A stretch of DNA of 64,000 nt from Burkholderia sp. Nafp2/4-1b. GTDB taxonomy: Bacteria; Pseudomonadota; Gammaproteobacteria; Burkholderiales; Burkholderiaceae. Below are positions 1 through 64,000 of this stretch, one piece after another. A program made the translations under genes and the position numbers. Each line of letters opens with the position of its first letter. Positions within the stretch are counted from its first letter, which is position 1. The notes beneath the pieces were generated by a model. That model did no database searches. It saw nothing but the letters and a program-made list of their open reading frames with translations, and was not told where the DNA came from. The DNA lies in contig NZ_ML058600.1 in assembly GCF_003635165.1 (NCBI RefSeq), positions 124,001-188,000 on the forward strand, given 5' to 3'.

Positions 1-1148
1 TTGCAGCTGCCGGCGGCGGCCGCCAGAAGATCAAGGCCGCGAAGTCGCTGACGGGCATCTCGGGCCGCGACCTGTACCTGCCGTCCGATCCACTCGCGTC
101 GCTCGACGCAACCGCCAAGGTCAAGCTGCTCGAGCGCATCGAGCAGATGGCACGCGGCCGCGACCCGCGCGTCACGCAGGTGATGGCCGGCCTCGCCGGC
201 GAATATGACGTCGTGCTGGTCGCGCGCAGCGACGGCGCGCTCGCGGCCGACATCCGCCCGCTCGTGCGCGTGTCGGTCACGGTGATCGCCGAACAGAACG
301 GCCGCCGCGAAATCGGCTCCGGCGGCGGCGGCGGCCGCTTCGACTACGGCTATTTCACCGACGAAATCCTGTCGCGCTACGTCGACGACGCGGTGCACGC
401 GGCGCTGGTCAACCTCGACGCACGCCCCGCGCCGGCCGGCGCGATGACGGTCGTGCTCGGGCCCGGCTGGCCGGGCGTGCTGCTGCACGAGGCGATCGGC
501 CACGGCCTCGAGGGCGACTTCAACCGCAAGGGTTCGTCGGCGTTCGCCGGCCGGATCGGCGAGCAGGTCGCCGCGAAGGGCGTGACGGTGGTCGACGACG
601 GCACGCTGCCGAATCGCCGCGGTTCGCTGAACATCGACGACGAAGGCAACCCGACGCAGTGCACGACGCTGATCGAGGACGGCATCCTGAAGGGCTACAT
701 CCAGGACACGCTGAACGCGCGCCTGATGAAGATGCCCGTTACCGGCAACGCGCGGCGCGAATCGTACGCGGCGCTGCCGATGCCGCGCATGACCAACACC
801 TACATGCTCAACGGCGACAAGGATCCGCAGGAAATCATCGCGTCGGTGAAGAACGGCCTGTACGCGGTGAACTTCGGCGGCGGCCAGGTCGACATCACCA
901 ACGGCAAGTTCGTGTTCTCGGCGTCCGAGGCGTACATGATCGAGAACGGCAAGATCACCTACCCGGTGAAGGGCGCCACGCTGATCGGCAGCGGCCCGGA
1001 ATCGCTGAAGTACGTGAGCATGATCGGCAACGACATGTCGCTCGACTCGGGCGTCGGCGTATGCGGGAAGGAAGGCCAGAGCGTGCCGGTCGGCGTCGGC
1101 CAGCCGACCCTGCGGATCGACAAGATGACGGTCGGTGGTACGGCATAA
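1..1148 (+). CDS. tldD: TldD metalloprotease, 5'-truncated by window edge
   Basis: TldD partners with TldE (PmbA) in a zinc metalloprotease that degrades unfolded peptides and, in some bacteria, matures peptide antibiotics. The reading frame is already open at base 3, so the true start lies upstream of the window. The methionine at 147 is internal. The HExxxH zinc motif is seen in [15 protein letters not shown], followed by the family's conserved stretches around [12 protein letters not shown] and [15 protein letters not shown]. The protein ends at a TAA at 1146-1148, and an intrinsic terminator follows. The family identification is firm; only the N-terminal part is missing. Confidence 0.95.
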
Positions 1149-1163
1149 CCGCATCCGCGCGCA

Positions 1164-1210
1164 GACAATCCGCGCTTTTTGCTGAAAACGCGCGGATTGT
1201 CCGCATTTTT
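1164..1210 (+). terminator. Intrinsic terminator of tldD
   Basis: A 12-bp inverted repeat, GACAATCCGCGC (1164-1175) and GCGCGGATTGTC (1190-1201), is followed by a short T stretch at 1206-1210. It lies just after the tldD stop and before the aroG promoter. Confidence 0.75.
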
Positions 1211-1222
1211 GAACGTCCCCGG

Positions 1223-1251
1223 TTGCCAGCCGCGCGGGGACGGGGTATAAA
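1223..1251 (+). promoter_or_regulatory. Predicted sigma70-type promoter of the aroG leader
   Basis: A -35 TTGCCA (1223-1228) and a -10 TATAAA (1246-1251) are separated by 17 bp. Transcription would start near 1258, about 30 nt before the leader ATG. The repeat GTCCCC/GGGGAC (1215-1220 and 1236-1241) brackets the -35 and could be an operator, but I cannot name a regulator. Confidence 0.55.
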
Positions 1252-1288
1252 TTCCGAATCAACTTTTTTGACGAACCGAATCTCCGTC

Positions 1289-1354
1289 ATGTCCGCCAAG
1301 TTTTATTTTTACTTTTTTTGGCATCTCAGACCGCTGGCGGATCGAGAGGGTTGA
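1289..1354 (+). CDS. Aromatic-amino-acid leader peptide (21 aa) of aroG
   Basis: The 21-codon frame MSAKFYFYFFWHLRPLADREG has seven consecutive aromatic codons (residues 5-11, bases 1301-1321) encoding Phe, Tyr and Trp. This composition is typical of attenuator leader peptides. It sits between a good promoter and a strong intrinsic terminator and precedes the first enzyme of the shikimate pathway. The bases encoding residues 16-18, CTGGCGG (1334-1340), can pair with the 5' arm of the terminator and so act as an antiterminator. A ribosome stalled on the aromatic codons would leave this segment free; one that reaches the stop codon would cover it. No strong Shine-Dalgarno sequence is visible. 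The function is inferred from this arrangement. Confidence 0.8.
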   Translation: MSAKFYFYFFWHLRPLADREG

Positions 1355-1383
1355 TGGCGCGTGAAGCGCAACCGAAATTCCCG

Positions 1384-1416
1384 AAAAAACCGCCGGCGAA
1401 CCCGGCGGTTTTTTTT
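1384..1416 (+). terminator. Attenuator terminator upstream of aroG
   Basis: The 5' arm AAAAAACCGCCGG (1384-1396) and the 3' arm CCGGCGGTTTTTT (from 1402) close a loop of about five bases and run into eight consecutive T (1409-1416). It ends 131 bp before the aroG start. CCGCCGG (1390-1396) can alternatively pair with CTGGCGG (1334-1340) inside the leader ORF: seven pairs including one G-U. Confidence 0.85.
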
Positions 1417-1547
1417 CGCCCTTCGCCACCCGGTCGCCGCCGCAGCGGGTTCCGCGGCCCCGACCGACACCACCGAATCGCTTGAATTGATGAATCTGCC
1501 GCACGCGCACTGACCGAACGGCGCCCCGGAAAATTAGGAGAAACAGC

Positions 1548-2621
1548 ATGCCCCCGCACAATACCGACGACGTCCGCATTCGCGAACTCAAGGAACTGAC
1601 GCCGCCCGCCCACCTGATCCGCGAATTCGCGTGCTCCGAAGCCGCGTCCGAGCTGATCTACAACTCGCGCCAGTCGATGCACCGCATCCTGCACGGGATG
1701 GACGACCGGCTGATCGTCGTGATCGGGCCGTGCTCGATCCACGATACGAAGGCGGCGATCGAGTACGCGGGCCGGCTCGTGAAGGAGCGCGAGCGCTTCA
1801 AGGGCGAGCTGGAAGTCGTGATGCGCGTGTATTTCGAGAAGCCGCGCACGACGGTCGGCTGGAAGGGGCTCATCAACGATCCGCACCTGGACAACAGCTT
1901 CAAGATCAACGAAGGGCTGCGCACCGCGCGCGAACTGCTGCTGCAGATCAACGAAATGGGGCTGCCGGCCGCGACCGAATACCTCGACATGATCAGCCCG
2001 CAGTACATCGCCGACCTGATCTCGTGGGGCGCGATCGGCGCGCGCACGACCGAGTCGCAGGTGCACCGCGAACTGGCGTCGGGGCTGTCGTGCCCGGTCG
2101 GCTTCAAGAACGGCACCGACGGCAACGTGAAGATCGCGGTCGACGCAATCAAGGCCGCATCGCAGCCGCACCATTTCCTGTCGGTGACCAAGGGCGGCCA
2201 CTCGGCGATCGTGTCGACGGCCGGCAACGAGGACTGCCACGTGATCCTGCGCGGCGGCAAGGCGCCGAACTACGACGCGGACAGCGTGAACGCCGCGTGC
2301 GCGGACATCGGCAAGGCCGGCCTCGCCGCGCGCCTGATGATCGACGCGAGCCACGCGAACAGCTCGAAGAAGCACGAGAACCAGATCCCGGTGTGCGCGG
2401 ACATCGGCCGCCAGGTCGCGGCCGGCGACGAGCGCATCGTGGGCGTGATGATCGAGTCGCACCTCGTCGAGGGGCGCCAGGACCTGAAGGACGGCTGCCC
2501 GCTGACCTACGGCCAGAGCATCACCGACGCGTGCATCGCGTGGGACGACAGCGTGAAGGTGCTCGAAGGCCTCGCGGAATCGGTGAAGGCACGCCGCGTC
2601 GCGCGCGGCAGCGGGAACTGA
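1548..2621 (+). CDS. aroG: 3-deoxy-7-phosphoheptulonate (DAHP) synthase, class I
   Basis: This enzyme condenses phosphoenolpyruvate with erythrose 4-phosphate, the first committed step of aromatic amino acid synthesis, in the cytoplasm. At 357 aa it matches the length of the E. coli AroF/G/H isozymes. Visible landmarks are GPCSIHD with the metal-ligand cysteine near residue 62, the PEP-binding run KPRTTVGWKGLINDP, and DASHANSSK near the C terminus. The start at 1548 follows a TAGGAG-type ribosome site. Which aromatic amino acid inhibits it cannot be judged by eye. The upstream leader argues for control by the supply of charged aromatic tRNAs. Confidence 0.95.
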   Translation: MPPHNTDDVRIRELKELTPPAHLIREFACSEAASELIYNSRQSMHRILHGMDDRLIVVIGPCSIHDTKAAIEYAGRLVKERERFKGELEVVMRVYFEKPRTTVGWKGLINDPHLDNSFKINEGLRTARELLLQINEMGLPAATEYLDMISPQYIADLISWGAIGARTTESQVHRELASGLSCPVGFKNGTDGNVKIAVDAIKAASQPHHFLSVTKGGHSAIVSTAGNEDCHVILRGGKAPNYDADSVNAACADIGKAGLAARLMIDASHANSSKKHENQIPVCADIGRQVAAGDERIVGVMIESHLVEGRQDLKDGCPLTYGQSITDACIAWDDSVKVLEGLAESVKARRVARGSGN

Positions 2622-2703
2622 AGGACGTCAACACGCGGACCGTATGGCCCCGCTTGGCGGCGCATTGGCCATGCGGCCAGCCTGCGGCCGGCGTGTCGCT
2701 CTG

Positions 2704-2732
2704 CTAGACTAGCTAACATCATCTAGCTAACC
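2704..2732 (+). promoter_or_regulatory. Direct repeats, probable autoregulatory operator of the toxin-antitoxin operon
   Basis: Two copies of CTAGCTAAC (2709-2717 and 2723-2731) lie 14 bp apart immediately before the antitoxin ribosome site. Each contains the palindrome TAGCTA. Phd-family antitoxins usually repress their own operon through such short repeats. The assignment is inferred from position and symmetry. Confidence 0.5.
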
Positions 2733-2744
2733 AGAGGATCGACC

Positions 2745-3014
2745 ATGCCGACCGTCAATATGCACGATGCCAAGTCGCGGCTTTCAAGCCTCGTCGAAGC
2801 GCTTGAATTGGGGCGGGAATCCGAAGTCGTGATCGCCCGCAATGGTCATCCGGTCGCGCGGATCGTTCCTTACGCCGCGCCGAAGCGGATCGGCGCAGCC
2901 CGTCAGTTGCTTGCCGGATTGAACATCCCCATAAGCGTCGAGGCATTCAATGCCGGCGATGAATCGATCGCCGCGGACTTCGATGCCAGCTCGGACCAAG
3001 GGCTTGCACCGTGA
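2745..3014 (+). CDS. Phd/YefM-family antitoxin
   Basis: This 89-aa protein has the opening MPTVNMHDAKSRLSSLVEALELG and the block EVVIARNGHPVARIVP. Both are characteristic of the prevent-host-death antitoxin family, whose N-terminal half binds DNA and whose C-terminal half neutralises the toxin. It starts after an AGAGG ribosome site. Its stop overlaps the start of the PIN-domain toxin by 4 bp (GTGA), so translation is probably coupled. Codon use is less GC-rich than in aroG and hmp on either side, in keeping with an acquired module. The symbol is left blank because several antitoxin families pair with VapC toxins. Confidence 0.85.
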   Translation: MPTVNMHDAKSRLSSLVEALELGRESEVVIARNGHPVARIVPYAAPKRIGAARQLLAGLNIPISVEAFNAGDESIAADFDASSDQGLAP

Positions 3015-3400
3015 AGCTGCTGCTCGATACGCACATCGCGCTCTGGGCGGCTGAAGGCGCGCCGCAACTTTCGGCAATCGCGGCCGCGTTGATCGAACAT
3101 CCGGAAAACACGCTGTACGTCAGCGCCGCGTCGATTTGGGAAATCGCGATCAAGTATCGCAAGGGCAATCTCCCCGTTCATCCGCGCGATGCGCGCTCGG
3201 CGTTCCGGCTCGCGGGTTTCGCGGAGTTGCCGATCAGCAGCGATCACGCCGAGGCAGTCGCTGCGCTGCCGGATTTCCCCGATCATGCCGATCCATTCGA
3301 CCGCGTGATGGTCGCGCAAGCGCTGCATGAAGGCATGCCGCTCGTCAGTGCCGATCCGAAGGTGTGGCGCTACCACGCAACGCTGATGTTGCGCGCCTGA
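3011..3400 (+). CDS. vapC: PIN-domain toxin, VapC family
   Basis: VapC toxins are PIN-fold ribonucleases that cut specific tRNA or rRNA sites when freed from their antitoxin. The 129-aa protein carries the four acidic residues of the active site: Asp6 (LLLDTH), Glu44 (SIWEIAIK), Asp97 (DPFDRVMVAQA) and Asp115 (SADPKV). It begins with GTG overlapping the antitoxin stop. The complete acidic set suggests an active nuclease. The pair is a two-gene islet between aroG and hmp. Confidence 0.88.
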   Translation: MKLLLDTHIALWAAEGAPQLSAIAAALIEHPENTLYVSAASIWEIAIKYRKGNLPVHPRDARSAFRLAGFAELPISSDHAEAVAALPDFPDHADPFDRVMVAQALHEGMPLVSADPKVWRYHATLMLRA

Positions 3401-3427
3401 AGTCGCCCGCACGGCACTGCAAGTAAA

Positions 3428-3449
3428 AAGCCCGGCTCGCGCCGGGCTT
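3428..3449. terminator. Bidirectional terminator between vapC and hmp
   Basis: The hairpin AAGCCCGGC/GCCGGGCTT (3428-3436 and 3441-3449) is preceded by AAAAA on the plus strand. It therefore ends in a U-run for minus-strand transcripts and serves hmp best, and it may also stop transcription from the vapC side. Confidence 0.7.
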
Positions 3450-3492
3450 CGTCATTGCATCGTTGCGTTGGCCGAAACCGGCCGCCAGATCC

Positions 3493-4701
3493 TCACTCGA
3501 GCGCGCCCGAACCGAAGATCTCGGTGTTCACGCGCTCCGGCGCGACGCCGAGGGCGACCAGCGCATCGCGTTGCGCCTTCATGAACGCGACGGGGCCGCA
3601 GATGTAGTAGTCGGCATCCGGCACCAGCGCGTATTGCTTCACGCGCTCCGGGCTCAGGCGGCCTTCGAGGTCGTGATCGACACCGGCACGGTCGTTCGGG
3701 CCGACCACTTCGTACAGCACCGTGCGCTTCACGTTCGCGTGCTCGCGCGCCGCGTCGTTCAGCCAGTCGCGGAACGCGTGCACCGCCCCCGAACGGCATG
3801 CGTGGACGAAGCGCACTTCGCGCTTGCTGCCTTCGGCGATCAACGTCGATGCCATCGACATCATCGGCGTGATGCCGACGCCGCCCGAGATCAGCACGAC
3901 CGGCGTATCGGCAGCGCGCTTCAGCGAAAAGTCGCCCATCGGCGCCGTGACCTCGACGATCGCGCCCTCTTCCACGCCGTCGTGCATCAGCGTCGACACC
4001 TTGCCGGCCGGGATCGCTTCGGCCTTGCCGGCTTCGCGCTTCACCGAGATGCGCAGCCACTTGCCGTGCGGAGCGTCCGACAGGCTGTACTGGCGCGGCT
4101 GGTCGACGCCCAGGTCGCCAACGAAACGCTTCACCGAGATGTACTGGCCCGGTTCGAACTTCGGCGCGTCGCCGCCATCGGCGGGGGTCAGGTAGAACGA
4201 CGTGATCTCGTCGCTTTCACGCACCTTGCGGGCGACCTTGAACGGGCGGAAGCCGCTCCATGCCGCATTCGCGTACAGGTCGGCCTCGGCGCCGATCATG
4301 ATCTGCGCGAGCTGGCCATAGGCGACACGCCACGCTTCGAGCGTTTCGGCATCGACCGCGTCGCCGAGCACCTCGACGATCGACGCGAGCAGGTTCTCGC
4401 CGACGATCGGGTAATGCTCCGGACGGATGTTGAGGCTCGCGTGCTTGTGCGAGATGCGCGACACCGCGCCGCCGAGCGCGCCGAGGTTGTCGATGTTCGC
4501 CGCGTACGCGTAGACGGCCTTCGCGAGCGTTTCGGGCTGGCTGCCGGTCTTCTGGTGCGTCTGGTTGAACAGGTTCTTCAGTTCCGGATGACGCGCGAAC
4601 ATCCGCTGGTAGAAGTGCTTCGTGATCGTCGCGCCGTGCTCGGCGAGGACGGGGGCGGTGGCCTTCACACGGGCCATCTGGTCAGCGGTGATGTGGGTCA
4701 T
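3493..4701 (-). CDS. hmp: Flavohemoglobin / nitric oxide dioxygenase
   Basis: Hmp converts nitric oxide and oxygen to nitrate using NAD(P)H and protects the cytoplasm against nitrosative stress. The 402-aa protein has a globin domain (about residues 1-140) with the B10 tyrosine Tyr31 and proximal histidine His87. A ferredoxin-reductase-like module follows, with the FAD motif RQYSLSD and the nucleotide-binding motif GGVGITPMM. Length and order match E. coli Hmp. It is transcribed alone and upstream holds a possible NsrR half-site. Confidence 0.95.
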   Translation of the reverse strand: MTHITADQMARVKATAPVLAEHGATITKHFYQRMFARHPELKNLFNQTHQKTGSQPETLAKAVYAYAANIDNLGALGGAVSRISHKHASLNIRPEHYPIVGENLLASIVEVLGDAVDAETLEAWRVAYGQLAQIMIGAEADLYANAAWSGFRPFKVARKVRESDEITSFYLTPADGGDAPKFEPGQYISVKRFVGDLGVDQPRQYSLSDAPHGKWLRISVKREAGKAEAIPAGKVSTLMHDGVEEGAIVEVTAPMGDFSLKRAADTPVVLISGGVGITPMMSMASTLIAEGSKREVRFVHACRSGAVHAFRDWLNDAAREHANVKRTVLYEVVGPNDRAGVDHDLEGRLSPERVKQYALVPDADYYICGPVAFMKAQRDALVALGVAPERVNTEIFGSGALE

Positions 4702-4716
4702 GTTCGTTCTCCGTTA

Positions 4717-4745
4717 AACATGCGCATACGATACATCTTTAAAAT
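4717..4745 (-). promoter_or_regulatory. Possible NsrR-type site upstream of hmp
   Basis: Read on the minus strand, TTAAAGATGTATCGTATGCG begins with AAGATGTAT, which resembles one half of the NsrR palindrome. The other half is poorly conserved, and the downstream ATGCGCAT is a separate 8-bp palindrome. Regulation of hmp by NsrR is well known in proteobacteria, but this match is weak. Confidence 0.3.
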
Positions 4746-4795
4746 TCAAGCGCCCCCCAGGCAAATTGTCGCAGCGCGGAAAAGCGAGACCGGCG

Positions 4796-5347
4796 TCAGC
4801 GAACGCGCCCGCGCTCCCACAGCACGTCCGCGCCGCCATCCGCGCGGTTCAGCACGCGCGCCAGCACGAACAGCAGATCCGACAGCCGGTTCACGTAACG
4901 CCGCGGCGCATCATTGAGCGTGTCGGTGCGGCCCAGCGCGACGATCGCGCGCTCCGCGCGGCGGCACACCGTGCGGCACACGTGCGCGAGCGACGCCGCG
5001 CGCGAGCCAGCCGGCAGGATGAACTCCTTCAGCGGCGGCAGCGTTGCGTTGTAATCGGCGAGCCACTGGTCGAGGCGCGCGAGGTGCGTGTCGTCGATCA
5101 CCGTATGGCCGGGAATGCACAGCTCGCCGCCCAGATCGAACAGGTCGTGCTGGATCGTGACGAGCGCGGTGCGCACGTCGTCCGGCAGCGGCTCGGCGAG
5201 CAGCACGCCGAGGGTCGAGTTCAGTTCGTCGACGTCGCCGATCGCGGCGATCCGCGCGTCGTCCTTGCCGACGCGCCGGCCGTCGCCGAGGCCGGTGGTG
5301 CCGTCGTCGCCGGTGCGCGTGGCGATCTTGCTCAAGCGGTTGCCCAT
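4796..5347 (-). CDS. Cob(I)alamin adenosyltransferase, PduO type
   Basis: PduO-type (MMAB-like) ATP:cob(I)alamin adenosyltransferases make adenosylcobalamin from ATP and reduced cobalamin. The 183-aa protein starts MGNRLSKIATRTGDDGTTGLGDG, where the TRTGDxGxT loop binds ATP. It also has GDVDELNSTLG and the helix RTVCRRAERAIVAL, all family hallmarks. No other cobalamin genes are nearby, so it probably serves salvage or a cobalamin enzyme elsewhere. It is divergent from the FAD oxidase gene at 5488. Confidence 0.92.
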   Translation of the reverse strand: MGNRLSKIATRTGDDGTTGLGDGRRVGKDDARIAAIGDVDELNSTLGVLLAEPLPDDVRTALVTIQHDLFDLGGELCIPGHTVIDDTHLARLDQWLADYNATLPPLKEFILPAGSRAASLAHVCRTVCRRAERAIVALGRTDTLNDAPRRYVNRLSDLLFVLARVLNRADGGADVLWERGRVR

Positions 5348-5487
5348 GCGAATGTCCTCTCGTGCGCGGCCGCGATGCGACCCGGTTGCGTTGGAACGCG
5401 ATTATCGCAGCCCGCGGCGGGCGCCGCAGCAGGCGTTGCAGCGTAGAATGAGCCGACAGATCGACAAGCAGCCGTCAGGAGACATTC

Positions 5488-6897
5488 GTGAATCACCCCG
5501 ACACGCCGGCCGCCACGCGCCGCCCCCTCCCCCCGGCCATGCTCGATGCGCTGCGCGCCGCCTTCGGCGAGCGCGTGTCGACGGCCGACGCCGTCCGCGC
5601 CCATCACGGCCGCGACGAATCGCCGTTCGATCCGCAGCTGCCCGACGTGGTCGTGTTCGCGCACAATGCCGACGAAATCCGCGAAGTCGTGTCGCTGTGC
5701 GCGCTCTACAGCGTACCGCTGATCCCGTATGGCGCCGGCTCGTCGCTCGAAGGCCACCTGCTCGCGGTGCGCGGCGGCGTGTCGCTCGACCTGTCGGAAA
5801 TGAACCGCGTGCTGTCGATCAACGCGGAAGACCTGACCGTCACGGTCGAACCGGGCATCACCCGCAAGGCGCTCAACGAAGCGCTGCGCGACACCGGCCT
5901 GTTCTTCCCGATCGATCCGGGCGCCGACGCGAGCATCGGCGGGATGACCGCGACCCGCGCGTCGGGCACCAACGCCGTGCGCTACGGCACGATGCGCGAG
6001 AACGTGCTCGGCCTGACGGCCGTGCTCGCCGACGGCCGCGTCGTGAAAACCGGCTCGCGTGCGCGCAAGTCGTCGGCCGGCTACGACCTGACGCGCCTGT
6101 TCGTCGGCTCCGAAGGCACGCTCGGCGTGATCACCGAGATCACGCTGCGGCTGCATCCACTGCCCGAAGCGGTGTCGGCCGCGATCTGCACGTTCCCGTC
6201 GATGGGCGACGCGGTGCGCACCGTGATCGAGACGATCCAGATCGGCGTGCCGATCGCGCGGGTCGAATTCGTCGACGCCCTCGCCGTGCGCTCGATCAAC
6301 CGCCACTCGAACCTGACGCTCGCCGAGGCGCCGACGCTGTTCTTCGAATTCCACGGCACCGAAGCCGGCGTGAAGGAACAGGCCGAGCTCGTACAGACGC
6401 TCGCGGGCCAGAACAACGGCCAGGGTTTCGAATGGGCGACCCGCCCTGAGGATCGCACGCGGCTCTGGGCCGCGCGCCACAACGCGTATTTCGCGATGCT
6501 GCAGCTGAAGCCCGGCTGCCGCGCGGTGACGACCGACGTATGCGTGCCGATCTCGCAGCTCGCCGCGTGCGTCGAGGAGACCGAAGTCGACCTGCGCGCG
6601 TCGTCGCTGCCCTGCCCGATCGTCGGCCACGTCGGCGACGGCAATTTCCACGTCGCGATCCTGATCGATCCCGACAAGCCCGAGGAACTCGACGAAGCCG
6701 AGCGCATCAACGACCGGATCGTCGAGCGCGCGCTGCGCCTGGGCGGCACCTGCACCGGCGAACATGGCGTCGGGCTGCACAAGATGCGCTTCCTGCCGAA
6801 AGAGCACGGCGACAATGCGATCGACGCGATGCGCGCGATCAAGCTCGCGCTCGATCCGCGCAACCTGATGAATCCCGGCAAGATCTTCACGTGCTGA
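5488..6897 (+). CDS. FAD-linked oxidase, D-lactate dehydrogenase (cytochrome)-like
   Basis: This 469-aa protein belongs to the FAD-binding PCMH oxidase family, which includes D-lactate dehydrogenase and GlcD. The FAD domain (about residues 45-225) contains PYGAGSSLEGHL and DPGADASIGGMTATRASGTNA. The C-terminal substrate domain contains VGHVGDGNFHVAI and the family ending GGTCTGEHGVGLHK. Overall it resembles mitochondrial-type D-lactate dehydrogenase (LDHD) more than GlcD. It lies 38 bp before glcD, so it is probably co-transcribed with the glycolate oxidase genes. The exact 2-hydroxyacid substrate cannot be told from sequence. Confidence 0.88.
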   Translation: MNHPDTPAATRRPLPPAMLDALRAAFGERVSTADAVRAHHGRDESPFDPQLPDVVVFAHNADEIREVVSLCALYSVPLIPYGAGSSLEGHLLAVRGGVSLDLSEMNRVLSINAEDLTVTVEPGITRKALNEALRDTGLFFPIDPGADASIGGMTATRASGTNAVRYGTMRENVLGLTAVLADGRVVKTGSRARKSSAGYDLTRLFVGSEGTLGVITEITLRLHPLPEAVSAAICTFPSMGDAVRTVIETIQIGVPIARVEFVDALAVRSINRHSNLTLAEAPTLFFEFHGTEAGVKEQAELVQTLAGQNNGQGFEWATRPEDRTRLWAARHNAYFAMLQLKPGCRAVTTDVCVPISQLAACVEETEVDLRASSLPCPIVGHVGDGNFHVAILIDPDKPEELDEAERINDRIVERALRLGGTCTGEHGVGLHKMRFLPKEHGDNAIDAMRAIKLALDPRNLMNPGKIFTC

Positions 6898-6935
6898 CCC
6901 GGCGGCGCGATGACGCGCCGCACGCAGGAGACCGA

Positions 6936-8429
6936 ATGAACGCTTCCGTCGAACTGTCGAGCGCGACGCGCGCTCAGCGCCAGCGCGAAGTCGTGCAGGC
7001 GCTGATGGCCGTGCTGCCGACCCATTGCCTGCTGTTCCGCGACGAAGACACCGCGCCGTACGAATGCGACGGCCTGTCCGCGTACCGCCGGCTGCCGCTC
7101 GCGGTCGCGCTGCCCGAAACCGAATCGCAGGTGCAGCGGGTCGTGCAGATCTGCCGCCGCATGGAAGTGCCGATCGTGCCGCGCGGCGCCGGCACGAGCC
7201 TGTCCGGCGGCGCGCTGCCGATCACGAACGGCGTCGTGCTGTCGCTCGCGCGCTTCACGCGCATCGTCGAGGTCGATTCGTACGCCCGCACGGCCACCGT
7301 GCAGCCCGGCGTGCGCAACCTCGCGATCTCGGAAGCCGCCGCGCCTTACGGGCTCTACTACGCACCCGATCCGTCGTCGCAGATCGCGTGCACGATCGGC
7401 GGCAACGTCGCGGAAAATTCCGGCGGCGTCCACTGCCTGAAATACGGGCTGACCGTGCACAACGTGATGCGCGTGCGCGCCGTCACGATCGACGGCGAAA
7501 TCGTCGAGTTCGGCTCGCTCGGCCTCGACACGCCAGGCCTCGACCTGCTCGCGGTGATGATCGGCAGCGAAGGGATGTTCGCGATCGTCACCGAGGTGAC
7601 GGTCAGGCTGATCCCGAAACCGCAGACCGCGCAGCTCGTGATGGCGAGCTTCGACGACGTCGTGAAGGGCGGCGAGGCGGTGGCCGCGATCATCGCGTCG
7701 GGCATCATCCCGGCCGGACTCGAGATGATGGACAAGCCGGCCACGCAGGCCGTCGAGGCGTTCACGCACGCTGGCTACGACCTCGATGCGAAGGCGATCC
7801 TGCTGTGCGAATCGGACGGCACGCCGGAAGAAGTCGCGGAAGAAATCGTCCGGATGACGGCCGTGCTGCGCGAGCACGGCGCGACGCGCATCCAGGTGTC
7901 GCGCAACGAAAGCGAGCGGCTGCGCTTCTGGTCGGGCCGCAAGAATGCGTTTCCGGCCGCCGGGCGCATTTCCGCCGACTACTACTGCATGGACGGCACC
8001 GTGCCGCGCCGCGCGATCGGCCCGCTGCTCGCGCGCATCGAGCAGCTCGAGACGCGCTACGGGTTGCGCTGCATCAATGTGTTCCATGCCGGTGACGGCA
8101 ACATGCATCCGTTGATCCTCTACAACGCGAACGATCCGGACGAGCTGCACCGCGCCGAGCAGTTCGGCGCGGAAATCCTCGAATGCTGCGTGGAATTCGG
8201 CGGCAGCGTGACGGGCGAGCACGGCGTCGGCATCGAAAAGCTCAATTCGATGTGCGTACAGTTCTCGCCGCAGGAGCGCGACGCGTTCTTCGCGGTCAAG
8301 CGCGCATTCGATCCGGCCGGGCTGCTCAATCCCGACAAGGGCATCCCGACCCGCGCGCGCTGCGCGGAATACGGCCGCCAGCACGTGCGCGGGGGGCTGC
8401 TGCCGCACCCCGACCTGCCGCGCTTCTGA
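6936..8429 (+). CDS. glcD: Glycolate oxidase subunit GlcD
   Basis: GlcD is the FAD subunit of glycolate oxidase, which oxidises glycolate to glyoxylate and passes electrons to the respiratory chain with GlcE and GlcF. The 497-aa protein has PRGAGTSLSGGALP, DPSSQIACTIGGNVAENSGG and NVFHAGDGNMHPL, with GEHGVGIEK near the end. The start at 6936 follows GCAGGAG at a suitable distance. The frame is open further upstream, but an earlier start would overlap the preceding gene. It is part of a cluster with the neighbouring oxidase, glcE and glcF. Confidence 0.94.
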   Translation: MNASVELSSATRAQRQREVVQALMAVLPTHCLLFRDEDTAPYECDGLSAYRRLPLAVALPETESQVQRVVQICRRMEVPIVPRGAGTSLSGGALPITNGVVLSLARFTRIVEVDSYARTATVQPGVRNLAISEAAAPYGLYYAPDPSSQIACTIGGNVAENSGGVHCLKYGLTVHNVMRVRAVTIDGEIVEFGSLGLDTPGLDLLAVMIGSEGMFAIVTEVTVRLIPKPQTAQLVMASFDDVVKGGEAVAAIIASGIIPAGLEMMDKPATQAVEAFTHAGYDLDAKAILLCESDGTPEEVAEEIVRMTAVLREHGATRIQVSRNESERLRFWSGRKNAFPAAGRISADYYCMDGTVPRRAIGPLLARIEQLETRYGLRCINVFHAGDGNMHPLILYNANDPDELHRAEQFGAEILECCVEFGGSVTGEHGVGIEKLNSMCVQFSPQERDAFFAVKRAFDPAGLLNPDKGIPTRARCAEYGRQHVRGGLLPHPDLPRF

Positions 8430-8609
8430 GCGGCGCGCGGCGCGCGGGCCGTGCCGCCGCGCGGGCCGCGGCGCTCCGTCCTGGCCGCGCCGGCCGCGCG
8501 CGCGGTGGCGCCTGCATGCGTTCGCGATACGGGGCTTAGGGATAGTCGCGATGTGGATTCGTGCCACCCCGGTACAATCGACCGGACAACAACGAGGCAG
8601 CAACAGAAC

Positions 8610-9698
8610 ATGGAAGAGGACGACATCGTCGCCGGATGGGCCGAACGCGTCCGCGCCGCCAGTGCCGACGGCCGGCCGCTGCGGATTCGCGGCGGCGGCA
8701 CCAAGGACTGGTACGGCCAGGCGCTGGACGGCGAAATACTCGACACGCGCGCGTTTCAGGGCGTCGTGTCGTACGACCCGGCCGAACTCGTCGTCACGGT
8801 GCGCGCCGGCACGCCGCTCGCACAGCTTGAAGCCGTGCTCGCCGAGTGCGGCCAGATGCTGCCGTTCGAGCCGCCCCACTTCGGCCGCGCGGCCACCGTC
8901 GGCGGCTGCGTCGCGGCCGGCCTCGCGGGCCCGCGCCGCGCGACCTGCGGCGCGCCGCGCGATTTCGTGCTCGGCGTCACGCTGATGAACGGGCGCGGCG
9001 AAATGCTGCGCTTCGGCGGCCAGGTCGTGAAGAACGTCGCCGGCTACGACGTGGCACGGCTGATGGCCGGCGCGCTCGGCACGCTCGGGCTGATGCTCGA
9101 CCTGTCGATCAAGGTGCTGCCGGTGCCGGTCGCCGAAGTCACGCTGAAGTTCGAGATGACCGCGACCGACGCGGTGCGCAAGCTCAACGAATGGGGCGGC
9201 CATCCGCTGCCTGTCAGCGCGAGCGGCTGGCGCAACGGCACGCTCGTGCTGCGGCTGTCGGGCGCCGAGGCCGCCGTGAAATCGGCGAAGACACTGCTCG
9301 GCGGCGAAGTCGTCGACGCGGTCGAGGCCGAGCGCTTCTGGGCCGGCCTGCGCGAGCATACCGACCCGTTCTTCAACGGCATCCCGCCCGGCTATGCGCT
9401 GTGGCGCCTGTCGCTGCCGTCGATCACCGAACCGATGCACCTGCCCGGCACGCAACTGATGGAATGGGGCGGCGCGCAGCGCTGGTGGATCACCGACGCC
9501 GATGCGCAGACGGTGCGCATGAGCGCGAAGCAGGCCGGCGGCCATGCGACGCTGTTCCGCGCGGGTGACACCTACGACCGCAGCGCGGGCGTGTTCACGC
9601 CGCTGCCCGCACCGCTGATGAAGATTCACCGTGGGCTGAAGAGTGCGTTCGATCCCGCACGCATCTTCAATCGCGGCCGGCTTTACCCCGATCTTTAG
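8610..9698 (+). CDS. glcE: Glycolate oxidase subunit GlcE
   Basis: GlcE is the second FAD-binding subunit of glycolate oxidase, shorter than GlcD. The 362-aa protein begins MEEDDIVAGWAERVRAA and has LRIRGGGTKDWYG, GRAATVGGCVAAGLAGPRR and VVKNVAGYDVARLMAG. It ends IFNRGRLYPDL. The stop codon TAG (9696-9698) overlaps the outer end of the 285-bp palindromic element that starts at 9697, so the insertion may have supplied or replaced the stop. The protein is otherwise full length. Confidence 0.92.
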   Translation: MEEDDIVAGWAERVRAASADGRPLRIRGGGTKDWYGQALDGEILDTRAFQGVVSYDPAELVVTVRAGTPLAQLEAVLAECGQMLPFEPPHFGRAATVGGCVAAGLAGPRRATCGAPRDFVLGVTLMNGRGEMLRFGGQVVKNVAGYDVARLMAGALGTLGLMLDLSIKVLPVPVAEVTLKFEMTATDAVRKLNEWGGHPLPVSASGWRNGTLVLRLSGAEAAVKSAKTLLGGEVVDAVEAERFWAGLREHTDPFFNGIPPGYALWRLSLPSITEPMHLPGTQLMEWGGAQRWWITDADAQTVRMSAKQAGGHATLFRAGDTYDRSAGVFTPLPAPLMKIHRGLKSAFDPARIFNRGRLYPDL

Positions 9699-9981
9699 GG
9701 TCTGTTTACATATGGAACGCACATGCGAATGCCCGAAATCGCTCGTAGGGCAAGAAGTAAGGAGCGCCGTTTGGCCGAGCCAAACAAGCGACGAGCGACG
9801 CCGCCATACGGGCGATTTCGGGCATTCCCGTGACATGTTTTTTTAAATTTGGGGTTGCCACGAGAACGGCCGCTCGCCGCGTTGCGCTCCTTGCGAATAC
9901 GTCAGTATTCGCGGCGTCCCGCGCCTCGCGAGCGGCCGTTCTCGTGGCAACGCATGCGCGTTCCATATGTAAACAGACCCT
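9697..9981. repeat. 285-bp palindromic MITE-like element, copy 1
   Basis: Terminal inverted repeats of 31 bp (9697-9727 and 9951-9981, one mismatch) begin AGGGTCTGTTTACATATGG. Inside are two long hairpins. Hairpin A has arms near 9728-9743 and 9811-9826 (core GCCCGAAATCGC). Hairpin B has arms near 9854-9876 and 9929-9951 (core GCCACGAGAACGGCCGCTCG) with an inner GCGAATAC/GTATTCGC repeat. An AT-rich spacer separates them. The whole could fold as one long stem with two side arms. There is no credible ORF or transposase. A TA dinucleotide straddles each outer boundary (9696-9697 and 9981-9982). The element separates glcE from glcF. Confidence 0.88.
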
Positions 9982-9987
9982 AAGCTG

Positions 9988-11214
9988 ATGCAAACGAATC
10001 TCGCCGATTTCATCCGCAACACGCCCGACGGCGACGAGGCCGACGCGATCCTGCGCAAGTGCGTGCATTGCGGCTTCTGCACCGCGACGTGCCCGACCTA
10101 CCAGCTCCTCGGCGACGAACTCGACGGCCCGCGCGGCCGTATCTACCTGATCAAGCAGATGGTCGAAGGCGCGCCCGTCACGCGCAGCACGCAGCAGCAC
10201 CTGGACCGCTGCCTCACCTGCCGCAGCTGCGAGACGACGTGCCCGTCGGGGGTCCAGTACGGCCGGCTCGTCGAGATCGGCCGCAAGCACGTCGAGGCGC
10301 AGGTCGAACGCCCCGCGCAGCAGCGGCTCATGCGCCGCGTGCTCGCGAGCGTCGTGCCGAACGCGGCGCTGTTCTCGCCCGTCATGCGGCTCGGCCAGCA
10401 CGTGCGGCCGCTGCTGCCGAAACGGCTGCGCGACAAGGTGCCGCCGCGCACGCGGCTGCTCGAATGGCCGCAGCGCACGCATCCGCGCAAGATGCTGATG
10501 CTCGGCGGCTGCGTGCAGCCGTCGATGCTCCCGAACATCAACATCGCGACCGCGCGCGTGCTCGATGCGCTCGGCATCGAGACGGTCGTCGCACCCGACG
10601 CCGGCTGCTGCGGCGCGATCCGCCTGCACCTGAACTATCACGACGAAGCGCTCGCCGACGCGCGCCGCAACATCGACGCGTGGTGGCCGTATGTCGAGCA
10701 AGGCGCCGAGGCGATCGTGATGAACGCATCGGGCTGCGGCGCGACGGTGCTCGAATACGCGCACCTGCTGCGCGACGATCCGGCCTATGCGGAGAAGGCC
10801 CAGCGCATCGTGGCGCTCACGCGCGACATCTCCGACGTGCTGCTCGCGTTCGAGGCCGAGATCGCGACTCTTGCGCGCCGCCGCGCCATCCATACCGTCG
10901 CGTACCACCCGCCGTGCACGCTGCAGCACGGCCAGCAGTCGCGCGGCAAGGTCGAGCGCCTGCTGGAGACGCTCGGCATCGACGTGCGCCTGCCGGCCGA
11001 CAGCCACCTGTGCTGCGGGTCGGCCGGCACGTATTCGCTGACGCAGCCGTCGCTGTCGTACCGGCTGCGCAAGCAGAAGCTGCTGAAGCTGCAGGCGCTC
11101 GAGCCGCAGATGATCGTGTCGGGCAACGTCGGCTGCATCGCGCATCTGCAGAGCGGCACGCAGATTCCGGTCGCGCACTGGATCCAGCTCGTCGAGCATC
11201 TGCTGTACGGCTGA
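9988..11214 (+). CDS. glcF: Glycolate oxidase iron-sulfur subunit GlcF
   Basis: GlcF carries two 4Fe-4S clusters and heterodisulfide-reductase-like domains that pass electrons from GlcD/GlcE to the membrane. The 408-aa protein has the cluster motifs CVHCGFCTATCPTY and CLTCRSCETTCPSG (residues about 28-90), then two CCG-type domains containing DAGCCGAIRLHLN and SHLCCGSAGTYS. The ATG lies only six bases after the 285-bp element and has no visible Shine-Dalgarno sequence. Translation was probably coupled to glcE before the insertion and may now be weaker. Confidence 0.94.
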   Translation: MQTNLADFIRNTPDGDEADAILRKCVHCGFCTATCPTYQLLGDELDGPRGRIYLIKQMVEGAPVTRSTQQHLDRCLTCRSCETTCPSGVQYGRLVEIGRKHVEAQVERPAQQRLMRRVLASVVPNAALFSPVMRLGQHVRPLLPKRLRDKVPPRTRLLEWPQRTHPRKMLMLGGCVQPSMLPNINIATARVLDALGIETVVAPDAGCCGAIRLHLNYHDEALADARRNIDAWWPYVEQGAEAIVMNASGCGATVLEYAHLLRDDPAYAEKAQRIVALTRDISDVLLAFEAEIATLARRRAIHTVAYHPPCTLQHGQQSRGKVERLLETLGIDVRLPADSHLCCGSAGTYSLTQPSLSYRLRKQKLLKLQALEPQMIVSGNVGCIAHLQSGTQIPVAHWIQLVEHLLYG

Positions 11215-11366
11215 CGCGCACGGGCGGCCTGGCCGGCGCCCCGTCCGTATAATGGGCGAATCGATGCGGCGCGTGCCGTGCCGCATCCGGTGCCCCGCAT
11301 CCGGCGCCCCATTCGTTCACCGTACTTGCCGCCGTACCCGCTTCCGTGCCTGCTCCCGTGCCCGTC

Positions 11367-12065
11367 ATGTCCGATTTCGCCGCCCGTCTCGACTCCGTCC
11401 ACCGCCGCATCGCCGACGCCGCCCGTGCGGCCGGCCGCGATCCCGCCACCGTCTCGCTGCTCGCCGTGTCGAAGACGTTTCCCGCCGACGACGTGCGCGC
11501 CGCGCATGCGGCCGGACAGCGCGCGTTCGGCGAAAACTACGTGCAGGAATCGATCGACAAGATCGATGCGCTCGCCGATCTGCGCGCCGAGCTCGAATGG
11601 CATTTCATCGGCCCGCTGCAATCGAACAAGACGCGCGCGGTCGCCGAACGCTTCGACTGGGTCCATTCGGTCGACCGGCTGAAGATCGCGCAGCGTCTCG
11701 CCGAACAGCGCCCCGCGCACCTGCCGCCGCTCAATGTGTGCGTGCAGGTGAACATCAGCGGCGAGGCGTCGAAGAGCGGCGTCGCGCCGGCCGACGTGGC
11801 CGACGTCGCGCGCGCGGTCGCCGCGCTGCCGACGCTGCGCCTGCGCGGGCTGATGGCGATTCCCGAACCGGCCGGCGATACCGACGCGCAACGCGCGCCG
11901 CATCGTGCGCTGCACGCGCTGTTCGACGCATTGCGCGCCGAGGGCCTGCCGCTCGACACGCTGTCGATGGGCATGTCCGCCGATCTCGAAGCGGCGGTGC
12001 TCGAAGGCGCGACGATCGTGCGCGTCGGCACCGCGATCTTCGGCGCGCGCGACTATGCGCACTGA
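11367..12065 (+). CDS. yggS: YggS-family pyridoxal-phosphate homeostasis protein
   Basis: YggS/PROSC proteins bind pyridoxal 5'-phosphate in an alanine-racemase-like barrel and buffer the cofactor in the cytoplasm; no catalytic reaction is established. The 232-aa protein shows SLLAVSKTFP with the PLP lysine, FGENYVQE, WHFIGPLQSNK and LSMGMSADLEAAV. The methionine at 11367 gives the usual family length. A methionine 7 codons upstream is possible but lacks support. It lies 51 bp before proC, a common pairing in proteobacteria. Confidence 0.92.
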   Translation: MSDFAARLDSVHRRIADAARAAGRDPATVSLLAVSKTFPADDVRAAHAAGQRAFGENYVQESIDKIDALADLRAELEWHFIGPLQSNKTRAVAERFDWVHSVDRLKIAQRLAEQRPAHLPPLNVCVQVNISGEASKSGVAPADVADVARAVAALPTLRLRGLMAIPEPAGDTDAQRAPHRALHALFDALRAEGLPLDTLSMGMSADLEAAVLEGATIVRVGTAIFGARDYAH

Positions 12066-12116
12066 GCGCCGCCCGTTTTCCGCATTTCCGTTCACCTACC
12101 TGCTCAATCGGACATC

Positions 12117-12929
12117 ATGAAAATCGCATTCATCGGCGGCGGCAACATGGCCGCGGCACTGATCGGCGGCCTGATCAAGCGCGGCGTCGCCGCTGACGGC
12201 CTGTATGCCATCGACGTCAACGAGGACGCCCGCGCGCGCACCGCGCAGCAATTCGGCATCCGCACCGGCGCGGCCGTCGACGCGACGCTCGCCGACTACG
12301 ACGCGATCGTGCTCGCGGTGAAGCCGCAAGTGCTGAAGGACGTCGCGCAGGCGCTCGCCCCGCATCTGCAATCGCAGCTCGTGATCAGCATCGCGGCCGG
12401 CATCCGCGGCACCGATCTCGCGCGCTGGCTCGGCAACTACGCGCGCGTCGTGCGCACGATGCCGAACACGCCGGCGCTGGTCGGCATGGGCGTGACGGGC
12501 CTTGCCGCGCTGCCGGGCGTCGACGCTGCCGGTCGCGAGCTCGCATCGAACGTGCTCGGCGCGGTCGGCGAGATCGTCTGGTTCGACGACGAAGCGCAGC
12601 TCGACGCGGTCACGGCGATTTCGGGCAGCGGCCCGGCGTACGTGTTCTATTTCATCGAAGCGCTGCAGGAAGCCGCGCGCCGTCTCGGCATGAACGACGA
12701 ACAGGGCCGCGCGCTCGCGGTCGCGACGTTCGCGGGTGCCGCGCAGCTCGCCGCGCAATCGGGCGAACCGGCGAGCGTGCTGCGCGAGCGCGTGACGTCG
12801 AAGGGCGGCACGACGGCCGCCGCGCTCGCGTCGTTCGACGCGCAAGGCGTGAAGGAGGCGATCGTGCGCGGCGCGCTCGCGGCAGAGGCACGCGCAAAGG
12901 AAATGGGCGACGAGCTCGGCCGCGCATAA
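12117..12929 (+). CDS. proC: Pyrroline-5-carboxylate reductase
   Basis: ProC reduces 1-pyrroline-5-carboxylate to proline with NAD(P)H, the last step of proline synthesis. The 270-aa protein has the N-terminal Rossmann motif IAFIGGGNMAAALIGG, the stretch VRTMPNTPALVGMG, and the family signature SGSGPAYVFYFIEAL with the helical dimer domain after it. Length is normal. It ends before a strong terminator. Confidence 0.96.
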   Translation: MKIAFIGGGNMAAALIGGLIKRGVAADGLYAIDVNEDARARTAQQFGIRTGAAVDATLADYDAIVLAVKPQVLKDVAQALAPHLQSQLVISIAAGIRGTDLARWLGNYARVVRTMPNTPALVGMGVTGLAALPGVDAAGRELASNVLGAVGEIVWFDDEAQLDAVTAISGSGPAYVFYFIEALQEAARRLGMNDEQGRALAVATFAGAAQLAAQSGEPASVLRERVTSKGGTTAAALASFDAQGVKEAIVRGALAAEARAKEMGDELGRA

Positions 12930-12980
12930 GCGTGGCATAAGCGTGGCGACCCAGGCCGGGGCTCTCCCGGCATCGGTAAC

Positions 12981-13006
12981 AAAAAAGCGGCCGAGGCCGC
13001 TTTTTT
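12981..13006. terminator. Bidirectional terminator between proC and ubiA
   Basis: A near-perfect hairpin, AAAAAAGCGGCC (12981-12992) with GGCCGCTTTTTT (12995-13006), has U-runs on either strand. It separates convergent proC and ubiA. Confidence 0.9.
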
Positions 13007-13044
13007 GTTGGCATTGCGCGTCGGGGCGACGCGCTCGCGCACAG

Positions 13045-13917
13045 TCAGTAGGCCGCGGACCCGGCCAGCAGGTAATGCGCGGCAATCCCCGCGAACAGCG
13101 CGCCGCCGAGCCAGTTGTTGTGCCGGAACGCCGCGAAGCACGGCATCCGCTCGCGATCCTTGATCAGCGTGTAGTGATACAGCGCGCAGCCGACCGCTGC
13201 AGCCCAGCCGGCCCAGTACACGAGCCCGAAGCCGAGCGTCACGCCGATCCACACGTAGATGCCGAGCGTCACCGCATAGCACGCCATCACGGCCGCGACG
13301 TCGAAGCGGCCGAACGTCAGCGCGGACGTGCGAATGCCGATCTTGATGTCGTCGTCGCGGTCGACCATCGCGTATTCGGTGTCGTAGGCAACCGACCAGA
13401 AGATGTTCGCGATCAGCATCACCCAAGCCAGCATCGGCACCGTGTCCTGCACGGCCGCGAACGCCATCGGGATCCCGAAGCCGAACGCGATGCCGAGGTA
13501 CGCCTGCGGAATCGCGAAGAAACGCTTCATGAACGGATACGAGCCGGCGACGAACAGCGCGACGACCGACAGCTCTTTCGTCAGCGTATTGAGCGGCAGG
13601 ATCAGCAGGAACGCGATGAACGACAGCACCACCGCGATCGCCACGGCTTCCCATGCGCGGATCTTGCCCGACGTCAACGGCCGGTCGGCCGTGCGCTTCA
13701 CGTGGCGGTCGAAATCGCGGTCCGCGTAGTCGTTCATCGCGCAACCGGCCGAGCGCATCAGCAGCGTGCCGAGCACGAAGATGACGAGCAGCGGCCAGCG
13801 CGGATGACCGTCCGACGCGATCCACAGTGCGTTGAGCGTCGGCCAGAGCAGCAGCAGGCTGCCGATCGGCTTGTCCATCCGGACGAGCCGCAGATACAGG
13901 GGGAAGCGGGCAAGCAT
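13045..13917 (-). CDS. ubiA: 4-hydroxybenzoate octaprenyltransferase
   Basis: UbiA attaches the polyprenyl tail to 4-hydroxybenzoate in ubiquinone synthesis and is an integral inner-membrane enzyme. The 290-aa protein begins [20 protein letters not shown]. It has the two aspartate-rich, Mg-diphosphate-binding motifs: [20 protein letters not shown] and [16 protein letters not shown]. About eight hydrophobic segments are visible. The start at 13917 matches E. coli length; an upstream in-frame methionine at 13947 is less likely. Confidence 0.94.
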
Positions 13918-14255
13918 GGCGTGGCACCGGGAACAGAATCCCGGCATTTTAGAGCCGAGCGGCGGTTCCCGTCATGTCGGGAGGGCCCGGGTCCGCGTGC
14001 GGTGGCCTGCACGGCGGCCGGCCGGACCCGCTGCAGGCGGGCGGACGGCCGATGCGGGTCGATCGGGGGACAGATGCATGAGCGGTGCGCGGCCCGCGTC
14101 GGCCGGCGATTCATGCGGATGCAATGCCGATGCGATCCGGCCGCGGGCGACCTGGACCCCGTTCGAAGTCGAACACCGGTCGAGCGCCCGGCCGATCTCC
14201 GCTTGATACCGGTTGATACCGGCCGCACGACGCACGACCGGCTGGACCGCGCCTT
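13918..14255. other. Intergenic region ubiA-dps, no gene seen
   Basis: These 338 bp hold no frame with a convincing start or ribosome site. The only structure noted is a tandem duplication of TTGATACCGG (14203-14222). The ubiA promoter probably lies near its left end. Confidence 0.5.
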
Positions 14256-14744
14256 TTACGCGAGCAGCGACCGCAGCATCCACGCGGTCTTTTCATGCGT
14301 CTGCAGACGCTGCGTGAGCAGGTCGGCGGTCGGCTCGTCGCTCGCCGCATCGGCGATCGGGAAGATTTCGCGCGCGGTGCGCACGACCGTCTCGTGCCCC
14401 TCGACGAGTTGGCGGATCATCTCTTCGGCCGCCGGCACGCCGTCCGCTTCCGGTACCGACGACAGTTTCGCGAAATCCGCGAACGTGCCCGGCGCGACGA
14501 CGCCCAGCGTGCGAATGCGCTCGGCGACCGAGTCGACCGCGAGCCACAGTTCGTTGTACTGCTCTTCGAACATCAGGTGCAGCGTGTTGAACATCGGACC
14601 CGTGACGTTCCAGTGGAAGTTGTGGGTCTTCAGATACAGCGAAAACGTATCGGCGAGCAGGCGCGACAGGCCGTCCGCAATCTTCTTGCGGTCCTTGTCG
14701 CTGATGCCGATGTTGATCTGCGTGGCGTTGCCTTTCTTGGCCAT
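14256..14744 (-). CDS. dps: DNA-protecting ferritin-like protein Dps
   Basis: Dps forms a 12-subunit shell that binds DNA and oxidises and stores iron with hydrogen peroxide, protecting DNA. The 162-aa protein contains the ferroxidase signature [20 protein letters not shown] with the conserved His and acidic residues. It starts after TGAGGAG. It is downstream of katG on the same strand with a 60-aa ORF between. In Burkholderia pseudomallei dpsA is reported to be induced with katG through OxyR, and the same order here suggests the same control. Confidence 0.95.
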
Positions 14745-14863
14745 CTTCGAGACTCCTCATTCGGAATGTTGAACCGGCGAAAATGCGCGAGCAATCCGCA
14801 TGCCGCATCGCGCGGCATTCGTTCGCGACGTGCCAGTCTAGCGCGGCGAGCGTTTTGCTGCGC

Positions 14864-15046
14864 TCAACCGCCGGCGCCCGACACGAGCGGCGCGAGCGCG
14901 TGCAGCGTCTGCGCGGCGAGCTCGGCCGCCCCGCCGATGACGATCGCGAAACCGACGATGCGCCGTGCCAGTTCGGCCGGCGAGCGCATCGCTGGCGCCG
15001 AGAATGCGGCGCGCATGTTCAGCATCATTTGCGTCATGGTCGTCAC
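14864..15046 (-). CDS. Small hydrophobic hypothetical protein (60 aa)
   Basis: I do not recognise this family. The 60-aa frame MTTMTQMMLNMRAAFSAPAM... contains one hydrophobic segment (about residues 31-55) and no cysteine. Its ATG is preceded by GAAGGAGTGA, one of the strongest ribosome sites in the region, which is the main reason to regard it as real. It lies between katG and dps on the same strand and could be translated from a katG-dps transcript. A membrane peptide is possible; no function is assigned. Confidence 0.5.
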   Translation of the reverse strand: MTTMTQMMLNMRAAFSAPAMRSPAELARRIVGFAIVIGGAAELAAQTLHALAPLVSGAGG

Positions 15047-15077
15047 TCCTTCGACAAAACCCTGGATCGGAAGAACG

Positions 15078-15103
15078 AACGGCCGGTCGCGCGACCGGCC
15101 GTT
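15078..15103. terminator. Palindromic hairpin between katG and dps
   Basis: AACGGCCGGTCGC is followed directly by GCGACCGGCCGTT, a perfect 26-bp palindrome 56 bp after the katG stop. It lacks a real U-run, so it may be a leaky terminator or a stabilising 3' structure that lowers expression of the genes beyond katG. Confidence 0.5.
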
Positions 15104-15158
15104 TCAGGTTGCAACGTGACGCGCTAGCGCATCACGTCATGCACGCGATTCACGCCAT

Positions 15159-17504
<2,346 letters not shown>

Positions 17505-17559
17505 TCACGGCTGGACGGCGGGTGAATCGGGGGAACGCCGAACCGGCGTGCGGCGGCGC

Positions 17560-17697
17560 TCATCCGCCATACACACGATCGGCCAGGTACGCGAACGCAA
17601 TCGGGCGCAGGCTGCGCGCCGCGGCCCTGGCACGATTGACGACTTCATCGCGCGACGGAATGTTCCGCTGCGCGTGCTGCAATACCGACCGCATCAT
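17560..17697 (-). CDS. Small hypothetical protein (45 aa) between oxyR and katG
   Basis: The 45-aa frame starts MMRSVLQHAQRNIPSRDEVV and ends FAYLADRVYGG. It is rich in Arg and Ala, predicted mostly helical, with no signal peptide or cysteine. A near-perfect ribosome site AAAGGAGGATG (about 17701-17711, minus strand) precedes the tandem ATG codons. It sits just downstream of the predicted OxyR-controlled promoter and 214 bp before katG, so it could be the first gene of the katG transcript. I do not recognise a family. Confidence 0.5.
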   Translation of the reverse strand: MMRSVLQHAQRNIPSRDEVVNRARAAARSLRPIAFAYLADRVYGG

Positions 17698-17765
17698 GAC
17701 ATCCTCCTTTGACGCTTGCATTCAACGTGCAGATCGGACTTTCCCGAAGGCGCCGATCCATGCAG

Positions 17766-17826
17766 AGGATTCTATGCAAATCTATCGAATATTTGAATTT
17801 GATAAATTTCATCTATTCAATAGGGA
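17766..17826 (-). promoter_or_regulatory. Predicted OxyR-controlled promoter of the katG transcript
   Basis: This AT-rich stretch stands out in a GC-rich genome. On the minus strand a -10 TAGAAT (17774-17769) follows TTCAAA with a 17-bp spacer. Just upstream, tetranucleotides spaced by 7 bp read ATAG-N7-TTAT-N7-AAAT-N7-AGAT, which is 11 of 16 matches to the OxyR consensus ATAG-N7-CTAT-N7-ATAG-N7-CTAT. The placement next to the -35 fits activation by OxyR. Confidence 0.45.
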
Positions 17827-17830
17827 AAAA

Positions 17831-17856
17831 TAAACGGGGTCGCAAGACCCCGTTTA
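17831..17856 (-). terminator. Intrinsic hairpin terminator of oxyR
   Basis: The hairpin TAAACGGGGTC/GACCCCGTTTA (17831-17841 and 17846-17856) is 30 bp after the oxyR stop. On the minus strand it is followed by TTTTTCCC. It separates oxyR from the katG promoter. Confidence 0.8.
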
Positions 17857-17886
17857 CTGGTCCTCTTCACGCGCGCGGCAAGCGGC

Positions 17887-18846
17887 TCAGTTCATCGTCG
17901 CCGGCATGTCGAGCTTCGCGACGCCCGGCAGGTCGCACGCGGCGATCGCCTCGCTGATCGCGTCGATCGCCGGCATCCGCGTGAAGCTCTTGCGCCACAC
18001 CAGCACGACGCGGCGGTCGGGCACCGGTTCGTTGAACGGCACGTACGACAGCAGCTCGGCATCCGGCCCGTTCGCGCGCGGGCCGACCTCGGCGACCGAC
18101 ATCCGCGGCAGCACCGTGATGCCGACGCCGCTCGCGACCATATGGCGGATCGTTTCGAGCGACGAGCCCTCGAAAGTCTTCTGGATGCCGTCGGCCGTCT
18201 GCGAGAAGCGCATCAGCTCCGGGCACACGCCAAGCACGTGATCGCGGAAACAATGGCCGTTGCCGAGCAGCAGCATGGTTTCCTGCTTCAGGTCTTCGGC
18301 GTCGATCTCTTCGCGCTTCTCCCACGGGTGGCCGGCCGGCAGCGCGACGACGAACGGCTCGTCGTACAACGGCCGCACCATCAGACCGGTTTCGGGGAAC
18401 GGCAGCGCCATGATCGCGGCGTCGATCTCGCCCTGCTTCAGCAGTTCGAGCAGCTTGAGCGTGTAGTTCTCCTGCAGCATCAGCGGCATCTGCGGCACGC
18501 GCTGGATCATCTGCTTGACGAGCGTCGGCAGCAGGTACGGCCCGATCGTATAGATCACGCCGAGACGGAACGGGCCGACGAGCGGATCCTTGCCCTGCTT
18601 CGCGATCTCCTTGATCGCGAAGGTCTGCTCGAGCACGCGCTGCGCCTGCGTGACGATCTGGTCGCCGATCGGGGTCACGCTCACTTCGCTCGCGCCGCGC
18701 TCGAAAATCTGCACGTTGAGCTCGTCTTCCAGCTTCTTGATCGCCACCGACAGCGTCGGCTGGCTCACGAAGCAGGCTTCGGCCGCGCGACCGAAGTGCC
18801 GTTCGCGCGCGACCGCGACGATGTATTTCAATTCAGTCAGGGTCAT
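17887..18846 (-). CDS. oxyR: Hydrogen-peroxide-sensing LysR-type regulator OxyR
   Basis: OxyR senses peroxide by forming a disulfide and then activates defence genes such as katG and dps. The 319-aa protein has an N-terminal winged helix (residues about 1-60, CFVSQPTLSVAIKKLE). The sensing cysteines fall exactly at Cys199 and Cys208 (GHCFRDHVLGVC), as in E. coli. It sits between recG and katG on the same strand. An OxyR-like motif overlaps its own promoter region. Confidence 0.97.
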   Translation of the reverse strand: MTLTELKYIVAVARERHFGRAAEACFVSQPTLSVAIKKLEDELNVQIFERGASEVSVTPIGDQIVTQAQRVLEQTFAIKEIAKQGKDPLVGPFRLGVIYTIGPYLLPTLVKQMIQRVPQMPLMLQENYTLKLLELLKQGEIDAAIMALPFPETGLMVRPLYDEPFVVALPAGHPWEKREEIDAEDLKQETMLLLGNGHCFRDHVLGVCPELMRFSQTADGIQKTFEGSSLETIRHMVASGVGITVLPRMSVAEVGPRANGPDAELLSYVPFNEPVPDRRVVLVWRKSFTRMPAIDAISEAIAACDLPGVAKLDMPATMN

Positions 18847-18851
18847 TGTGG

Positions 18852-18888
18852 GTCAATCAGGTATATACAGGCGATAGGTTTAATTTAT
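18852..18888 (-). promoter_or_regulatory. Possible OxyR site upstream of oxyR
   Basis: On the minus strand, tetranucleotides at 7-bp spacing read ATAA-N7-CTAT-N7-ATAT-N7-TGAC, 11 of 16 matches to the OxyR consensus, and GTATAAAT overlaps it as a possible -10. It lies within 45 bp of the oxyR start, where an autoregulatory site would be expected. Confidence 0.4.
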
Positions 18889-18983
18889 ACACCCACTGGC
18901 ACCGGTTCGCCAAGTTTCTCTGCATGGGGCCAGGCGGATAAACGCCGAAACGGGCGTTTTAAATCCGGCCCCGAGCGCACGAA

Positions 18984-21329
18984 TCACGCCTTCAGATACT
19001 GCTCCCGCGCCCCGAGCCAGCGCGCGAGATGCTGTGTGACCACGTCGGGATACGCGTCGATCAGTCGCGCCGCGGCGTCGCGGGCCGGGTCGATCAGCCA
19101 GCCGTCGGTCTCGAGGTTCGCGAAGCGCAGCATCGCCGCGCCCGACTGGCGCGCGCCGAGGAATTCGCCGGGGCCGCGGATCTCGAGGTCGCGCCGCGCG
19201 ATCTCGAAGCCGTCGGTGGTCTCGCGCATCGTCTTCAGCCGCTCCCGGCCGGTGAGCGACAACGGGCCCGTGTACAGCAGCACGCACACCGACGCGGCGG
19301 TGCCGCGCCCGACCCGGCCGCGCAACTGGTGCAGCTGCGCGAGGCCGAAGCGCTCCGCGTGCTCGATCACCATCAGCGACGCGTTCGGCACGTCCACGCC
19401 GACCTCGATCACGGTCGTCGCGACGAGCAGCTGCACGTCGTTGCGCGTGAACGCTTCCATCACGGCCGCCTTGTCGGCCGGCGACAGCCGCCCGTGCACG
19501 AGCCCGACCTTCAGCTCGGGCAGCGCCGCGGCCAGCGTCTCGTAGGTCTCGACGGCCGTCTGCAGCTGCAGCGTCTCGCTCTCCTCGATCAGCGGGCACA
19601 CCCAGTACACCTGGCGGCCGGTCAGCGCGGCCTCGCGCACGCGCGCGATCACCTCGTCGCGTCGCGCATCGCCGACGAGGCGCGTAAGCACCGGCGTGCG
19701 GCCGGGCGGCAGCTCGTCGATCGTCGACACCTCGAGATCCGCGTAGTACGTCATCGCGAGCGTGCGCGGAATCGGCGTGGCCGACATCATCAGCTGGTGC
19801 GGCTGGAAATCGCGCGCACCGTTGGCCGCGTTCGCGGCCTTCGCACGCAGCGCAAGCCGCTGCTCGACGCCGAAGCGGTGCTGCTCGTCGACGATCACGA
19901 GGCCGAGCCGCGCGAATTCGACCGTGTCCTGGATGATCGCGTGCGTGCCGATCACGAGCTGCGCGGTGCCGAGCGCCGCGGCCTCGATCGCCGCGCGCTT
20001 GTCCTTCGCCTTCAGGCTGCCCGCGAGCCACGCGACCGACACGCCGAGCGGTTCGAGCCACGCGCGCAGCTTGCGCGCGTGCTGCTCCGCGAGGATTTCG
20101 GTCGGCGCCATCAGCGCGGCCTGGTAGCCGGCGTCGATCGCCTGCGTCGCGGCCAGCGCGGCGACGACCGTCTTGCCGCTGCCGACGTCGCCCTGCAGCA
20201 GCCGCTGCATCGGGTGCGCGAGCGTGAGGTCGTGCGCGATCTCGTCGACCACGCGCGACTGCGCGCCGGTCAGCGTGAACGGCAGCGCCGCGTAGAGGCG
20301 CGTGGTGAGCGCGTCGGCATCGGCGGCGGTGCGGCGCGGCATCGCGGGCGCCGCACGCGTGCGGCGCTCCTCGTGCGCACGCTTGAGCGACAGCTGCTGC
20401 GCGAGCAGTTCCTCGAACTTGATGCGCGTCCATGCCGGATGCGAGCCGTCCATCAGCGCGGCTTCATCGGAATCGACGCTCGGGTGGTGCAGGATCCGCA
20501 CGGCCTGCGCGAGCGTCGGCACGCTGAGCGGCTTCAGGTAGTCGCGCTCGATTTCAGGCGGCAGCAGCTCGGGCAGCGGCGTGCGCTCGACCGCGTTCTC
20601 GATCGCCTTGCGCAGGTATGCCTGCGACACGCCGGCCGTGCTCGGGTAGACGGGCGTGAGTACCTGCGGCAGCGGCGCATCGGCTTCGACGACGCGCACG
20701 GCCGGATGCACCATCTCCATCCCGAAGAACCCGCCGCGCACGTCGCCGCGCACGCGCAGCCGCTGGCCCACGGCCATCTGCTTGACCTGCGACCCGTAGA
20801 AATTGAGGAAGCGCAGCACGAGCTGCTCGCCGTCGTCGTCCTGGATCTTCACGACGAGCTGGCGTCGCGGCCGGTACGCGACCTCGTTGTCGAACACGAC
20901 GCCTTCGGTCTGCGCGATGCCGCCGGGCAGCAGTTCGCCGATCGGCGTGAGCGTGGTTTCGTCCTCGTAGCGCATCGGCAGATGCAGCACGAGATCGATC
21001 GAGCGCGTGAGGCCGAGCTTCGCGAGCTTGTCGGCCGTCTTCACCGGTTTGTCGGCGGCCGGCTTCTTGTTGCGCTTCGCGGCCGATGCACCCGGCGCAC
21101 CTGATGCCCCGGCTGCGCCCTCTTCGTCGCCGCCCGCGGCCACGGCGGCGTCGGGCGCGGCGGCGGCCGGTTGCGCGAGCCGCCCGTCGGCGCCGCGCTT
21201 CGGGCCCGCGCGCCGCGCTGCCGCACCGCGCGGCGGCTCGGCTGGCACGGGCGATGCGGCGGCGTCCGCGTCGAACGGATCGGCGGAATCGGCAACGGCG
21301 GCGGAGGAACGGCGTGGTGACACAGGCAT
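18984..21329 (-). CDS. recG: ATP-dependent DNA helicase RecG
   Basis: RecG remodels stalled replication forks and Holliday junctions. The 781-aa protein has an OB-fold wedge domain ([21 protein letters not shown]), then helicase motifs: Walker [29 protein letters not shown] and the C-terminal [22 protein letters not shown]. The first ~110 residues are an Ala/Pro-rich, low-complexity extension typical of Burkholderia RecG, so the exact start is uncertain. It is divergent from queA. Confidence 0.95.
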
Positions 21330-21499
21330 TGGATCGTCTGGGTGCTTCTTCGCAAGGCAAGTACAATAGCGGCTTTCACGTCGTCCGAACGAACGACGCC
21401 GGCCAGGCCGCGCATCCCGCCATCATAGCGGCTCGCGCGCCCCATTCATGCGTTTCCGCCGTGTCGGCGGCGCCCGCCGGCCGTTTCGAACCAGCCCGC

Positions 21500-23945
<2,446 letters not shown>

Positions 23946-24188
23946 CGGGGCCGCTGCCCGCCCCGCCCGCGCACTGCGGGCGTCGAATAGGACGCGTACT
24001 AAATTTGGCGGTCTCGACACCGGTCGTGGCCGCCAAACATTACAATCACCTTTCCACGCGCATTACAACGATGCCGGTTCACGCTTTAACAGCTTGATCC
24101 GCAAGCGCATTTGCCGCGCCGTTTGCGCATGGGGCCGGTGGTAGAATAACCGGCTTATTTTTCGATCTTCCCCTACGGAGAGACCAAC

Positions 24189-24512
24189 GTGCCGTTCATT
24201 TCCAATGCCTTCGCGCAAGGTGCCGGTGGCGCCGAATCGAGCCTGATGAGCTTCCTGCCGCTCATCCTGATGTTCGCGGTGCTGTACTTCATCATGATTC
24301 GTCCGCAGATGAAGCGCCAGAAGGAACACCGCAACATGCTCGCGGCCATGGCGAAGGGCGACGAAGTCGTCACGAGCGGCGGCCTCGTCGGCAAGGTGAC
24401 GAAGGTCACCGAAGGCTACATCGGCGTCGAAATCGCCGAAGGCACCGAAATCACCGTGCAGAAGGCCGCCGTCACGACCATTCTGCCGAAGGGCACGATC
24501 AAGTCGCTGTAA
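24189..24512 (+). CDS. yajC: Preprotein translocase accessory subunit YajC
   Basis: YajC is a single-pass inner-membrane protein that associates with SecDF at the Sec translocon. The 107-aa protein has one transmembrane helix (about residues 20-38, SFLPLILMFAVLYFIMIRP), then the conserved RPQMKRQKEHRNM and GDEVVTSGGLVGKVTKV. A TACGGAGAG ribosome site precedes the ATG. Order yajC-secD-secF is the standard one. Confidence 0.95.
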   Translation: MPFISNAFAQGAGGAESSLMSFLPLILMFAVLYFIMIRPQMKRQKEHRNMLAAMAKGDEVVTSGGLVGKVTKVTEGYIGVEIAEGTEITVQKAAVTTILPKGTIKSL

Positions 24513-24618
24513 GGCTTTTACCGAGCGTCCGGCTTCCCGCGCCGTGCCCGCCTGAGAGAGCGGGCCGCCGCGGCGCCGGACGCGACGCTTTCACGCCAAC
24601 CACCCGTTCGGCCCCCTC

Positions 24619-26640
24619 ATGAATCGTTATCCAATCTGGAAATATGTCGTGATGGTCGTGGCGCTCGCCATCGGCTTTCTGTACACATTGCCCAACTTCT
24701 TCGGCGAAGCGCCGGCGGTGCAGGTGTCGAGCGGCAAGGCCACGGTCAAGCTCGACTCGACCACGCTGACCCAGGTCGAATCCGCGCTCGCGTCCGCGCA
24801 GATCAAGCCGGACGACGTCACCTTCGAGAACACGGCGTCCAACGCGAACATCCGCGTGCGCCTGAAGGACACCGATACGCAACTGCGCGTCAAGGACCTG
24901 CTGCAGAAATCGCTGAACGCCGACCCGAACGATCCGCAATACGTCGTTGCACTGAACCTGCAGAGCGCGTCGCCGCGCTGGCTGACCGCACTACACGCGC
25001 TGCCGATGTATCTCGGCCTCGACCTGCGCGGCGGTGTCCACTTCCTGCTCCAGGTCGACATGACGGGCGCGCTCACGAAGAAGCTCGACTCCGACGCTTC
25101 CGACGCGCGCTCGCTGCTGCGTGACAAGAACATCCGCGACGGTGGCGTGAGCCGCGTCGATCAGTCCGTCGTCGTCAACTTCAGCGACGCGCAAACGGCC
25201 GAAGACGCGCGCAAGGTGCTCGCCGCGTCGGTCACCGAACTGCAATGGGCGACCCAGCCCGGCGGCGGCGGCACGCAAGTCGTCGGCACGTTCACGCCGG
25301 CCGTGCAGAAGGCCGTCGAGGACGCCGCGCTCAAGCAGAACCTGACCACCCTCCACAACCGCGTGAACGAACTCGGCGTGTCCGAGCCGATCCTGCAGCA
25401 GCAAGGCAGCGACCGTATCGTCGTCGAACTGCCGGGCGTGCAGGACACCGCGAAGGCGAAGGACATCATCGGCCGTACCGCGACGCTCGAGGCGCGCCTC
25501 GCCGATCCGCTGAACACGCACCCGAACCCGAACGACCCCGTCCCGCCGGGCGAGGAGCTGTTCACGCAGGGCAACCAGGCGCCCGTGCTGCTGAAGAAGG
25601 AAGTGATCTTCACCGGCGACCGCATCATCGATGCATCGGCCGGCTTCGACGAACACCAGCGTCCGTCGGTCAACATCCGCCTCGACTCGGCGGGTGGCCG
25701 CTCGGTGCGCGCGGTATCGCGCGAGAACATCGGCAAGCCGATGGCGATGGTGCTGTTCGAGAAGGGCAAGGGCGAGGTGCTGACGGTCGCGACGATCCAG
25801 TCCGAACTCGGCGACCGCTTCCAGATCACGGGCCAGCCGACGCCGCAGGCCGCGGCCGACCTCGCGCTGCTGCTGCGCGCCGGTTCGCTCGCAGCTCCCA
25901 TGGACATCATCGAGGAACGCACGATCGGCCCGAGCCTCGGCGCGGACAACATCAAGATGGGCGTCCACTCGGTGATCTGGGGCTTCTGCGCGATCGCCGT
26001 GTTCATGATCGCGTACTACATGCTGTTCGGCGTGATCTCGGTGATCGGCCTGTCGGTGAACCTGCTGCTGCTCGTCGCGGTGCTGTCGCTGATGCAGGCA
26101 ACGCTCACGCTGCCGGGTATCGCGGCAATCGCGCTCGCGCTCGGCATGGCGATCGACTCGAACGTGCTGATCAACGAGCGCGTGCGTGAAGAACTGCGCG
26201 CCGGCCAGCCGCCGCAGCTCGCGATCCAGTCGGGCTACGCGCATGCGTGGGCGACGATTCTCGACTCGAACGTCACGACGCTGATCGCCGGCCTCGCGCT
26301 GCTCGCGTTCGGCTCGGGCCCGGTTCGCGCATTCGCGATCGTGCACTGCCTCGGCATCCTGACGTCGATGTTCTCCGCCGTGTTCTTCTCGCGCGGGCTC
26401 GTCAACCTCTGGTACGGCGGCCGCAAGAAGCTGAAGTCGCTCGCGATCGGCCAGGTGTGGAAGCCGGAAGGCGCCGCAGCCGGCGCGGCGTTCGCCGCGG
26501 CCGACGAATCGACCGACACCGCGCGCGACGCGAAGCTCGCCGCACCCGCGAAGAGCAACGCACCGCGCGCCGGCAAGCCGCAACTGCGCAACCGCGCGCA
26601 GCAAGGCGTGTCGCCGAAGAAACCGGGCTCGACCCAATAA
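24619..26640 (+). CDS. secD: Protein translocase subunit SecD
   Basis: SecD uses the proton gradient with SecF to pull secreted proteins across the inner membrane. The 673-aa protein has an N-terminal membrane helix (YPIWKYVVMVVALAIGFLYTLPN), a large periplasmic domain, and five C-terminal membrane helices. Conserved motifs are LGLDLRGGVHFLLQVD, IALALGMAIDSNVLINERVREE and the C-terminal FFSRGLVNLWYGG. The last ~60 residues form a low-complexity Ala/Lys/Pro tail. Confidence 0.96.
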   Translation: MNRYPIWKYVVMVVALAIGFLYTLPNFFGEAPAVQVSSGKATVKLDSTTLTQVESALASAQIKPDDVTFENTASNANIRVRLKDTDTQLRVKDLLQKSLNADPNDPQYVVALNLQSASPRWLTALHALPMYLGLDLRGGVHFLLQVDMTGALTKKLDSDASDARSLLRDKNIRDGGVSRVDQSVVVNFSDAQTAEDARKVLAASVTELQWATQPGGGGTQVVGTFTPAVQKAVEDAALKQNLTTLHNRVNELGVSEPILQQQGSDRIVVELPGVQDTAKAKDIIGRTATLEARLADPLNTHPNPNDPVPPGEELFTQGNQAPVLLKKEVIFTGDRIIDASAGFDEHQRPSVNIRLDSAGGRSVRAVSRENIGKPMAMVLFEKGKGEVLTVATIQSELGDRFQITGQPTPQAAADLALLLRAGSLAAPMDIIEERTIGPSLGADNIKMGVHSVIWGFCAIAVFMIAYYMLFGVISVIGLSVNLLLLVAVLSLMQATLTLPGIAAIALALGMAIDSNVLINERVREELRAGQPPQLAIQSGYAHAWATILDSNVTTLIAGLALLAFGSGPVRAFAIVHCLGILTSMFSAVFFSRGLVNLWYGGRKKLKSLAIGQVWKPEGAAAGAAFAAADESTDTARDAKLAAPAKSNAPRAGKPQLRNRAQQGVSPKKPGSTQ

Positions 26641-26658
26641 GGCCCCGGAGACGAAGCC

Positions 26659-27609
26659 ATGGAATTTTTCCGCATCCGTAAAGACATTCCGTTCATGCGG
26701 CACGCGCTGGTGTTCAACGTGATCTCGCTGGTCACGTTCCTCGCCGCCGTGTTCTTCCTGTTCCACCGCGGGCTGCACCTGTCCGTCGAATTCACCGGCG
26801 GTACGGTGATCGAGGTCCAGTACCAGCAGGCCGCGCAGCTCGAACCCGTGCGCGCGACGCTCGGCAAGCTCGGCTACGCCGATGCGCAGGTGCAGAACTT
26901 CGGCACGTCGCGCAACGTGCTGATCCGCCTGCAGCTGAAGGAAGGCCTCACGTCCGCGCAGCAGAGCGACCAGGTGATGACCGCGCTGAAGGCGCAAAGC
27001 CCCGACGTGTCGCTGCAGCGCGTCGAGTTCGTCGGCCCGCAGGTGGGCCGCGAGCTCGCGACCGACGGCCTGCTCGCGCTCGCGTGCGTGGTGATCGGCA
27101 TCGTGATCTACCTGTCGATCCGCTTCGAATGGAAGTACGCGGTCGCCGGCATCATCGCGAACCTGCACGACGTCGTGATCATTCTCGGCTTCTTCGCGTT
27201 CTTCCAGTGGGAGTTCTCGCTGGCGGTGCTCGCGGCGATCCTCGCGGTGCTCGGCTACTCGGTCAACGAGTCTGTCGTCATCTTCGACCGGATCCGCGAA
27301 ACGTTCCGCCGCGAACGCCGGATGAGCGTGCCTGAGGTGATCAACCACGCGATCACGACCACGATGTCGCGCACGATCATCACGCACACGTCGACGGAAA
27401 TGATGGTGCTGTCGATGTTCTTCTTCGGCGGCCCGACGCTGCACTACTTCGCGCTCGCGCTGACGGTCGGCATCATGTTCGGCATCTACTCGTCGGTGTT
27501 CGTCGCGGGTTCGCTCGCGATGTGGCTCGGCATCAAGCGCGAAGACCTGATCAAGGAAAAGAAGGGCGCGCACGATCCGGACGATCCGAACGCAGGCGCG
27601 CAGGTTTAA
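26659..27609 (+). CDS. secF: Protein translocase subunit SecF
   Basis: SecF is the partner of SecD in the inner membrane. The 316-aa protein has the first helix near residues 15-35, the periplasmic motif LSVEFTGGTVIEVQYQQ, and the conserved membrane region VLGYSVNESVVIFDRIRETFR. It starts 18 bp after secD with a good ribosome site (CCGGAGACGAAGCC). Length and order are standard. Confidence 0.96.
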   Translation: MEFFRIRKDIPFMRHALVFNVISLVTFLAAVFFLFHRGLHLSVEFTGGTVIEVQYQQAAQLEPVRATLGKLGYADAQVQNFGTSRNVLIRLQLKEGLTSAQQSDQVMTALKAQSPDVSLQRVEFVGPQVGRELATDGLLALACVVIGIVIYLSIRFEWKYAVAGIIANLHDVVIILGFFAFFQWEFSLAVLAAILAVLGYSVNESVVIFDRIRETFRRERRMSVPEVINHAITTTMSRTIITHTSTEMMVLSMFFFGGPTLHYFALALTVGIMFGIYSSVFVAGSLAMWLGIKREDLIKEKKGAHDPDDPNAGAQV

Positions 27610-27640
27610 GCGCCGCGCCGTTTCGGCGGATATCCGCTCC

Positions 27641-27676
27641 GAAGGCCGGTCCCCCGTGGGGGCCGGCCTTTTTTCA
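27641..27676 (+). terminator. Terminator of the yajC-secD-secF operon
   Basis: The hairpin AAGGCCGGTCCCC with GGGGGCCGGCCTT is followed by six T, about 35 bp after the secF stop. Confidence 0.85.
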
Positions 27677-27756
27677 TGAGCGGGGCACCGCCCTCCTCCC
27701 CCCGGCGCGACGGCGCGGGCGCGGCGCACACCGACGCGCCGCGGCGCCCGCTCCGA

Positions 27757-29034
27757 TCACCGAAACCCGAACCGCCGCCGCAGCACGACCAGCGCCGCGA
27801 GGCTCAGCACGGCCGCGAACATCAGGTAGAAGCTCGGCGCGGTCTTCAGCCCGGTCGCGCGGATCAGCCACGCGATGATGAACGGCCCGAAGCCGCCGAA
27901 GATCGTCACCGCGACGTTATAGGCGAGCGACATGCCGGTCGTGCGCGTCTGCACCGGAAACACTTCGGACAGCAGCCCGGGCAGCGCGGCGAAATAGCCG
28001 GTCATCAGGAACGCGAGCAGCACCTGCAGCGCGATCAGCGTGCCGAAGCCCGGATGCGCGACCAGGTACGCGAACGCCGGATAGATCAGCACGAGAATGC
28101 CGATGGCCGGCGCGATCATCACGCGCACGCGGCCGTAGCGATCCGACCAGTGGCCGACGAGCGGCGCGAACGCCATCTGGATCACGCCGACGACGAGGAT
28201 CGCCGCGAACGCGGCCGACGGCGCGAGGCCGAGCTGCTTCACGCCGTAGGTCGGCATGAACAGCACGAGATAGGTCGCGACGGTGCCGAGCACCACCACG
28301 CCCATCGCGGCCACGAGCCGCGCCTTGTGCGACGCGAACGTGTCGCGCAACGGGCTCGCGGTGCTTTCGGCGGCGAGGAATTCGGGCGTCTCGTCGACCT
28401 TCGAACGGATGTAGTACGCAACCGGCCCGAGCAGCAACCCGAAGAAGAACGGGATGCGCCAGCCCCACGCGGCCATCTGGTCGGCCGTGAGCTGCGCGTT
28501 CAGCACGGTGCCGAAGCCGGCCGCGAGCAGCGTCGTGAGCCCCTGGCTCGCGACCTGCCAGCTCGCGAAGAAGCCGCGCCGGCCCGGCACGTGCTCGGCG
28601 AGGAACGCGGTCGCGCTGCCGAATTCGCCGCCGGCCGAGAAGCCCTGCATCAGCCGTGCGGCGACGAGAATCAGCGGCGCGGCGACGCCGATCGTCTGGT
28701 AGGTCGGCAGCACCGCGATGATCAGCGTGCCGACCATCATCAACAGGATCGACAGCGTGAGCGCAGCCTTGCGGCCCGCGCGGTCGGCATACGCGCCGAG
28801 CACGATCGCGCCGAGCGGGCGCATGAAGAACGACACGCCGAACGTGCCGAGCGTGAGCAGCAGCGACACGGTGTCGTTGCCGGCCGGAAAGAACAGCTTC
28901 GAGATCGTCACCGCGAAGAACCCGTAGACGACCAGGTCGAACCACTCGAGCGCGTTGCCGATCGACGCGGCGACCACCGCGCGCCACACGCGCGGCGACG
29001 GGGCAATGGAGCTGGACTGCGTGACGGCATGCAT
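27757..29034 (-). CDS. MFS transporter, metabolite:H+ symporter family
   Basis: This 425-aa protein is a 12-helix major facilitator of the metabolite:H+ symporter group, which takes up organic acids, shikimate or compatible solutes. Seen are the opening helix RAVVAASIGNALEWFDLVVYGFFA, the loop GAYADRAGRKAALTLSI and LMQGFSAGGEFGSATAFLAEH, all typical of the group that includes CitA, KgtP and ProP. The substrate cannot be assigned by sequence; a citrate or related carboxylate is a reasonable guess. It stands alone on the minus strand. Confidence 0.85.
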   Translation of the reverse strand: MHAVTQSSSIAPSPRVWRAVVAASIGNALEWFDLVVYGFFAVTISKLFFPAGNDTVSLLLTLGTFGVSFFMRPLGAIVLGAYADRAGRKAALTLSILLMMVGTLIIAVLPTYQTIGVAAPLILVAARLMQGFSAGGEFGSATAFLAEHVPGRRGFFASWQVASQGLTTLLAAGFGTVLNAQLTADQMAAWGWRIPFFFGLLLGPVAYYIRSKVDETPEFLAAESTASPLRDTFASHKARLVAAMGVVVLGTVATYLVLFMPTYGVKQLGLAPSAAFAAILVVGVIQMAFAPLVGHWSDRYGRVRVMIAPAIGILVLIYPAFAYLVAHPGFGTLIALQVLLAFLMTGYFAALPGLLSEVFPVQTRTTGMSLAYNVAVTIFGGFGPFIIAWLIRATGLKTAPSFYLMFAAVLSLAALVVLRRRFGFR

Positions 29035-29114
29035 CGGCGATCTCCTTGTCGTTATACGTTCTGTCCGACGCGTCCGTTCTCGCGCCGCGAGCTGCGCCGA
29101 CGATTATAGGCGCG

Positions 29115-29154
29115 CAAAAAGAAACGCCGCGCCCCCGAAAGCGGGAGCGCGGCG
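29115..29154 (-). terminator. Terminator after the first yceI gene
   Basis: Minus-strand hairpin CGCCGCGCTCCCGC/GGGGGCGCGGCG (29125-29154) is followed by TTTCTTTTT. It ends the b561-yceI-yceI cluster and keeps it from reading into the transporter gene. Confidence 0.8.
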
Positions 29155-29194
29155 GTTCGCACGCGCGGGGCCGGCACGACCCCGGCCGGGCGCG

Positions 29195-29776
29195 TTACTG
29201 CTGCTTGACGGCTTCGGCCGTGATCAGCAGCTTCGTCTTCATCTTGAAGCCGTACTGCTTGCCGTAGTCGAGGCCGAAATCGTCGCGGCTGAATTCGCCG
29301 ACGGCGTCGACGCCGCACACTTCACGCTTGAGCATCGGATGCGGCATGCACTTGAGCGAATCGATCTTCAGCGTCACCGGCTTCGTGACGCCATGCAGCG
29401 TCAGGTTGCCGACCACCGACACCGGCTTGTCGCCGTCGAACTTGATCGTGCCCTTGTAGTTCGCCTGCGGGAACTTGGCCGCGTCGAAGAACTCGGCCGT
29501 CTGCAGGTGCTCGTCGAGCTTCTCGCTGCCCGTGTGGATCGACGCGATGTCGGTCGTCACGTCGACCGTACCGGTCTTCGCCGCGCGGTCGAGCGTCACG
29601 CTGCCGCTCGACTTGTCGAACTTGCCGCGCCAGACCGACAGGCCGCCGAAGTGGTCGGCCTCGAAGCTCGGGTACGTGTGGCTCGGATCGAACTGGTACG
29701 TCGCGCTGTCGGCGAAAGCCGAGAACGACAGCGAAGCGGCCAGCGCGCCCGCGGCGATGATCAGATGCTTTTTCAA
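29195..29776 (-). CDS. YceI-family periplasmic protein
   Basis: YceI proteins are lipocalin-like beta barrels that bind a polyisoprenoid such as ubiquinone-8; several are induced by acid or stress. The 193-aa precursor has a signal peptide [20 protein letters not shown] ending near AFA-DSA. The mature part begins [20 protein letters not shown], with [17 protein letters not shown] and [22 protein letters not shown] further on. It is the third gene of a b561-yceI-yceI set. Confidence 0.9.
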
Positions 29777-29840
29777 CTCTTTCTCCTTGGAACGGCGCCG
29801 CGCCCTCGCGCGGCGATCGGGTGATGCGACAGCCCGTCGC

Positions 29841-30401
29841 TTACTTGCTGGCGACGAGATGGAACTTGATCTGCACTTCGTCGGCGACGATCGACGTGTC
29901 CTTCCACTCGCCGGTGCCGATGTTGAACGCCGAACGCTTGATCGGCAGCACGCCGTCGAAGGTCTGCGTCGCGCCGCTCTGGGTGACCGTGACGGGCACC
30001 GTGATGGTCTCGGACTTGCCCTTGATCGTCAGCTTGCCGGTCACGTTGTACTTGTTGCCGCCCGCCGGCGCGATCGCCGACGACGCGAAGGTCGCCTGCG
30101 GATACGCTTTCGCGTCGAACCAGTCCTTGCCGGCGACCTGGTCGTTGTACATCTTGTCGCCGAGATCGAAGCTCGCGACGTCGATCGTCATTTGCGCGCT
30201 GCCCTGCCCGGCCTTCGCCGGGTCGAACTTCACCTGTGCGGAGAACTTCTTGAATGCGCCTTCGGTCGGCACGTTCATCTGCTTCGACACGGCGGACACC
30301 TTGCTCTTCGCGAAATCGACGTCGGCGTGCGCCGCGGCCGACGCGACAAGCGACACCGCGGCGACCGCGGTCAGCATGGAGCGGGAGAAAGACACTTTCA
30401 T
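29841..30401 (-). CDS. YceI-family periplasmic protein (second copy)
   Basis: This 186-aa paralogue has signal peptide [20 protein letters not shown] ending near AHA-DVD. The mature domain contains [51 protein letters not shown] and [15 protein letters not shown]. The start at 30401 follows AAGGATCCC. A methionine four codons earlier overlaps the b561 stop and is less likely. With the adjacent b561 gene it resembles the E. coli yceJ-yceI pair, in which a membrane cytochrome may exchange electrons with a quinone-binding carrier. Confidence 0.9.
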
Positions 30402-30409
30402 GGGATCCT

Positions 30410-30970
30410 TCATTTGGCAAAGGGAAGCATTCGCGACAGCAGGCCGTCGCGGTCCAACACCTGATGCTTGAGCGCCGCGAGCACGTGCAGCGACACGAGC
30501 GCAAGCAGAATGTAATTCAAAGAAACGTGCAGCGTCTTGAAGGTTTCCTTCAGCACCGGATCGGGATCGATCAGGCGCGGCAGCGGCACGATGCCGAGGT
30601 AGACGACCGGGATGTTCGACGCCGAGCTGTACAGGTAGCCGGTGAGCGGGATCGCGAGCATCAGCACGTACAGCAGGATGTGCACGCCGTGCGACGCCGC
30701 ACGCTGCCATGCCGGCGTGTTGCCGGGCAGCGCCGGCGACGCGTGCGTCGCGCGCCACAGCACGCGCACGACGGCCAGCGCGAACGCCGTCACGCCGATC
30801 CACTTGTGCCACGAGAAGTACTTCAGCTTGGTCGGCGTGAAGCCGGGGATGTCGGTCATCACCCAGCCGAGCGCGAAGCCGCAGACGATCAGCAGCGCGA
30901 TCAGCCAGTGCAGCGCGATCGCGGTCTGCGTGTAACGTGCCGGCATGGCCGGCAGCGAATTCGATGCCAT
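30410..30970 (-). CDS. Cytochrome b561 (YceJ/CybB family)
   Basis: This is a four-helix, di-haem inner-membrane cytochrome. The 186-aa protein shows helices starting at YTQTAIALHWLIALLIVCG, HKWIGVTAFALAVVRVLW, HGVHILLYVLMLAIPLTGYL and HVSLNYILLALVSLHVLAALKH, each carrying candidate haem-ligand histidines. It starts after GAGGATCCC and its stop is only eight bases from the next yceI start. Related proteins oxidise quinol or superoxide; the partner here is probably the YceI proteins. Confidence 0.9.
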   Translation of the reverse strand: MASNSLPAMPARYTQTAIALHWLIALLIVCGFALGWVMTDIPGFTPTKLKYFSWHKWIGVTAFALAVVRVLWRATHASPALPGNTPAWQRAASHGVHILLYVLMLAIPLTGYLYSSASNIPVVYLGIVPLPRLIDPDPVLKETFKTLHVSLNYILLALVSLHVLAALKHQVLDRDGLLSRMLPFAK

Positions 30971-31228
30971 CGTGGGATCCTCAGTTGAGCGAACGGCTGC
31001 GCCGGCAAATTCGACCGACGCATGTCACGGCCGCCATGCTACCGCAACCTTTTGACGGACGCGGACTCTGAGGACAGGCATGTCAGCCGGCTGCCATGTC
31101 TACGCCATGTTACCGACCGGTCACCCGGCAACCGCACGTTGACACGCCGAAAAAGCCGTTTTGGTAAGATTGGCGCGGGTTCCGGCCCCGTCGGCGTGTC
31201 CCCCGCCCGTCGTACAACCGCTTTTTCC

Positions 31229-31894
31229 ATGCAACGACACGACCTGATTGCCTGTCACGAATGCGACGCACTGTTGCATAAACCGCGCCTCGGCCGCCGC
31301 GAAATCGCACGCTGCCCGCGTTGCGACGCGCTGCTCTACCGCGACAGCACCACCCAGATCGAACGCATCAGCGCGCTCGCGGTCGCGGCGCTGGTGACGT
31401 TCATCATCGCGCAGGCCTTCCCGATCCTCGAAATGGACCTGAACGGCACCCGCGTGCAGACGACGCTGATCGGCGCGGTCGAAACGCTGTGGCACCAGGA
31501 CATGGCGATCGTCGGTGTGATGGTGTTCTGCTCGACCATCCTGTTCCCTCTGGTCGAGATGTCCGCGCTGCTCTACGTGCTGCTGCCGATCCGCCGCGGC
31601 GTCGTGCCGCCAGGCCTCAACCTGGTGCTGCGCACGATCCAGCTCGTGCGCCCGTGGGGGATGATCGAGGTGTTCATGCTCGGCATCGTGGTCACGATCG
31701 TCAAGATGGTGAGCCTCGCGCGGGTCGTGCCCGACGCCGCGCTGTTCGCGTTCGGCGCGCTCACGCTGATGACGGCCGTCGTGCTGATGTTCGATCCGCG
31801 CACGCTGTGGGACATCGCCGACGACCTGCGCGCCGGGCGCTCGCCCGTTCGGCCCGAGCCCGCCGCACCGCTGCAGGACACCCCGCGCCGATGA
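31229..31894 (+). CDS. PqiA-like protein, first half
   Basis: E. coli PqiA is a single ~417-aa inner-membrane protein made of two similar halves and works with PqiB and PqiC in intermembrane lipid transport. Here each half is a separate gene. This 221-aa protein has a zinc ribbon (CHECDALLHKP...CPRCDALL) and about four transmembrane helices beginning ISALAVAALVTFIIAQAFPILEM. The methionine at 31229 places the zinc ribbon at the N terminus as in PqiA. Its TGA overlaps the ATG of the next gene. Confidence 0.87.
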   Translation: MQRHDLIACHECDALLHKPRLGRREIARCPRCDALLYRDSTTQIERISALAVAALVTFIIAQAFPILEMDLNGTRVQTTLIGAVETLWHQDMAIVGVMVFCSTILFPLVEMSALLYVLLPIRRGVVPPGLNLVLRTIQLVRPWGMIEVFMLGIVVTIVKMVSLARVVPDAALFAFGALTLMTAVVLMFDPRTLWDIADDLRAGRSPVRPEPAAPLQDTPRR

Positions 31895-32520
31895 CCATGC
31901 CGACCGCCGCCCGCGAGGGCTACGCCAGTTGCCACGCCTGCGGGCTCGTGCAGACGATCGACCATCCGCACGCGCATTGCGCGCGCTGCGGCGCCACGCT
32001 GCATTTCCGTACGCCGAACAGCATCATGCGCACCTGGGCGCTGTTGCTCGCGGCCGCGATCCTCTATATCCCCGCGAACCTGCTGCCGATCCTGCACACG
32101 TCGTCGATCGTGGGCTCGCAGGAAGACACGATCATGAGCGGCGTCATCTATTTCTGGACCTCCGGAGACTGGCCCCTCGCGGTCGTCGTGTTCGTCGCCA
32201 GCATTCTCGTGCCGATGCTCAAGCTCTGCGTGCTGACGATCCTCGCGACCAGCGCGCAGCGCCGCGGCGCATGGCGGCCGCTGCAGCGCACGCGCCTGTA
32301 CCGGATCGTCGAGCGGATCGGCCGCTGGTCGATGCTCGACATCTTCGTCGTGACGCTCACCGTCGCGCTCGTCCATTTCCGTTCGCTCGCCGTCATCACG
32401 GCCGGCCCCGGCGCGCTCGCGTTCGGCTCGGTCGTGATCCTGACGATGCTCGCGTCGATGCAGTTCGATCCCCGCCTGATCTGGGATCCAGTCGAAACCT
32501 CAGGGAAACACCATGAATAG
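31891..32520 (+). CDS. PqiA-like protein, second half
   Basis: This 209-aa protein is the second PqiA-type module, again with a zinc ribbon (CHACGLVQTIDHPHAHCARCGATL) and about four membrane helices (MRTWALLLAAAILYIPANLLPIL onward). It overlaps the previous gene by 4 bp (ATGA) and the MCE gene by 8 bp, so the whole operon is tightly coupled. The two proteins probably form the membrane partner that one polypeptide provides in E. coli. Confidence 0.87.
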   Translation: MTMPTAAREGYASCHACGLVQTIDHPHAHCARCGATLHFRTPNSIMRTWALLLAAAILYIPANLLPILHTSSIVGSQEDTIMSGVIYFWTSGDWPLAVVVFVASILVPMLKLCVLTILATSAQRRGAWRPLQRTRLYRIVERIGRWSMLDIFVVTLTVALVHFRSLAVITAGPGALAFGSVVILTMLASMQFDPRLIWDPVETSGKHHE

Positions 32521-34135
32521 TCCGCAAGGCCCGCAGCACGACGACGCGTCCCGGCCGCCCGATCCGACGATCTCGACGAAAAGCGGCTGGCTGCCGTCGC
32601 TCGTCTGGCTCGTGCCGCTGATCGCCGCGCTGATCGGCATCGGCCTCGTGCTCAAGTCGGTGCACGAACGCGGCCCGGAAATCTCGATCAGCTTCCACAG
32701 CGCGGAAGGGCTCGAGCCGGGCAAGACGCAGGTCAAGTACAAGGACGTCGAGATCGGCACGGTCAAGACGATCAAGCTGTCGAAGGACCTGTCGCGCGTG
32801 CTCGTCCAGGTGCAGCTGAAGAAGGAAGCCGAGGACTTCGCGGTCAAGGGCTCGCGCTTCTGGATCGTGCGACCGCGCGTAGGCGCGACCGGCGTGTCGG
32901 GGCTCGGCACGCTGCTGTCGGGCGCATACATCGGCGTCGATGCCGGCCACGGGCAGGACACGCAGACCGACTTCACCGGCCTCGAGACGCCGCCGGCCGT
33001 GACCGGCGACCAGAAGGGCACCCAGTACGTGCTGCGCGGCGATTCGCTCGGCTCCGTCGACATCGGCTCGCCGGTCTACTACCGCCGCGTGCCGGTCGGC
33101 CAGGTGGTCGGCTTCTCGCTCGACAAGGACGGCACGGGCGTCACGTTCAACGTGTTCGTCAATGCGCCGTACGACCAGTACGTCGGCCTGAACTCGCGCT
33201 GGTGGCAGGCGAGCGGCGTCGACCTGCGGCTCGATTCGAGCGGCCTGAAGCTGAACACGCAGTCGCTCGCGACGGTGATCCTCGGCGGCATTGCGTTCCA
33301 GACGCCGCCGAACCAGGGCAGCGGCGCGACCGCGCCGAACAACACGACGTTCCGCCTCGGCTCCGACGAGGGCGACGCGATGCGCGACCCGGACGGCCAG
33401 CCGCTGCAGGTCGTGATGAACTTCAACCAGTCGCTGCGCGGGCTCGCCGTCGGTGCGCCGGTCGACTTCCGCGGCATCGTGCTCGGCGAAGTGACGAACA
33501 TCGGCATCGACTACGATCCGAAAACCAAGAACTTCCTGATGCCGGTCACGATGAACGTGTATCCGGAGCGGCTCGGCCGGCGCTTCCGCGAAACGATCGA
33601 GAGCCAGGGCGAACCGGCCCGCCGCGAGATCGTCGAGCGCCTCGTCAAGCACGGGCTACGCGGCCAGCTGCGCACTGGCAACCTGCTGACGAGCCAGCTG
33701 TACGTCGCGCTCGACTTCTTCCCGAAGGCGCCGCCGGCGACGATCGACGCGACGCGCCAGCCGCTCGAGCTGCCGACCGTGCCGAACACGCTCGACGAAC
33801 TGCAGCTGCAGGTCGCCGACATCGCGAAGAAGCTCGACAAGGTGCCGTTCGACCAGATCGGCGCGAACCTGAACAGCGCGCTGTCGAACGCCGACAAGCT
33901 GTTCAAGCAGCTCGACACGCAGGTCGCACCGGAAGCGCGCGACACGCTGTCGGCCGCGAAGCAGACCTTCTCGACCGCCGAGGCGACGCTGCAGCAGGAT
34001 TCGCCGCTGCAGTCGGACGTGCGCGGCGCGCTGAAGGAGCTCACGCGCACGCTGCAATCGCTGAACGCGCTCGCCGATTATCTCGAGCGTCATCCCGAAT
34101 CGCTGCTCAAGGGCAAGCCAGGAGATCAACAATGA
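32513..34135 (+). CDS. pqiB: PqiB, MCE-domain intermembrane transport protein
   Basis: PqiB forms a stacked ring and needle of MCE domains that spans the periplasm and moves lipids between membranes. The 540-aa protein has a cytoplasmic N terminus, one membrane helix (residues about 23-43, WLPSLVWLVPLIAALIGIGLVL), and three MCE domains. These begin near ISISFHSAEGLEPGKTQVKYKDVEIGTV, TQYVLRGDSLGSVDIGSPVYYRRV and QPLQVVMNFNQSLRGLAVGAPVDFRGI. A C-terminal helical region follows. Length and order match E. coli PqiB. Confidence 0.93.
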   Translation: MNSPQGPQHDDASRPPDPTISTKSGWLPSLVWLVPLIAALIGIGLVLKSVHERGPEISISFHSAEGLEPGKTQVKYKDVEIGTVKTIKLSKDLSRVLVQVQLKKEAEDFAVKGSRFWIVRPRVGATGVSGLGTLLSGAYIGVDAGHGQDTQTDFTGLETPPAVTGDQKGTQYVLRGDSLGSVDIGSPVYYRRVPVGQVVGFSLDKDGTGVTFNVFVNAPYDQYVGLNSRWWQASGVDLRLDSSGLKLNTQSLATVILGGIAFQTPPNQGSGATAPNNTTFRLGSDEGDAMRDPDGQPLQVVMNFNQSLRGLAVGAPVDFRGIVLGEVTNIGIDYDPKTKNFLMPVTMNVYPERLGRRFRETIESQGEPARREIVERLVKHGLRGQLRTGNLLTSQLYVALDFFPKAPPATIDATRQPLELPTVPNTLDELQLQVADIAKKLDKVPFDQIGANLNSALSNADKLFKQLDTQVAPEARDTLSAAKQTFSTAEATLQQDSPLQSDVRGALKELTRTLQSLNALADYLERHPESLLKGKPGDQQ

Positions 34136-34866
34136 CGACGACACGCGTGAACGGTTTCGCGGGCGGCGCGGCGGCAGTCTTCGCCGCGCTCGCGCTCGCC
34201 GCGTGCAGCTCGCCGCCCGCACGGTTCTATACGCTGAGCCCGGCCGACGCCGCGACGCCCGTGCGCACCGCGCCCGCCAACCCGGCGTTCCTGATCGAGG
34301 TGCCGTCGGTCAGCGTGCCCGAACAGGTCGCGAAGAACCAGCTCGTCGTGCAGAAGAACGCCGCGCAGGTCGACGTGCTCGAACAGGATCGCTGGGCCGC
34401 GCCGCCCGCCGACGAGATTCGCCGCGCGCTGTCGGACGATCTCGCCGCGCAGCTCGGCACGATCGACGTCGCGAATTCCGCGTATCCGGCAGGCGTGCCC
34501 GTCTACCGGATCAGCGTGAACGTGCAGCGCTTCGAGTCGTGGCCGGCCAAGCGGGCCGCGATCGATGCCGTGTGGAGCGTGCGCGTGCTCGGCACGCAAG
34601 CGGTGATGACGTGCCGCACGAGCGTCGCGGAACCGGTCGCCGACGGCTACGACGCGCTCGTCGCCGGCCACCGGCGCGCGCTCGACGTGATTGCATCGCA
34701 GGCCGCGGCCGGCGTGCGCGCGATGGCCGCGCGGCGTGGTGCGACGGCGCCGACGAGCGCCGCCGGCAACAAGACGGCCGCGGTGCCGGCTGTGCCGGGC
34801 GTGCCCTGCCCGGCCAATCCGGCGCCTGGCGGCGACGCGGGCGCGACCGGCAAGTCCGGCGCGTAA
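34132..34866 (+). CDS. pqiC: PqiC-like outer-membrane lipoprotein
   Basis: PqiC/DUF330 lipoproteins anchor the PqiB channel at the outer membrane. The 244-aa precursor has a lipoprotein signal (MTTTRVNGFAGGAAAVFAAL, lipobox LAAC, Cys near residue 25), then ARFYTLSPAD and LIEVPSVSVPEQVAKNQLVV. The C-terminal ~50 residues are Ala/Pro/Gly-rich. The ATG overlaps the pqiB stop (ATGA). It ends the operon. Confidence 0.88.
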   Translation: MTTTRVNGFAGGAAAVFAALALAACSSPPARFYTLSPADAATPVRTAPANPAFLIEVPSVSVPEQVAKNQLVVQKNAAQVDVLEQDRWAAPPADEIRRALSDDLAAQLGTIDVANSAYPAGVPVYRISVNVQRFESWPAKRAAIDAVWSVRVLGTQAVMTCRTSVAEPVADGYDALVAGHRRALDVIASQAAAGVRAMAARRGATAPTSAAGNKTAAVPAVPGVPCPANPAPGGDAGATGKSGA

Positions 34867-35450
34867 GCGAGCGGCGCGCGGGCCGGCGTCGCACGCATTC
34901 GCACCTGCGACGGCATTCGATCGCCGCCGCGGCGCGATAGTCGGGATCGGCATCGGCATCGGCGTCGGCGTCGGTAATCGGCGTCGGCCGTCGGCATCAG
35001 CATCGGCATCGGCAAACGACATCGGCAACGATTCACGTGCGCGCACCGCCGTGCACGCGAACCCGCCGCCCCCTCCGCGACGGCCCGCACGGCGCGGTCG
35101 CAATCGGCCGAACGGCCATTTGCATTGTTTGTCAAAATCCGCCGGAACCGGCGCCACGCAACGCGGTCGGCTTGCGTTTTCGCGCCCGATTGACGATCCT
35201 ACGCACTTTCCGGCTCGCGCCGCGCGTCGTGCGCGCCAGCCGGCTGGCGCTCCGCCCGGCGTGTCCGGTCCGGTCGCCGCCTCTGCCGGGGCCCGCACGC
35301 GTGTCCGCGCGCACCGCATCGGGGCAGCCGCATCGCGGGTCGCCGCGCATCGTCCGGCCACCCGACAGCCTCACCGTTCTCCCCGGCGCCGCGCCGTGTT
35401 GCCGGCCGGCATCCCGAACCCGCCCGTCCAGGGCTTTCGCTATCCCGTTT
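34867..35450. other. Long intergenic region between pqiC and the Gcr-like gene
   Basis: These 584 bp contain a hexamer repeat tract (34941-35013) and an AT-richer patch around 35117-35145 that may hold the promoter of the downstream gene. The downstream frame stays open back to 35037, but the sequence there is Arg/Pro-rich with no ribosome site, so I do not extend the gene. Confidence 0.45.
34941..35013. repeat. Imperfect hexanucleotide tandem repeat, unit TCGGCA/TCGGCG
   Basis: About twelve imperfect units of TCGGCA, TCGGCG or close variants run head to tail after the pqiC stop. This is a simple-sequence tract and could vary in unit number between strains. Confidence 0.75.
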
Positions 35451-37574
35451 ATGTTTCGTTCCCTGACGACCCTGATCAAGAAGTGGCGCGCGTCGCGCAA
35501 TGCGGGCCATCAGCTCGATGCGCTGCTCGCGCATGCCGACGCCGATGCCTCGTACGCCGAGCGCAGCGAGTGGCTGATCGAGCTCGCGCACTGGCTGCGC
35601 CGCAACGGCACGATGCAGGCCGCGCAGGATGCACCGGCCGAACGCGACGCCACCGCGCGCGCGTATCCGGCGCACGCCCGGCTGCGCTACCTGTTCCACG
35701 TGCTCGATCGCAATCCCGCGTGGAAATCGCACGCGGCGCGCATCCTGCGCGGGATCCTGCGCGAATGCGACGGCATCTCGCTGCTGTGCGACGCGGGCAT
35801 GCCCGTGCATTCGGGTTTCTTCGGCGCGCTGTTCGAGCGGATCGACTCGTCGCTGATCCCGCCCGCGCCGAACCGCCGCGAACTGACCGCGCTGTTCACG
35901 CTGATGTTCCCGACGCCGGAAGACCCACAATGGATCGACGCGCTGCCCGACGACCTGCTCGCGCGCCTCGCCGAGCTGATCGCGTACGACGTCACCGACG
36001 AGGAACGCCACGAACCCGGCTCGTTCTCGCGCGACCTGCTGGCCGCGCTGCACAACCTGACCTGCCAGATCAGCTCGACCGGGCTGTCGCAGACGGTGCG
36101 CAGCCGGCTGTCCGACGACGACGCGCGCAAGCCGCTCGAAACGCAGCCGTTCTACCGCCTCACGCGCGCGATGCTCGCGGTCGAGACCGCGCAGGCGGCC
36201 GTCGAGGACGGCGGCGAGCCAAGCAAGCTGCTGCACGAGGTGAACTACCTGCGCATGCTGCTCGACGAATGCCGGATCGCGGTCGACGACGTGTTCGCGC
36301 ACCTGTACCGCAACGGCGTGTCGGTCGACATCGTGTTCCAGGTCGAGCGGATGCGCATGCGCATCGTGCGCGCGGAAATGCTGCTCAATGCGTGGATGGC
36401 ACGCGACGACCTGCACGGGATGGCGCGCCTGACGGCCGAGCTCGTCGACGCGAACCAGAACAGCCAGAGCGTCGCGCACCTCGTGCGCAGCAACTTCTCG
36501 CTGTTCGCGCGCAAGCTCGTCGAGACCAACGCGGACACCGGCGAGCACTACATCTCGCGCGGCCGCGCCGAGTACCTGAAGATGCTGCGGATGGCCGCGG
36601 GCGGCGGCCTCGTCACCGTCGCGACCGTGTGCGTGAAGTTCGCGATCACGGGTGCGCACCTGCAGTCAATGCTCGAAGGGCTGCTCGCGGGCGTCAACTA
36701 CGCGGCGAGCTTCATGCTGATGCACTTCCTGCACTTCACGCTCGCGACCAAGCAGCCGGCGATGACCGCGCCGACGCTTGCGCGCGAGCTCGACGACACG
36801 GGTCACGATGAAGGCGTGAAGACGTTCGTCGCGTCGGTGATCGCGCTGATCCGCACGCAGGCCGCGGCGATCTCCGGCAACGTGCTCGTCGTGCTCCCGG
36901 TGTGCCTGCTCGTCCAGCTCTTCGCCAGCAACCTGCTGCATGCGAACCTGATTTCGCCGGAGAAGGCGCACACGACGCTGCATTCGTTCTCGCTGCTGGG
37001 CCCGACGCCGTTCTACGCGGCGCTCACGGGCGTGCTGCTGTGGGCGTCGAGCCTGCTCGCCGGCTGGGCCGACAACTGGTTCGTGCTGCACCGGGTCGGC
37101 GACGCGCTCACGTACAACCGCCGGCTGCGGATCACGCTCGGCGCGGCCGGCGCCGCGAAGCTCGCGCATTTCTGCCGCTCGAACGTCGCGGGCGTGGTCG
37201 CCAACGTCGGCCTCGGGCTGATGCTCGGCCTGATCCCGGCGATCGTCACCGTGTTCCTGTTCCCGTTCGAGGTGCGGCACGTGACGCTGTCGGCCGGCTC
37301 GATCGGGATCGCGCTCGGCGTGCTGGGCAAGGATGCGCTCGGTTCGCCCGAGCTGTGGTGGGCGTGCGCGGGCGTGCTGAGCATGGCGATCCTCAACGTG
37401 CTCGTGAGCTTCGCGCTCGCGTTCACGATGGCCGTGCGCTCGCGCAGCCTGCGCCGCACCAAGGTGCGCGCGCTGGTCGGCGCGATCGTGCGCACCGTGC
37501 TGGCGAAGCCGTCCGCGCTGTTCTGGCCGGCCGGCGCACCGGTCGCGCGGGCCCGCCAGCCGGACTCGCACTGA
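35451..37574 (+). CDS. Gcr-like 'site-specific recombinase' family membrane protein
   Basis: I recognise this as the COG4389 family, annotated 'site-specific recombinase' after a gonococcal gene. The 707-aa protein has a soluble, helix-rich N-terminal half (residues about 1-400). The second half has at least six hydrophobic segments, including LVTVATVCVKFAITG, AISGNVLVVLPVCLLVQLF, FYAALTGVLLWASSLLAGW and VVANVGLGLMLGLIPAIVTVFLFPF. I see neither a tyrosine- nor a serine-recombinase active site. The recombinase name is therefore doubtful. The methionine at 35451 begins the conserved part. Confidence 0.75.
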   Translation: MFRSLTTLIKKWRASRNAGHQLDALLAHADADASYAERSEWLIELAHWLRRNGTMQAAQDAPAERDATARAYPAHARLRYLFHVLDRNPAWKSHAARILRGILRECDGISLLCDAGMPVHSGFFGALFERIDSSLIPPAPNRRELTALFTLMFPTPEDPQWIDALPDDLLARLAELIAYDVTDEERHEPGSFSRDLLAALHNLTCQISSTGLSQTVRSRLSDDDARKPLETQPFYRLTRAMLAVETAQAAVEDGGEPSKLLHEVNYLRMLLDECRIAVDDVFAHLYRNGVSVDIVFQVERMRMRIVRAEMLLNAWMARDDLHGMARLTAELVDANQNSQSVAHLVRSNFSLFARKLVETNADTGEHYISRGRAEYLKMLRMAAGGGLVTVATVCVKFAITGAHLQSMLEGLLAGVNYAASFMLMHFLHFTLATKQPAMTAPTLARELDDTGHDEGVKTFVASVIALIRTQAAAISGNVLVVLPVCLLVQLFASNLLHANLISPEKAHTTLHSFSLLGPTPFYAALTGVLLWASSLLAGWADNWFVLHRVGDALTYNRRLRITLGAAGAAKLAHFCRSNVAGVVANVGLGLMLGLIPAIVTVFLFPFEVRHVTLSAGSIGIALGVLGKDALGSPELWWACAGVLSMAILNVLVSFALAFTMAVRSRSLRRTKVRALVGAIVRTVLAKPSALFWPAGAPVARARQPDSH

Positions 37575-37607
37575 CCCTTTGGCGGCGGCGCGCCGCCCGG
37601 GCGGGCG

Positions 37608-37679
37608 CCGCCGCACGAACCGCCGCACGAACCGCCGCACGAACCGCCGCACGAACCACCGCACGAGCCGCCGCACGAG
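37608..37679. repeat. 12-bp tandem repeat, six units of CCGCCGCACGAA
   Basis: Six consecutive 12-bp units (four identical, the last two with A/G changes) lie 33 bp after the Gcr-like stop and about 120 bp before the methyltransferase start. The unit is a multiple of three, but it lies outside the annotated genes. Confidence 0.85.
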
Positions 37680-37802
37680 CCAGGGCAGCGCGTCCGGGCG
37701 GGCGGCACATCGGGGCGCCAGCGCGCCGAATCCGACACAACGCCGGCCCCGGCCGCCCGCGCCGCGTACAATGGTGGACTTTTGCACGTTCTTACCCGCC
37801 TT

Positions 37803-39101
37803 ATGTCCTCGCCCACCCTGTACGAATTCTTCGCTCCCTGCCCGCGCGGCCTCGAAGCGGCGCTTGCCGCCGAGCTGGCCGAAATCGCCGGCCGCCATCT
37901 GGACGGTGCGCCGTTCACCGCGGGCGCGCAGGTGCCGGGCGGTGTGCATTTCCGCGGCGGCTGGGCCGCCGGCATGGCCGCGAACCTCCATTCGCGCATT
38001 GCGAGCCGCATCCTCCTGAAGATCGCGCACGGCCCGTACCGCAACGAACAGGACGTCTACGCGCTCGCGCTCGAGCAGCCGTGGGAACGCTGGTTCGCGT
38101 CGACGCAGACGCTGCGCATCGACATCACCGCGATCAAGTCGCCGCTGAAGAGCCTCGAGTTCACGACGCTGCGCGTGAAGGATGCGATCTGCGACCGGAT
38201 GCGCGACAAGACCGGCTCGCGGCCGAGCATCGACACCGGTGCGCCGGACGTGCGCGTGTTCGCGTTCCTGACGGCCACCGAGTGCACGCTGTACCTCGAT
38301 ACGTCGGGCGAGCCGCTGTTCAAGCGCGGCTGGCGCCTCGACAAGGGCGCGGCGCCGCTGCGCGAGAACCTCGCGGCCGGCATCCTGCGCCTGACGGGCT
38401 GGACGCCCGGCACCGCGCTGTACGACCCGATGTGCGGCAGCGGCACGTTCCTCGCGGAAGCCGCGCAGATCGCGCTCGGCGTCGCGCCGGGCGTCGAGCG
38501 CCGCTTCGGCTTCGAAAAGCTCAAGCAGTACGACATCACCGCATGGCAGGGCCTGAAGGTTCCGGCGCTCGACGCGAAGCGCGCCGCGCGCGGCAAGCGC
38601 GATTCGCTCGGCGTGTACGGCAGCGACATCTCGGGCGACATGCTCGAGAAGGCGCGCGCGAACCTCGAGCGCGCGGGCGTGCCGTCGGTGTGGCTCAAGC
38701 AGGTCGACGCGCGCGGGATGACGCCGCCGTGCGACGGCCCCGGCATCATCCTCGCGAACCCGCCGTACGGCGAGCGGATCGAAGTGCGCGGCCGCAGCGC
38801 GCGCGGCGAGGTGCGCGAGACGGGCCGCAACCGCGGCAACGACGACGCGTTCCGCCGCACGCACACCGATGCACCGGACAGCGAGTTCTTCAATGCGCTC
38901 GGCGATGCGCTCAAGCAGCGTTTCACCGGCTGGCAGGCGTTCCTGCTGACGTCGGATCGTTCGCTGCCGGGCCAGCTGCGCCTGCGCGAATCGGCGAAGA
39001 CGCCGCTGTTCAACGGCGCGCTCGAATGCCGGCTGTTCCGCTTCGACCTGATCGCCGGCAGCGTGAAGGCGCGCCCGGCCGCGGCGGAAGGCGACGCCTG
39101 A
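37803..39101 (+). CDS. THUMP-domain 23S rRNA methyltransferase, RlmL-like
   Basis: This 432-aa protein matches the N-terminal module of RlmL, which makes N2-methylguanosine in 23S rRNA. It has a THUMP RNA-binding domain (about residues 45-160) and a Rossmann methyltransferase domain with YDPMCGSGTFLAEAAQIA and the catalytic ILANPPYGERIE. E. coli RlmKL has a second methyltransferase module that is absent here, as usual in betaproteobacteria. The methionine at 37803 is preferred over one seven codons upstream because it begins the conserved SPTLYEFFAPCPRGLE. Confidence 0.9.
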   Translation: MSSPTLYEFFAPCPRGLEAALAAELAEIAGRHLDGAPFTAGAQVPGGVHFRGGWAAGMAANLHSRIASRILLKIAHGPYRNEQDVYALALEQPWERWFASTQTLRIDITAIKSPLKSLEFTTLRVKDAICDRMRDKTGSRPSIDTGAPDVRVFAFLTATECTLYLDTSGEPLFKRGWRLDKGAAPLRENLAAGILRLTGWTPGTALYDPMCGSGTFLAEAAQIALGVAPGVERRFGFEKLKQYDITAWQGLKVPALDAKRAARGKRDSLGVYGSDISGDMLEKARANLERAGVPSVWLKQVDARGMTPPCDGPGIILANPPYGERIEVRGRSARGEVRETGRNRGNDDAFRRTHTDAPDSEFFNALGDALKQRFTGWQAFLLTSDRSLPGQLRLRESAKTPLFNGALECRLFRFDLIAGSVKARPAAAEGDA

Positions 39102-39152
39102 CGCATCGCCTTCTCGCACCGGCCGCTGCGGCCGCGTGCTGACATCCTGACG

Positions 39153-39177
39153 ACGCCCGGCCCCCGCCGGGCGTTTT
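39153..39177 (+). terminator. Terminator of the RlmL-like gene
   Basis: The stem CGCCCGGC/GCCGGGCG (39154-39161 and 39166-39173) runs into TTTT, 52 bp after the stop codon. Confidence 0.75.
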
Positions 39178-39281
39178 GCTTGGTGCGGCATCGATGCATG
39201 CGGCGCCGCGCTCACGCCCTTCGCGCCGCCCGCCTGCGCGCCGCCTGCCGTCCGCCTGCCGACCGCCACCGTAGCGGCCTT

Positions 39282-39320
39282 CTGTCAGCACCGCCATCAC
39301 TACTGACAGCACGCTGTCAG
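39282..39320. promoter_or_regulatory. Repeated CTGTCAG motifs, possible operator of the VOC gene
   Basis: CTGTCAG occurs at 39282-39288 and 39314-39320 and its reverse complement CTGACAG at 39303-39309. The last two form the inverted repeat CTGACAGCACGCTGTCAG. They lie 79-117 bp before the VOC start. The WYL-domain regulator encoded two genes down is the natural candidate to bind, but this is only positional inference. Confidence 0.4.
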
Positions 39321-39398
39321 CAGCCCCCCATCACACTGCAATCCCGGCGCAATGCAAGGCTGGTTTCCACCAAGAATCCGAACAACAAGGAGCTCGTC

Positions 39399-39803
39399 AT
39401 GACGTCCGCAACTGCAACCGCAACCCTCGAACGCGCGATCGCGTGGTTCGACATCCCGTCCCTCGATTTCGACCGGGCGATCCGTTTCTACGAAACCGTG
39501 CTGCAAACCACGCTGCAGCGTGAAGTCGTCGGCGGCGTGCCGATGGCCATGTTCGATCACGAGGCGTCGAGCACCGGCGGCAGCATCGTGTTCGATCCGC
39601 AGCAGATGAAGCCGAGCGCGAACGGCGTGCTGGTGTACCTGAACGCCGGCGAGTCGGTCGTCGCCGCGCTCGAGCGCGCGAAGCGCGCGGGCGGCGTCGT
39701 GCAGGGCCCGGTCGTCGAGCTGCCGAACAACTACGGCTACATCGGCTACCTGATCGATACCGAAGGTAACCGCGTCGGCTTGCACGCGCCGAAATGCCAT
39801 TGA
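39399..39803 (+). CDS. VOC-family (glyoxalase/bleomycin-resistance fold) protein
   Basis: This 134-aa single-domain protein has the paired beta-alpha-beta-beta-beta fold of the vicinal-oxygen-chelate family. Visible blocks are IAWFDIPSLDFDRAIRFYE at the start and NYGYIGYLIDTEGNRVGLH at the end. Substrate is unknown; such proteins range from dioxygenases to antibiotic-binding proteins. The start follows AACAAGGAG. It lies 73 bp upstream of the WYL regulator, and the two may form an operon. Confidence 0.87.
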   Translation: MTSATATATLERAIAWFDIPSLDFDRAIRFYETVLQTTLQREVVGGVPMAMFDHEASSTGGSIVFDPQQMKPSANGVLVYLNAGESVVAALERAKRAGGVVQGPVVELPNNYGYIGYLIDTEGNRVGLHAPKCH

Positions 39804-39876
39804 GCGCACCGATGATCCGGCCGGCGCGGCGCTATCATCGCGAAGTTCCCGTAGCCGTTGGAGTCGAGGTGCAGCC

Positions 39877-40563
39877 ATGACGCGCCGTGCCGACCGTCTG
39901 TTCCAGATCGCCGAGCTGTTGCGCGGCAGGCGTCTGACGACCGCGCAGCAACTCGCCGACTGGCTGTCGGTGTCGCCGCGCACCGTCTATCGCGACGTGC
40001 GCGACCTGCAGCTGTCAGGGGTGCCGATCGAAGGCGAAGCCGGCATCGGCTACCGGCTGAACCGCAACGCGAGCCTGCCGCCGCTCACGTTCACGGCCGA
40101 GGAGCTCGCGGCGCTCGCGGTCGGCGCGCGGATGCTCGAAACCTGGGGCGGTGCGCGCTTCGCGGGCGGCGCACGTTCGGCGCTCGCGAAGATCGCGTCG
40201 GCGATGCCGGCCGACAAGCGCACGGCGCTCGATCGCCTGCCGGTGTACGCGCCGTCGTTCCACATCGACGAGACGTTCTGCGCGAAGGTCGACGCGATCC
40301 ACCAGGCAGTCGATACGCACCACATCGTCAGCTTCGACTACCGCGACCGGCTCGGCGCGCACACGCGGCGCCGCGTGTGGCCGCTCGGGCTCGTCTACTG
40401 GGGCGGCCGCTGGACGATCGGCGCGTGGTGCGAATTGCGCGGCGACTTCCGCACGTTCGACATCGCGCGAATGGGCGACATCACCGTGCACGAGCAGTTT
40501 CCGGACATGGAAGGCCGGCGGATCGCCGACTACATGCGGATCGCGGAAGCGCCGATGCGCTGA
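39877..40563 (+). CDS. YafY-type HTH/WYL-domain transcriptional regulator
   Basis: The 228-aa protein has an N-terminal DeoR-like winged helix (MTRRADRLFQIAELLRGRRL, QQLADWLSVSPRTVYRDVRDL). A C-terminal WYL domain contains HIVSFDYRDRLGAHTRRRVWPLGLVYWGGRWTIGAW. WYL regulators bind nucleic acid or nucleotide ligands and often control an adjacent gene, here perhaps the VOC gene. Confidence 0.9.
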   Translation: MTRRADRLFQIAELLRGRRLTTAQQLADWLSVSPRTVYRDVRDLQLSGVPIEGEAGIGYRLNRNASLPPLTFTAEELAALAVGARMLETWGGARFAGGARSALAKIASAMPADKRTALDRLPVYAPSFHIDETFCAKVDAIHQAVDTHHIVSFDYRDRLGAHTRRRVWPLGLVYWGGRWTIGAWCELRGDFRTFDIARMGDITVHEQFPDMEGRRIADYMRIAEAPMR

Positions 40564-40599
40564 CGCGTGCGGCGGCGGCTCGCGCCCCGGCCGCCCCCG

Positions 40600-41523
40600 T
40601 CACGCCTCGAACACGACCGGCCGCTTCGGTCGCTCGTCCACGTGCAGCGCGAACACGTCCGGGCGCGCATAGTGGCCGACCACGTCGAAGTCGTAACGCG
40701 CGCGCACCAGTTCGTCGGTATCGATGCGTGCGGTCACGAGCCCGGCCTCGCCGACGAGCGGCTCCGTCAGCGGGTCGCCGAGCGGCCCGACGATCACGCT
40801 GCCGCCGCGAATCAGCGGCCGCTCGGGATCCCAGCCCGGCACGTCGATGCCGAGTGCGCGCGGCGACGGCTGCACCTGGCACGCGCTGACGACGAAGCAG
40901 CGGCCCTCGTGCGCGATGTGGCGCATCGAGCTTTGCCATAGGTCGCGCTCGTCGACCGTCGGCGCACACCAGATCTGCACACCTTTCGCATACATCGCGC
41001 AGCGCAGCAGCGGCATGTGGTTCTCCCAGCAGATCGCCGCCCCCGCGCGACCTGCGGCCGTGTCGACCACCGGCAGCGTCGAGCCGTCTCCCTGCCCCCA
41101 GATCAGCCGCTCGGTGCCGGTCGGCATCAGCTTGCGGTGCTTCGCGACGAGCCCGTCGCGCGGATCGAAGAACAGCGCCGTGCAGTACAGCGTGCTGCCG
41201 CCGCGCTCGATCACGCCGACCACGAGGCTTGCACCGGTGCGCTGCGACAGCGCGGCGAGCTCGTCGGTTTCCGGCCCCGGCACGTCGATCGCCTGCGCGG
41301 CGTAGCGCGCATACGCATCGCGGCCTTCGGGCAGCCGGTAGCCGAGCCGCGTGCCGAACATCTCGCCTTTCGGATAACCGCCGAGCACGGCCTCCGGCAG
41401 CACGACGAGCGACGCGCCGCTGTCGCGGATCGCGGTTTCGTAGCCGAGGATCGTGTCGAGCGTGGCGCGCGTGCCGGCGGGCGATGCGCCGATCTGCAGC
41501 GCGGCGATGACTGAAGTGGGCAT
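40600..41523 (-). CDS. Nitrilase / carbon-nitrogen hydrolase
   Basis: Nitrilases hydrolyse organic nitriles to carboxylic acids and ammonia. The 307-aa protein has the catalytic residues Glu44 ([14 protein letters not shown]), Lys131 ([11 protein letters not shown]) and Cys165 ([14 protein letters not shown]). The CWEN context is typical of true nitrilases rather than amidases. The start at 41523 follows CGGAGACG; an in-frame methionine 13 codons earlier is less well placed. It is divergent from a LysR regulator. Confidence 0.9.
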
Positions 41524-41566
41524 GAAGGCGTCTCCGTTGAATACGATGAAGGGTGACGCCATCTTT

Positions 41567-41595
41567 ATCGATATCATTGCATCGATCAAATCGAT
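41567..41595. promoter_or_regulatory. ATCGAT triplet in the nitrilase-lysR divergent promoter
   Basis: Three ATCGAT palindromes (41567-41572, 41581-41586, 41590-41595) lie in an AT-rich 87-bp gap between the divergent genes. This is where a LysR-type regulator would be expected to bind and control both. Confidence 0.4.
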
Positions 41596-41610
41596 ACAAC
41601 GATAACTGAC

Positions 41611-42531
41611 ATGAATGCGGATGATATCGCCGGGCTCGACCTGAACCTCTTGAAGGTGTTCGAGGCGCTGCACGAGGAAGGCGGCGCGAGCCGCGCGGCG
41701 CTTCGGCTCGGCCTGACGCAGTCGGCGGTGAGCGCGGCGCTCGCGCGGCTGCGCGTGATCTACGCCGATCCGCTGTTCGTGCGCACCGGCCGCGGGCTCG
41801 CGCCGACGCCGCGCGCGGACGAACTGAAGCCGATCCTGTCCGATGCGCTCGACCGCTGCCGCGAGAGCCTCGCGATCGCGGCCGACGGCGGCGAGCGGGT
41901 CGGCCGCACGATCTCGATCGGGCTGTCGGACGACTTCGAGATCGCGCTCGGCCGCGCGCTGATCGACGCGGTCGCGCGGGACGCCACGGGCATCCGGCTG
42001 ATCTTCCGGCAGACCCACAGCGGCATTGCCGGCGACGCGCTGCTGCGGCACGGCGTCGATCTCGCGATCGCGTCGGGCGGGTTTTCGGCAAACGGGCTCA
42101 GCCGGCGCGCGGTCGCGACGGGCGGCTACGCGTGCCTGATCGATCCGGCCGGCCGTGCGCGGCCACCGCGCGCGCTCGCGCTCGCCGATTTCCTCGAGCG
42201 CGACCACCTGCTCGTGTCGTCGGGCGGCGTGATCGGGATCGTCGACGAGGCGCTGGCCGCGCTCGGCCACAAGCGGCGTGTCGCGGCGTCGACCACGCAC
42301 TTCGCGGCGCTGCCGTACCTGCTGACCGGTTCCGATGCGGTAGCGACGATTCCGGCTCACGCGGCCCGCGCGATCGCGCAGGCGACGTCGCTGCGGGCGC
42401 TCGCGTGTCCGGTCGAGTTGCCGCGCTATCCGGTGGAGATCGGCTGGCGCACGAGCACGCAGCGCGATCCGGCGATCGTGCGCGTGCGGGACACGATCGC
42501 CAGCTGTGTCGCGCGGATCGTCGTACCGTGA
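41611..42531 (+). CDS. LysR-family transcriptional regulator
   Basis: The 306-aa protein has the N-terminal LysR helix-turn-helix ([40 protein letters not shown]) followed by [20 protein letters not shown] and a periplasmic-binding-type effector domain. Its NodD/NahR-like beginning suggests it responds to a small aromatic or organic effector. It probably regulates the divergent nitrilase. Confidence 0.9.
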
Positions 42532-42885
42532 AAATGCGGCGCTTGAACCGGCGCAAAGCGTTCCGGTCCGTTGTGCCGGCCGCGCGACACGCGCCACGCC
42601 CCCGTATGGATCGTGCTGGTCATCGCCGCCATGAACGGCGGCCCTCTCGGCGCTCTGGCCCCTGTTGCCGCAGCCGCTTGCGCCCCCAGCCGGCGTTGTC
42701 CGAACGGCCGCCCCACCGCGAGCCGGCCTCGACCTTCGGCGTCAGCCGCGTGACACAGGCCGCGCCGCCCGAGCGTATCGCGGCGAACGCCGCGCCCGGC
42801 AGCGGGGCGTGTGGGACGACCGGGGTCGGATTCGTCTAATGAGACGGCCGGCAGCGTCCGGGCGCAACCGGTAAAATGCCGAACC
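42532..42885. other. Intergenic region between lysR and the NUDIX gene
   Basis: No frame in these 354 bp has a convincing start. The only regulatory-looking feature is GGTAAAATGCC at about 42870-42880, a possible -10 very near the NUDIX start. That would give a short or leaderless mRNA. Confidence 0.4.
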
Positions 42886-43395
42886 ATGAAACCCGAAATC
42901 TGGACCCCGCATGTGACCGTCGCGGCGCTCGTCGAGCGCGCCGGCCGCTTTCTCGTGATCGAGGAAGAAACCTCGACGGGCCTGCGCATCAACCAGCCGG
43001 CCGGCCATCTCGAGGCCGGCGAGACGCTCGCCGACGCCGTGATTCGCGAGACGCTCGAGGAAACCGCGCATCCGTTCGTCCCCGCCGCGCTCGTCGGCGT
43101 CTATCTCGCGCACTACGACCGCCCCGGCAGCGCCGGCGCGACCTACCTGCGCTTCACGTTCTGCGGCACGGCCGGTGAGCCGCTGCCGAACCACGCGCTC
43201 GACGACGGCATCGTGCGCACGCTGTGGATGAGCGCCGACGAACTGCGCGCGTGCAGCGAGCGTCACCGCTCGCCGGCAGTAATGCGCTGCGTCGACGACT
43301 ATCTCGCCGGGCGGCGCATTCCGCTCGATTTCGTGCATACGCATTCGGTCGCGCCGCGCCCGGAAGCATTCGACCGTCAGGCGGTAAGCAAATGA
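42886..43395 (+). CDS. NUDIX hydrolase, NudJ-like
   Basis: The 169-aa protein carries the NUDIX box [23 protein letters not shown], which hydrolyses nucleoside diphosphates linked to another group. In E. coli the similarly placed NudJ acts on thiamine-pyrimidine pyrophosphates and sits directly before mnmA. Here its stop overlaps the mnmA start by 4 bp (ATGA), so the pairing is conserved. The exact substrate is inferred. Confidence 0.9.
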
Positions 43396-44561
43396 GCAAG
43401 CGCCGTGTAGTAGTGGGCATGTCGGGCGGCGTCGATTCGTCGGTGACCGCGTGGCTGCTGAAGGAACAGGGATACGACGTGGTCGGCCTGTTCATGAAGA
43501 ACTGGGAAGACGACGACGACGGCGAATACTGCTCGACGCGCCAGGACTGGATCGACGTGGTGTCGGTGGCCGACCTGATCGGCATCGACGTGGAAGCCGT
43601 GAACTTCGCGGCCGAATACAAGGATCGCGTATTCGCCGAATTCCTGCGCGAATACTCGGCCGGCCGCACGCCGAACCCGGACGTGCTGTGCAACGCCGAG
43701 ATCAAGTTCAAGGCGTTCCTCGACCACGCGATGTCGCTCGACGCGGAAATGATCGCCACCGGCCACTATGCGCGCGTGCGCGAGCGCGACGGTCGCTTCG
43801 AACTGCTGAAGGCTTTCGATCATACGAAAGACCAGTCGTACTTCCTGCACCGGCTGAATCAGGCGCAACTGTCGAAGACGATGTTCCCGCTCGGCGAGAT
43901 CCCGAAGACGAAGGTGCGCGAGATCGCCGCGCAGATCGGGCTGCCGAACGCGAAGAAGAAGGACTCGACCGGCATCTGCTTCATCGGCGAACGGCCGTTC
44001 CGCGACTTCCTGAACCGCTATCTTCCGACGAAACCCGGCCCGATGAAGACGCCGGACGGCAAGGTGGTCGGCGAGCACATCGGCCTCGCGTTCTATACGT
44101 TCGGGCAGCGCAAGGGCATCGGTCTCGGCGGCAGCAAGGACGGCAACGGCGACCCGTGGTTCGTCGCCGCGAAGGACATCGCGTCGAACACGCTGTATGT
44201 CGTGCAGGGCCACGATCATCCGTGGCTGCTGTCGCGCGAACTCGTCGCCGGCAACGTGAGCTGGGTCGCGGGCGAACCGCCCGCCGACGGCTTTTCGTGC
44301 GGCGCGAAGACACGCTATCGCCAGGCCGACGCGGCGTGCGCGTTCGGTCGGGCCGACGACGGCCGCTTCTCGCTCGCCTTCGACGACGCGCAATGGGCGG
44401 TCACGCCCGGCCAGTCGGCCGTGCTGTACGACGGCGAGATCTGCCTCGGCGGCGGCATCATCGAGTTCGCGGCCACCGGCCGGCCCGATCAGAGCGCGCC
44501 GGCTGCCGCGGCAGCGACGCACGCGCACTCGTCGACGCACGCTGACATCCATTCGGTTTAG
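43392..44561 (+). CDS. mnmA: tRNA-specific 2-thiouridylase MnmA
   Basis: MnmA adds sulfur to U34 of Lys, Glu and Gln tRNAs using ATP and a persulfide relay. The 389-aa protein has the PP-loop [18 protein letters not shown] and the catalytic cysteine in [12 protein letters not shown]. The second cysteine is in [17 protein letters not shown]. The start overlaps the NUDIX stop. The last ~25 residues are a variable Ala/His tail. Confidence 0.96.
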
Positions 44562-44650
44562 ACTTGCGGCACGCCGCGCCCGGCGGAACACGATTCCGTC
44601 GCGGCCGGCGCGCCGCCGCGCAGCGTACGCATGGCGGCATCTCAAGATGC

Positions 44651-44935
44651 AGGGTCTATTCATGTATGGAACGCACATGCGTTGCCACGAGAACGGCCGC
44701 TCGCGAGGCGCGCGACGCCGCGAATACTGACGTATTCGCAAGGAGCGCAACGCGGCGAGCGGCCGTTCTCGTGGCAACCCCAAATTAAAAAAATCATGTC
44801 ACGGGAATGCCCGAAATCGCCCACATGGCGGCGTCGTTCGTCACTTGTTTGGCTCGGCCAAACGGCGCTCCTCACTTCTTGCCCTGCGGGCGATTTCGGG
44901 CATTCGCATGCGCGTTCCATACATGAATAGACCCT
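44651..44935. repeat. 285-bp palindromic MITE-like element, copy 2
   Basis: Same length and building blocks as the copy at 9697-9981, but the interior is in the opposite order: hairpin B first, hairpin A second. Terminal arms of 31 bp (44651-44681 and 44905-44935) begin AGGGTCTATTCATGTATGG. Compared with copy 1 they differ at four positions in each arm, and the changes are complementary. It lies between mnmA and the FMN-glutamate-synthase-like gene, ending one base before that gene's AGGAG ribosome site. No coding capacity is credible. Confidence 0.88.
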
Positions 44936-44945
44936 AGGAGTCCCC

Positions 44946-46565
44946 ATGCTTTCCAGACGCTACCTCGCGATGTGGTGTGCCGTCCTGCTGCTCATCGCCG
45001 CGGCCGCACTCGCGTCGATCCACGCGATTTCCTGGCTGTGGATCATCATCCCCGTCGCCCTCGTCGCCGTCGGCCTGTACGACCTGAACCAGGATCGCCA
45101 CGCGATCCTGCGCAATTACCCGCTGTGGGGCCACTTCCGTTTCCTGTTCGAGTTCATCCGCCCGGAAATCCGCCAGTATTTCGTCGAGGACGACACCGAC
45201 GAAAAACCGTTCTCGCGCGCGCAACGCAGCCTCGTCTACCAGCGCGCGAAGAACGTCGCCGACAACCGCCCGTACGGCACCGAGCTGAACGTGAAGGCCG
45301 TCGCGCACGAATGGATCAGCCATTCGCTCGCGCCGACGAAGCTGCCGAGCCACGACTTCCGGATCCGGGTCGGCGCGAACCGCGCGCAGCCGTACGACAT
45401 CTCGATCTTCAACATCTCGGCGATGAGCTTCGGCTCGCTGTCCGCGAACGCGATCCGCTCGCTGAACCTCGGCGCGAAGAAAGGCGGGTTCGCACACGAC
45501 ACCGGCGAAGGCTCGCTGTCGAAGTACCACCGCGAGAACGGCGGCGACATCATCTGGGAAATCGCGTCCGGCTACTTCGGCTGCCGCAACGACGACGGCA
45601 CGTTCAACCCGGACAAGTTCGCGAAGCAGGCCGCCGATCCGCAGGTCAGGATGATCGAGGTCAAGCTGTCGCAAGGTGCGAAGCCGGGCCACGGCGGCGT
45701 GCTGCCGGCCGCGAAGATCACCCCCGAGATCGCGGAGACGCGCGGCGTGCCGATGGGCAAGGACTGCATCTCGCCGGCCACGCACTCGGAATTCTCGACG
45801 CCGCGCGGGCTGCTCGAATTCGTCGAGCGGCTGCGCACGCTGTCGGGCGGCAAGCCGACCGGCTTCAAGCTGTGCATCGGTCATCCGTGGGAATTCTTCG
45901 GGATCGCGAAGGCGATGGTCGAGACGGGCATCGTGCCCGACTTCATCGTCGTCGACGGTGCGGAAGGCGGCACCGGTGCGGCCCCGCTCGAATTCACCGA
46001 CCACGTCGGCGTGCCGCTGCAGGAAGGCCTGCTGCTGGTGCACAACACGCTCGTCGGGATCGGCGTGCGCGACCGCGTGAAGATCGGCGCGAGCGGCAAG
46101 ATCATCAGCGCGTTCGACATCGCGCGCACGCTCGCGATCGGCGCGGACTGGGTGAACTCGGCGCGCGGCTTCATGTTCGCGGTCGGCTGCATCCAGGCGC
46201 AGCACTGCCACACCGACCGCTGCCCGACCGGCGTCGCGACGCAGGATCCGGTGCGCCAGCGCGCGATCGTCGTGCCGGACAAGGCCGAGCGCGTGTACAA
46301 CTTCCACCGCAATACGCTGCATGCGTTGCAGGAACTCGTGCAGGCCGCCGGCCTCGGCCATCCGTCCGAGCTGCGCGCGCATCACATCGTGCAGCGCGTC
46401 GCGCCGCACGAAGTGCGGCTGATGTCGCAGCTGCTGAAGTACCTGAAGCCCGGCGCGCTGCTCGACGGCCAGACGTGCGGCTTTACGCTGTACGACAAGT
46501 GGTGGCCGATCGCGCGCAGCGATTCGTTCGTGCTCGGCGAAAGCGTTTACGCATCGATCGAATAA
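44946..46565 (+). CDS. FMN-binding glutamate-synthase-family protein, membrane-anchored
   Basis: The 539-aa protein has two N-terminal hydrophobic segments (AVLLLIAAAALASIHAISWLWIIIPVALVAVGLY), then the FMN-binding barrel of glutamate synthase. Landmarks are NISAMSFGSLSANAIRSLNLGA, GAKPGHGGVLPAAKIT, VVDGAEGGTGAAPLEF, and a 3Fe-4S-type cysteine set CIQAQHCHTDRCPTGVATQ. The amidotransferase domain of true GltB is missing, so it is not a complete glutamate synthase. Its reaction is unknown. The ATG follows AGGAGTCCCC. Confidence 0.88.
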   Translation: MLSRRYLAMWCAVLLLIAAAALASIHAISWLWIIIPVALVAVGLYDLNQDRHAILRNYPLWGHFRFLFEFIRPEIRQYFVEDDTDEKPFSRAQRSLVYQRAKNVADNRPYGTELNVKAVAHEWISHSLAPTKLPSHDFRIRVGANRAQPYDISIFNISAMSFGSLSANAIRSLNLGAKKGGFAHDTGEGSLSKYHRENGGDIIWEIASGYFGCRNDDGTFNPDKFAKQAADPQVRMIEVKLSQGAKPGHGGVLPAAKITPEIAETRGVPMGKDCISPATHSEFSTPRGLLEFVERLRTLSGGKPTGFKLCIGHPWEFFGIAKAMVETGIVPDFIVVDGAEGGTGAAPLEFTDHVGVPLQEGLLLVHNTLVGIGVRDRVKIGASGKIISAFDIARTLAIGADWVNSARGFMFAVGCIQAQHCHTDRCPTGVATQDPVRQRAIVVPDKAERVYNFHRNTLHALQELVQAAGLGHPSELRAHHIVQRVAPHEVRLMSQLLKYLKPGALLDGQTCGFTLYDKWWPIARSDSFVLGESVYASIE

Positions 46566-46620
46566 CACGCGGAACGTCATGTCCGGACCGTGCGATCGCC
46601 CCGCGAGGTTGTGATCCGCC

Positions 46621-46655
46621 CAAAAGAAAAGCGCCCCGCGGGGCGCTTTTCTTTC
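46621..46655. terminator. Bidirectional terminator between the FMN protein and the GST
   Basis: The stem AAAAGCGCCCC with GGGGCGCTTTT lies between the two convergent genes and has U-rich ends in both directions. Confidence 0.85.
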
Positions 46656-46690
46656 GTCTGCTCAATGCTCGATGCGCAGCCGGCGGCCGG

Positions 46691-47302
46691 TCAGCCTTGC
46701 GGCAGCGTATCGATGAACGTCTGACGCTGCGACAACTTCCCGAAATACTTGTCGAGGTTCGGATGGCGGTCGCGCCAGTTGAGCTCGGGCATCCGGAAGT
46801 CGAGGTAGCCGAGCGCGCAGCCGAGTGCGATGTCGGCGAGCGTGTAATGGTTACCGACGCACCACGTCTTGCCGCCGAGGCCCTGCGACATCGCGACCAG
46901 ACCGTCGTCGATCTTGCGCTGCTGGCGCGCGATCCAGCTCGCGCTGCGCTGCGCTTCGTCGCGCTGCGTATGTTCGAGACGAATCGCGATGGACGCGTCG
47001 AGCACGCCGTCGCCCAGCGCTTCCCAGCAACGCACTTCGACGCGTTCGCGCCCCGACGGCGGAATCAGCTTGCCGACCGGCGACAGCGTGTCGACGTATT
47101 CGCAGATCACGCGGGAATCGAACACCGCGGCACCATCCTCCATCACGAGACACGGGACCTTGCCGAGCGGATTCGATGCGTGAATGTTCGTCTCCGGCGC
47201 CCACACGTTCTCGAGCTCCAGCTTGTAGTCGATCTTCTTTTCAGCAAGCACGATCCGCGCCTTTCGGACGTACGGGCTGCTGAGCGAACCGATTAATTTC
47301 AT
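46691..47302 (-). CDS. Glutathione S-transferase
   Basis: The 203-aa protein has a thioredoxin-fold N-terminal domain (MKLIGSLSSPYVRKARIVLAEK, then ASNPLGKVPCLVMEDGAAVFDSRVICEYVD) and an all-helical C-terminal domain with HYTLADIALGCALGYLDFR. It conjugates or reduces substrates with glutathione in the cytoplasm. Of two tandem ATG codons, the one at 47302 has the better spacing from AAAGG. Confidence 0.92.
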   Translation of the reverse strand: MKLIGSLSSPYVRKARIVLAEKKIDYKLELENVWAPETNIHASNPLGKVPCLVMEDGAAVFDSRVICEYVDTLSPVGKLIPPSGRERVEVRCWEALGDGVLDASIAIRLEHTQRDEAQRSASWIARQQRKIDDGLVAMSQGLGGKTWCVGNHYTLADIALGCALGYLDFRMPELNWRDRHPNLDKYFGKLSQRQTFIDTLPQG

Positions 47303-47489
47303 CATCTGCCTTTTTATGGGAACCGCCGGGAGTATACGTTGTCGTCGATCATAACCGGCCGGCGCGGCCGGGTAGAAAATCGCCCGTTCGGCCTGTGGAT
47401 GGTTTGCAACAGCCGTCCCGGAGCCCCGTCCGGCGTGGCTTGCAGCCGCCCCTCTCACGCGCCGCGTCCGGCGGCGCTACAATCGCACG

Positions 47490-48884
47490 ATGAATGCGCC
47501 CCTCGATACCGCCATCGCCGTCGACGTCTACCGCCAGCGCCGTGAACGCGTGCTTGCCGCACTGCGCGCCGCGGGCGGCGGCGTCGCCATCGTCCCCACC
47601 GCGCCGGAACTGCTGCGCAACCGCGATACGGCCTTTCCGTACCGGCATGACAGCTACTTCCACTACCTGACGGGCTTCACCGAGCCGGATGCCGTGCTCG
47701 TGCTGAACGCGGCCGGGTCGCACGGCGCGCCGGAATCCATCCTGTTCTGCCGCGCGAAGAATGCCGACCGCGAGATCTGGGAAGGTTTTCATTACGGACC
47801 GGAAGCCGCGCGCGACGCGTTCGGCTTCGACGCGGCCTACGCGGTCGACGTGATCGACACCGAAATGACGCGCCTGCTCGCCGATGCGGGCACGGTGCAC
47901 TACCGGTTCGGCGCGTCGGCCGAGTTCGAGCGCCAGCTTGCCGGCTGGATCGACGCGGTGCGCGCGCAGGCACGCACGGGCGTGGCCGCGCCGGACGCGC
48001 TGCTCGACCTCACGCCGCTGCTCGACGACATGCGGCTCGTGAAGGACGAACACGAACTCGCGATCATGATGCGCGCCGCGCACATCTCCGCGCTCGCGCA
48101 TCGCCGCGCGATGCAGGTGTGCCGCCCGGGGATCCGCGAATACGAACTCGAGGCCGAGCTGCTGTATATGTTCCGCAAGCACGGCGCGCAGGCGCCCGCG
48201 TACGGCTCGATCGTCGCGGCCGGCGCGAATGCGTGCGTGCTGCACTACCCGGCCGGCAACGCAGCCGCGCAGGACGGCGACCTGATCCTGATCGATGCCG
48301 CATGCGAACTCGACGGCTACGCGTCGGACATCACGCGCACGTTCCCGGCCAACGGGCGCTTCTCGCCCGCGCAGCGCACGCTGTACGACATCGTGCTCGC
48401 CGCGCAGCAGGCAGCGATCGACGCGACGCGTGCGGGCGTGCCGTTCGAGGCGCCGCACGACGCGGCCGTGCGCGTGCTCGCGCAAGGGCTGCTCGATACC
48501 GGCATCATTCCGAAGACGCGCTTCTCGAGCGTCGACGACGTGATCGCCGAGCGCGCGTACGCGCGCTTCTACATGCATCGCACCGGCCACTGGCTGGGCA
48601 TGGACGTGCACGATTGCGGCGATTATCGCGAGCGTCTCGCGGCGCGCGACGCGAACGGCGCGCTGCCGTGGCGCACGCTGAAACCGGGCATGACGCTCAC
48701 CGTCGAGCCGGGCCTGTACGTGCGGGCCGCGGACGACGTGCCGGCCGAATACTGGAACATCGGCATCCGCATCGAGGACGACGCGATCGTGCGCGAGCAC
48801 GGTTGCGAGCTGATCACGCGCGACGTGCCGGTGGCCGCCGCCGAGATCGAGGCGCTGATGCGCGCGGGCGCGGCCGGCGCATGA
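47490..48884 (+). CDS. pepP: Xaa-Pro aminopeptidase
   Basis: PepP removes an N-terminal residue that precedes proline. The 464-aa protein has an N-terminal AMP_N domain and a C-terminal pita-bread metallopeptidase domain. The latter shows all metal ligands: LIDAACELDGYASDITRTFP (two Asp), HRTGHWLGMDVHD (His), LTVEPGLYV (Glu) and IGIRIEDDAIV (Glu). It lies upstream of a ubiquinone-pathway hydroxylase, as pepP precedes ubiH in E. coli. Confidence 0.95.
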   Translation: MNAPLDTAIAVDVYRQRRERVLAALRAAGGGVAIVPTAPELLRNRDTAFPYRHDSYFHYLTGFTEPDAVLVLNAAGSHGAPESILFCRAKNADREIWEGFHYGPEAARDAFGFDAAYAVDVIDTEMTRLLADAGTVHYRFGASAEFERQLAGWIDAVRAQARTGVAAPDALLDLTPLLDDMRLVKDEHELAIMMRAAHISALAHRRAMQVCRPGIREYELEAELLYMFRKHGAQAPAYGSIVAAGANACVLHYPAGNAAAQDGDLILIDAACELDGYASDITRTFPANGRFSPAQRTLYDIVLAAQQAAIDATRAGVPFEAPHDAAVRVLAQGLLDTGIIPKTRFSSVDDVIAERAYARFYMHRTGHWLGMDVHDCGDYRERLAARDANGALPWRTLKPGMTLTVEPGLYVRAADDVPAEYWNIGIRIEDDAIVREHGCELITRDVPVAAAEIEALMRAGAAGA

Positions 48885-49030
48885 GCGTGCCGCAGGCTGC
48901 CGTGGACTCTCGGCCTTCGGAAGGCGCCGGCGTCCATCGCCCGTCTGCCTGTCCGTTGTCGTTCGCCGTTGACTTGCCGTTGAGCCGCCGTTGACCCGCC
49001 GTTGACCGTTACCCCGTTTCACGAACACTG

Positions 49031-50218
49031 ATGACGACCGCTTCCTCCCCGGCCACGCCGGACTACGACCTCGCCATCGTCGGCGCGGGCCCCGTCGGGC
49101 TCGCGCTCGCCGGCTGGCTCGCACGACGCAGCGCGACGCAGCACGCGTCGATCGCGCTGATCGACGCACGCGAACCGTCCGCGAGCGCCAACGACCCACG
49201 CGCGATCGCCGTGTCGCACGGCAGCCGCGTGCTGCTCGACACGCTCGGCTGGCCCGGCGACGCGACGCCGATCGAACACATCCACGTATCGCAGCGCGGC
49301 CATTTCGGCCGCACGCTGATCGATCGCGACGAACACGATCTCGCCGCGCTCGGCTACGTCGTGCGCTACGGCTCGATCGTGCAGGCGCTCGCGCAGGCGG
49401 TACGCGGCACGCGGGTCGACTGGCTCACGTCGACCACCGCACGCGCGCCGCACCAGGACGCCGACGGTGTCACGCTGACGCTCGACGGCCCGCAGGGCGA
49501 ACGCATGCTGCGCGCGCGCATCGTCATCAATGCCGAAGGCGGGCTGTTCCACGAACAGCAGGCCGACGCCGGCAAGCATCGCCGCGACTACGGCCAGACC
49601 GCGATCGTCGGCACGGTCACGGTGTCGGCACCGCGCCCGAACGTCGCGTGGGAACGCTTCACGCACGAAGGCCCGCTTGCATTGCTGCCGCTTGGCGGTC
49701 CGCGCCAGGCCGAGTATTCGCTCGTGTGGTGCTGCGCGCCCGATGAGGCGGCCCGGCGCGCGGCGCTGCCCGACGACGCGTTCCTGCGCGAACTCGGCGC
49801 AGCCTTCGGCGAGCGGATGGGCCGGTTCGTCGCGATCGCGGGGCGCGCGTCGTTCCCGCTCGGGCTGAACGCGGCGCAAACGCTCGTCAACGGACGCATC
49901 GCGATCGTGGGCAACGCCGCGCAGACGCTGCACCCGGTCGCGGGCCAGGGGCTCAACCTCGGGCTGCGCGATGCGCACACGCTCGTCGACACGCTGTCCA
50001 CGCAGGGCTTCGAAGCGACCGCGCTCGCGACCTTCAATGCGCGGCGCGCGCTCGACCGCCGCTTCACGATCGGCGCGACCGACACGCTCGCGCGCCTCTT
50101 CACGATCGATGGCGGGCCGCTGCCGCTGCTGCGCGGCGCGGCACTCACCGCGCTCGAATTCGTGCCGCCGCTCAAGAAGGCGATCGCACGCCAGATGATG
50201 TTCGGCCAGCGCAACTGA
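49031..50218 (+). CDS. UbiH/UbiF-family FAD-dependent hydroxylase
   Basis: These flavin monooxygenases hydroxylate the ring of ubiquinone precursors. The 395-aa protein has the FAD motif LAIVGAGPVGLALAGWLAR, the DG-type motif region and the family signature VGNAAQTLHPVAGQGLNLGLRDA. The pepP neighbourhood points to UbiH, but UbiF or UbiI cannot be excluded by sequence alone, so the symbol is left blank. Confidence 0.9.
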   Translation: MTTASSPATPDYDLAIVGAGPVGLALAGWLARRSATQHASIALIDAREPSASANDPRAIAVSHGSRVLLDTLGWPGDATPIEHIHVSQRGHFGRTLIDRDEHDLAALGYVVRYGSIVQALAQAVRGTRVDWLTSTTARAPHQDADGVTLTLDGPQGERMLRARIVINAEGGLFHEQQADAGKHRRDYGQTAIVGTVTVSAPRPNVAWERFTHEGPLALLPLGGPRQAEYSLVWCCAPDEAARRAALPDDAFLRELGAAFGERMGRFVAIAGRASFPLGLNAAQTLVNGRIAIVGNAAQTLHPVAGQGLNLGLRDAHTLVDTLSTQGFEATALATFNARRALDRRFTIGATDTLARLFTIDGGPLPLLRGAALTALEFVPPLKKAIARQMMFGQRN

Positions 50219-50365
50219 CACGCAACGCCCCGCGCGTTGATCGCGCGCAACCCGACCACGCAAACCGGGTCAAATCGGCGGGGCATGGGAATACGCTAAA
50301 ATACGCGTTTTCCCTCCGCCCTTTTTGGCCCGCGACGCCCCGCGCTCGCGGGCGGTGCCATTGCG

Positions 50366-51433
50366 ATGCCCGTTATCGGCTCTCACGTTTTGCGTAACAA
50401 CCTGTTCGTCGCGCCGATGGCCGGCGTGACGGATCGCCCGTTCCGCCAGCTGTGCAAGCGGCTGGGGGCCGGATACGCCGTGTCCGAGATGGTCGCGTCC
50501 AATGCGCAGCTGTGGAAAAGCGCGAAGACGATGCGGCGGGCCAACCACGAAGGCGAAGTCGAGCCGATCGCGGTGCAGATCGCCGGCGCCGATCCGGCGA
50601 TGATGGCCGAAGCGGCCCGCTACAACGTCGACAACGGCGCGCAGATCATCGACATCAACATGGGCTGCCCGGCGAAGAAGGTGTGCAACGTCGCGGCCGG
50701 CTCCGCGCTGCTGCAGAACGAGCCGCTCGTGCAGCGGATCGTCGAGGCCGTCGTCGCGGCGGTCGGCACGGGGCCCGATGCCGTGCCCGTCACGCTGAAG
50801 ATCCGCACCGGCTGGGATCGCGAGCACAAGAACGCGATCACGATCGCGCGCCTCGCCGAAGCGGCCGGCATCTCGATGCTGACCGTGCACGGCCGCACGC
50901 GCGCCGACCTCTATCGCGGCGACGCGGAGTACGACACCATCGCGGCCGTGAAGGCGGCCGTGCGCATCCCGGTCGTCGCGAACGGCGACATCACGTCGCC
51001 GGCGAAAGCGAAGGCCGTGCTCGACGCCACCGGCGCCGACGCACTGATGATCGGTCGCGCCGCGCAAGGTCGGCCGTGGCTGTTCCGTGAAATCGATCAT
51101 TTCCTGCAAACCGGCGAACTGCTGCCCCCGCCGCGGATCGACGAGATCCAGCACGTGATGAACGAACACCTGGAAGACCACTACGCGTTCTACGGCGAAT
51201 TCACGGGAGTCCGTACTGCGCGCAAGCACATCGGCTGGTACACTCGCGGCCTTTCCGGTGCCAACGGGTTCCGGCACAGGATGAACACGCTCGATTCCAC
51301 CCGCGAGCAGCTCGCCGCCGTCAATGCATTCTTCGAGGCGCAAAAGGCGCTGTCGGACCACCTCGTCTACGTCGATGACGAAGAGGAAAACGGCCAGGGC
51401 GAGTCGGACGACCATAACCAGTTAGCAGCATGA
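50366..51433 (+). CDS. dusB: tRNA-dihydrouridine synthase B
   Basis: DusB reduces specific uridines in tRNA to dihydrouridine with FMN and NADPH. The 355-aa protein begins MPVIGSHVLRNNLFVAPMAGVTDRPFR and has the catalytic cysteine in DINMGCPAKKVCNVAAGSALLQ and RIPVVANGDI. A -10-like TAAAAT about 65 bp upstream may be the operon promoter. The fis start overlaps its stop by 4 bp, the classic dusB-fis arrangement. Confidence 0.95.
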   Translation: MPVIGSHVLRNNLFVAPMAGVTDRPFRQLCKRLGAGYAVSEMVASNAQLWKSAKTMRRANHEGEVEPIAVQIAGADPAMMAEAARYNVDNGAQIIDINMGCPAKKVCNVAAGSALLQNEPLVQRIVEAVVAAVGTGPDAVPVTLKIRTGWDREHKNAITIARLAEAAGISMLTVHGRTRADLYRGDAEYDTIAAVKAAVRIPVVANGDITSPAKAKAVLDATGADALMIGRAAQGRPWLFREIDHFLQTGELLPPPRIDEIQHVMNEHLEDHYAFYGEFTGVRTARKHIGWYTRGLSGANGFRHRMNTLDSTREQLAAVNAFFEAQKALSDHLVYVDDEEENGQGESDDHNQLAA

Positions 51434-51663
51434 GCAAGCACAACATCGAACAATGTGTCCGCGAGAGCCTGGACGTGTATTTCCGGGATCTAGACGGCTC
51501 CAATCCGCACGACGTCTATGAAATGGTGATGTCCTGCGTCGAAAAGCCGATGCTCGAGGTCGTGCTCGTACAGGCCGGCGGCAACCAGTCGCTCGCCGCG
51601 GAGTACCTCGGCATCAATCGCAATACGCTGCGCAAGAAGCTGCAGCAGCACGGCCTGCTGTAG
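51430..51663 (+). CDS. fis: DNA-binding protein Fis
   Basis: Fis bends DNA and regulates rRNA, recombination and nucleoid structure. The 77-aa protein is shorter than E. coli Fis (98 aa) and lacks its N-terminal beta-hairpin arm. It keeps the dimer helices and the C-terminal helix-turn-helix [27 protein letters not shown]. Short Fis proteins of this type are usual in betaproteobacteria. It is translationally coupled to dusB. Confidence 0.94.
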
Positions 51664-51707
51664 GCAGCCGTCCCGTCCCCGTTTCCCTGGCTATTGGTGG
51701 TTCCATC

Positions 51708-53273
51708 ATGATCAAGCAAGCGCTCATTTCCGTTTCCGACAAGACCGGCATCGTCGACTTCGCGAAGTCGCTGTCCGACCTCGGCGTCAAGCTGCTGTCG
51801 ACCGGCGGCACCGCGAAACTCCTCGCCGACGCGGGCCTGCCCGTAACCGAAGTGGCTGACTACACGGGCTTTCCGGAAATGCTCGATGGGCGCGTGAAGA
51901 CGCTCCACCCGAAGGTGCACGGCGGCATCCTCGCGCGCCGCGACCTGCCCGAGCACATGCAGGCACTGGAGCAGCACGGCATCCCGACGATCGACCTGCT
52001 GGTCGTGAACCTGTATCCGTTCGTCGCGACGATCGCGAAGGACGACTGCACGCTCGCCGACGCGATCGAGAACATCGACATCGGCGGCCCGACGATGCTG
52101 CGCTCGGCTGCGAAGAACCACCGCGACGTGACGGTCGTCGTCGATCCGGCCGACTACGCGGTCGTGCTCGACGAAATGAAGGCGAACGGCAACGCGATCG
52201 GCTACGCGACCAACTTCCGCCTCGCGACGAAGGTGTTCGCGCACACCGCGCAATACGACGGCGCGATCACGAACTACCTGACGAGCCTGACCGACGAGCT
52301 GCAGCACGCATCGCGCAACACGTACCCGGCGACGCTGAACCTGGCGTTCGACAAGGTGCAGGACCTGCGCTACGGCGAGAACCCGCACCAGAGCGCCGCG
52401 TTCTACCGCGACCTCGCCGCGCCGGCCGGCGCACTGGCCAACTACCGCCAGCTGCAGGGCAAGGAACTGTCGTACAACAACATCGCGGATTCGGACGCGG
52501 CGTGGGAATGCGTGAAGACGTTCGACGCGCCGGCCTGCGTGATCATCAAGCACGCGAACCCGTGCGGCGTCGCGGTCGGCAACGACTCGGCCGACGCGTA
52601 CGCGAAGGCATTCCAGACCGACCCGACCTCCGCGTTCGGCGGCATCATCGCGTTCAACCGCGAAGTCGACGAAGCGGCCGCGCAAGCCGTGGCGAAGCAG
52701 TTCGTCGAAGTGCTGATCGCGCCGTCGTTCTCGGACGCCGCGAAGCAGGTGTTCGCCGCGAAGCAGAACGTGCGCCTGCTCGAGATCGCACTCGGCGAAG
52801 GCCATAACGCATTCGACCTGAAGCGCGTCGGCGGCGGCCTGCTCGTGCAATCGCTCGATTCGAAGAACGTGCAGCCGAGCGAGCTGCGCGTCGTCACGAA
52901 GCGCCAGCCGACCGCGAAGGAAATGGACGACCTGCTGTTCGCATGGCGCGTCGCGAAGTACGTGAAGTCGAACGCGATCGTGTTCTGCGGCAACGGCATG
53001 ACGCTCGGCGTCGGCGCAGGCCAGATGAGCCGCGTCGATTCGGCGCGCATCGCGAGCATCAAGGCGCAGAACGCCGGCCTCACGCTGGCCGGCTCGGCCG
53101 TCGCGTCGGATGCGTTCTTCCCGTTCCGCGACGGCCTCGACGTCGTCGTGGCAGCCGGCGCGACCTGCGTGATCCAGCCGGGCGGCTCGATGCGCGACGA
53201 CGAAGTGATCGCGGCAGCCGACGAGCACGGCATCGCGATGATCCTGACGGGCGTGCGTCACTTCCGTCACTGA
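51708..53273 (+). CDS. purH: Bifunctional AICAR formyltransferase/IMP cyclohydrolase
   Basis: PurH carries out the last two steps of IMP synthesis. The 521-aa protein has the N-terminal MGS-like cyclohydrolase domain ([34 protein letters not shown]) and the C-terminal formyltransferase domain with the catalytic [10 protein letters not shown]. It ends [15 protein letters not shown] as in other PurH proteins. It lies 44 bp after fis and may be read from the same transcript. Confidence 0.97.
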
Positions 53274-53303
53274 TCGCACGCGGCCCGCGCGGCCGCTGCA
53301 CGC

Positions 53304-53336
53304 AAACCCGGCGGCGTCGCACCCGCCGGGTTTTTT
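53304..53336 (+). terminator. Terminator of purH
   Basis: The stem AAACCCGGCGG/CCGCCGGGTTT runs into six T, about 30 bp after the purH stop. Confidence 0.85.
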
Positions 53337-53424
53337 ATTGCGCGGCGCCGGCGCACGCGAGCATGCGGCCGGTGCCGTGCACCATTCGTTGTAGTATCGC
53401 TGCATCAGCTTTTTCTCCTCACTC

Positions 53425-53967
53425 ATGCGAATTCTCGGCATCGACCCTGGCCTGCGCGTCACCGGCTTCGGCGTCATAGACGTCAGCGGCCATCGGCTCG
53501 CGTATGTCGCGAGCGGCGTGATCCGCACGCCCACGGCCGACCTGGCCACCCGGCTCGGCACGATCTTCCAGGGCGTCTCGACCCTCGTGCGCGAGCACGC
53601 GCCCGACCAGGCTGCGATCGAACAGGTGTTCGTCAACGTGAACCCGCAGTCGACGCTGCTGCTCGGCCAGGCGCGCGGCGCCGCGATCTGCGGGCTCGTG
53701 TCCGGCGGACTGCCGGTCGCCGAGTACACCGCGCTGCAACTGAAGCAGGCCGTCGTCGGGTACGGCCGTGCGACCAAGTCGCAGATGCAGGAAATGGTCA
53801 CGCGGCTGCTCAACCTGACCGGCCAGCCCGGCAGCGACGCGGCCGACGCACTCGGGATGGCGATCTGCCATGCTCACAGCGGCAATACGCTCGGCACGAT
53901 CAGCGGCCTCGCACCGGCTCTCGCGAAAAAGGGGCTGCGCGTGCGGCGCGGACGGCTCGTCGGCTGA
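53425..53967 (+). CDS. ruvC: Crossover junction endodeoxyribonuclease RuvC
   Basis: RuvC cuts Holliday junctions that RuvAB has moved. The 180-aa protein starts [19 protein letters not shown], with the catalytic Asp7. It has the further acidic residues in AAIEQVFVN and [14 protein letters not shown]. The order ruvC-ruvA-ruvB is standard, with a 212-bp gap to ruvA. Confidence 0.96.
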
Positions 53968-54179
53968 CGCAGCGGCACGCAAGCGCCGAGCGCGGCGCAC
54001 GGCCACGCACGGCCGCACACGGCCGCAAGCGTCGCGCGCATTTCACGTCCGGGCGCCCTGCCCGGGTAATCCTCCCCGACGCGCATCCATCGCCCATCGC
54101 CTCGACCGGACGGCCAACCCATCGGCATCGCGCCGCACCTGCGCTACACTCGCGCTTTCTTCCTCGCATCCCGCCATCC

Positions 54180-54761
54180 ATGATCGGTCGCATCGCCGGC
54201 ATCCTGCTCGAAAAGAACCCGCCTCACCTGCTCGTCGACTGCAACGGCGTCGGCTACGAAATCGACGTGCCGATGAGTACCTTCTACAACCTGCCGCAAA
54301 CCGGCGAGCGCGTCGTGCTGCTCACGCAGCAGATCGTGCGCGAGGACGCGCACCTGTTGTACGGCTTCCTGACGCCGCAGGAGCGCACGACCTTCCGCGA
54401 ACTGCTGAAGATCACCGGCATCGGCGCGCGCGTGGCGCTTGCCGTGCTGTCGGGCATGAGCGTGCAGGAGCTCGCGCAGGCCGTCACGATGCAGGACGCC
54501 GCGCGCCTCACGCGCCTGCCCGGCATCGGCAAAAAGACCGCCGAGCGCCTGTTGCTCGAGCTGAAGGGCAAGCTCGGCGCGGACCTCGGCGCACTCGCCG
54601 GCGCCGCGTCGCCGTCCGACCACGCGACCGACATCCTCAACGCGCTGCTCGCGCTCGGCTATTCCGAGAAGGAAGGCCTCGCCGCGATCAAGAACGTGCC
54701 GGCCGGCACCGGCGTGTCCGACGGCATCAAGCTCGCGCTCAAGGCATTGTCGAAGGCGTAA
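54180..54761 (+). CDS. ruvA: Holliday junction DNA helicase subunit RuvA
   Basis: RuvA binds four-way junctions and loads RuvB. The 193-aa protein has the OB-fold domain ([31 protein letters not shown]), the helix-hairpin-helix pair ([15 protein letters not shown] and [19 protein letters not shown]), and the RuvB-contacting C-terminal domain beginning [17 protein letters not shown]. Confidence 0.96.
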
Positions 54762-54881
54762 CGGCGGCCCGGGCAGGCGCCTGAACCGGCTGTCGGAGCC
54801 AGTGTCGCGCCGCCGTGCGGCGCGCGCCAGTCGGCCGTTCGGCCAGTTCGGCCGCGTGACGGTGCGCGGTACAATGGCCGC

Positions 54882-55949
54882 ATGATTGAAACCGACAAAC
54901 TCGCCGCCGAGCGGATCATCGCCGCCACGCCCGCCTCTTCTCACGAGGAGGTGTTCGAACGCGCGCTGCGGCCGCGCCAGCTCGACGACTATGTCGGCCA
55001 GGAAAAGGTGCGCGGCCAGCTCGAGATCTTCATCGAGGCCGCGAAGCGCCGCTCCGAGCCGCTCGACCACGTGCTGCTGTTCGGGCCGCCGGGCCTCGGC
55101 AAGACCACGCTCGCGCACATCATCGCGCGCGAGATGGGCGTGAACCTGCGCCAGACGTCGGGCCCCGTGCTCGAGCGCGCGGGTGATCTCGCCGCGCTGC
55201 TGACCAACCTCGAAGCGAACGACGTGCTGTTCATCGACGAAATCCACCGGCTGTCGCCGGTCGTCGAGGAAATCCTGTATCCGGCGCTCGAGGATTACCA
55301 GATCGACATCATGATCGGCGAAGGGCCGGCCGCGCGCAGCGTGAAGCTCGACCTGCAGCCGTTCACGCTGGTCGGCGCGACCACGCGCGCGGGGATGCTG
55401 ACCAACCCGCTGCGCGATCGCTTCGGGATCGTCGCGCGCCTCGAGTTCTACGACGCCGAGCAGCTGTCGCGCATCGTGCGGCGCTCGGCGTCGCTCTTGA
55501 ACGCGCAGATCGATCCGCACGGTGCGCTGGAGATCGCGAAGCGCTCGCGCGGCACGCCACGGATCGCGAACCGGCTGCTGCGCCGCGTGCGCGACTACGC
55601 GGAAGTGAAGGCCGACGGCCAGATCACCGCGGCCGTCGCCGACGCCGCGCTCGCGATGCTCGACGTCGATCCGGTCGGCTTCGACCTGATGGACCGCAAG
55701 CTGCTCGAGGCGATCCTGCACAAGTTCGACGGCGGCCCGGTCGGCATCGACAACCTCGCGGCCGCGATCGGCGAGGAGCGCGACACGATCGAGGACGTGC
55801 TCGAGCCGTACCTGATCCAGCAGGGCTTCCTGCAGCGCACGCCGCGCGGGCGCATCGCGACACTGCTCACGTACCGCCACTTCGGGCTCTCCGCGCCCGA
55901 TGCCGGCAACGCCGAACGCGGCACGTGGGATACCACCGACGGAAAGTAG
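54882..55949 (+). CDS. ruvB: Holliday junction branch-migration ATPase RuvB
   Basis: RuvB is the AAA+ motor of branch migration. The 355-aa protein has Walker [15 protein letters not shown], Walker [12 protein letters not shown], sensor [20 protein letters not shown], and a C-terminal winged helix ([19 protein letters not shown]). It follows ruvA by 120 bp. Confidence 0.97.
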
Positions 55950-55985
55950 CGCGCCGCCTGCGCCAGACCCGTCGCCAAGCTCGCC

Positions 55986-56939
55986 ATGACCACGCCGCCC
56001 AGCCCTCACCCCGCCGCGCCCGCATCGCGCCCGCGCTGGGCCGAGCCGATCCGCAAGCGGCTGGTGGCCGGCATCACGCACCTGACGGCAGGCGGCGGCG
56101 GACCGTCGATCGATCTGTCGTCGCCGCCCGGCGACCCGGGGCTCTTCGGCCCCGACGCGATCTGCTGGCGCGTGCATGCCGATTTCACGTCGATGATGAC
56201 GGGCGGCATCGCCGCGCTGCTGCTGCAGGCGCTCCATCCGCTCGCGCTCGCGGGCGTCTGGGACCACTCGTCGTTTCGCACCGACATCCTCGGCCGCTTG
56301 CGCCGCACCGCCACGTTCATCACGGGCACGACGTTCGGCAGCCGCGCGGACGCACTCGCGCTGATCGAGCGCGTGAAAACGATCCACGCACGCATCTCGG
56401 GCACCGCGCCCGACGGCCGGCCGTACCGTGCCGACGATCCGGCGTTGCTGACCTGGGTGCATGTCGCGGAAGTGTCGAGCTTTCTCGCCGCGCATGTGCG
56501 CTATGTGAATCCCGCGCTCGCCGGCGAGCTTCAGGACCGCTACTACGCTGAAACGGCGTTGATCGCCGAGCTACTCGGTGCGCAGGATGTTCCGCGCTCA
56601 CGTGCCGAAGTGGCGGCCTATCTCGCGCGCATGCAGCCCGAGCTCGCCGCCGGGCCGCACACCTTCGAAGTGATGGATATCCTGCTGAATGTGCCGGTCG
56701 CCTCGCCGGCGCTACGGCCGGCCGCGTCGCTGATGATGCATGCGGGCATCGACCTGCTGCCGCCGTGGGCGCAGCGCATGCTCGGCGTGTCGACGTTCGC
56801 GCCGCTGCGACGTGCGGTGGTCCGGCCCGGCGTGCGCGCCGTCGCGCCCGTGCTGCGTTGGGCGCTCGTCAATGGCGCGTCGAAACGCGCACGCCGCCGC
56901 GCGGCCGCGACACCGCCCGACGGCACCCCGCCCGCCTGA
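55986..56939 (+). CDS. MpaB-like oxygenase family protein (DUF2236)
   Basis: This 317-aa protein resembles the DUF2236/MpaB family, haem-binding proteins related to fungal and actinobacterial latex-clearing oxygenases. Blocks seen are DAICWRVHADFTSMMTGGIAALLLQALHPLALAGVWDHS and the central TWVHVAEVSSFLAAHVRYVNP, whose histidines could ligate haem. No signal peptide is obvious. It starts 36 bp after ruvB, probably read from the same transcript by chance of position. Its substrate is unknown. Confidence 0.8.
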   Translation: MTTPPSPHPAAPASRPRWAEPIRKRLVAGITHLTAGGGGPSIDLSSPPGDPGLFGPDAICWRVHADFTSMMTGGIAALLLQALHPLALAGVWDHSSFRTDILGRLRRTATFITGTTFGSRADALALIERVKTIHARISGTAPDGRPYRADDPALLTWVHVAEVSSFLAAHVRYVNPALAGELQDRYYAETALIAELLGAQDVPRSRAEVAAYLARMQPELAAGPHTFEVMDILLNVPVASPALRPAASLMMHAGIDLLPPWAQRMLGVSTFAPLRRAVVRPGVRAVAPVLRWALVNGASKRARRRAAATPPDGTPPA

Positions 56940-57039
56940 CGGCTCTTCCGATCATTTACTGGTAACAGGCTGGCGCACTTGTACCCGCGCAGCATTGCGC
57001 CCGCTGGCTATTCGCGAGGCGCAGGCCCGCGCGATCGGA

Positions 57040-57705
57040 TCAGAGTACCTTGCGATACCCGTCGTCGTCGTCGCTCGCGTCTTCGAGATGCGACACGTCG
57101 GCCCATTGCACGACCTGCGCACGGCCGTCGACGTAATCGACGACGTTGATGCTCGTGTTGAGCAGCTGATAGCTGCGCGGCGCCGACAGCTCGAGACCGT
57201 TTGCGAAGCGGTACACGCAGTCGAGCACGCCGCCGTGCGCGACGCACGCGATCCGGCCGCCCGGATGCGCGGCGACGATCGGCTCGAGCGCATGCAGCAC
57301 GCGGTGATAGAACGCGCGCTGCGACTCGCCGCCGTCGGGCGCGAAGCCCGGGTCGCGGGTCTGCCATGCGGCGTACGCGTCGGGGAACAGCGTTTCGATT
57401 TCGGTGCTGTCATGGCCCTGGAACACGCCATACGACCGTTCGCGCAGCCCTTCGCGCAGTTGCAGCGGCAACCCGAGCGCATCGGCGAAAGGTTGCGCGG
57501 TCTGCTGCGCGCGCATCAGGTCGCTCGAATAGACGGCATCGATCCGCTGCCCTTCGCGCGCTTCCCGCGCGAGCCGCACGGCCAGCCGCTGCGCCTGCGC
57601 GAGCCCCGAGTCGGCCAGCGGAATGTCGATATGGCCCTGGATGCGCTTGATGCGGTTCCAGGCCGTCTCGCCGTGACGAATGAACAGAATCTGCGTGGTG
57701 GCCAT
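57040..57705 (-). CDS. Histidine phosphatase family protein
   Basis: The 221-aa protein has the RHG motif ILFIRHGETAWNRIKRIQGH with the nucleophilic histidine, the second conserved DLMRAQQTAQPF and ACVAHGGVLDCV with the acid-base histidine. This is the fold of cofactor-dependent phosphoglycerate mutase and cobalamin phosphatase CobC; many members are broad phosphatases. It lies 23 bp downstream of dtd on the same strand, so tyrS-dtd-phosphatase is probably an operon. Confidence 0.9.
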   Translation of the reverse strand: MATTQILFIRHGETAWNRIKRIQGHIDIPLADSGLAQAQRLAVRLAREAREGQRIDAVYSSDLMRAQQTAQPFADALGLPLQLREGLRERSYGVFQGHDSTEIETLFPDAYAAWQTRDPGFAPDGGESQRAFYHRVLHALEPIVAAHPGGRIACVAHGGVLDCVYRFANGLELSAPRSYQLLNTSINVVDYVDGRAQVVQWADVSHLEDASDDDDGYRKVL

Positions 57706-57728
57706 CGCGGCACGTCTCCGGGAAAGAA

Positions 57729-58187
57729 TCAGGGCCGCACTTGCAGCCAGAACGTGACGGGGCCGTCGTTGACGAGCGACACCTGCATGTCGGCGCCGAA
57801 CTCGCCCGTCTCGACGACCGGATGGCGCGCGCGTGCGGCCGCGACGAAATAGTCGAACAGGCGCTCGCCTTCGTCGGGCGGCGCGGCCGGCGTGAAGCTC
57901 GGCCGCAACCCGCTGTTGGTGTCGGCCGCGAGCGTGAACTGCGACACGAGCAGCAGGCCGCCGGCACCACCCGCGCCGTCGATGTTCGACACCGGCAGGT
58001 TCATCTTGCCGGCCGCGTCGCTGAACACGCGATAGCCGAGCAGCTTCGCGAGCAGCTTGTCGGCCGCGGCCTCGGTGTCCCCGCGCTCCGCGCAGACGAG
58101 CGCGAGCAGCCCCGCGCCGATCTCGCCCGTCGTGCGATCGCCGACGCGCACGTCGGCGCGCTTCACGCGCTGGATCAGCGCGATCAT
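57729..58187 (-). CDS. dtd: D-aminoacyl-tRNA deacylase
   Basis: Dtd removes D-amino acids, especially D-tyrosine, wrongly attached to tRNA. The 152-aa protein has the two active-site motifs [17 protein letters not shown] and NDGPVTFWL, the latter with the chirality-checking Gly-Pro. Its start overlaps the tyrS stop by 4 bp, and this functional pairing with tyrosyl-tRNA synthetase is meaningful. Confidence 0.95.
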
Positions 58188-59425
58188 GCGGTCAGCGTGA
58201 CGCGCGCGAAGCGGCGCTTGCCGACCTGGACCACGAATTCGCCGGCCTCCACCTTCAGGCCCTTGTCGGACACGGTCGCGCCGTCGATCTTCACGCCGCC
58301 CTGCTCGATGTTGCGCAGCGCTTCGCTCGTCGACGGCACGAGGCCGGCCTGCTTCAGCAACTGGCCGATCGCGAGCGGTGCGCCCGCGAGCGTGACCGAC
58401 GGGATGTCGTCCGGCACGCCGCCCTTCGCGCGGTGGTTGAAGTCCTCGAGCGCGCGCTCGGCGTCGGCCTGCGAGTGAAAGCGCGCGACGATTTCCTGCG
58501 CGAGCAGCACCTTGAAGTCGCGCGGGTTGCGGCCGCCTTCGGCGTCGCGCTTGAAGCCGGCGATTTCGTCGAGGCTGCGGAACGACAGCAGTTCGAAGTA
58601 ACGCCACATCAGCGTGTCCGAGATGCTCATCAGCTTGCCGAACATGTCGGTCGGCTTTTCGCTGATGCCGACATAGTTGCCCTTCGACTTCGACATCTTC
58701 TCGACGCCGTCGAGCCCCTCGAGCAGCGGCATCGTCAGGATGCACTGCTGTTCCTGGCCGTACTGCTTCTGCAGTTCGCGGCCGACCAGCAGGTTGAACT
58801 TCTGGTCGGTGCCGCCGAGCTCGAGGTCGGCGTTCAGCGCGACCGAGTCGTAGCCCTGCATCAGCGGGTACAGGAATTCGTGGATCGAGATCGGCACGCC
58901 GCCCTGGAAGCGCTTCGTGAAGTCCTCGCGCTCGAGGATCCGCGCGACCGTGTAGCGCGACGCGAGCTTGATCATCCCGTCCGCGCCGAGCGGCATCGAC
59001 CATTCGCTGTTGTAGCGGATCTCGGTCTTGTCGCGGTCGAGCACGAGCGCGGCCTGTTCGAAGTAGGTTTTCGCGTTCGATTCGATCTGTTCGCGCGTGA
59101 GCGGCGGACGCGTCGCGTTGCGGCCCGACGGATCGCCGATCAGCGACGTGAAATCGCCGATCAGGAAGATCACGGTGTGGCCGAGATCCTGCAGCTGGCG
59201 CATCTTGTTCAGCACGACCGTGTGGCCGATGTGGATGTCGGGCGCGGTCGGGTCGAGGCCGAGCTTGATGCGCAGCGGCGTGCCGGTGGCCGCGCTGCGC
59301 GCGAGCTTCTGCGCGAACTCTTCCTCGATCAGCAGTTCGTCGACGCCGCGCTTCGTGACGGCGAGCGCATGGCGGACTTCGTCGGTGATCGGGAAAACAG
59401 GCTTGGAACTGGGTTCGGTGCTCAT
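58184..59425 (-). CDS. tyrS: Tyrosyl-tRNA synthetase
   Basis: TyrS attaches tyrosine to tRNA. The 413-aa protein has the class I motif HIGH at residues 65-68, KMSKS in [10 protein letters not shown], and a C-terminal S4 RNA-binding domain ending [21 protein letters not shown]. It resembles the TyrZ-like subclass common in Burkholderia. The start at 59425 gives the family length; an open frame upstream is not supported by a ribosome site. Confidence 0.95.
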
Positions 59426-59567
59426 CGGGGCCGGGAAGAATGTCGCAAAGACAGGGATTTTCCCATAACTTGCACGTGCATCGCTTAACGACGCGTCAGG
59501 TTGCGCGGATAATCGGGCGCAAGGCGCGCGGCACCGGCCCGCGCCGCTCGATCGAGGAGAACCCAAC

Positions 59568-60716
59568 GTGCCGCAACGACATCCGCAACCCGCCCATCCG
59601 GCCGACGGCATCTACTTCGGGCTGATGTCGGGAACCAGCATGGACGGCGTCGACGGCGTCGCCGTGCGTTTCGAGACCGGCCGCGCACCGGTCGTGCTCG
59701 CGGAAGCGTTCGTCGGCTTCGCGCAATCGCTGCGCGACGCGTTGTTCGCGCTGCAGCAGCCCGGCGACAACGAGATCGACCGCGAATCGGTCGCGGCGAA
59801 CGCGCTCGTCGCCCGCTATGCGGTGTGCTGTCACGAGCTGCAGCGCACGGCCGGCCTGACGCGCGATGAAATCCACGCGATCGGCGTGCACGGCCAGACG
59901 GTCCGGCACCGTCCGGAGCGCGGCTACACGCGCCAGCTCAACAACCCGGCGCTCCTTGCCGAGCTCACCCATCTCGACGTGATCGCCGATTTCCGCAGCC
60001 GCGACGTCGCGGCCGGCGGCCACGGCGCGCCGCTCGCGCCGGCGTTCCATGCGACGGTGTTCGGCGCGCCGGGAAACACGCGGGTCGTCTGCAATCTTGG
60101 CGGTATCAGCAACATCACGATCCTGCCCGGCGAAGGCGGCGACGTGCGCGGCTTCGATTGCGGGCCCGCGAACGCGCTGCTCGACGAATGGGCGACGCGC
60201 CACCTCGGCAAGCCGTACGACGACGGCGGCAAGTTCGCGGCGCGCGGCAACGTGCACGGGCCGCTGCTCGACGCGCTGCTCGACGAGCCCTACTTCGCCG
60301 CGCCGCCGCCGAAAAGCACCGGTCGCGACCTGTTCAATCCCGCGTGGCTCGACGCGAAGCTCGCCGCTTTCGCGCAAGTCGCACCGGAGGACGTGCAGGC
60401 GACGTTGACGGCGCTCACCGCCGTTTCCGTGGCCCGCGAGATCGCGCAGCACGCGCCGGCGTGCAAGGCCGTGTTCGTCTGCGGCGGCGGCGCCCGCAAT
60501 CCGGTGCTGCTCGATGCGCTCAGGAATGCGCTGCAGAAGGCCGGCGTGCCGGCGACGGTCGATACGACGGCCGCGCTCGGCGTACCGCCGCAACAGGTCG
60601 AGGCGCTTGCGTTCGCATGGCTCGCCTATCGCTTCACCGCGCGCCAGCCGGGCAATCTCGCGAGCGTGACGGGTGCCGCGGGCGAACGCGTGCTCGGCGC
60701 GCTGTATCCGCGCTGA
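59568..60716 (+). CDS. anmK: 1,6-anhydro-N-acetylmuramic acid kinase
   Basis: AnmK phosphorylates anhydro-N-acetylmuramic acid recovered from peptidoglycan so that it can re-enter metabolism. The 382-aa protein has the sugar-kinase ATP motifs [20 protein letters not shown] and [13 protein letters not shown], plus [17 protein letters not shown]. It is divergent from tyrS and starts after GAGGAG. Confidence 0.95.
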
Positions 60717-60758
60717 CGGCCCGACCAAGCCGGCGCGGTTCGCACCGCTTACAGGAAT

Positions 60759-60786
60759 AAAAAAACGGGGCATCAGCCCCGTTTTT
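60759..60786. terminator. Bidirectional terminator between anmK and erpA
   Basis: The stem AAAAACGGGGC/GCCCCGTTTTT has U-runs on both strands and separates the convergent genes. Confidence 0.9.
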
Positions 60787-60820
60787 CATTCCGGCGAACC
60801 GGACAGGATCCGTCGTGCGC

Positions 60821-61192
60821 TCAGACCGAGAACGACGAACCGCACCCGCAGGTGGTCGATGCGTTCGGGTTCTTGATCACGAACTGGGCGCCGTTGAGGT
60901 CGTCCTTGTAGTCGATCTCGGCGCCGACCAGGTACTGGTAGCTCATCGAGTCGATCAGGAGCTGGACGCCGTTCTTGTTCATCACGGTGTCGTCCTCGTT
61001 GACTTCCTCGTCGAACGTGAAGCCATACTGGAAGCCCGAGCAGCCGCCGCCCTGCACGAACACGCGCAGCTTCAGGTCGGGATTGCCCTCTTCGTCGATC
61101 AGTTGCTTGACCTTGTCGGCCGCGGCGTCGGTGAAGACGAACGGAACCGGCATTTCGGTGGTCGTTGCTGCGGATTCGGTAACAGCGTTCAT
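60821..61192 (-). CDS. erpA: Iron-sulfur cluster insertion protein ErpA
   Basis: ErpA is an A-type carrier that delivers Fe-S clusters to target enzymes. The 123-aa protein has the three cysteine ligands in [10 protein letters not shown] and CGCGSSF at the C terminus. An imperfect pair of blocks resembling an inverted repeat lies about 65-90 bp upstream of the start. Confidence 0.95.
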
Positions 61193-61256
61193 GCGAACTC
61201 TCCAAAAAGCTTTAGCCGCTATTGTAGGGCCGATCAGAAGATCGTGCTGATGTCCA

Positions 61257-61284
61257 TGAAATCAATAGGTTCTTGTTGATTTCA
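61257..61284. promoter_or_regulatory. Inverted repeat upstream of erpA
   Basis: TGAAATCAA (61257-61265) and TTGATTTCA (61276-61284) form a perfect 9-bp inverted repeat with a 10-bp centre. It lies between rpsI and erpA, both on the minus strand. It could be an operator for erpA; it does not match an IscR or FNR site well. Confidence 0.35.
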
Positions 61285-61323
61285 ATGCGCGGCCCGGCAC
61301 GCGGACGGCCACCGAGCGGGCAT

Positions 61324-61356
61324 AAAAAAACCGCCAGCGCGAAAACTGGCGGTTTT
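61324..61356 (-). terminator. Terminator of the rplM-rpsI operon
   Basis: Minus-strand stem AAAACCGCCAG/CTGGCGGTTTT with a loop of eight bases ends in seven T. It follows the rpsI stop. Confidence 0.85.
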
Positions 61357-61399
61357 TCCGGCGAACACCGCCCGAAAGCGGCGCGGCCATGAAGCGGAA

Positions 61400-61792
61400 T
61401 TAACGCTTCGAGAACTGCTTTGCGCGACGTGCCTTGCGCAGACCAACCTTCTTACGCTCGACTTCACGTGCATCGCGCGTGACGAAGCCTGCGTTCGACA
61501 GCGACGGCTTCAGCGTTGCATCGTAGTCGATCAGCGCGCGGGTGATGCCGTGACGCACTGCGCCTGCCTGACCCGTTTCGCCGCCGCCGTTGACGTTGAC
61601 CTTGATGTCGAACGTCTGGCCGTGGTTCGTGAGTTCCAGCGGTTGACGCACGATCATCAGCGACGTTTCACGCGAGAAGTAGTCAGCGATGGGCTTGCCG
61701 TTGACGATGATGTCGCCCTTGCCAGCCTTGATGAAGACACGTGCGACTGCGCTCTTGCGGCGGCCCGTACCGTAGTTCCAGTTACCGATCAT
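61400..61792 (-). CDS. rpsI: 30S ribosomal protein S9
   Basis: S9 reaches into the ribosomal P site with its basic C-terminal tail. The 130-aa protein shows [19 protein letters not shown] and the ending [23 protein letters not shown]. It lies 10 bp after rplM, the universal order. Confidence 0.98.
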
Positions 61793-61802
61793 GTGGGTCC
61801 CC

Positions 61803-62231
61803 TTAGATCTCGAGCGCCTTCGGCTGTTGAGCCGAGTGCGGATGCGTCGCTTCTGCGTAGACCTTCAGCTTCTTGATCATCGCGTAGCCGAGCGGGCCCT
61901 TCGGCAGCATGCCCTTGACCGCCTTCTCGAGCGCACGGCCCGGGAAGCGTTCTTGCATCTTGCCGAACGTCGTTTCATAGATACCGCCCGGGTAGCCCGA
62001 GTGACGGTAGTACTTCTTGTCCAGAGTCTTGTTGCCCGTGACCTTCAACTTGCTTGCGTTGACGATGATGATGAAATCACCGGTGTCGACGTGCGGGGTG
62101 AACTCAGGCTTGTGCTTGCCGCGCAGACGGCGTGCCACTTCGCTGGCAACACGGCCGAGAACCTTATCCGTCGCGTCAATCACGTACCATTCGCGCGTCA
62201 CCTCATGGGCTTTTGCGGAAAACGTCTTCAT
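61803..62231 (-). CDS. rplM: 50S ribosomal protein L13
   Basis: L13 is an early-assembly protein of the large subunit. The 142-aa protein begins [27 protein letters not shown] and has [12 protein letters not shown] and [20 protein letters not shown]. The frame continues upstream to a methionine at 62333 within the mRNA leader, but the start at 62231 gives the exact family length. Its ribosome site is weak (TTGGAT). Confidence 0.98.
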
Positions 62232-62346
62232 GATCGATCCAAAAAAAATGCTTTGCCCGATGTGTTCGTCCTGCTTGTCTGTGTGCGCTTCGAGGCGCGG
62301 TGCAGGCTCTCCCTGTTCTTTTTCCGTGGGCATGAATGCGGAAAAG
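62232..62346 (-). other. Long 5' leader of the rplM-rpsI mRNA
   Basis: From the predicted start near 62346 to the rplM ATG the leader is about 115 nt. It ends in an eight-T run just before the weak ribosome site. E. coli L13 represses its own mRNA through its leader; a similar role here is an inference. Confidence 0.45.
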
Positions 62347-62352
62347 CCCTGA

Positions 62353-62382
62353 ATTATAAAGGAAATACCGCAGCACGGTCAA
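62353..62382 (-). promoter_or_regulatory. Strong sigma70-type promoter of rplM-rpsI
   Basis: On the minus strand a -35 TTGACC (62382-62377) and a consensus -10 TATAAT (62358-62353) are separated by 18 bp. This is one of the best sigma70 matches in the window, as expected for a ribosomal operon. Confidence 0.75.
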
Positions 62383-62542
62383 AGAGAATCCATGCCCCGT
62401 GCCGGCGGCGCCCGAAATGGGCCAAAATCCGGTCGTGCCCCAACACACCAGGCGAACCGAGCGCCCGGGGAGGCACCCATCGACGCGCGGCACGCAACCC
62501 TGCCGCGCCAGACCGGTCGAACACGGAAAACAACAAACAAGC

Positions 62543-62848
62543 ATGATGAAACAACGACTTACGCCCTTTCTCGCGGCCGCGTTGCTGGCCGCCGCGACAC
62601 CTGCCATCGCCGCCCGGGCCGGCTGCGAAGCCAAGCTCGACGCCCTCGATGCCCGGATCGCCGACGCCCGCGGCACCCATGCCGAAGAGCGCATCGCGCG
62701 CCTGCGCGCCGTTCGCGCACGCGTACGCCACTTCTGCGCGCACGGTCACGGCCAGGCGTCGGCCGACAACGCGCCCGCGCCCGCCGCGCGTTCGACGGAC
62801 ACGCCGCCCGGCGCGGCGTCGCAGCCGCCTGCAAGGCAGCCGGCCTGA
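62543..62848 (+). CDS. Small periplasmic protein, DUF1090-like
   Basis: The 101-aa precursor has a signal peptide (MMKQRLTPFLAAALLAAATP, cut near AIA-ARA). A mature helical region, GCEAKLDALDARIADARGTH...RIARLRAVRARVRHFC, has two cysteines that could pair in the periplasm. This layout resembles the DUF1090/YqjC family, whose role is unknown. The tail is Ala/Pro-rich. The tandem ATG at 62546 is an alternative start. Confidence 0.65.
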   Translation: MMKQRLTPFLAAALLAAATPAIAARAGCEAKLDALDARIADARGTHAEERIARLRAVRARVRHFCAHGHGQASADNAPAPAARSTDTPPGAASQPPARQPA

Positions 62849-62907
62849 CCGGCGTCAACCCGCGGTGCCGGAACGTGCAAACCGCGGGTCGATACTTGCA
62901 TGGGACG

Positions 62908-62999
62908 AAAAAAAGCCCGAACGGCTGGTTCGGGCTTAATCCACCTCAGGAGGAGAGTGGAGGAGACATGCGGAGGTTGCCGCAGCGCGACAACCAATG
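62908..62999 (-). ncRNA. Predicted small RNA (~92 nt) with anti-Shine-Dalgarno motifs
   Basis: An independent minus-strand promoter (63006-63034) and a strong intrinsic terminator (stem 62913-62937, then seven T) bound a transcript with no credible ORF. Its 5' part folds into a perfect 9-bp stem, GGTTGTCGC/GCGGCAACC, with a 3-nt loop. It then exposes an unpaired region containing CTCCTCC and TCTCCTCCTGAGG, complementary to ribosome sites (GGAGG). This layout matches base-pairing regulatory RNAs that block translation starts. I do not match it to a named RNA with certainty. Confidence 0.65.
62913..62937 (-). terminator. Terminator of the predicted small RNA
   Basis: The stem AAGCCCGAAC/GTTCGGGCTT with a 5-nt loop is followed on the minus strand by seven T (62914-62908). 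On the plus strand only TT follows, so it mainly serves the minus-strand transcript but could also stop the DUF1090-like gene. Confidence 0.8.
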
Positions 63000-63005
63000 A
63001 GGCTC

Positions 63006-63034
63006 ATTATACGAACGGGTTTTCGACTGCACAA
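63006..63034 (-). promoter_or_regulatory. Promoter of the predicted small RNA
   Basis: On the minus strand a -35 TTGTGC (63034-63029) and a consensus -10 TATAAT (63011-63006) are separated by exactly 17 bp. Upstream lies an AT-rich stretch that may act as an UP element. The start would be near 62999. Confidence 0.7.
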
Positions 63035-63326
63035 GAAAATTTGCATTGCGAAATCCAAAACCACAATGCGGGATGCATCAGGCTCGCAGGGGCCCGACAC
63101 ATTTTTCCCTTTGAAATCAATTGTCTGGGCAAAAACCGCGGGATCGACGAACTGTCGCATCTAGAGCAAAACCCCTAAAGCAGACAGGGAAATCGGCGTT
63201 CGGGGCCCCGTTGGGCAGCATCGACGCGACCGCGGCATTTCGCGTCGTGCAGCGCATCAGCCGACCATTGCGCCGCGGGCTACAATGCCGGATCGAATCC
63301 GAATCAGGCAACGCTGGAGTGCAAGC

Positions 63327-63749
63327 ATGGAATGCAAAGTAAGCTGGATGGGTCAGGACGGCATGGCGTTTTCGGCCCAGACCGGAAGCGGGCATCTCGT
63401 CGCGATGGACGGCGCGCCGGAAGGCGGCGGTCATAACCTCGCACCGCGCCCGATGGAAATGGTGCTGGTCGGCACCGGCGGCTGCACCGCGTACGACGTC
63501 GTGCTGATCCTGAAGAAGAGCCGCCAGGAAGTCACCGGCTGTTCGGTCACGCTGAAGGCCGAACGCGCGAGCGAAGATCCGAAGGTGTTCACGAAGGTCC
63601 ACTTCCACTTCACCGTCACGGGCCGCAACCTGAACCCGGCCACGGTCGAGCGCGCGATCAACCTGTCGCACGACAAGTACTGTTCCGCGTCGATCATGAT
63701 CGCGAAGACGGCCGAACTCACGCATTCGTTCGACATCGTCGCCGACTGA
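63327..63749 (+). CDS. OsmC-family protein
   Basis: OsmC/Ohr-fold proteins reduce organic peroxides or act on small thiols. The 140-aa protein begins MECKVSWMGQDGMAFSAQTG and has the two conserved cysteines: the first in VGTGGCTAYDVVLIL and the second in SHDKYCSASIMI. It is closer to the YhfA/OsmC group than to Ohr. A methionine 14 codons upstream is possible; the chosen one follows CTGGAG. Confidence 0.9.
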   Translation: MECKVSWMGQDGMAFSAQTGSGHLVAMDGAPEGGGHNLAPRPMEMVLVGTGGCTAYDVVLILKKSRQEVTGCSVTLKAERASEDPKVFTKVHFHFTVTGRNLNPATVERAINLSHDKYCSASIMIAKTAELTHSFDIVAD

Positions 63750-63773
63750 TCGCACGGCGGCCGCGCATGAGAA

Positions 63774-63809
63774 AAAGGGCCGGCGCTCCGATGGAGCGCC
63801 GGCCCTTTC
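63774..63809. terminator. Bidirectional terminator between the osmC-like gene and rnpB
   Basis: A 16-bp perfect stem, AAAGGGCCGGCGCTCC/GGAGCGCCGGCCCTTT with a 3-nt loop, lies between the two convergent genes. Confidence 0.85.
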
Positions 63810-63824
63810 GCATTCGAACGGCAA

Positions 63825-64000
63825 AGCAGGCCGATAAGCCGGATTCTGTGCACGCTGCGCACCGAAGCGCACAACGCGTGGCAGCCATTCCTCTAGGCGC
63901 GCCATTGCTGACGCGCTCAAGCTTCCTACCCGCAGACGAGACGGGGGCCCCGTCCTGCATCCGAAAATGCGCGCCTGCCTACTTGGAATTGCTCCGGGTG
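63825..64000 (-). ncRNA. rnpB: RNase P RNA, 3' part, truncated by window edge
   Basis: RNase P RNA is the catalytic part of the enzyme that trims the 5' end of tRNAs. The minus strand shows the hallmark 3' end ACAGAATCCGGCTTATCGG preceded by AGAGGAATGGCTGCCACG, both universal in class A RNase P RNA. The conserved GGGTAGGAAGC region is visible before them. The 5' part continues beyond base 64000. The 3' end is placed near 63825, about 15 nt before the terminator. Confidence 0.92.

Follow-up and report, generated by a model that had tools for sequence, protein, structure and literature searches.

The closest described relatives of the RNA treated here belong to the Rfam family RF02278, the Betaproteobacteria toxic small RNAs, which take their name from a toxic effect upon cloning in E. 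coli (as cited by PMC4603805 and PMC5688073). Its member ncS27 of B. cenocepacia J2315 was described as a 92-nt "toxic small RNA" of the minus strand with a terminator and with neighbors in the arrangement -> <- -> (PMC4603805). According to PMC5688073, a processing site in NcS27 yields a double hairpin, and CU-rich segments of the RNA complement ribosome sites. The RNA is more abundant in biofilm, stationary phase, starvation, and glucose medium, its overexpression slows growth, and silencing by an antisense to the CU-rich part leads to faster growth; the same report mentions "three to five" homologues in other Burkholderia and an upstream motif common to three homologues (PMC5688073). The putative cutting site in J2315 was given as CGA/AUG (PMC7377471), and a review of the 2019 NcS27 study states that the RNA influences growth on some substrates only (PMC10987360). 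NcS27 is thought to brake nutrient use by covering mRNA start sites.

A second well-described member is S17 of Bordetella, which is processed by RNase E, depends on Hfq, and represses a target by pairing of its site 1, as demonstrated by compensatory mutations (PMC11722255). Its sites are matched by 70 of 91 candidate targets, its overexpression left exponential growth of E. coli BL21 unimpaired and modestly impaired the entry into stationary phase, and its long form holds a 32-residue frame (PMC11722255). Four RF02278 RNAs are reported for H. seropedicae (PMC7011215).

The window, meaning the whole stretch of 64,000 nucleotides of Burkholderia sp. Nafp2/4-1b that was analyzed, contains an RNA that is not new but represents the NcS27 (RF02278) of this Burkholderia, with the correspondence to NcS27 of J2315 judged from family, length, orientation, and position as printed. 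An earlier note on the DNA, made from its letters, had read the element as an anti-Shine-Dalgarno small RNA and had pointed to the published small-RNA lists. Its reading agrees with the RF02278 match of 75.2 bits and with the literature on NcS27 and S17, and the lists do hold the RNA, in print as NcS27 of B. cenocepacia (PMC4603805). Since the window RNA is a known regulator, the result validates the reading of raw sequence more than it adds a new RNA.

Anatomy and conservation of the RNA

RF02278 was the sole family at or above its Rfam cut-off within the 64-kb window. The match (62907..62968, minus strand; cmscan 75.2 bits against a gathering threshold of 50) covers the model in full (1-64) and comprises the double-hairpin core, which is about the form expected once the 5' leader has been processed off. 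The predicted fold shows the shape of the family, a double hairpin ending in a terminator with the CU-rich complement of the ribosome site unpaired. The full-length NcS27-type RNA would occupy 62908..62999 on the minus strand, as deduced from the spacing to the −10 box and the T-run at its end; seven bases from the −10 box to the inferred start at 62999 result in a length of 92 nt.

Both the length of about 92 nt with a clean terminator and the 9-bp 5' hairpin of the earlier note were recovered. The terminator hairpin (62913..62937, minus strand) was found by a terminator scan and is followed by a T-run of seven T at 62914-62908, and the 9-bp leader hairpin (62975..62995, minus strand) is present in the predicted fold and is backed by pair changes in relatives. 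Site 1, TGTCTCCTCCA (62958..62968, minus strand), is the complement of the Shine-Dalgarno sequence, and its last bases can join hairpin 1; site 2, CTCCTCC (62949..62955, minus strand), lies in and beside the loop of hairpin 1. At the position of the published NcS27 cut, the window reads CGC/ATG, with the A at 62969. The predicted fold had −39.8 kcal/mol compared to a shuffle mean of −23.6 (sd 3.2; z −5.14), and none of 200 dinucleotide shuffles was as good.

The word TCTCCTCC occurred in two copies, at 62966-62959 and 62956-62949, and nowhere else in the window. Shuffles contained 1.19 copies on average and at least two copies in 31 of 100 cases, so that the word by itself is unremarkable; what stands out is how the two copies are spaced, together with their context. 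The second full copy is peculiar to the window, because the T at 62956 was found in one of 80 aligned rows, the window's own (best 80 of at least 560 OsmC relatives). The repeated C-rich segments noticed before are thus real as two copies of TCTCCTCC, albeit with a second full copy in the window only, and the element that has been kept is CTCCTCC.

Upstream of the RNA, the −10 box TATAAT (63006..63011, minus strand; mean identity 98% in 80 rows) is preceded by a weak −35 box TTGTGC (63029..63034, minus strand), in which TTG was identical in 100% and the remaining bases in 36, 84, and 17% of the 80 rows. The two boxes and the 17-bp spacer are as initially described, but the promoter is not "excellent": the −35 box agrees with TTGACA at 3 of 6 positions, and a consensus scan listed no promoter in 62500-63400. 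The neighbors are a divergent OsmC-like protein (63285..63749, plus strand; Pfam PF02566, 65.4 bits) and, on the other side, a small open reading frame (ORF) located between the RNA and rplM (62543..62848, plus strand), which is weakly DUF1090-like (Pfam 22.0 bits, below the cut-off of 24.4). Downstream on the strand of the RNA follow rplM for ribosomal protein L13 (61803..62231, minus strand; PF00572, 156 bits) and rpsI for ribosomal protein S9 (61400..61792, minus strand; PF00380, 164 bits). The order -> <- -> of ORF (+), RNA (−), and osmC (+) matches the printed NcS27 table. In this comparison, BCAL3349 of J2315 was taken to be osmC. The 3' part of an RNase P RNA gene was also present (63819-64000, minus strand; 96.1 bits, cut by the window end), and the whole gene scored above cut-off in all 20 relatives scanned.

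A search with OsmC confirmed at least 560 relatives, the best 80 of which were used; these were Burkholderia, Paraburkholderia, Caballeronia, or Trinickia by title. TCTCCTCC was located 5' of osmC on the opposite strand and at a similar distance in 79 of these best 80 of at least 560, and the contig of the 80th locus (L070) ends too early to tell. All 20 osmC-linked loci scanned, taken from the best 80, passed the RF02278 cut-off. Identity to the window was calculated from 80 aligned rows, comprising the 79 relatives and the window itself (best 80 of at least 560). The mean was 92% over 62968-62950, 87% for the remaining core, 78% for the leader stem, 73% for the −35 box, 48% for the promoter spacer, 46% at 62906-62881, and 39% at 63118-63077. 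Within site 1, TGTCTCCTCCA, 10 of 11 positions were 100% and the first base 94% identical, and site 2, CTCCTCC, was 99-100% identical (80 rows). The CTCCTCC segments, the −10 box, and the core stems are near-invariant in the 79 osmC-linked relatives (best 80 of at least 560) while the flanks drift. The conservation test set by the earlier note thus did not refute its reading, with the reservation that three orthologues (L071, L084, and L086) have no leader hairpin and their promoter directly joins the core. The core is therefore the unit, and the leader is dispensable.

Covariation was evaluated in 39 rows, composed of 38 of the 71 distinct orthologue sequences plus the window, with leaderless rows excluded. 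In the leader stem, 86% of the cells were paired and 3 of 9 pairs showed two-sided changes; in the terminator stem, 99.5% of the cells were paired and 2 of 10 pairs showed such changes. Hairpin 1 was invariant across the 39 rows. Since hairpin 1 never varies, covariation has no word on its pairing. Cells changed on both sides numbered 33 compared to 10.4 in shuffles, with none of 500 shuffles as high. The number of pairs changed on both sides (5 observed, 3.2 in shuffles, reached by 45 of 500) and of further pair types (16 observed, 15.5 in shuffles, reached by 236 of 500) are weak measures because so many shuffles reached them. Judged from this alignment, the leader and terminator stems covary.

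Target candidates and the proposed action

Start sites that could pair with the RNA were found, as the earlier note had proposed. The pattern GGAGGAGACA followed by ATG within 1 to 10 bases yielded 16 rows in the own genome and none for the reversed pattern; after removal of a row that complements a paralogue and of a repeat listing of one gene, 14 distinct non-self places remain, two of which precede short, doubtful ORFs. Pfam analysis of 12 of the 14 candidates assigned seven to transport or outer-membrane proteins, namely three MFS transporters, a solute-binding protein, a lactate permease, a dicarboxylate symporter, and OmpW. The others were a CoA-transferase, a LysR regulator, a fatty-acid hydroxylase, a ParA-like ATPase, and one protein without a match. 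Duplex energies for 13 of the 14 places, computed from the duplex alone, ranged from −23.3 to −39.8 kcal/mol. The lean toward uptake in these annotations fits the published target lists. Evaluation of these matches needs to consider that a wider search with GGAGGAG-N4-13-ATG gave 94 rows in the genome, 16 of which continue with ACA, and 28 for the reversed pattern, and that the reversed-pattern control ignores that ribosome sites are common before ATG. The target matches are weak evidence, because ACA after GGAGGAG may be the usual context of ribosome sites.

Very probably, the RNA is an NcS27 orthologue, a processed double-hairpin anti-Shine-Dalgarno RNA that blocks translation of transporter and catabolic mRNAs. 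A sigma-70-type promoter would start the 92-nt RNA at about 62999, and the 5' leader hairpin would probably be cut off just ahead of AUGUCUCC, as published for NcS27 and inferred here. What remains would be a double hairpin of about 62 nt that carries a U-tail and two anti-Shine-Dalgarno segments. Through UGUCUCCUCCA, it may then pair with ribosome sites of the GGAGGAGACA type on mRNAs for transporters and catabolism, so that translation would be blocked, with the loop CUCCUCC as a possible second contact. The anatomy, the conservation, the paralogues, and the complementary start sites were observed in this analysis; expression, processing, the growth effect, and repression by site 1 (S17) were demonstrated by others in relatives and would by analogy be the same in this strain.

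An RNA that covers ribosome sites broadly, acting as a general brake on translation instead of a selective regulator, is an improbable alternative. We take the two C-rich segments to resemble the anti-Shine-Dalgarno end of 16S rRNA, which counts for such a brake. The family name, owed to toxicity to E. coli when cloned (as cited), counts for it as well, but overexpression of S17 spares exponential growth of E. coli BL21, 70 of its 91 candidate targets match its sites (both PMC11722255), and NcS27 acts on growth with some substrates only (PMC10987360).

The RNA may alternatively be a cis-acting leader or attenuator of rplM-rpsI, with the terminator stopping transcription before rplM and a regulated read-through. 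This is quite unlikely, although rplM is indeed located downstream on the strand of the RNA in the window and a gene for L13 follows on the same strand within 1.5 kb in 30 of the 39 distinct, best-scoring loci outside the order Burkholderiales. In the window, 676 bases and an ORF on the opposite strand separate the terminator from rplM, five other copies in the own genome (L001, L002, and L004 to L006) have no L13 gene in their 1.5-kb flanks, and the anti-Shine-Dalgarno sites belong to the best-conserved positions. Moreover, S17 acts in trans (PMC11722255), and overexpression of NcS27 alters growth (PMC5688073).

The claim of the earlier note that the minus strand holds no ORF is not true to the letter, since an 83-amino-acid frame starting with TTG (62997-62746) and a 74-amino-acid frame starting with ATG (63160-62936) exist there; coding by these frames is disfavored because of one-base indels among the relatives and the terminator. 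A short coding RNA, to which the TTG frame starting at 62997 and the 32-residue frame in the long form from Bordetella (PMC11722255) could point, or a chance terminator beside a promoter, is so improbable that both were dropped, in view of the one-base insertions and deletions in the aligned core and leader, the fold z of −5.14, the covariation, and the RF02278 match.

Relatives, gene order, and possible promoter control

The genome of Burkholderia sp. Nafp2/4-1b contained six RF02278 matches, four of them above cut-off; the weak members L005 (42.5 bits, G000:C25:25593-25661) and L006 (32.2 bits, G000:C28:215131-215183) were both below the Rfam cut-off. By match length only, L002 (60 nt), L001 (68 nt), and L004 (58 nt) are the likely counterparts of NcS03, NcS05, and NcS62. 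The family was present in all 61 genomes of the genus examined, with three to seven matches each, and a search across the order, as suggested before, gave matches in 128 of 200 Burkholderiales genomes, above cut-off in 75 of 200. Three genomes of one family (G340, G388, and G509; f179) had eight or nine RF02278-type matches each, a number above the published three to five for Burkholderia. Two or three sRNA-like matches in tandem, 130 to 220 bases apart, were seen in G323 (C3:217943, 218092, 218243), G237 (C27:1129, 1282), G205 (C83:5201, 5332), and G583 (C1:4980906, 4981126).

In the class Gammaproteobacteria, which includes this order, RF02278 matched at E ≤ 0.001 in 83 of 274 genomes, and the 3 of 274 above cut-off all came from the window's own order; none of 14 control genomes matched RF02278. 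Most of the sub-threshold class loci listed have CTCCTCCATCCTCCTTTGGTGG and a terminator in common, and in 18 sub-threshold loci scanned with Rfam, no family but RF02278 covers the element. A model trained on 14 rows, 13 from outside and one from inside the order, matched in 106 of 274 class genomes, 14 of which had supplied the training rows. This gamma-trained model found the window RNA, which was absent from the training, at E 1.6e-7 in a one-genome search. At the level of the phylum, 25 of 299 genomes matched, one of them outside the class (E 5.5e-4). L005 and L006 gave E values of 1e-5 and 7e-4 with this model when 88 kb were searched and no match at E ≤ 0.001 genome-wide. Since the gammaproteobacterial relatives are mostly below the Rfam cut-off, a widespread regulator may be unannotated.

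Gene order was determined for the best-scoring loci among the matches listed. Outside the order, 42 loci were used, three of which were counted twice, leaving 39 distinct ones. An L13 gene was located downstream on the same strand within 1.5 kb in 31 of the 42 loci (30 of 39 distinct), an OsmC gene upstream on the same strand in 10 of 42 (7 of 39 distinct), and neither in 7 of the 39. Among 30 best-scoring order loci, 17 had L13, 23 a divergent OsmC, and 5 neither, and none of the 30 top genus loci, all representing other paralogues, had L13 or OsmC. OsmC was thus on the strand of the sRNA outside the order and divergent only in Burkholderiales. A tRNA-Gln(CTG) gene was found further downstream in 12 of 13 loci examined, picked from 29.

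The place before rplM is occupied by RNAs of one kind in Burkholderia (NcS27) and in distant Gammaproteobacteria. The simplest reading of this shared place, as it follows from the gene orders, is that the ancestral form may be NcS27, with the other copies in Burkholderia derived. Convergence on a favorable genomic place would also explain the shared rplM position but is less likely.

The upstream regions of the RNAs suggest a candidate for their control, namely PhaR, the sensor of polyhydroxybutyrate. In the window, a degenerate PhaR-like box (63019..63035, minus strand; three mismatches to YTKNTGCRNYGCANMAR) lies over the −35 box. Further upstream, a kept block, CGCATTGTG...ATTTCGCAATGCAAAT (63036..63070, minus strand), is a candidate operator with four mismatches to the PhaR consensus; the mean identity was 77% over 63070-63036 compared to 39% at 63118-63077 (80 rows). 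The word TTGCNNYGCA was present within 150 bases upstream in 22 of 30 order loci (0.27 sites expected from the flanks), 25 of 30 genus loci (1.8 expected), and 46 of 79 osmC-linked loci (1.23 expected; best 80 of at least 560). Outside the order it was present in 2 of 41 loci (0.11 expected; three of these loci counted twice). By comparison of the letters, this word is the core of the PhaR consensus of Ralstonia eutropha, YTKNTGCRNYGCANMAR (PMC12849132), and is similar to the PhbF motif of Herbaspirillum, TGNTGCN3GCAA, which has footprint support (PMC3206438). The upstream motif of PMC5688073 may be the same.

The PhaR domain PF07879 was found in 136 of 200 order genomes. One sRNA promoter each was compared from 70 order genomes; 30 of these had given rise to the idea, and the other 40 (20 PhaR-bearing, 20 PhaR-less) were picked from the matches by their PhaR status before the sequence was seen, with other eligible genomes excluded. 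A box with two mismatches at most occurred in 36 of 48 PhaR-bearing and 2 of 22 PhaR-less genomes (2 of 48 and 1 of 22 in one shuffle each), and TATTAGA in 1 of 48 and 20 of 22, respectively. In the later-picked set, 13 of 20 genomes with PhaR and 1 of 20 without had the box (Fisher p 1.4e-4, a p value that ignores relatedness), and the count by family median was 13 of 19 versus 1 of 11, where p ignores relatedness again. The split between box and TATTAGA may represent one or two events, because the TATTAGA type occurs outside the order too. The element (A)ATATTAGAnnATnCTnAT was seen near the −10 box in 20 of the 22 PhaR-less order genomes (L123, L125, L177, L189, L217 to L235, and others) and in several loci outside the order, sometimes as the inverted repeat ATTAG-N6-CTAAT.

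Against PhaR, 9 of the 48 PhaR-bearing genomes reach three mismatches at best and 3 of 48 four. Three families mix PhaR-bearing and PhaR-less genomes, and in two of these the promoter type goes with the family and not with the gene: L249, the genome of f214 that bears PhaR, shows TATTAGA without a box, and L231, the genome of f207 that lacks PhaR (assembly 85% complete), shows a box with one mismatch. In the own genome, which has two clear phasin genes, one is preceded by a perfect and a one-mismatch PhaR box and the second (L206) by none at up to four mismatches. The mismatch-free consensus occurred at 6 places compared to 5 for the reversed control, so that it defines no regulon on its own.

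The osmC-linked copies of Burkholderia sensu stricto had three to five mismatches upstream (27 scored of 29; best 80 of at least 560). Upstream of its start, the window copy reached no box with two or fewer mismatches, the best having three; a two-mismatch box is located inside the leader hairpin, where an RNA and a DNA palindrome are indistinguishable. Outside Burkholderia sensu stricto, 41 of 50 osmC-linked loci (best 80 of at least 560) had a one-mismatch upstream box, and the best box lay over the −35 box in 11 of the 12 such rows listed. The other copies of the own genome had two (L001 and L002) or three mismatches (L004 and L005). Because the box of the window is degenerate, the PhaR link is proposed at the level of the family and not for the window copy. 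AniA (PhaR) was reported in a review to lower the sRNA MmgR in Sinorhizobium meliloti, and this precedent in print makes the PhaR idea more plausible and somewhat less surprising.

Joined together, these observations lead to a tentative reading, to which slightly less than even weight is given: NcS27 would descend in synteny from an ancient anti-Shine-Dalgarno sRNA before rplM-rpsI in Beta- and Gammaproteobacteria, and the family would have been put under PhaR in polyhydroxybutyrate-storing Burkholderiales. Free PhaR would sit over the −35 box of the sRNA promoters; when granules form, they would soak up PhaR and release the sRNAs, which may turn off the translation for nutrient uptake and catabolism. 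PhaR-less lineages would possess the different TATTAGA element in the promoter instead. If true, this would mean that carbon storage brakes carbon intake through RNA.

The relatives thus hint that the RNA is of ancient origin and that it is linked to carbon storage. Searches of the open-licence PMC literature found no report of an rplM-linked gammaproteobacterial family or of a PhaR link of RF02278 RNAs. The passages of PMC5688073 on the rise of RF02278 RNA in biofilm, stationary phase, starvation, and glucose name no transcription factor behind it, and the PhaR box would supply a testable one.

Comparison with known systems

The alphaproteobacterial cuckoo and CcsR RNAs carry anti-Shine-Dalgarno loops on hairpins, with CCUCCUCCC in the loops as the mark of cuckoo RNAs. 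By analogy, their mode of action may be like that of the window RNA; CCUCCUCCC is absent from 62908-62999, and membership in the cuckoo family was rejected. The anti-hemB RNA (RF02837) shares a CU-rich loop ahead of a terminator, and membership was rejected here as well (25.0 bits compared to a cut-off of 49.5). MmgR, likened by its description in the review, is like the RF02278 proposal an sRNA under negative control by AniA (PhaR), but it is alphaproteobacterial and acts on phasins and PHB.

Closer to the window RNA is S17 of Bordetella pertussis, which has the same core of site 1 and site 2 and is processed by RNase E to 67 nt; it differs by a locus next to coq7, a longer leader, and hardly any effect on the growth of E. 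coli. NcS03, NcS05, and NcS62 of J2315 (RF02278) have the core of the window RNA but no long 5' leader and are located at other loci. NcS27 differs from the window RNA by one base at the cut, CGA/AUG as printed for J2315 and CGC/ATG in the window, and probably by the second TCTCCTCC, seen in the window alone among the 80 aligned rows (best 80 of at least 560). As printed, it shares with the window RNA the family RF02278, the minus strand, the arrangement -> <- ->, a leader and a double hairpin with CU-rich segments directed against ribosome sites, and a length of 92 nt, which is the length predicted for the window RNA.
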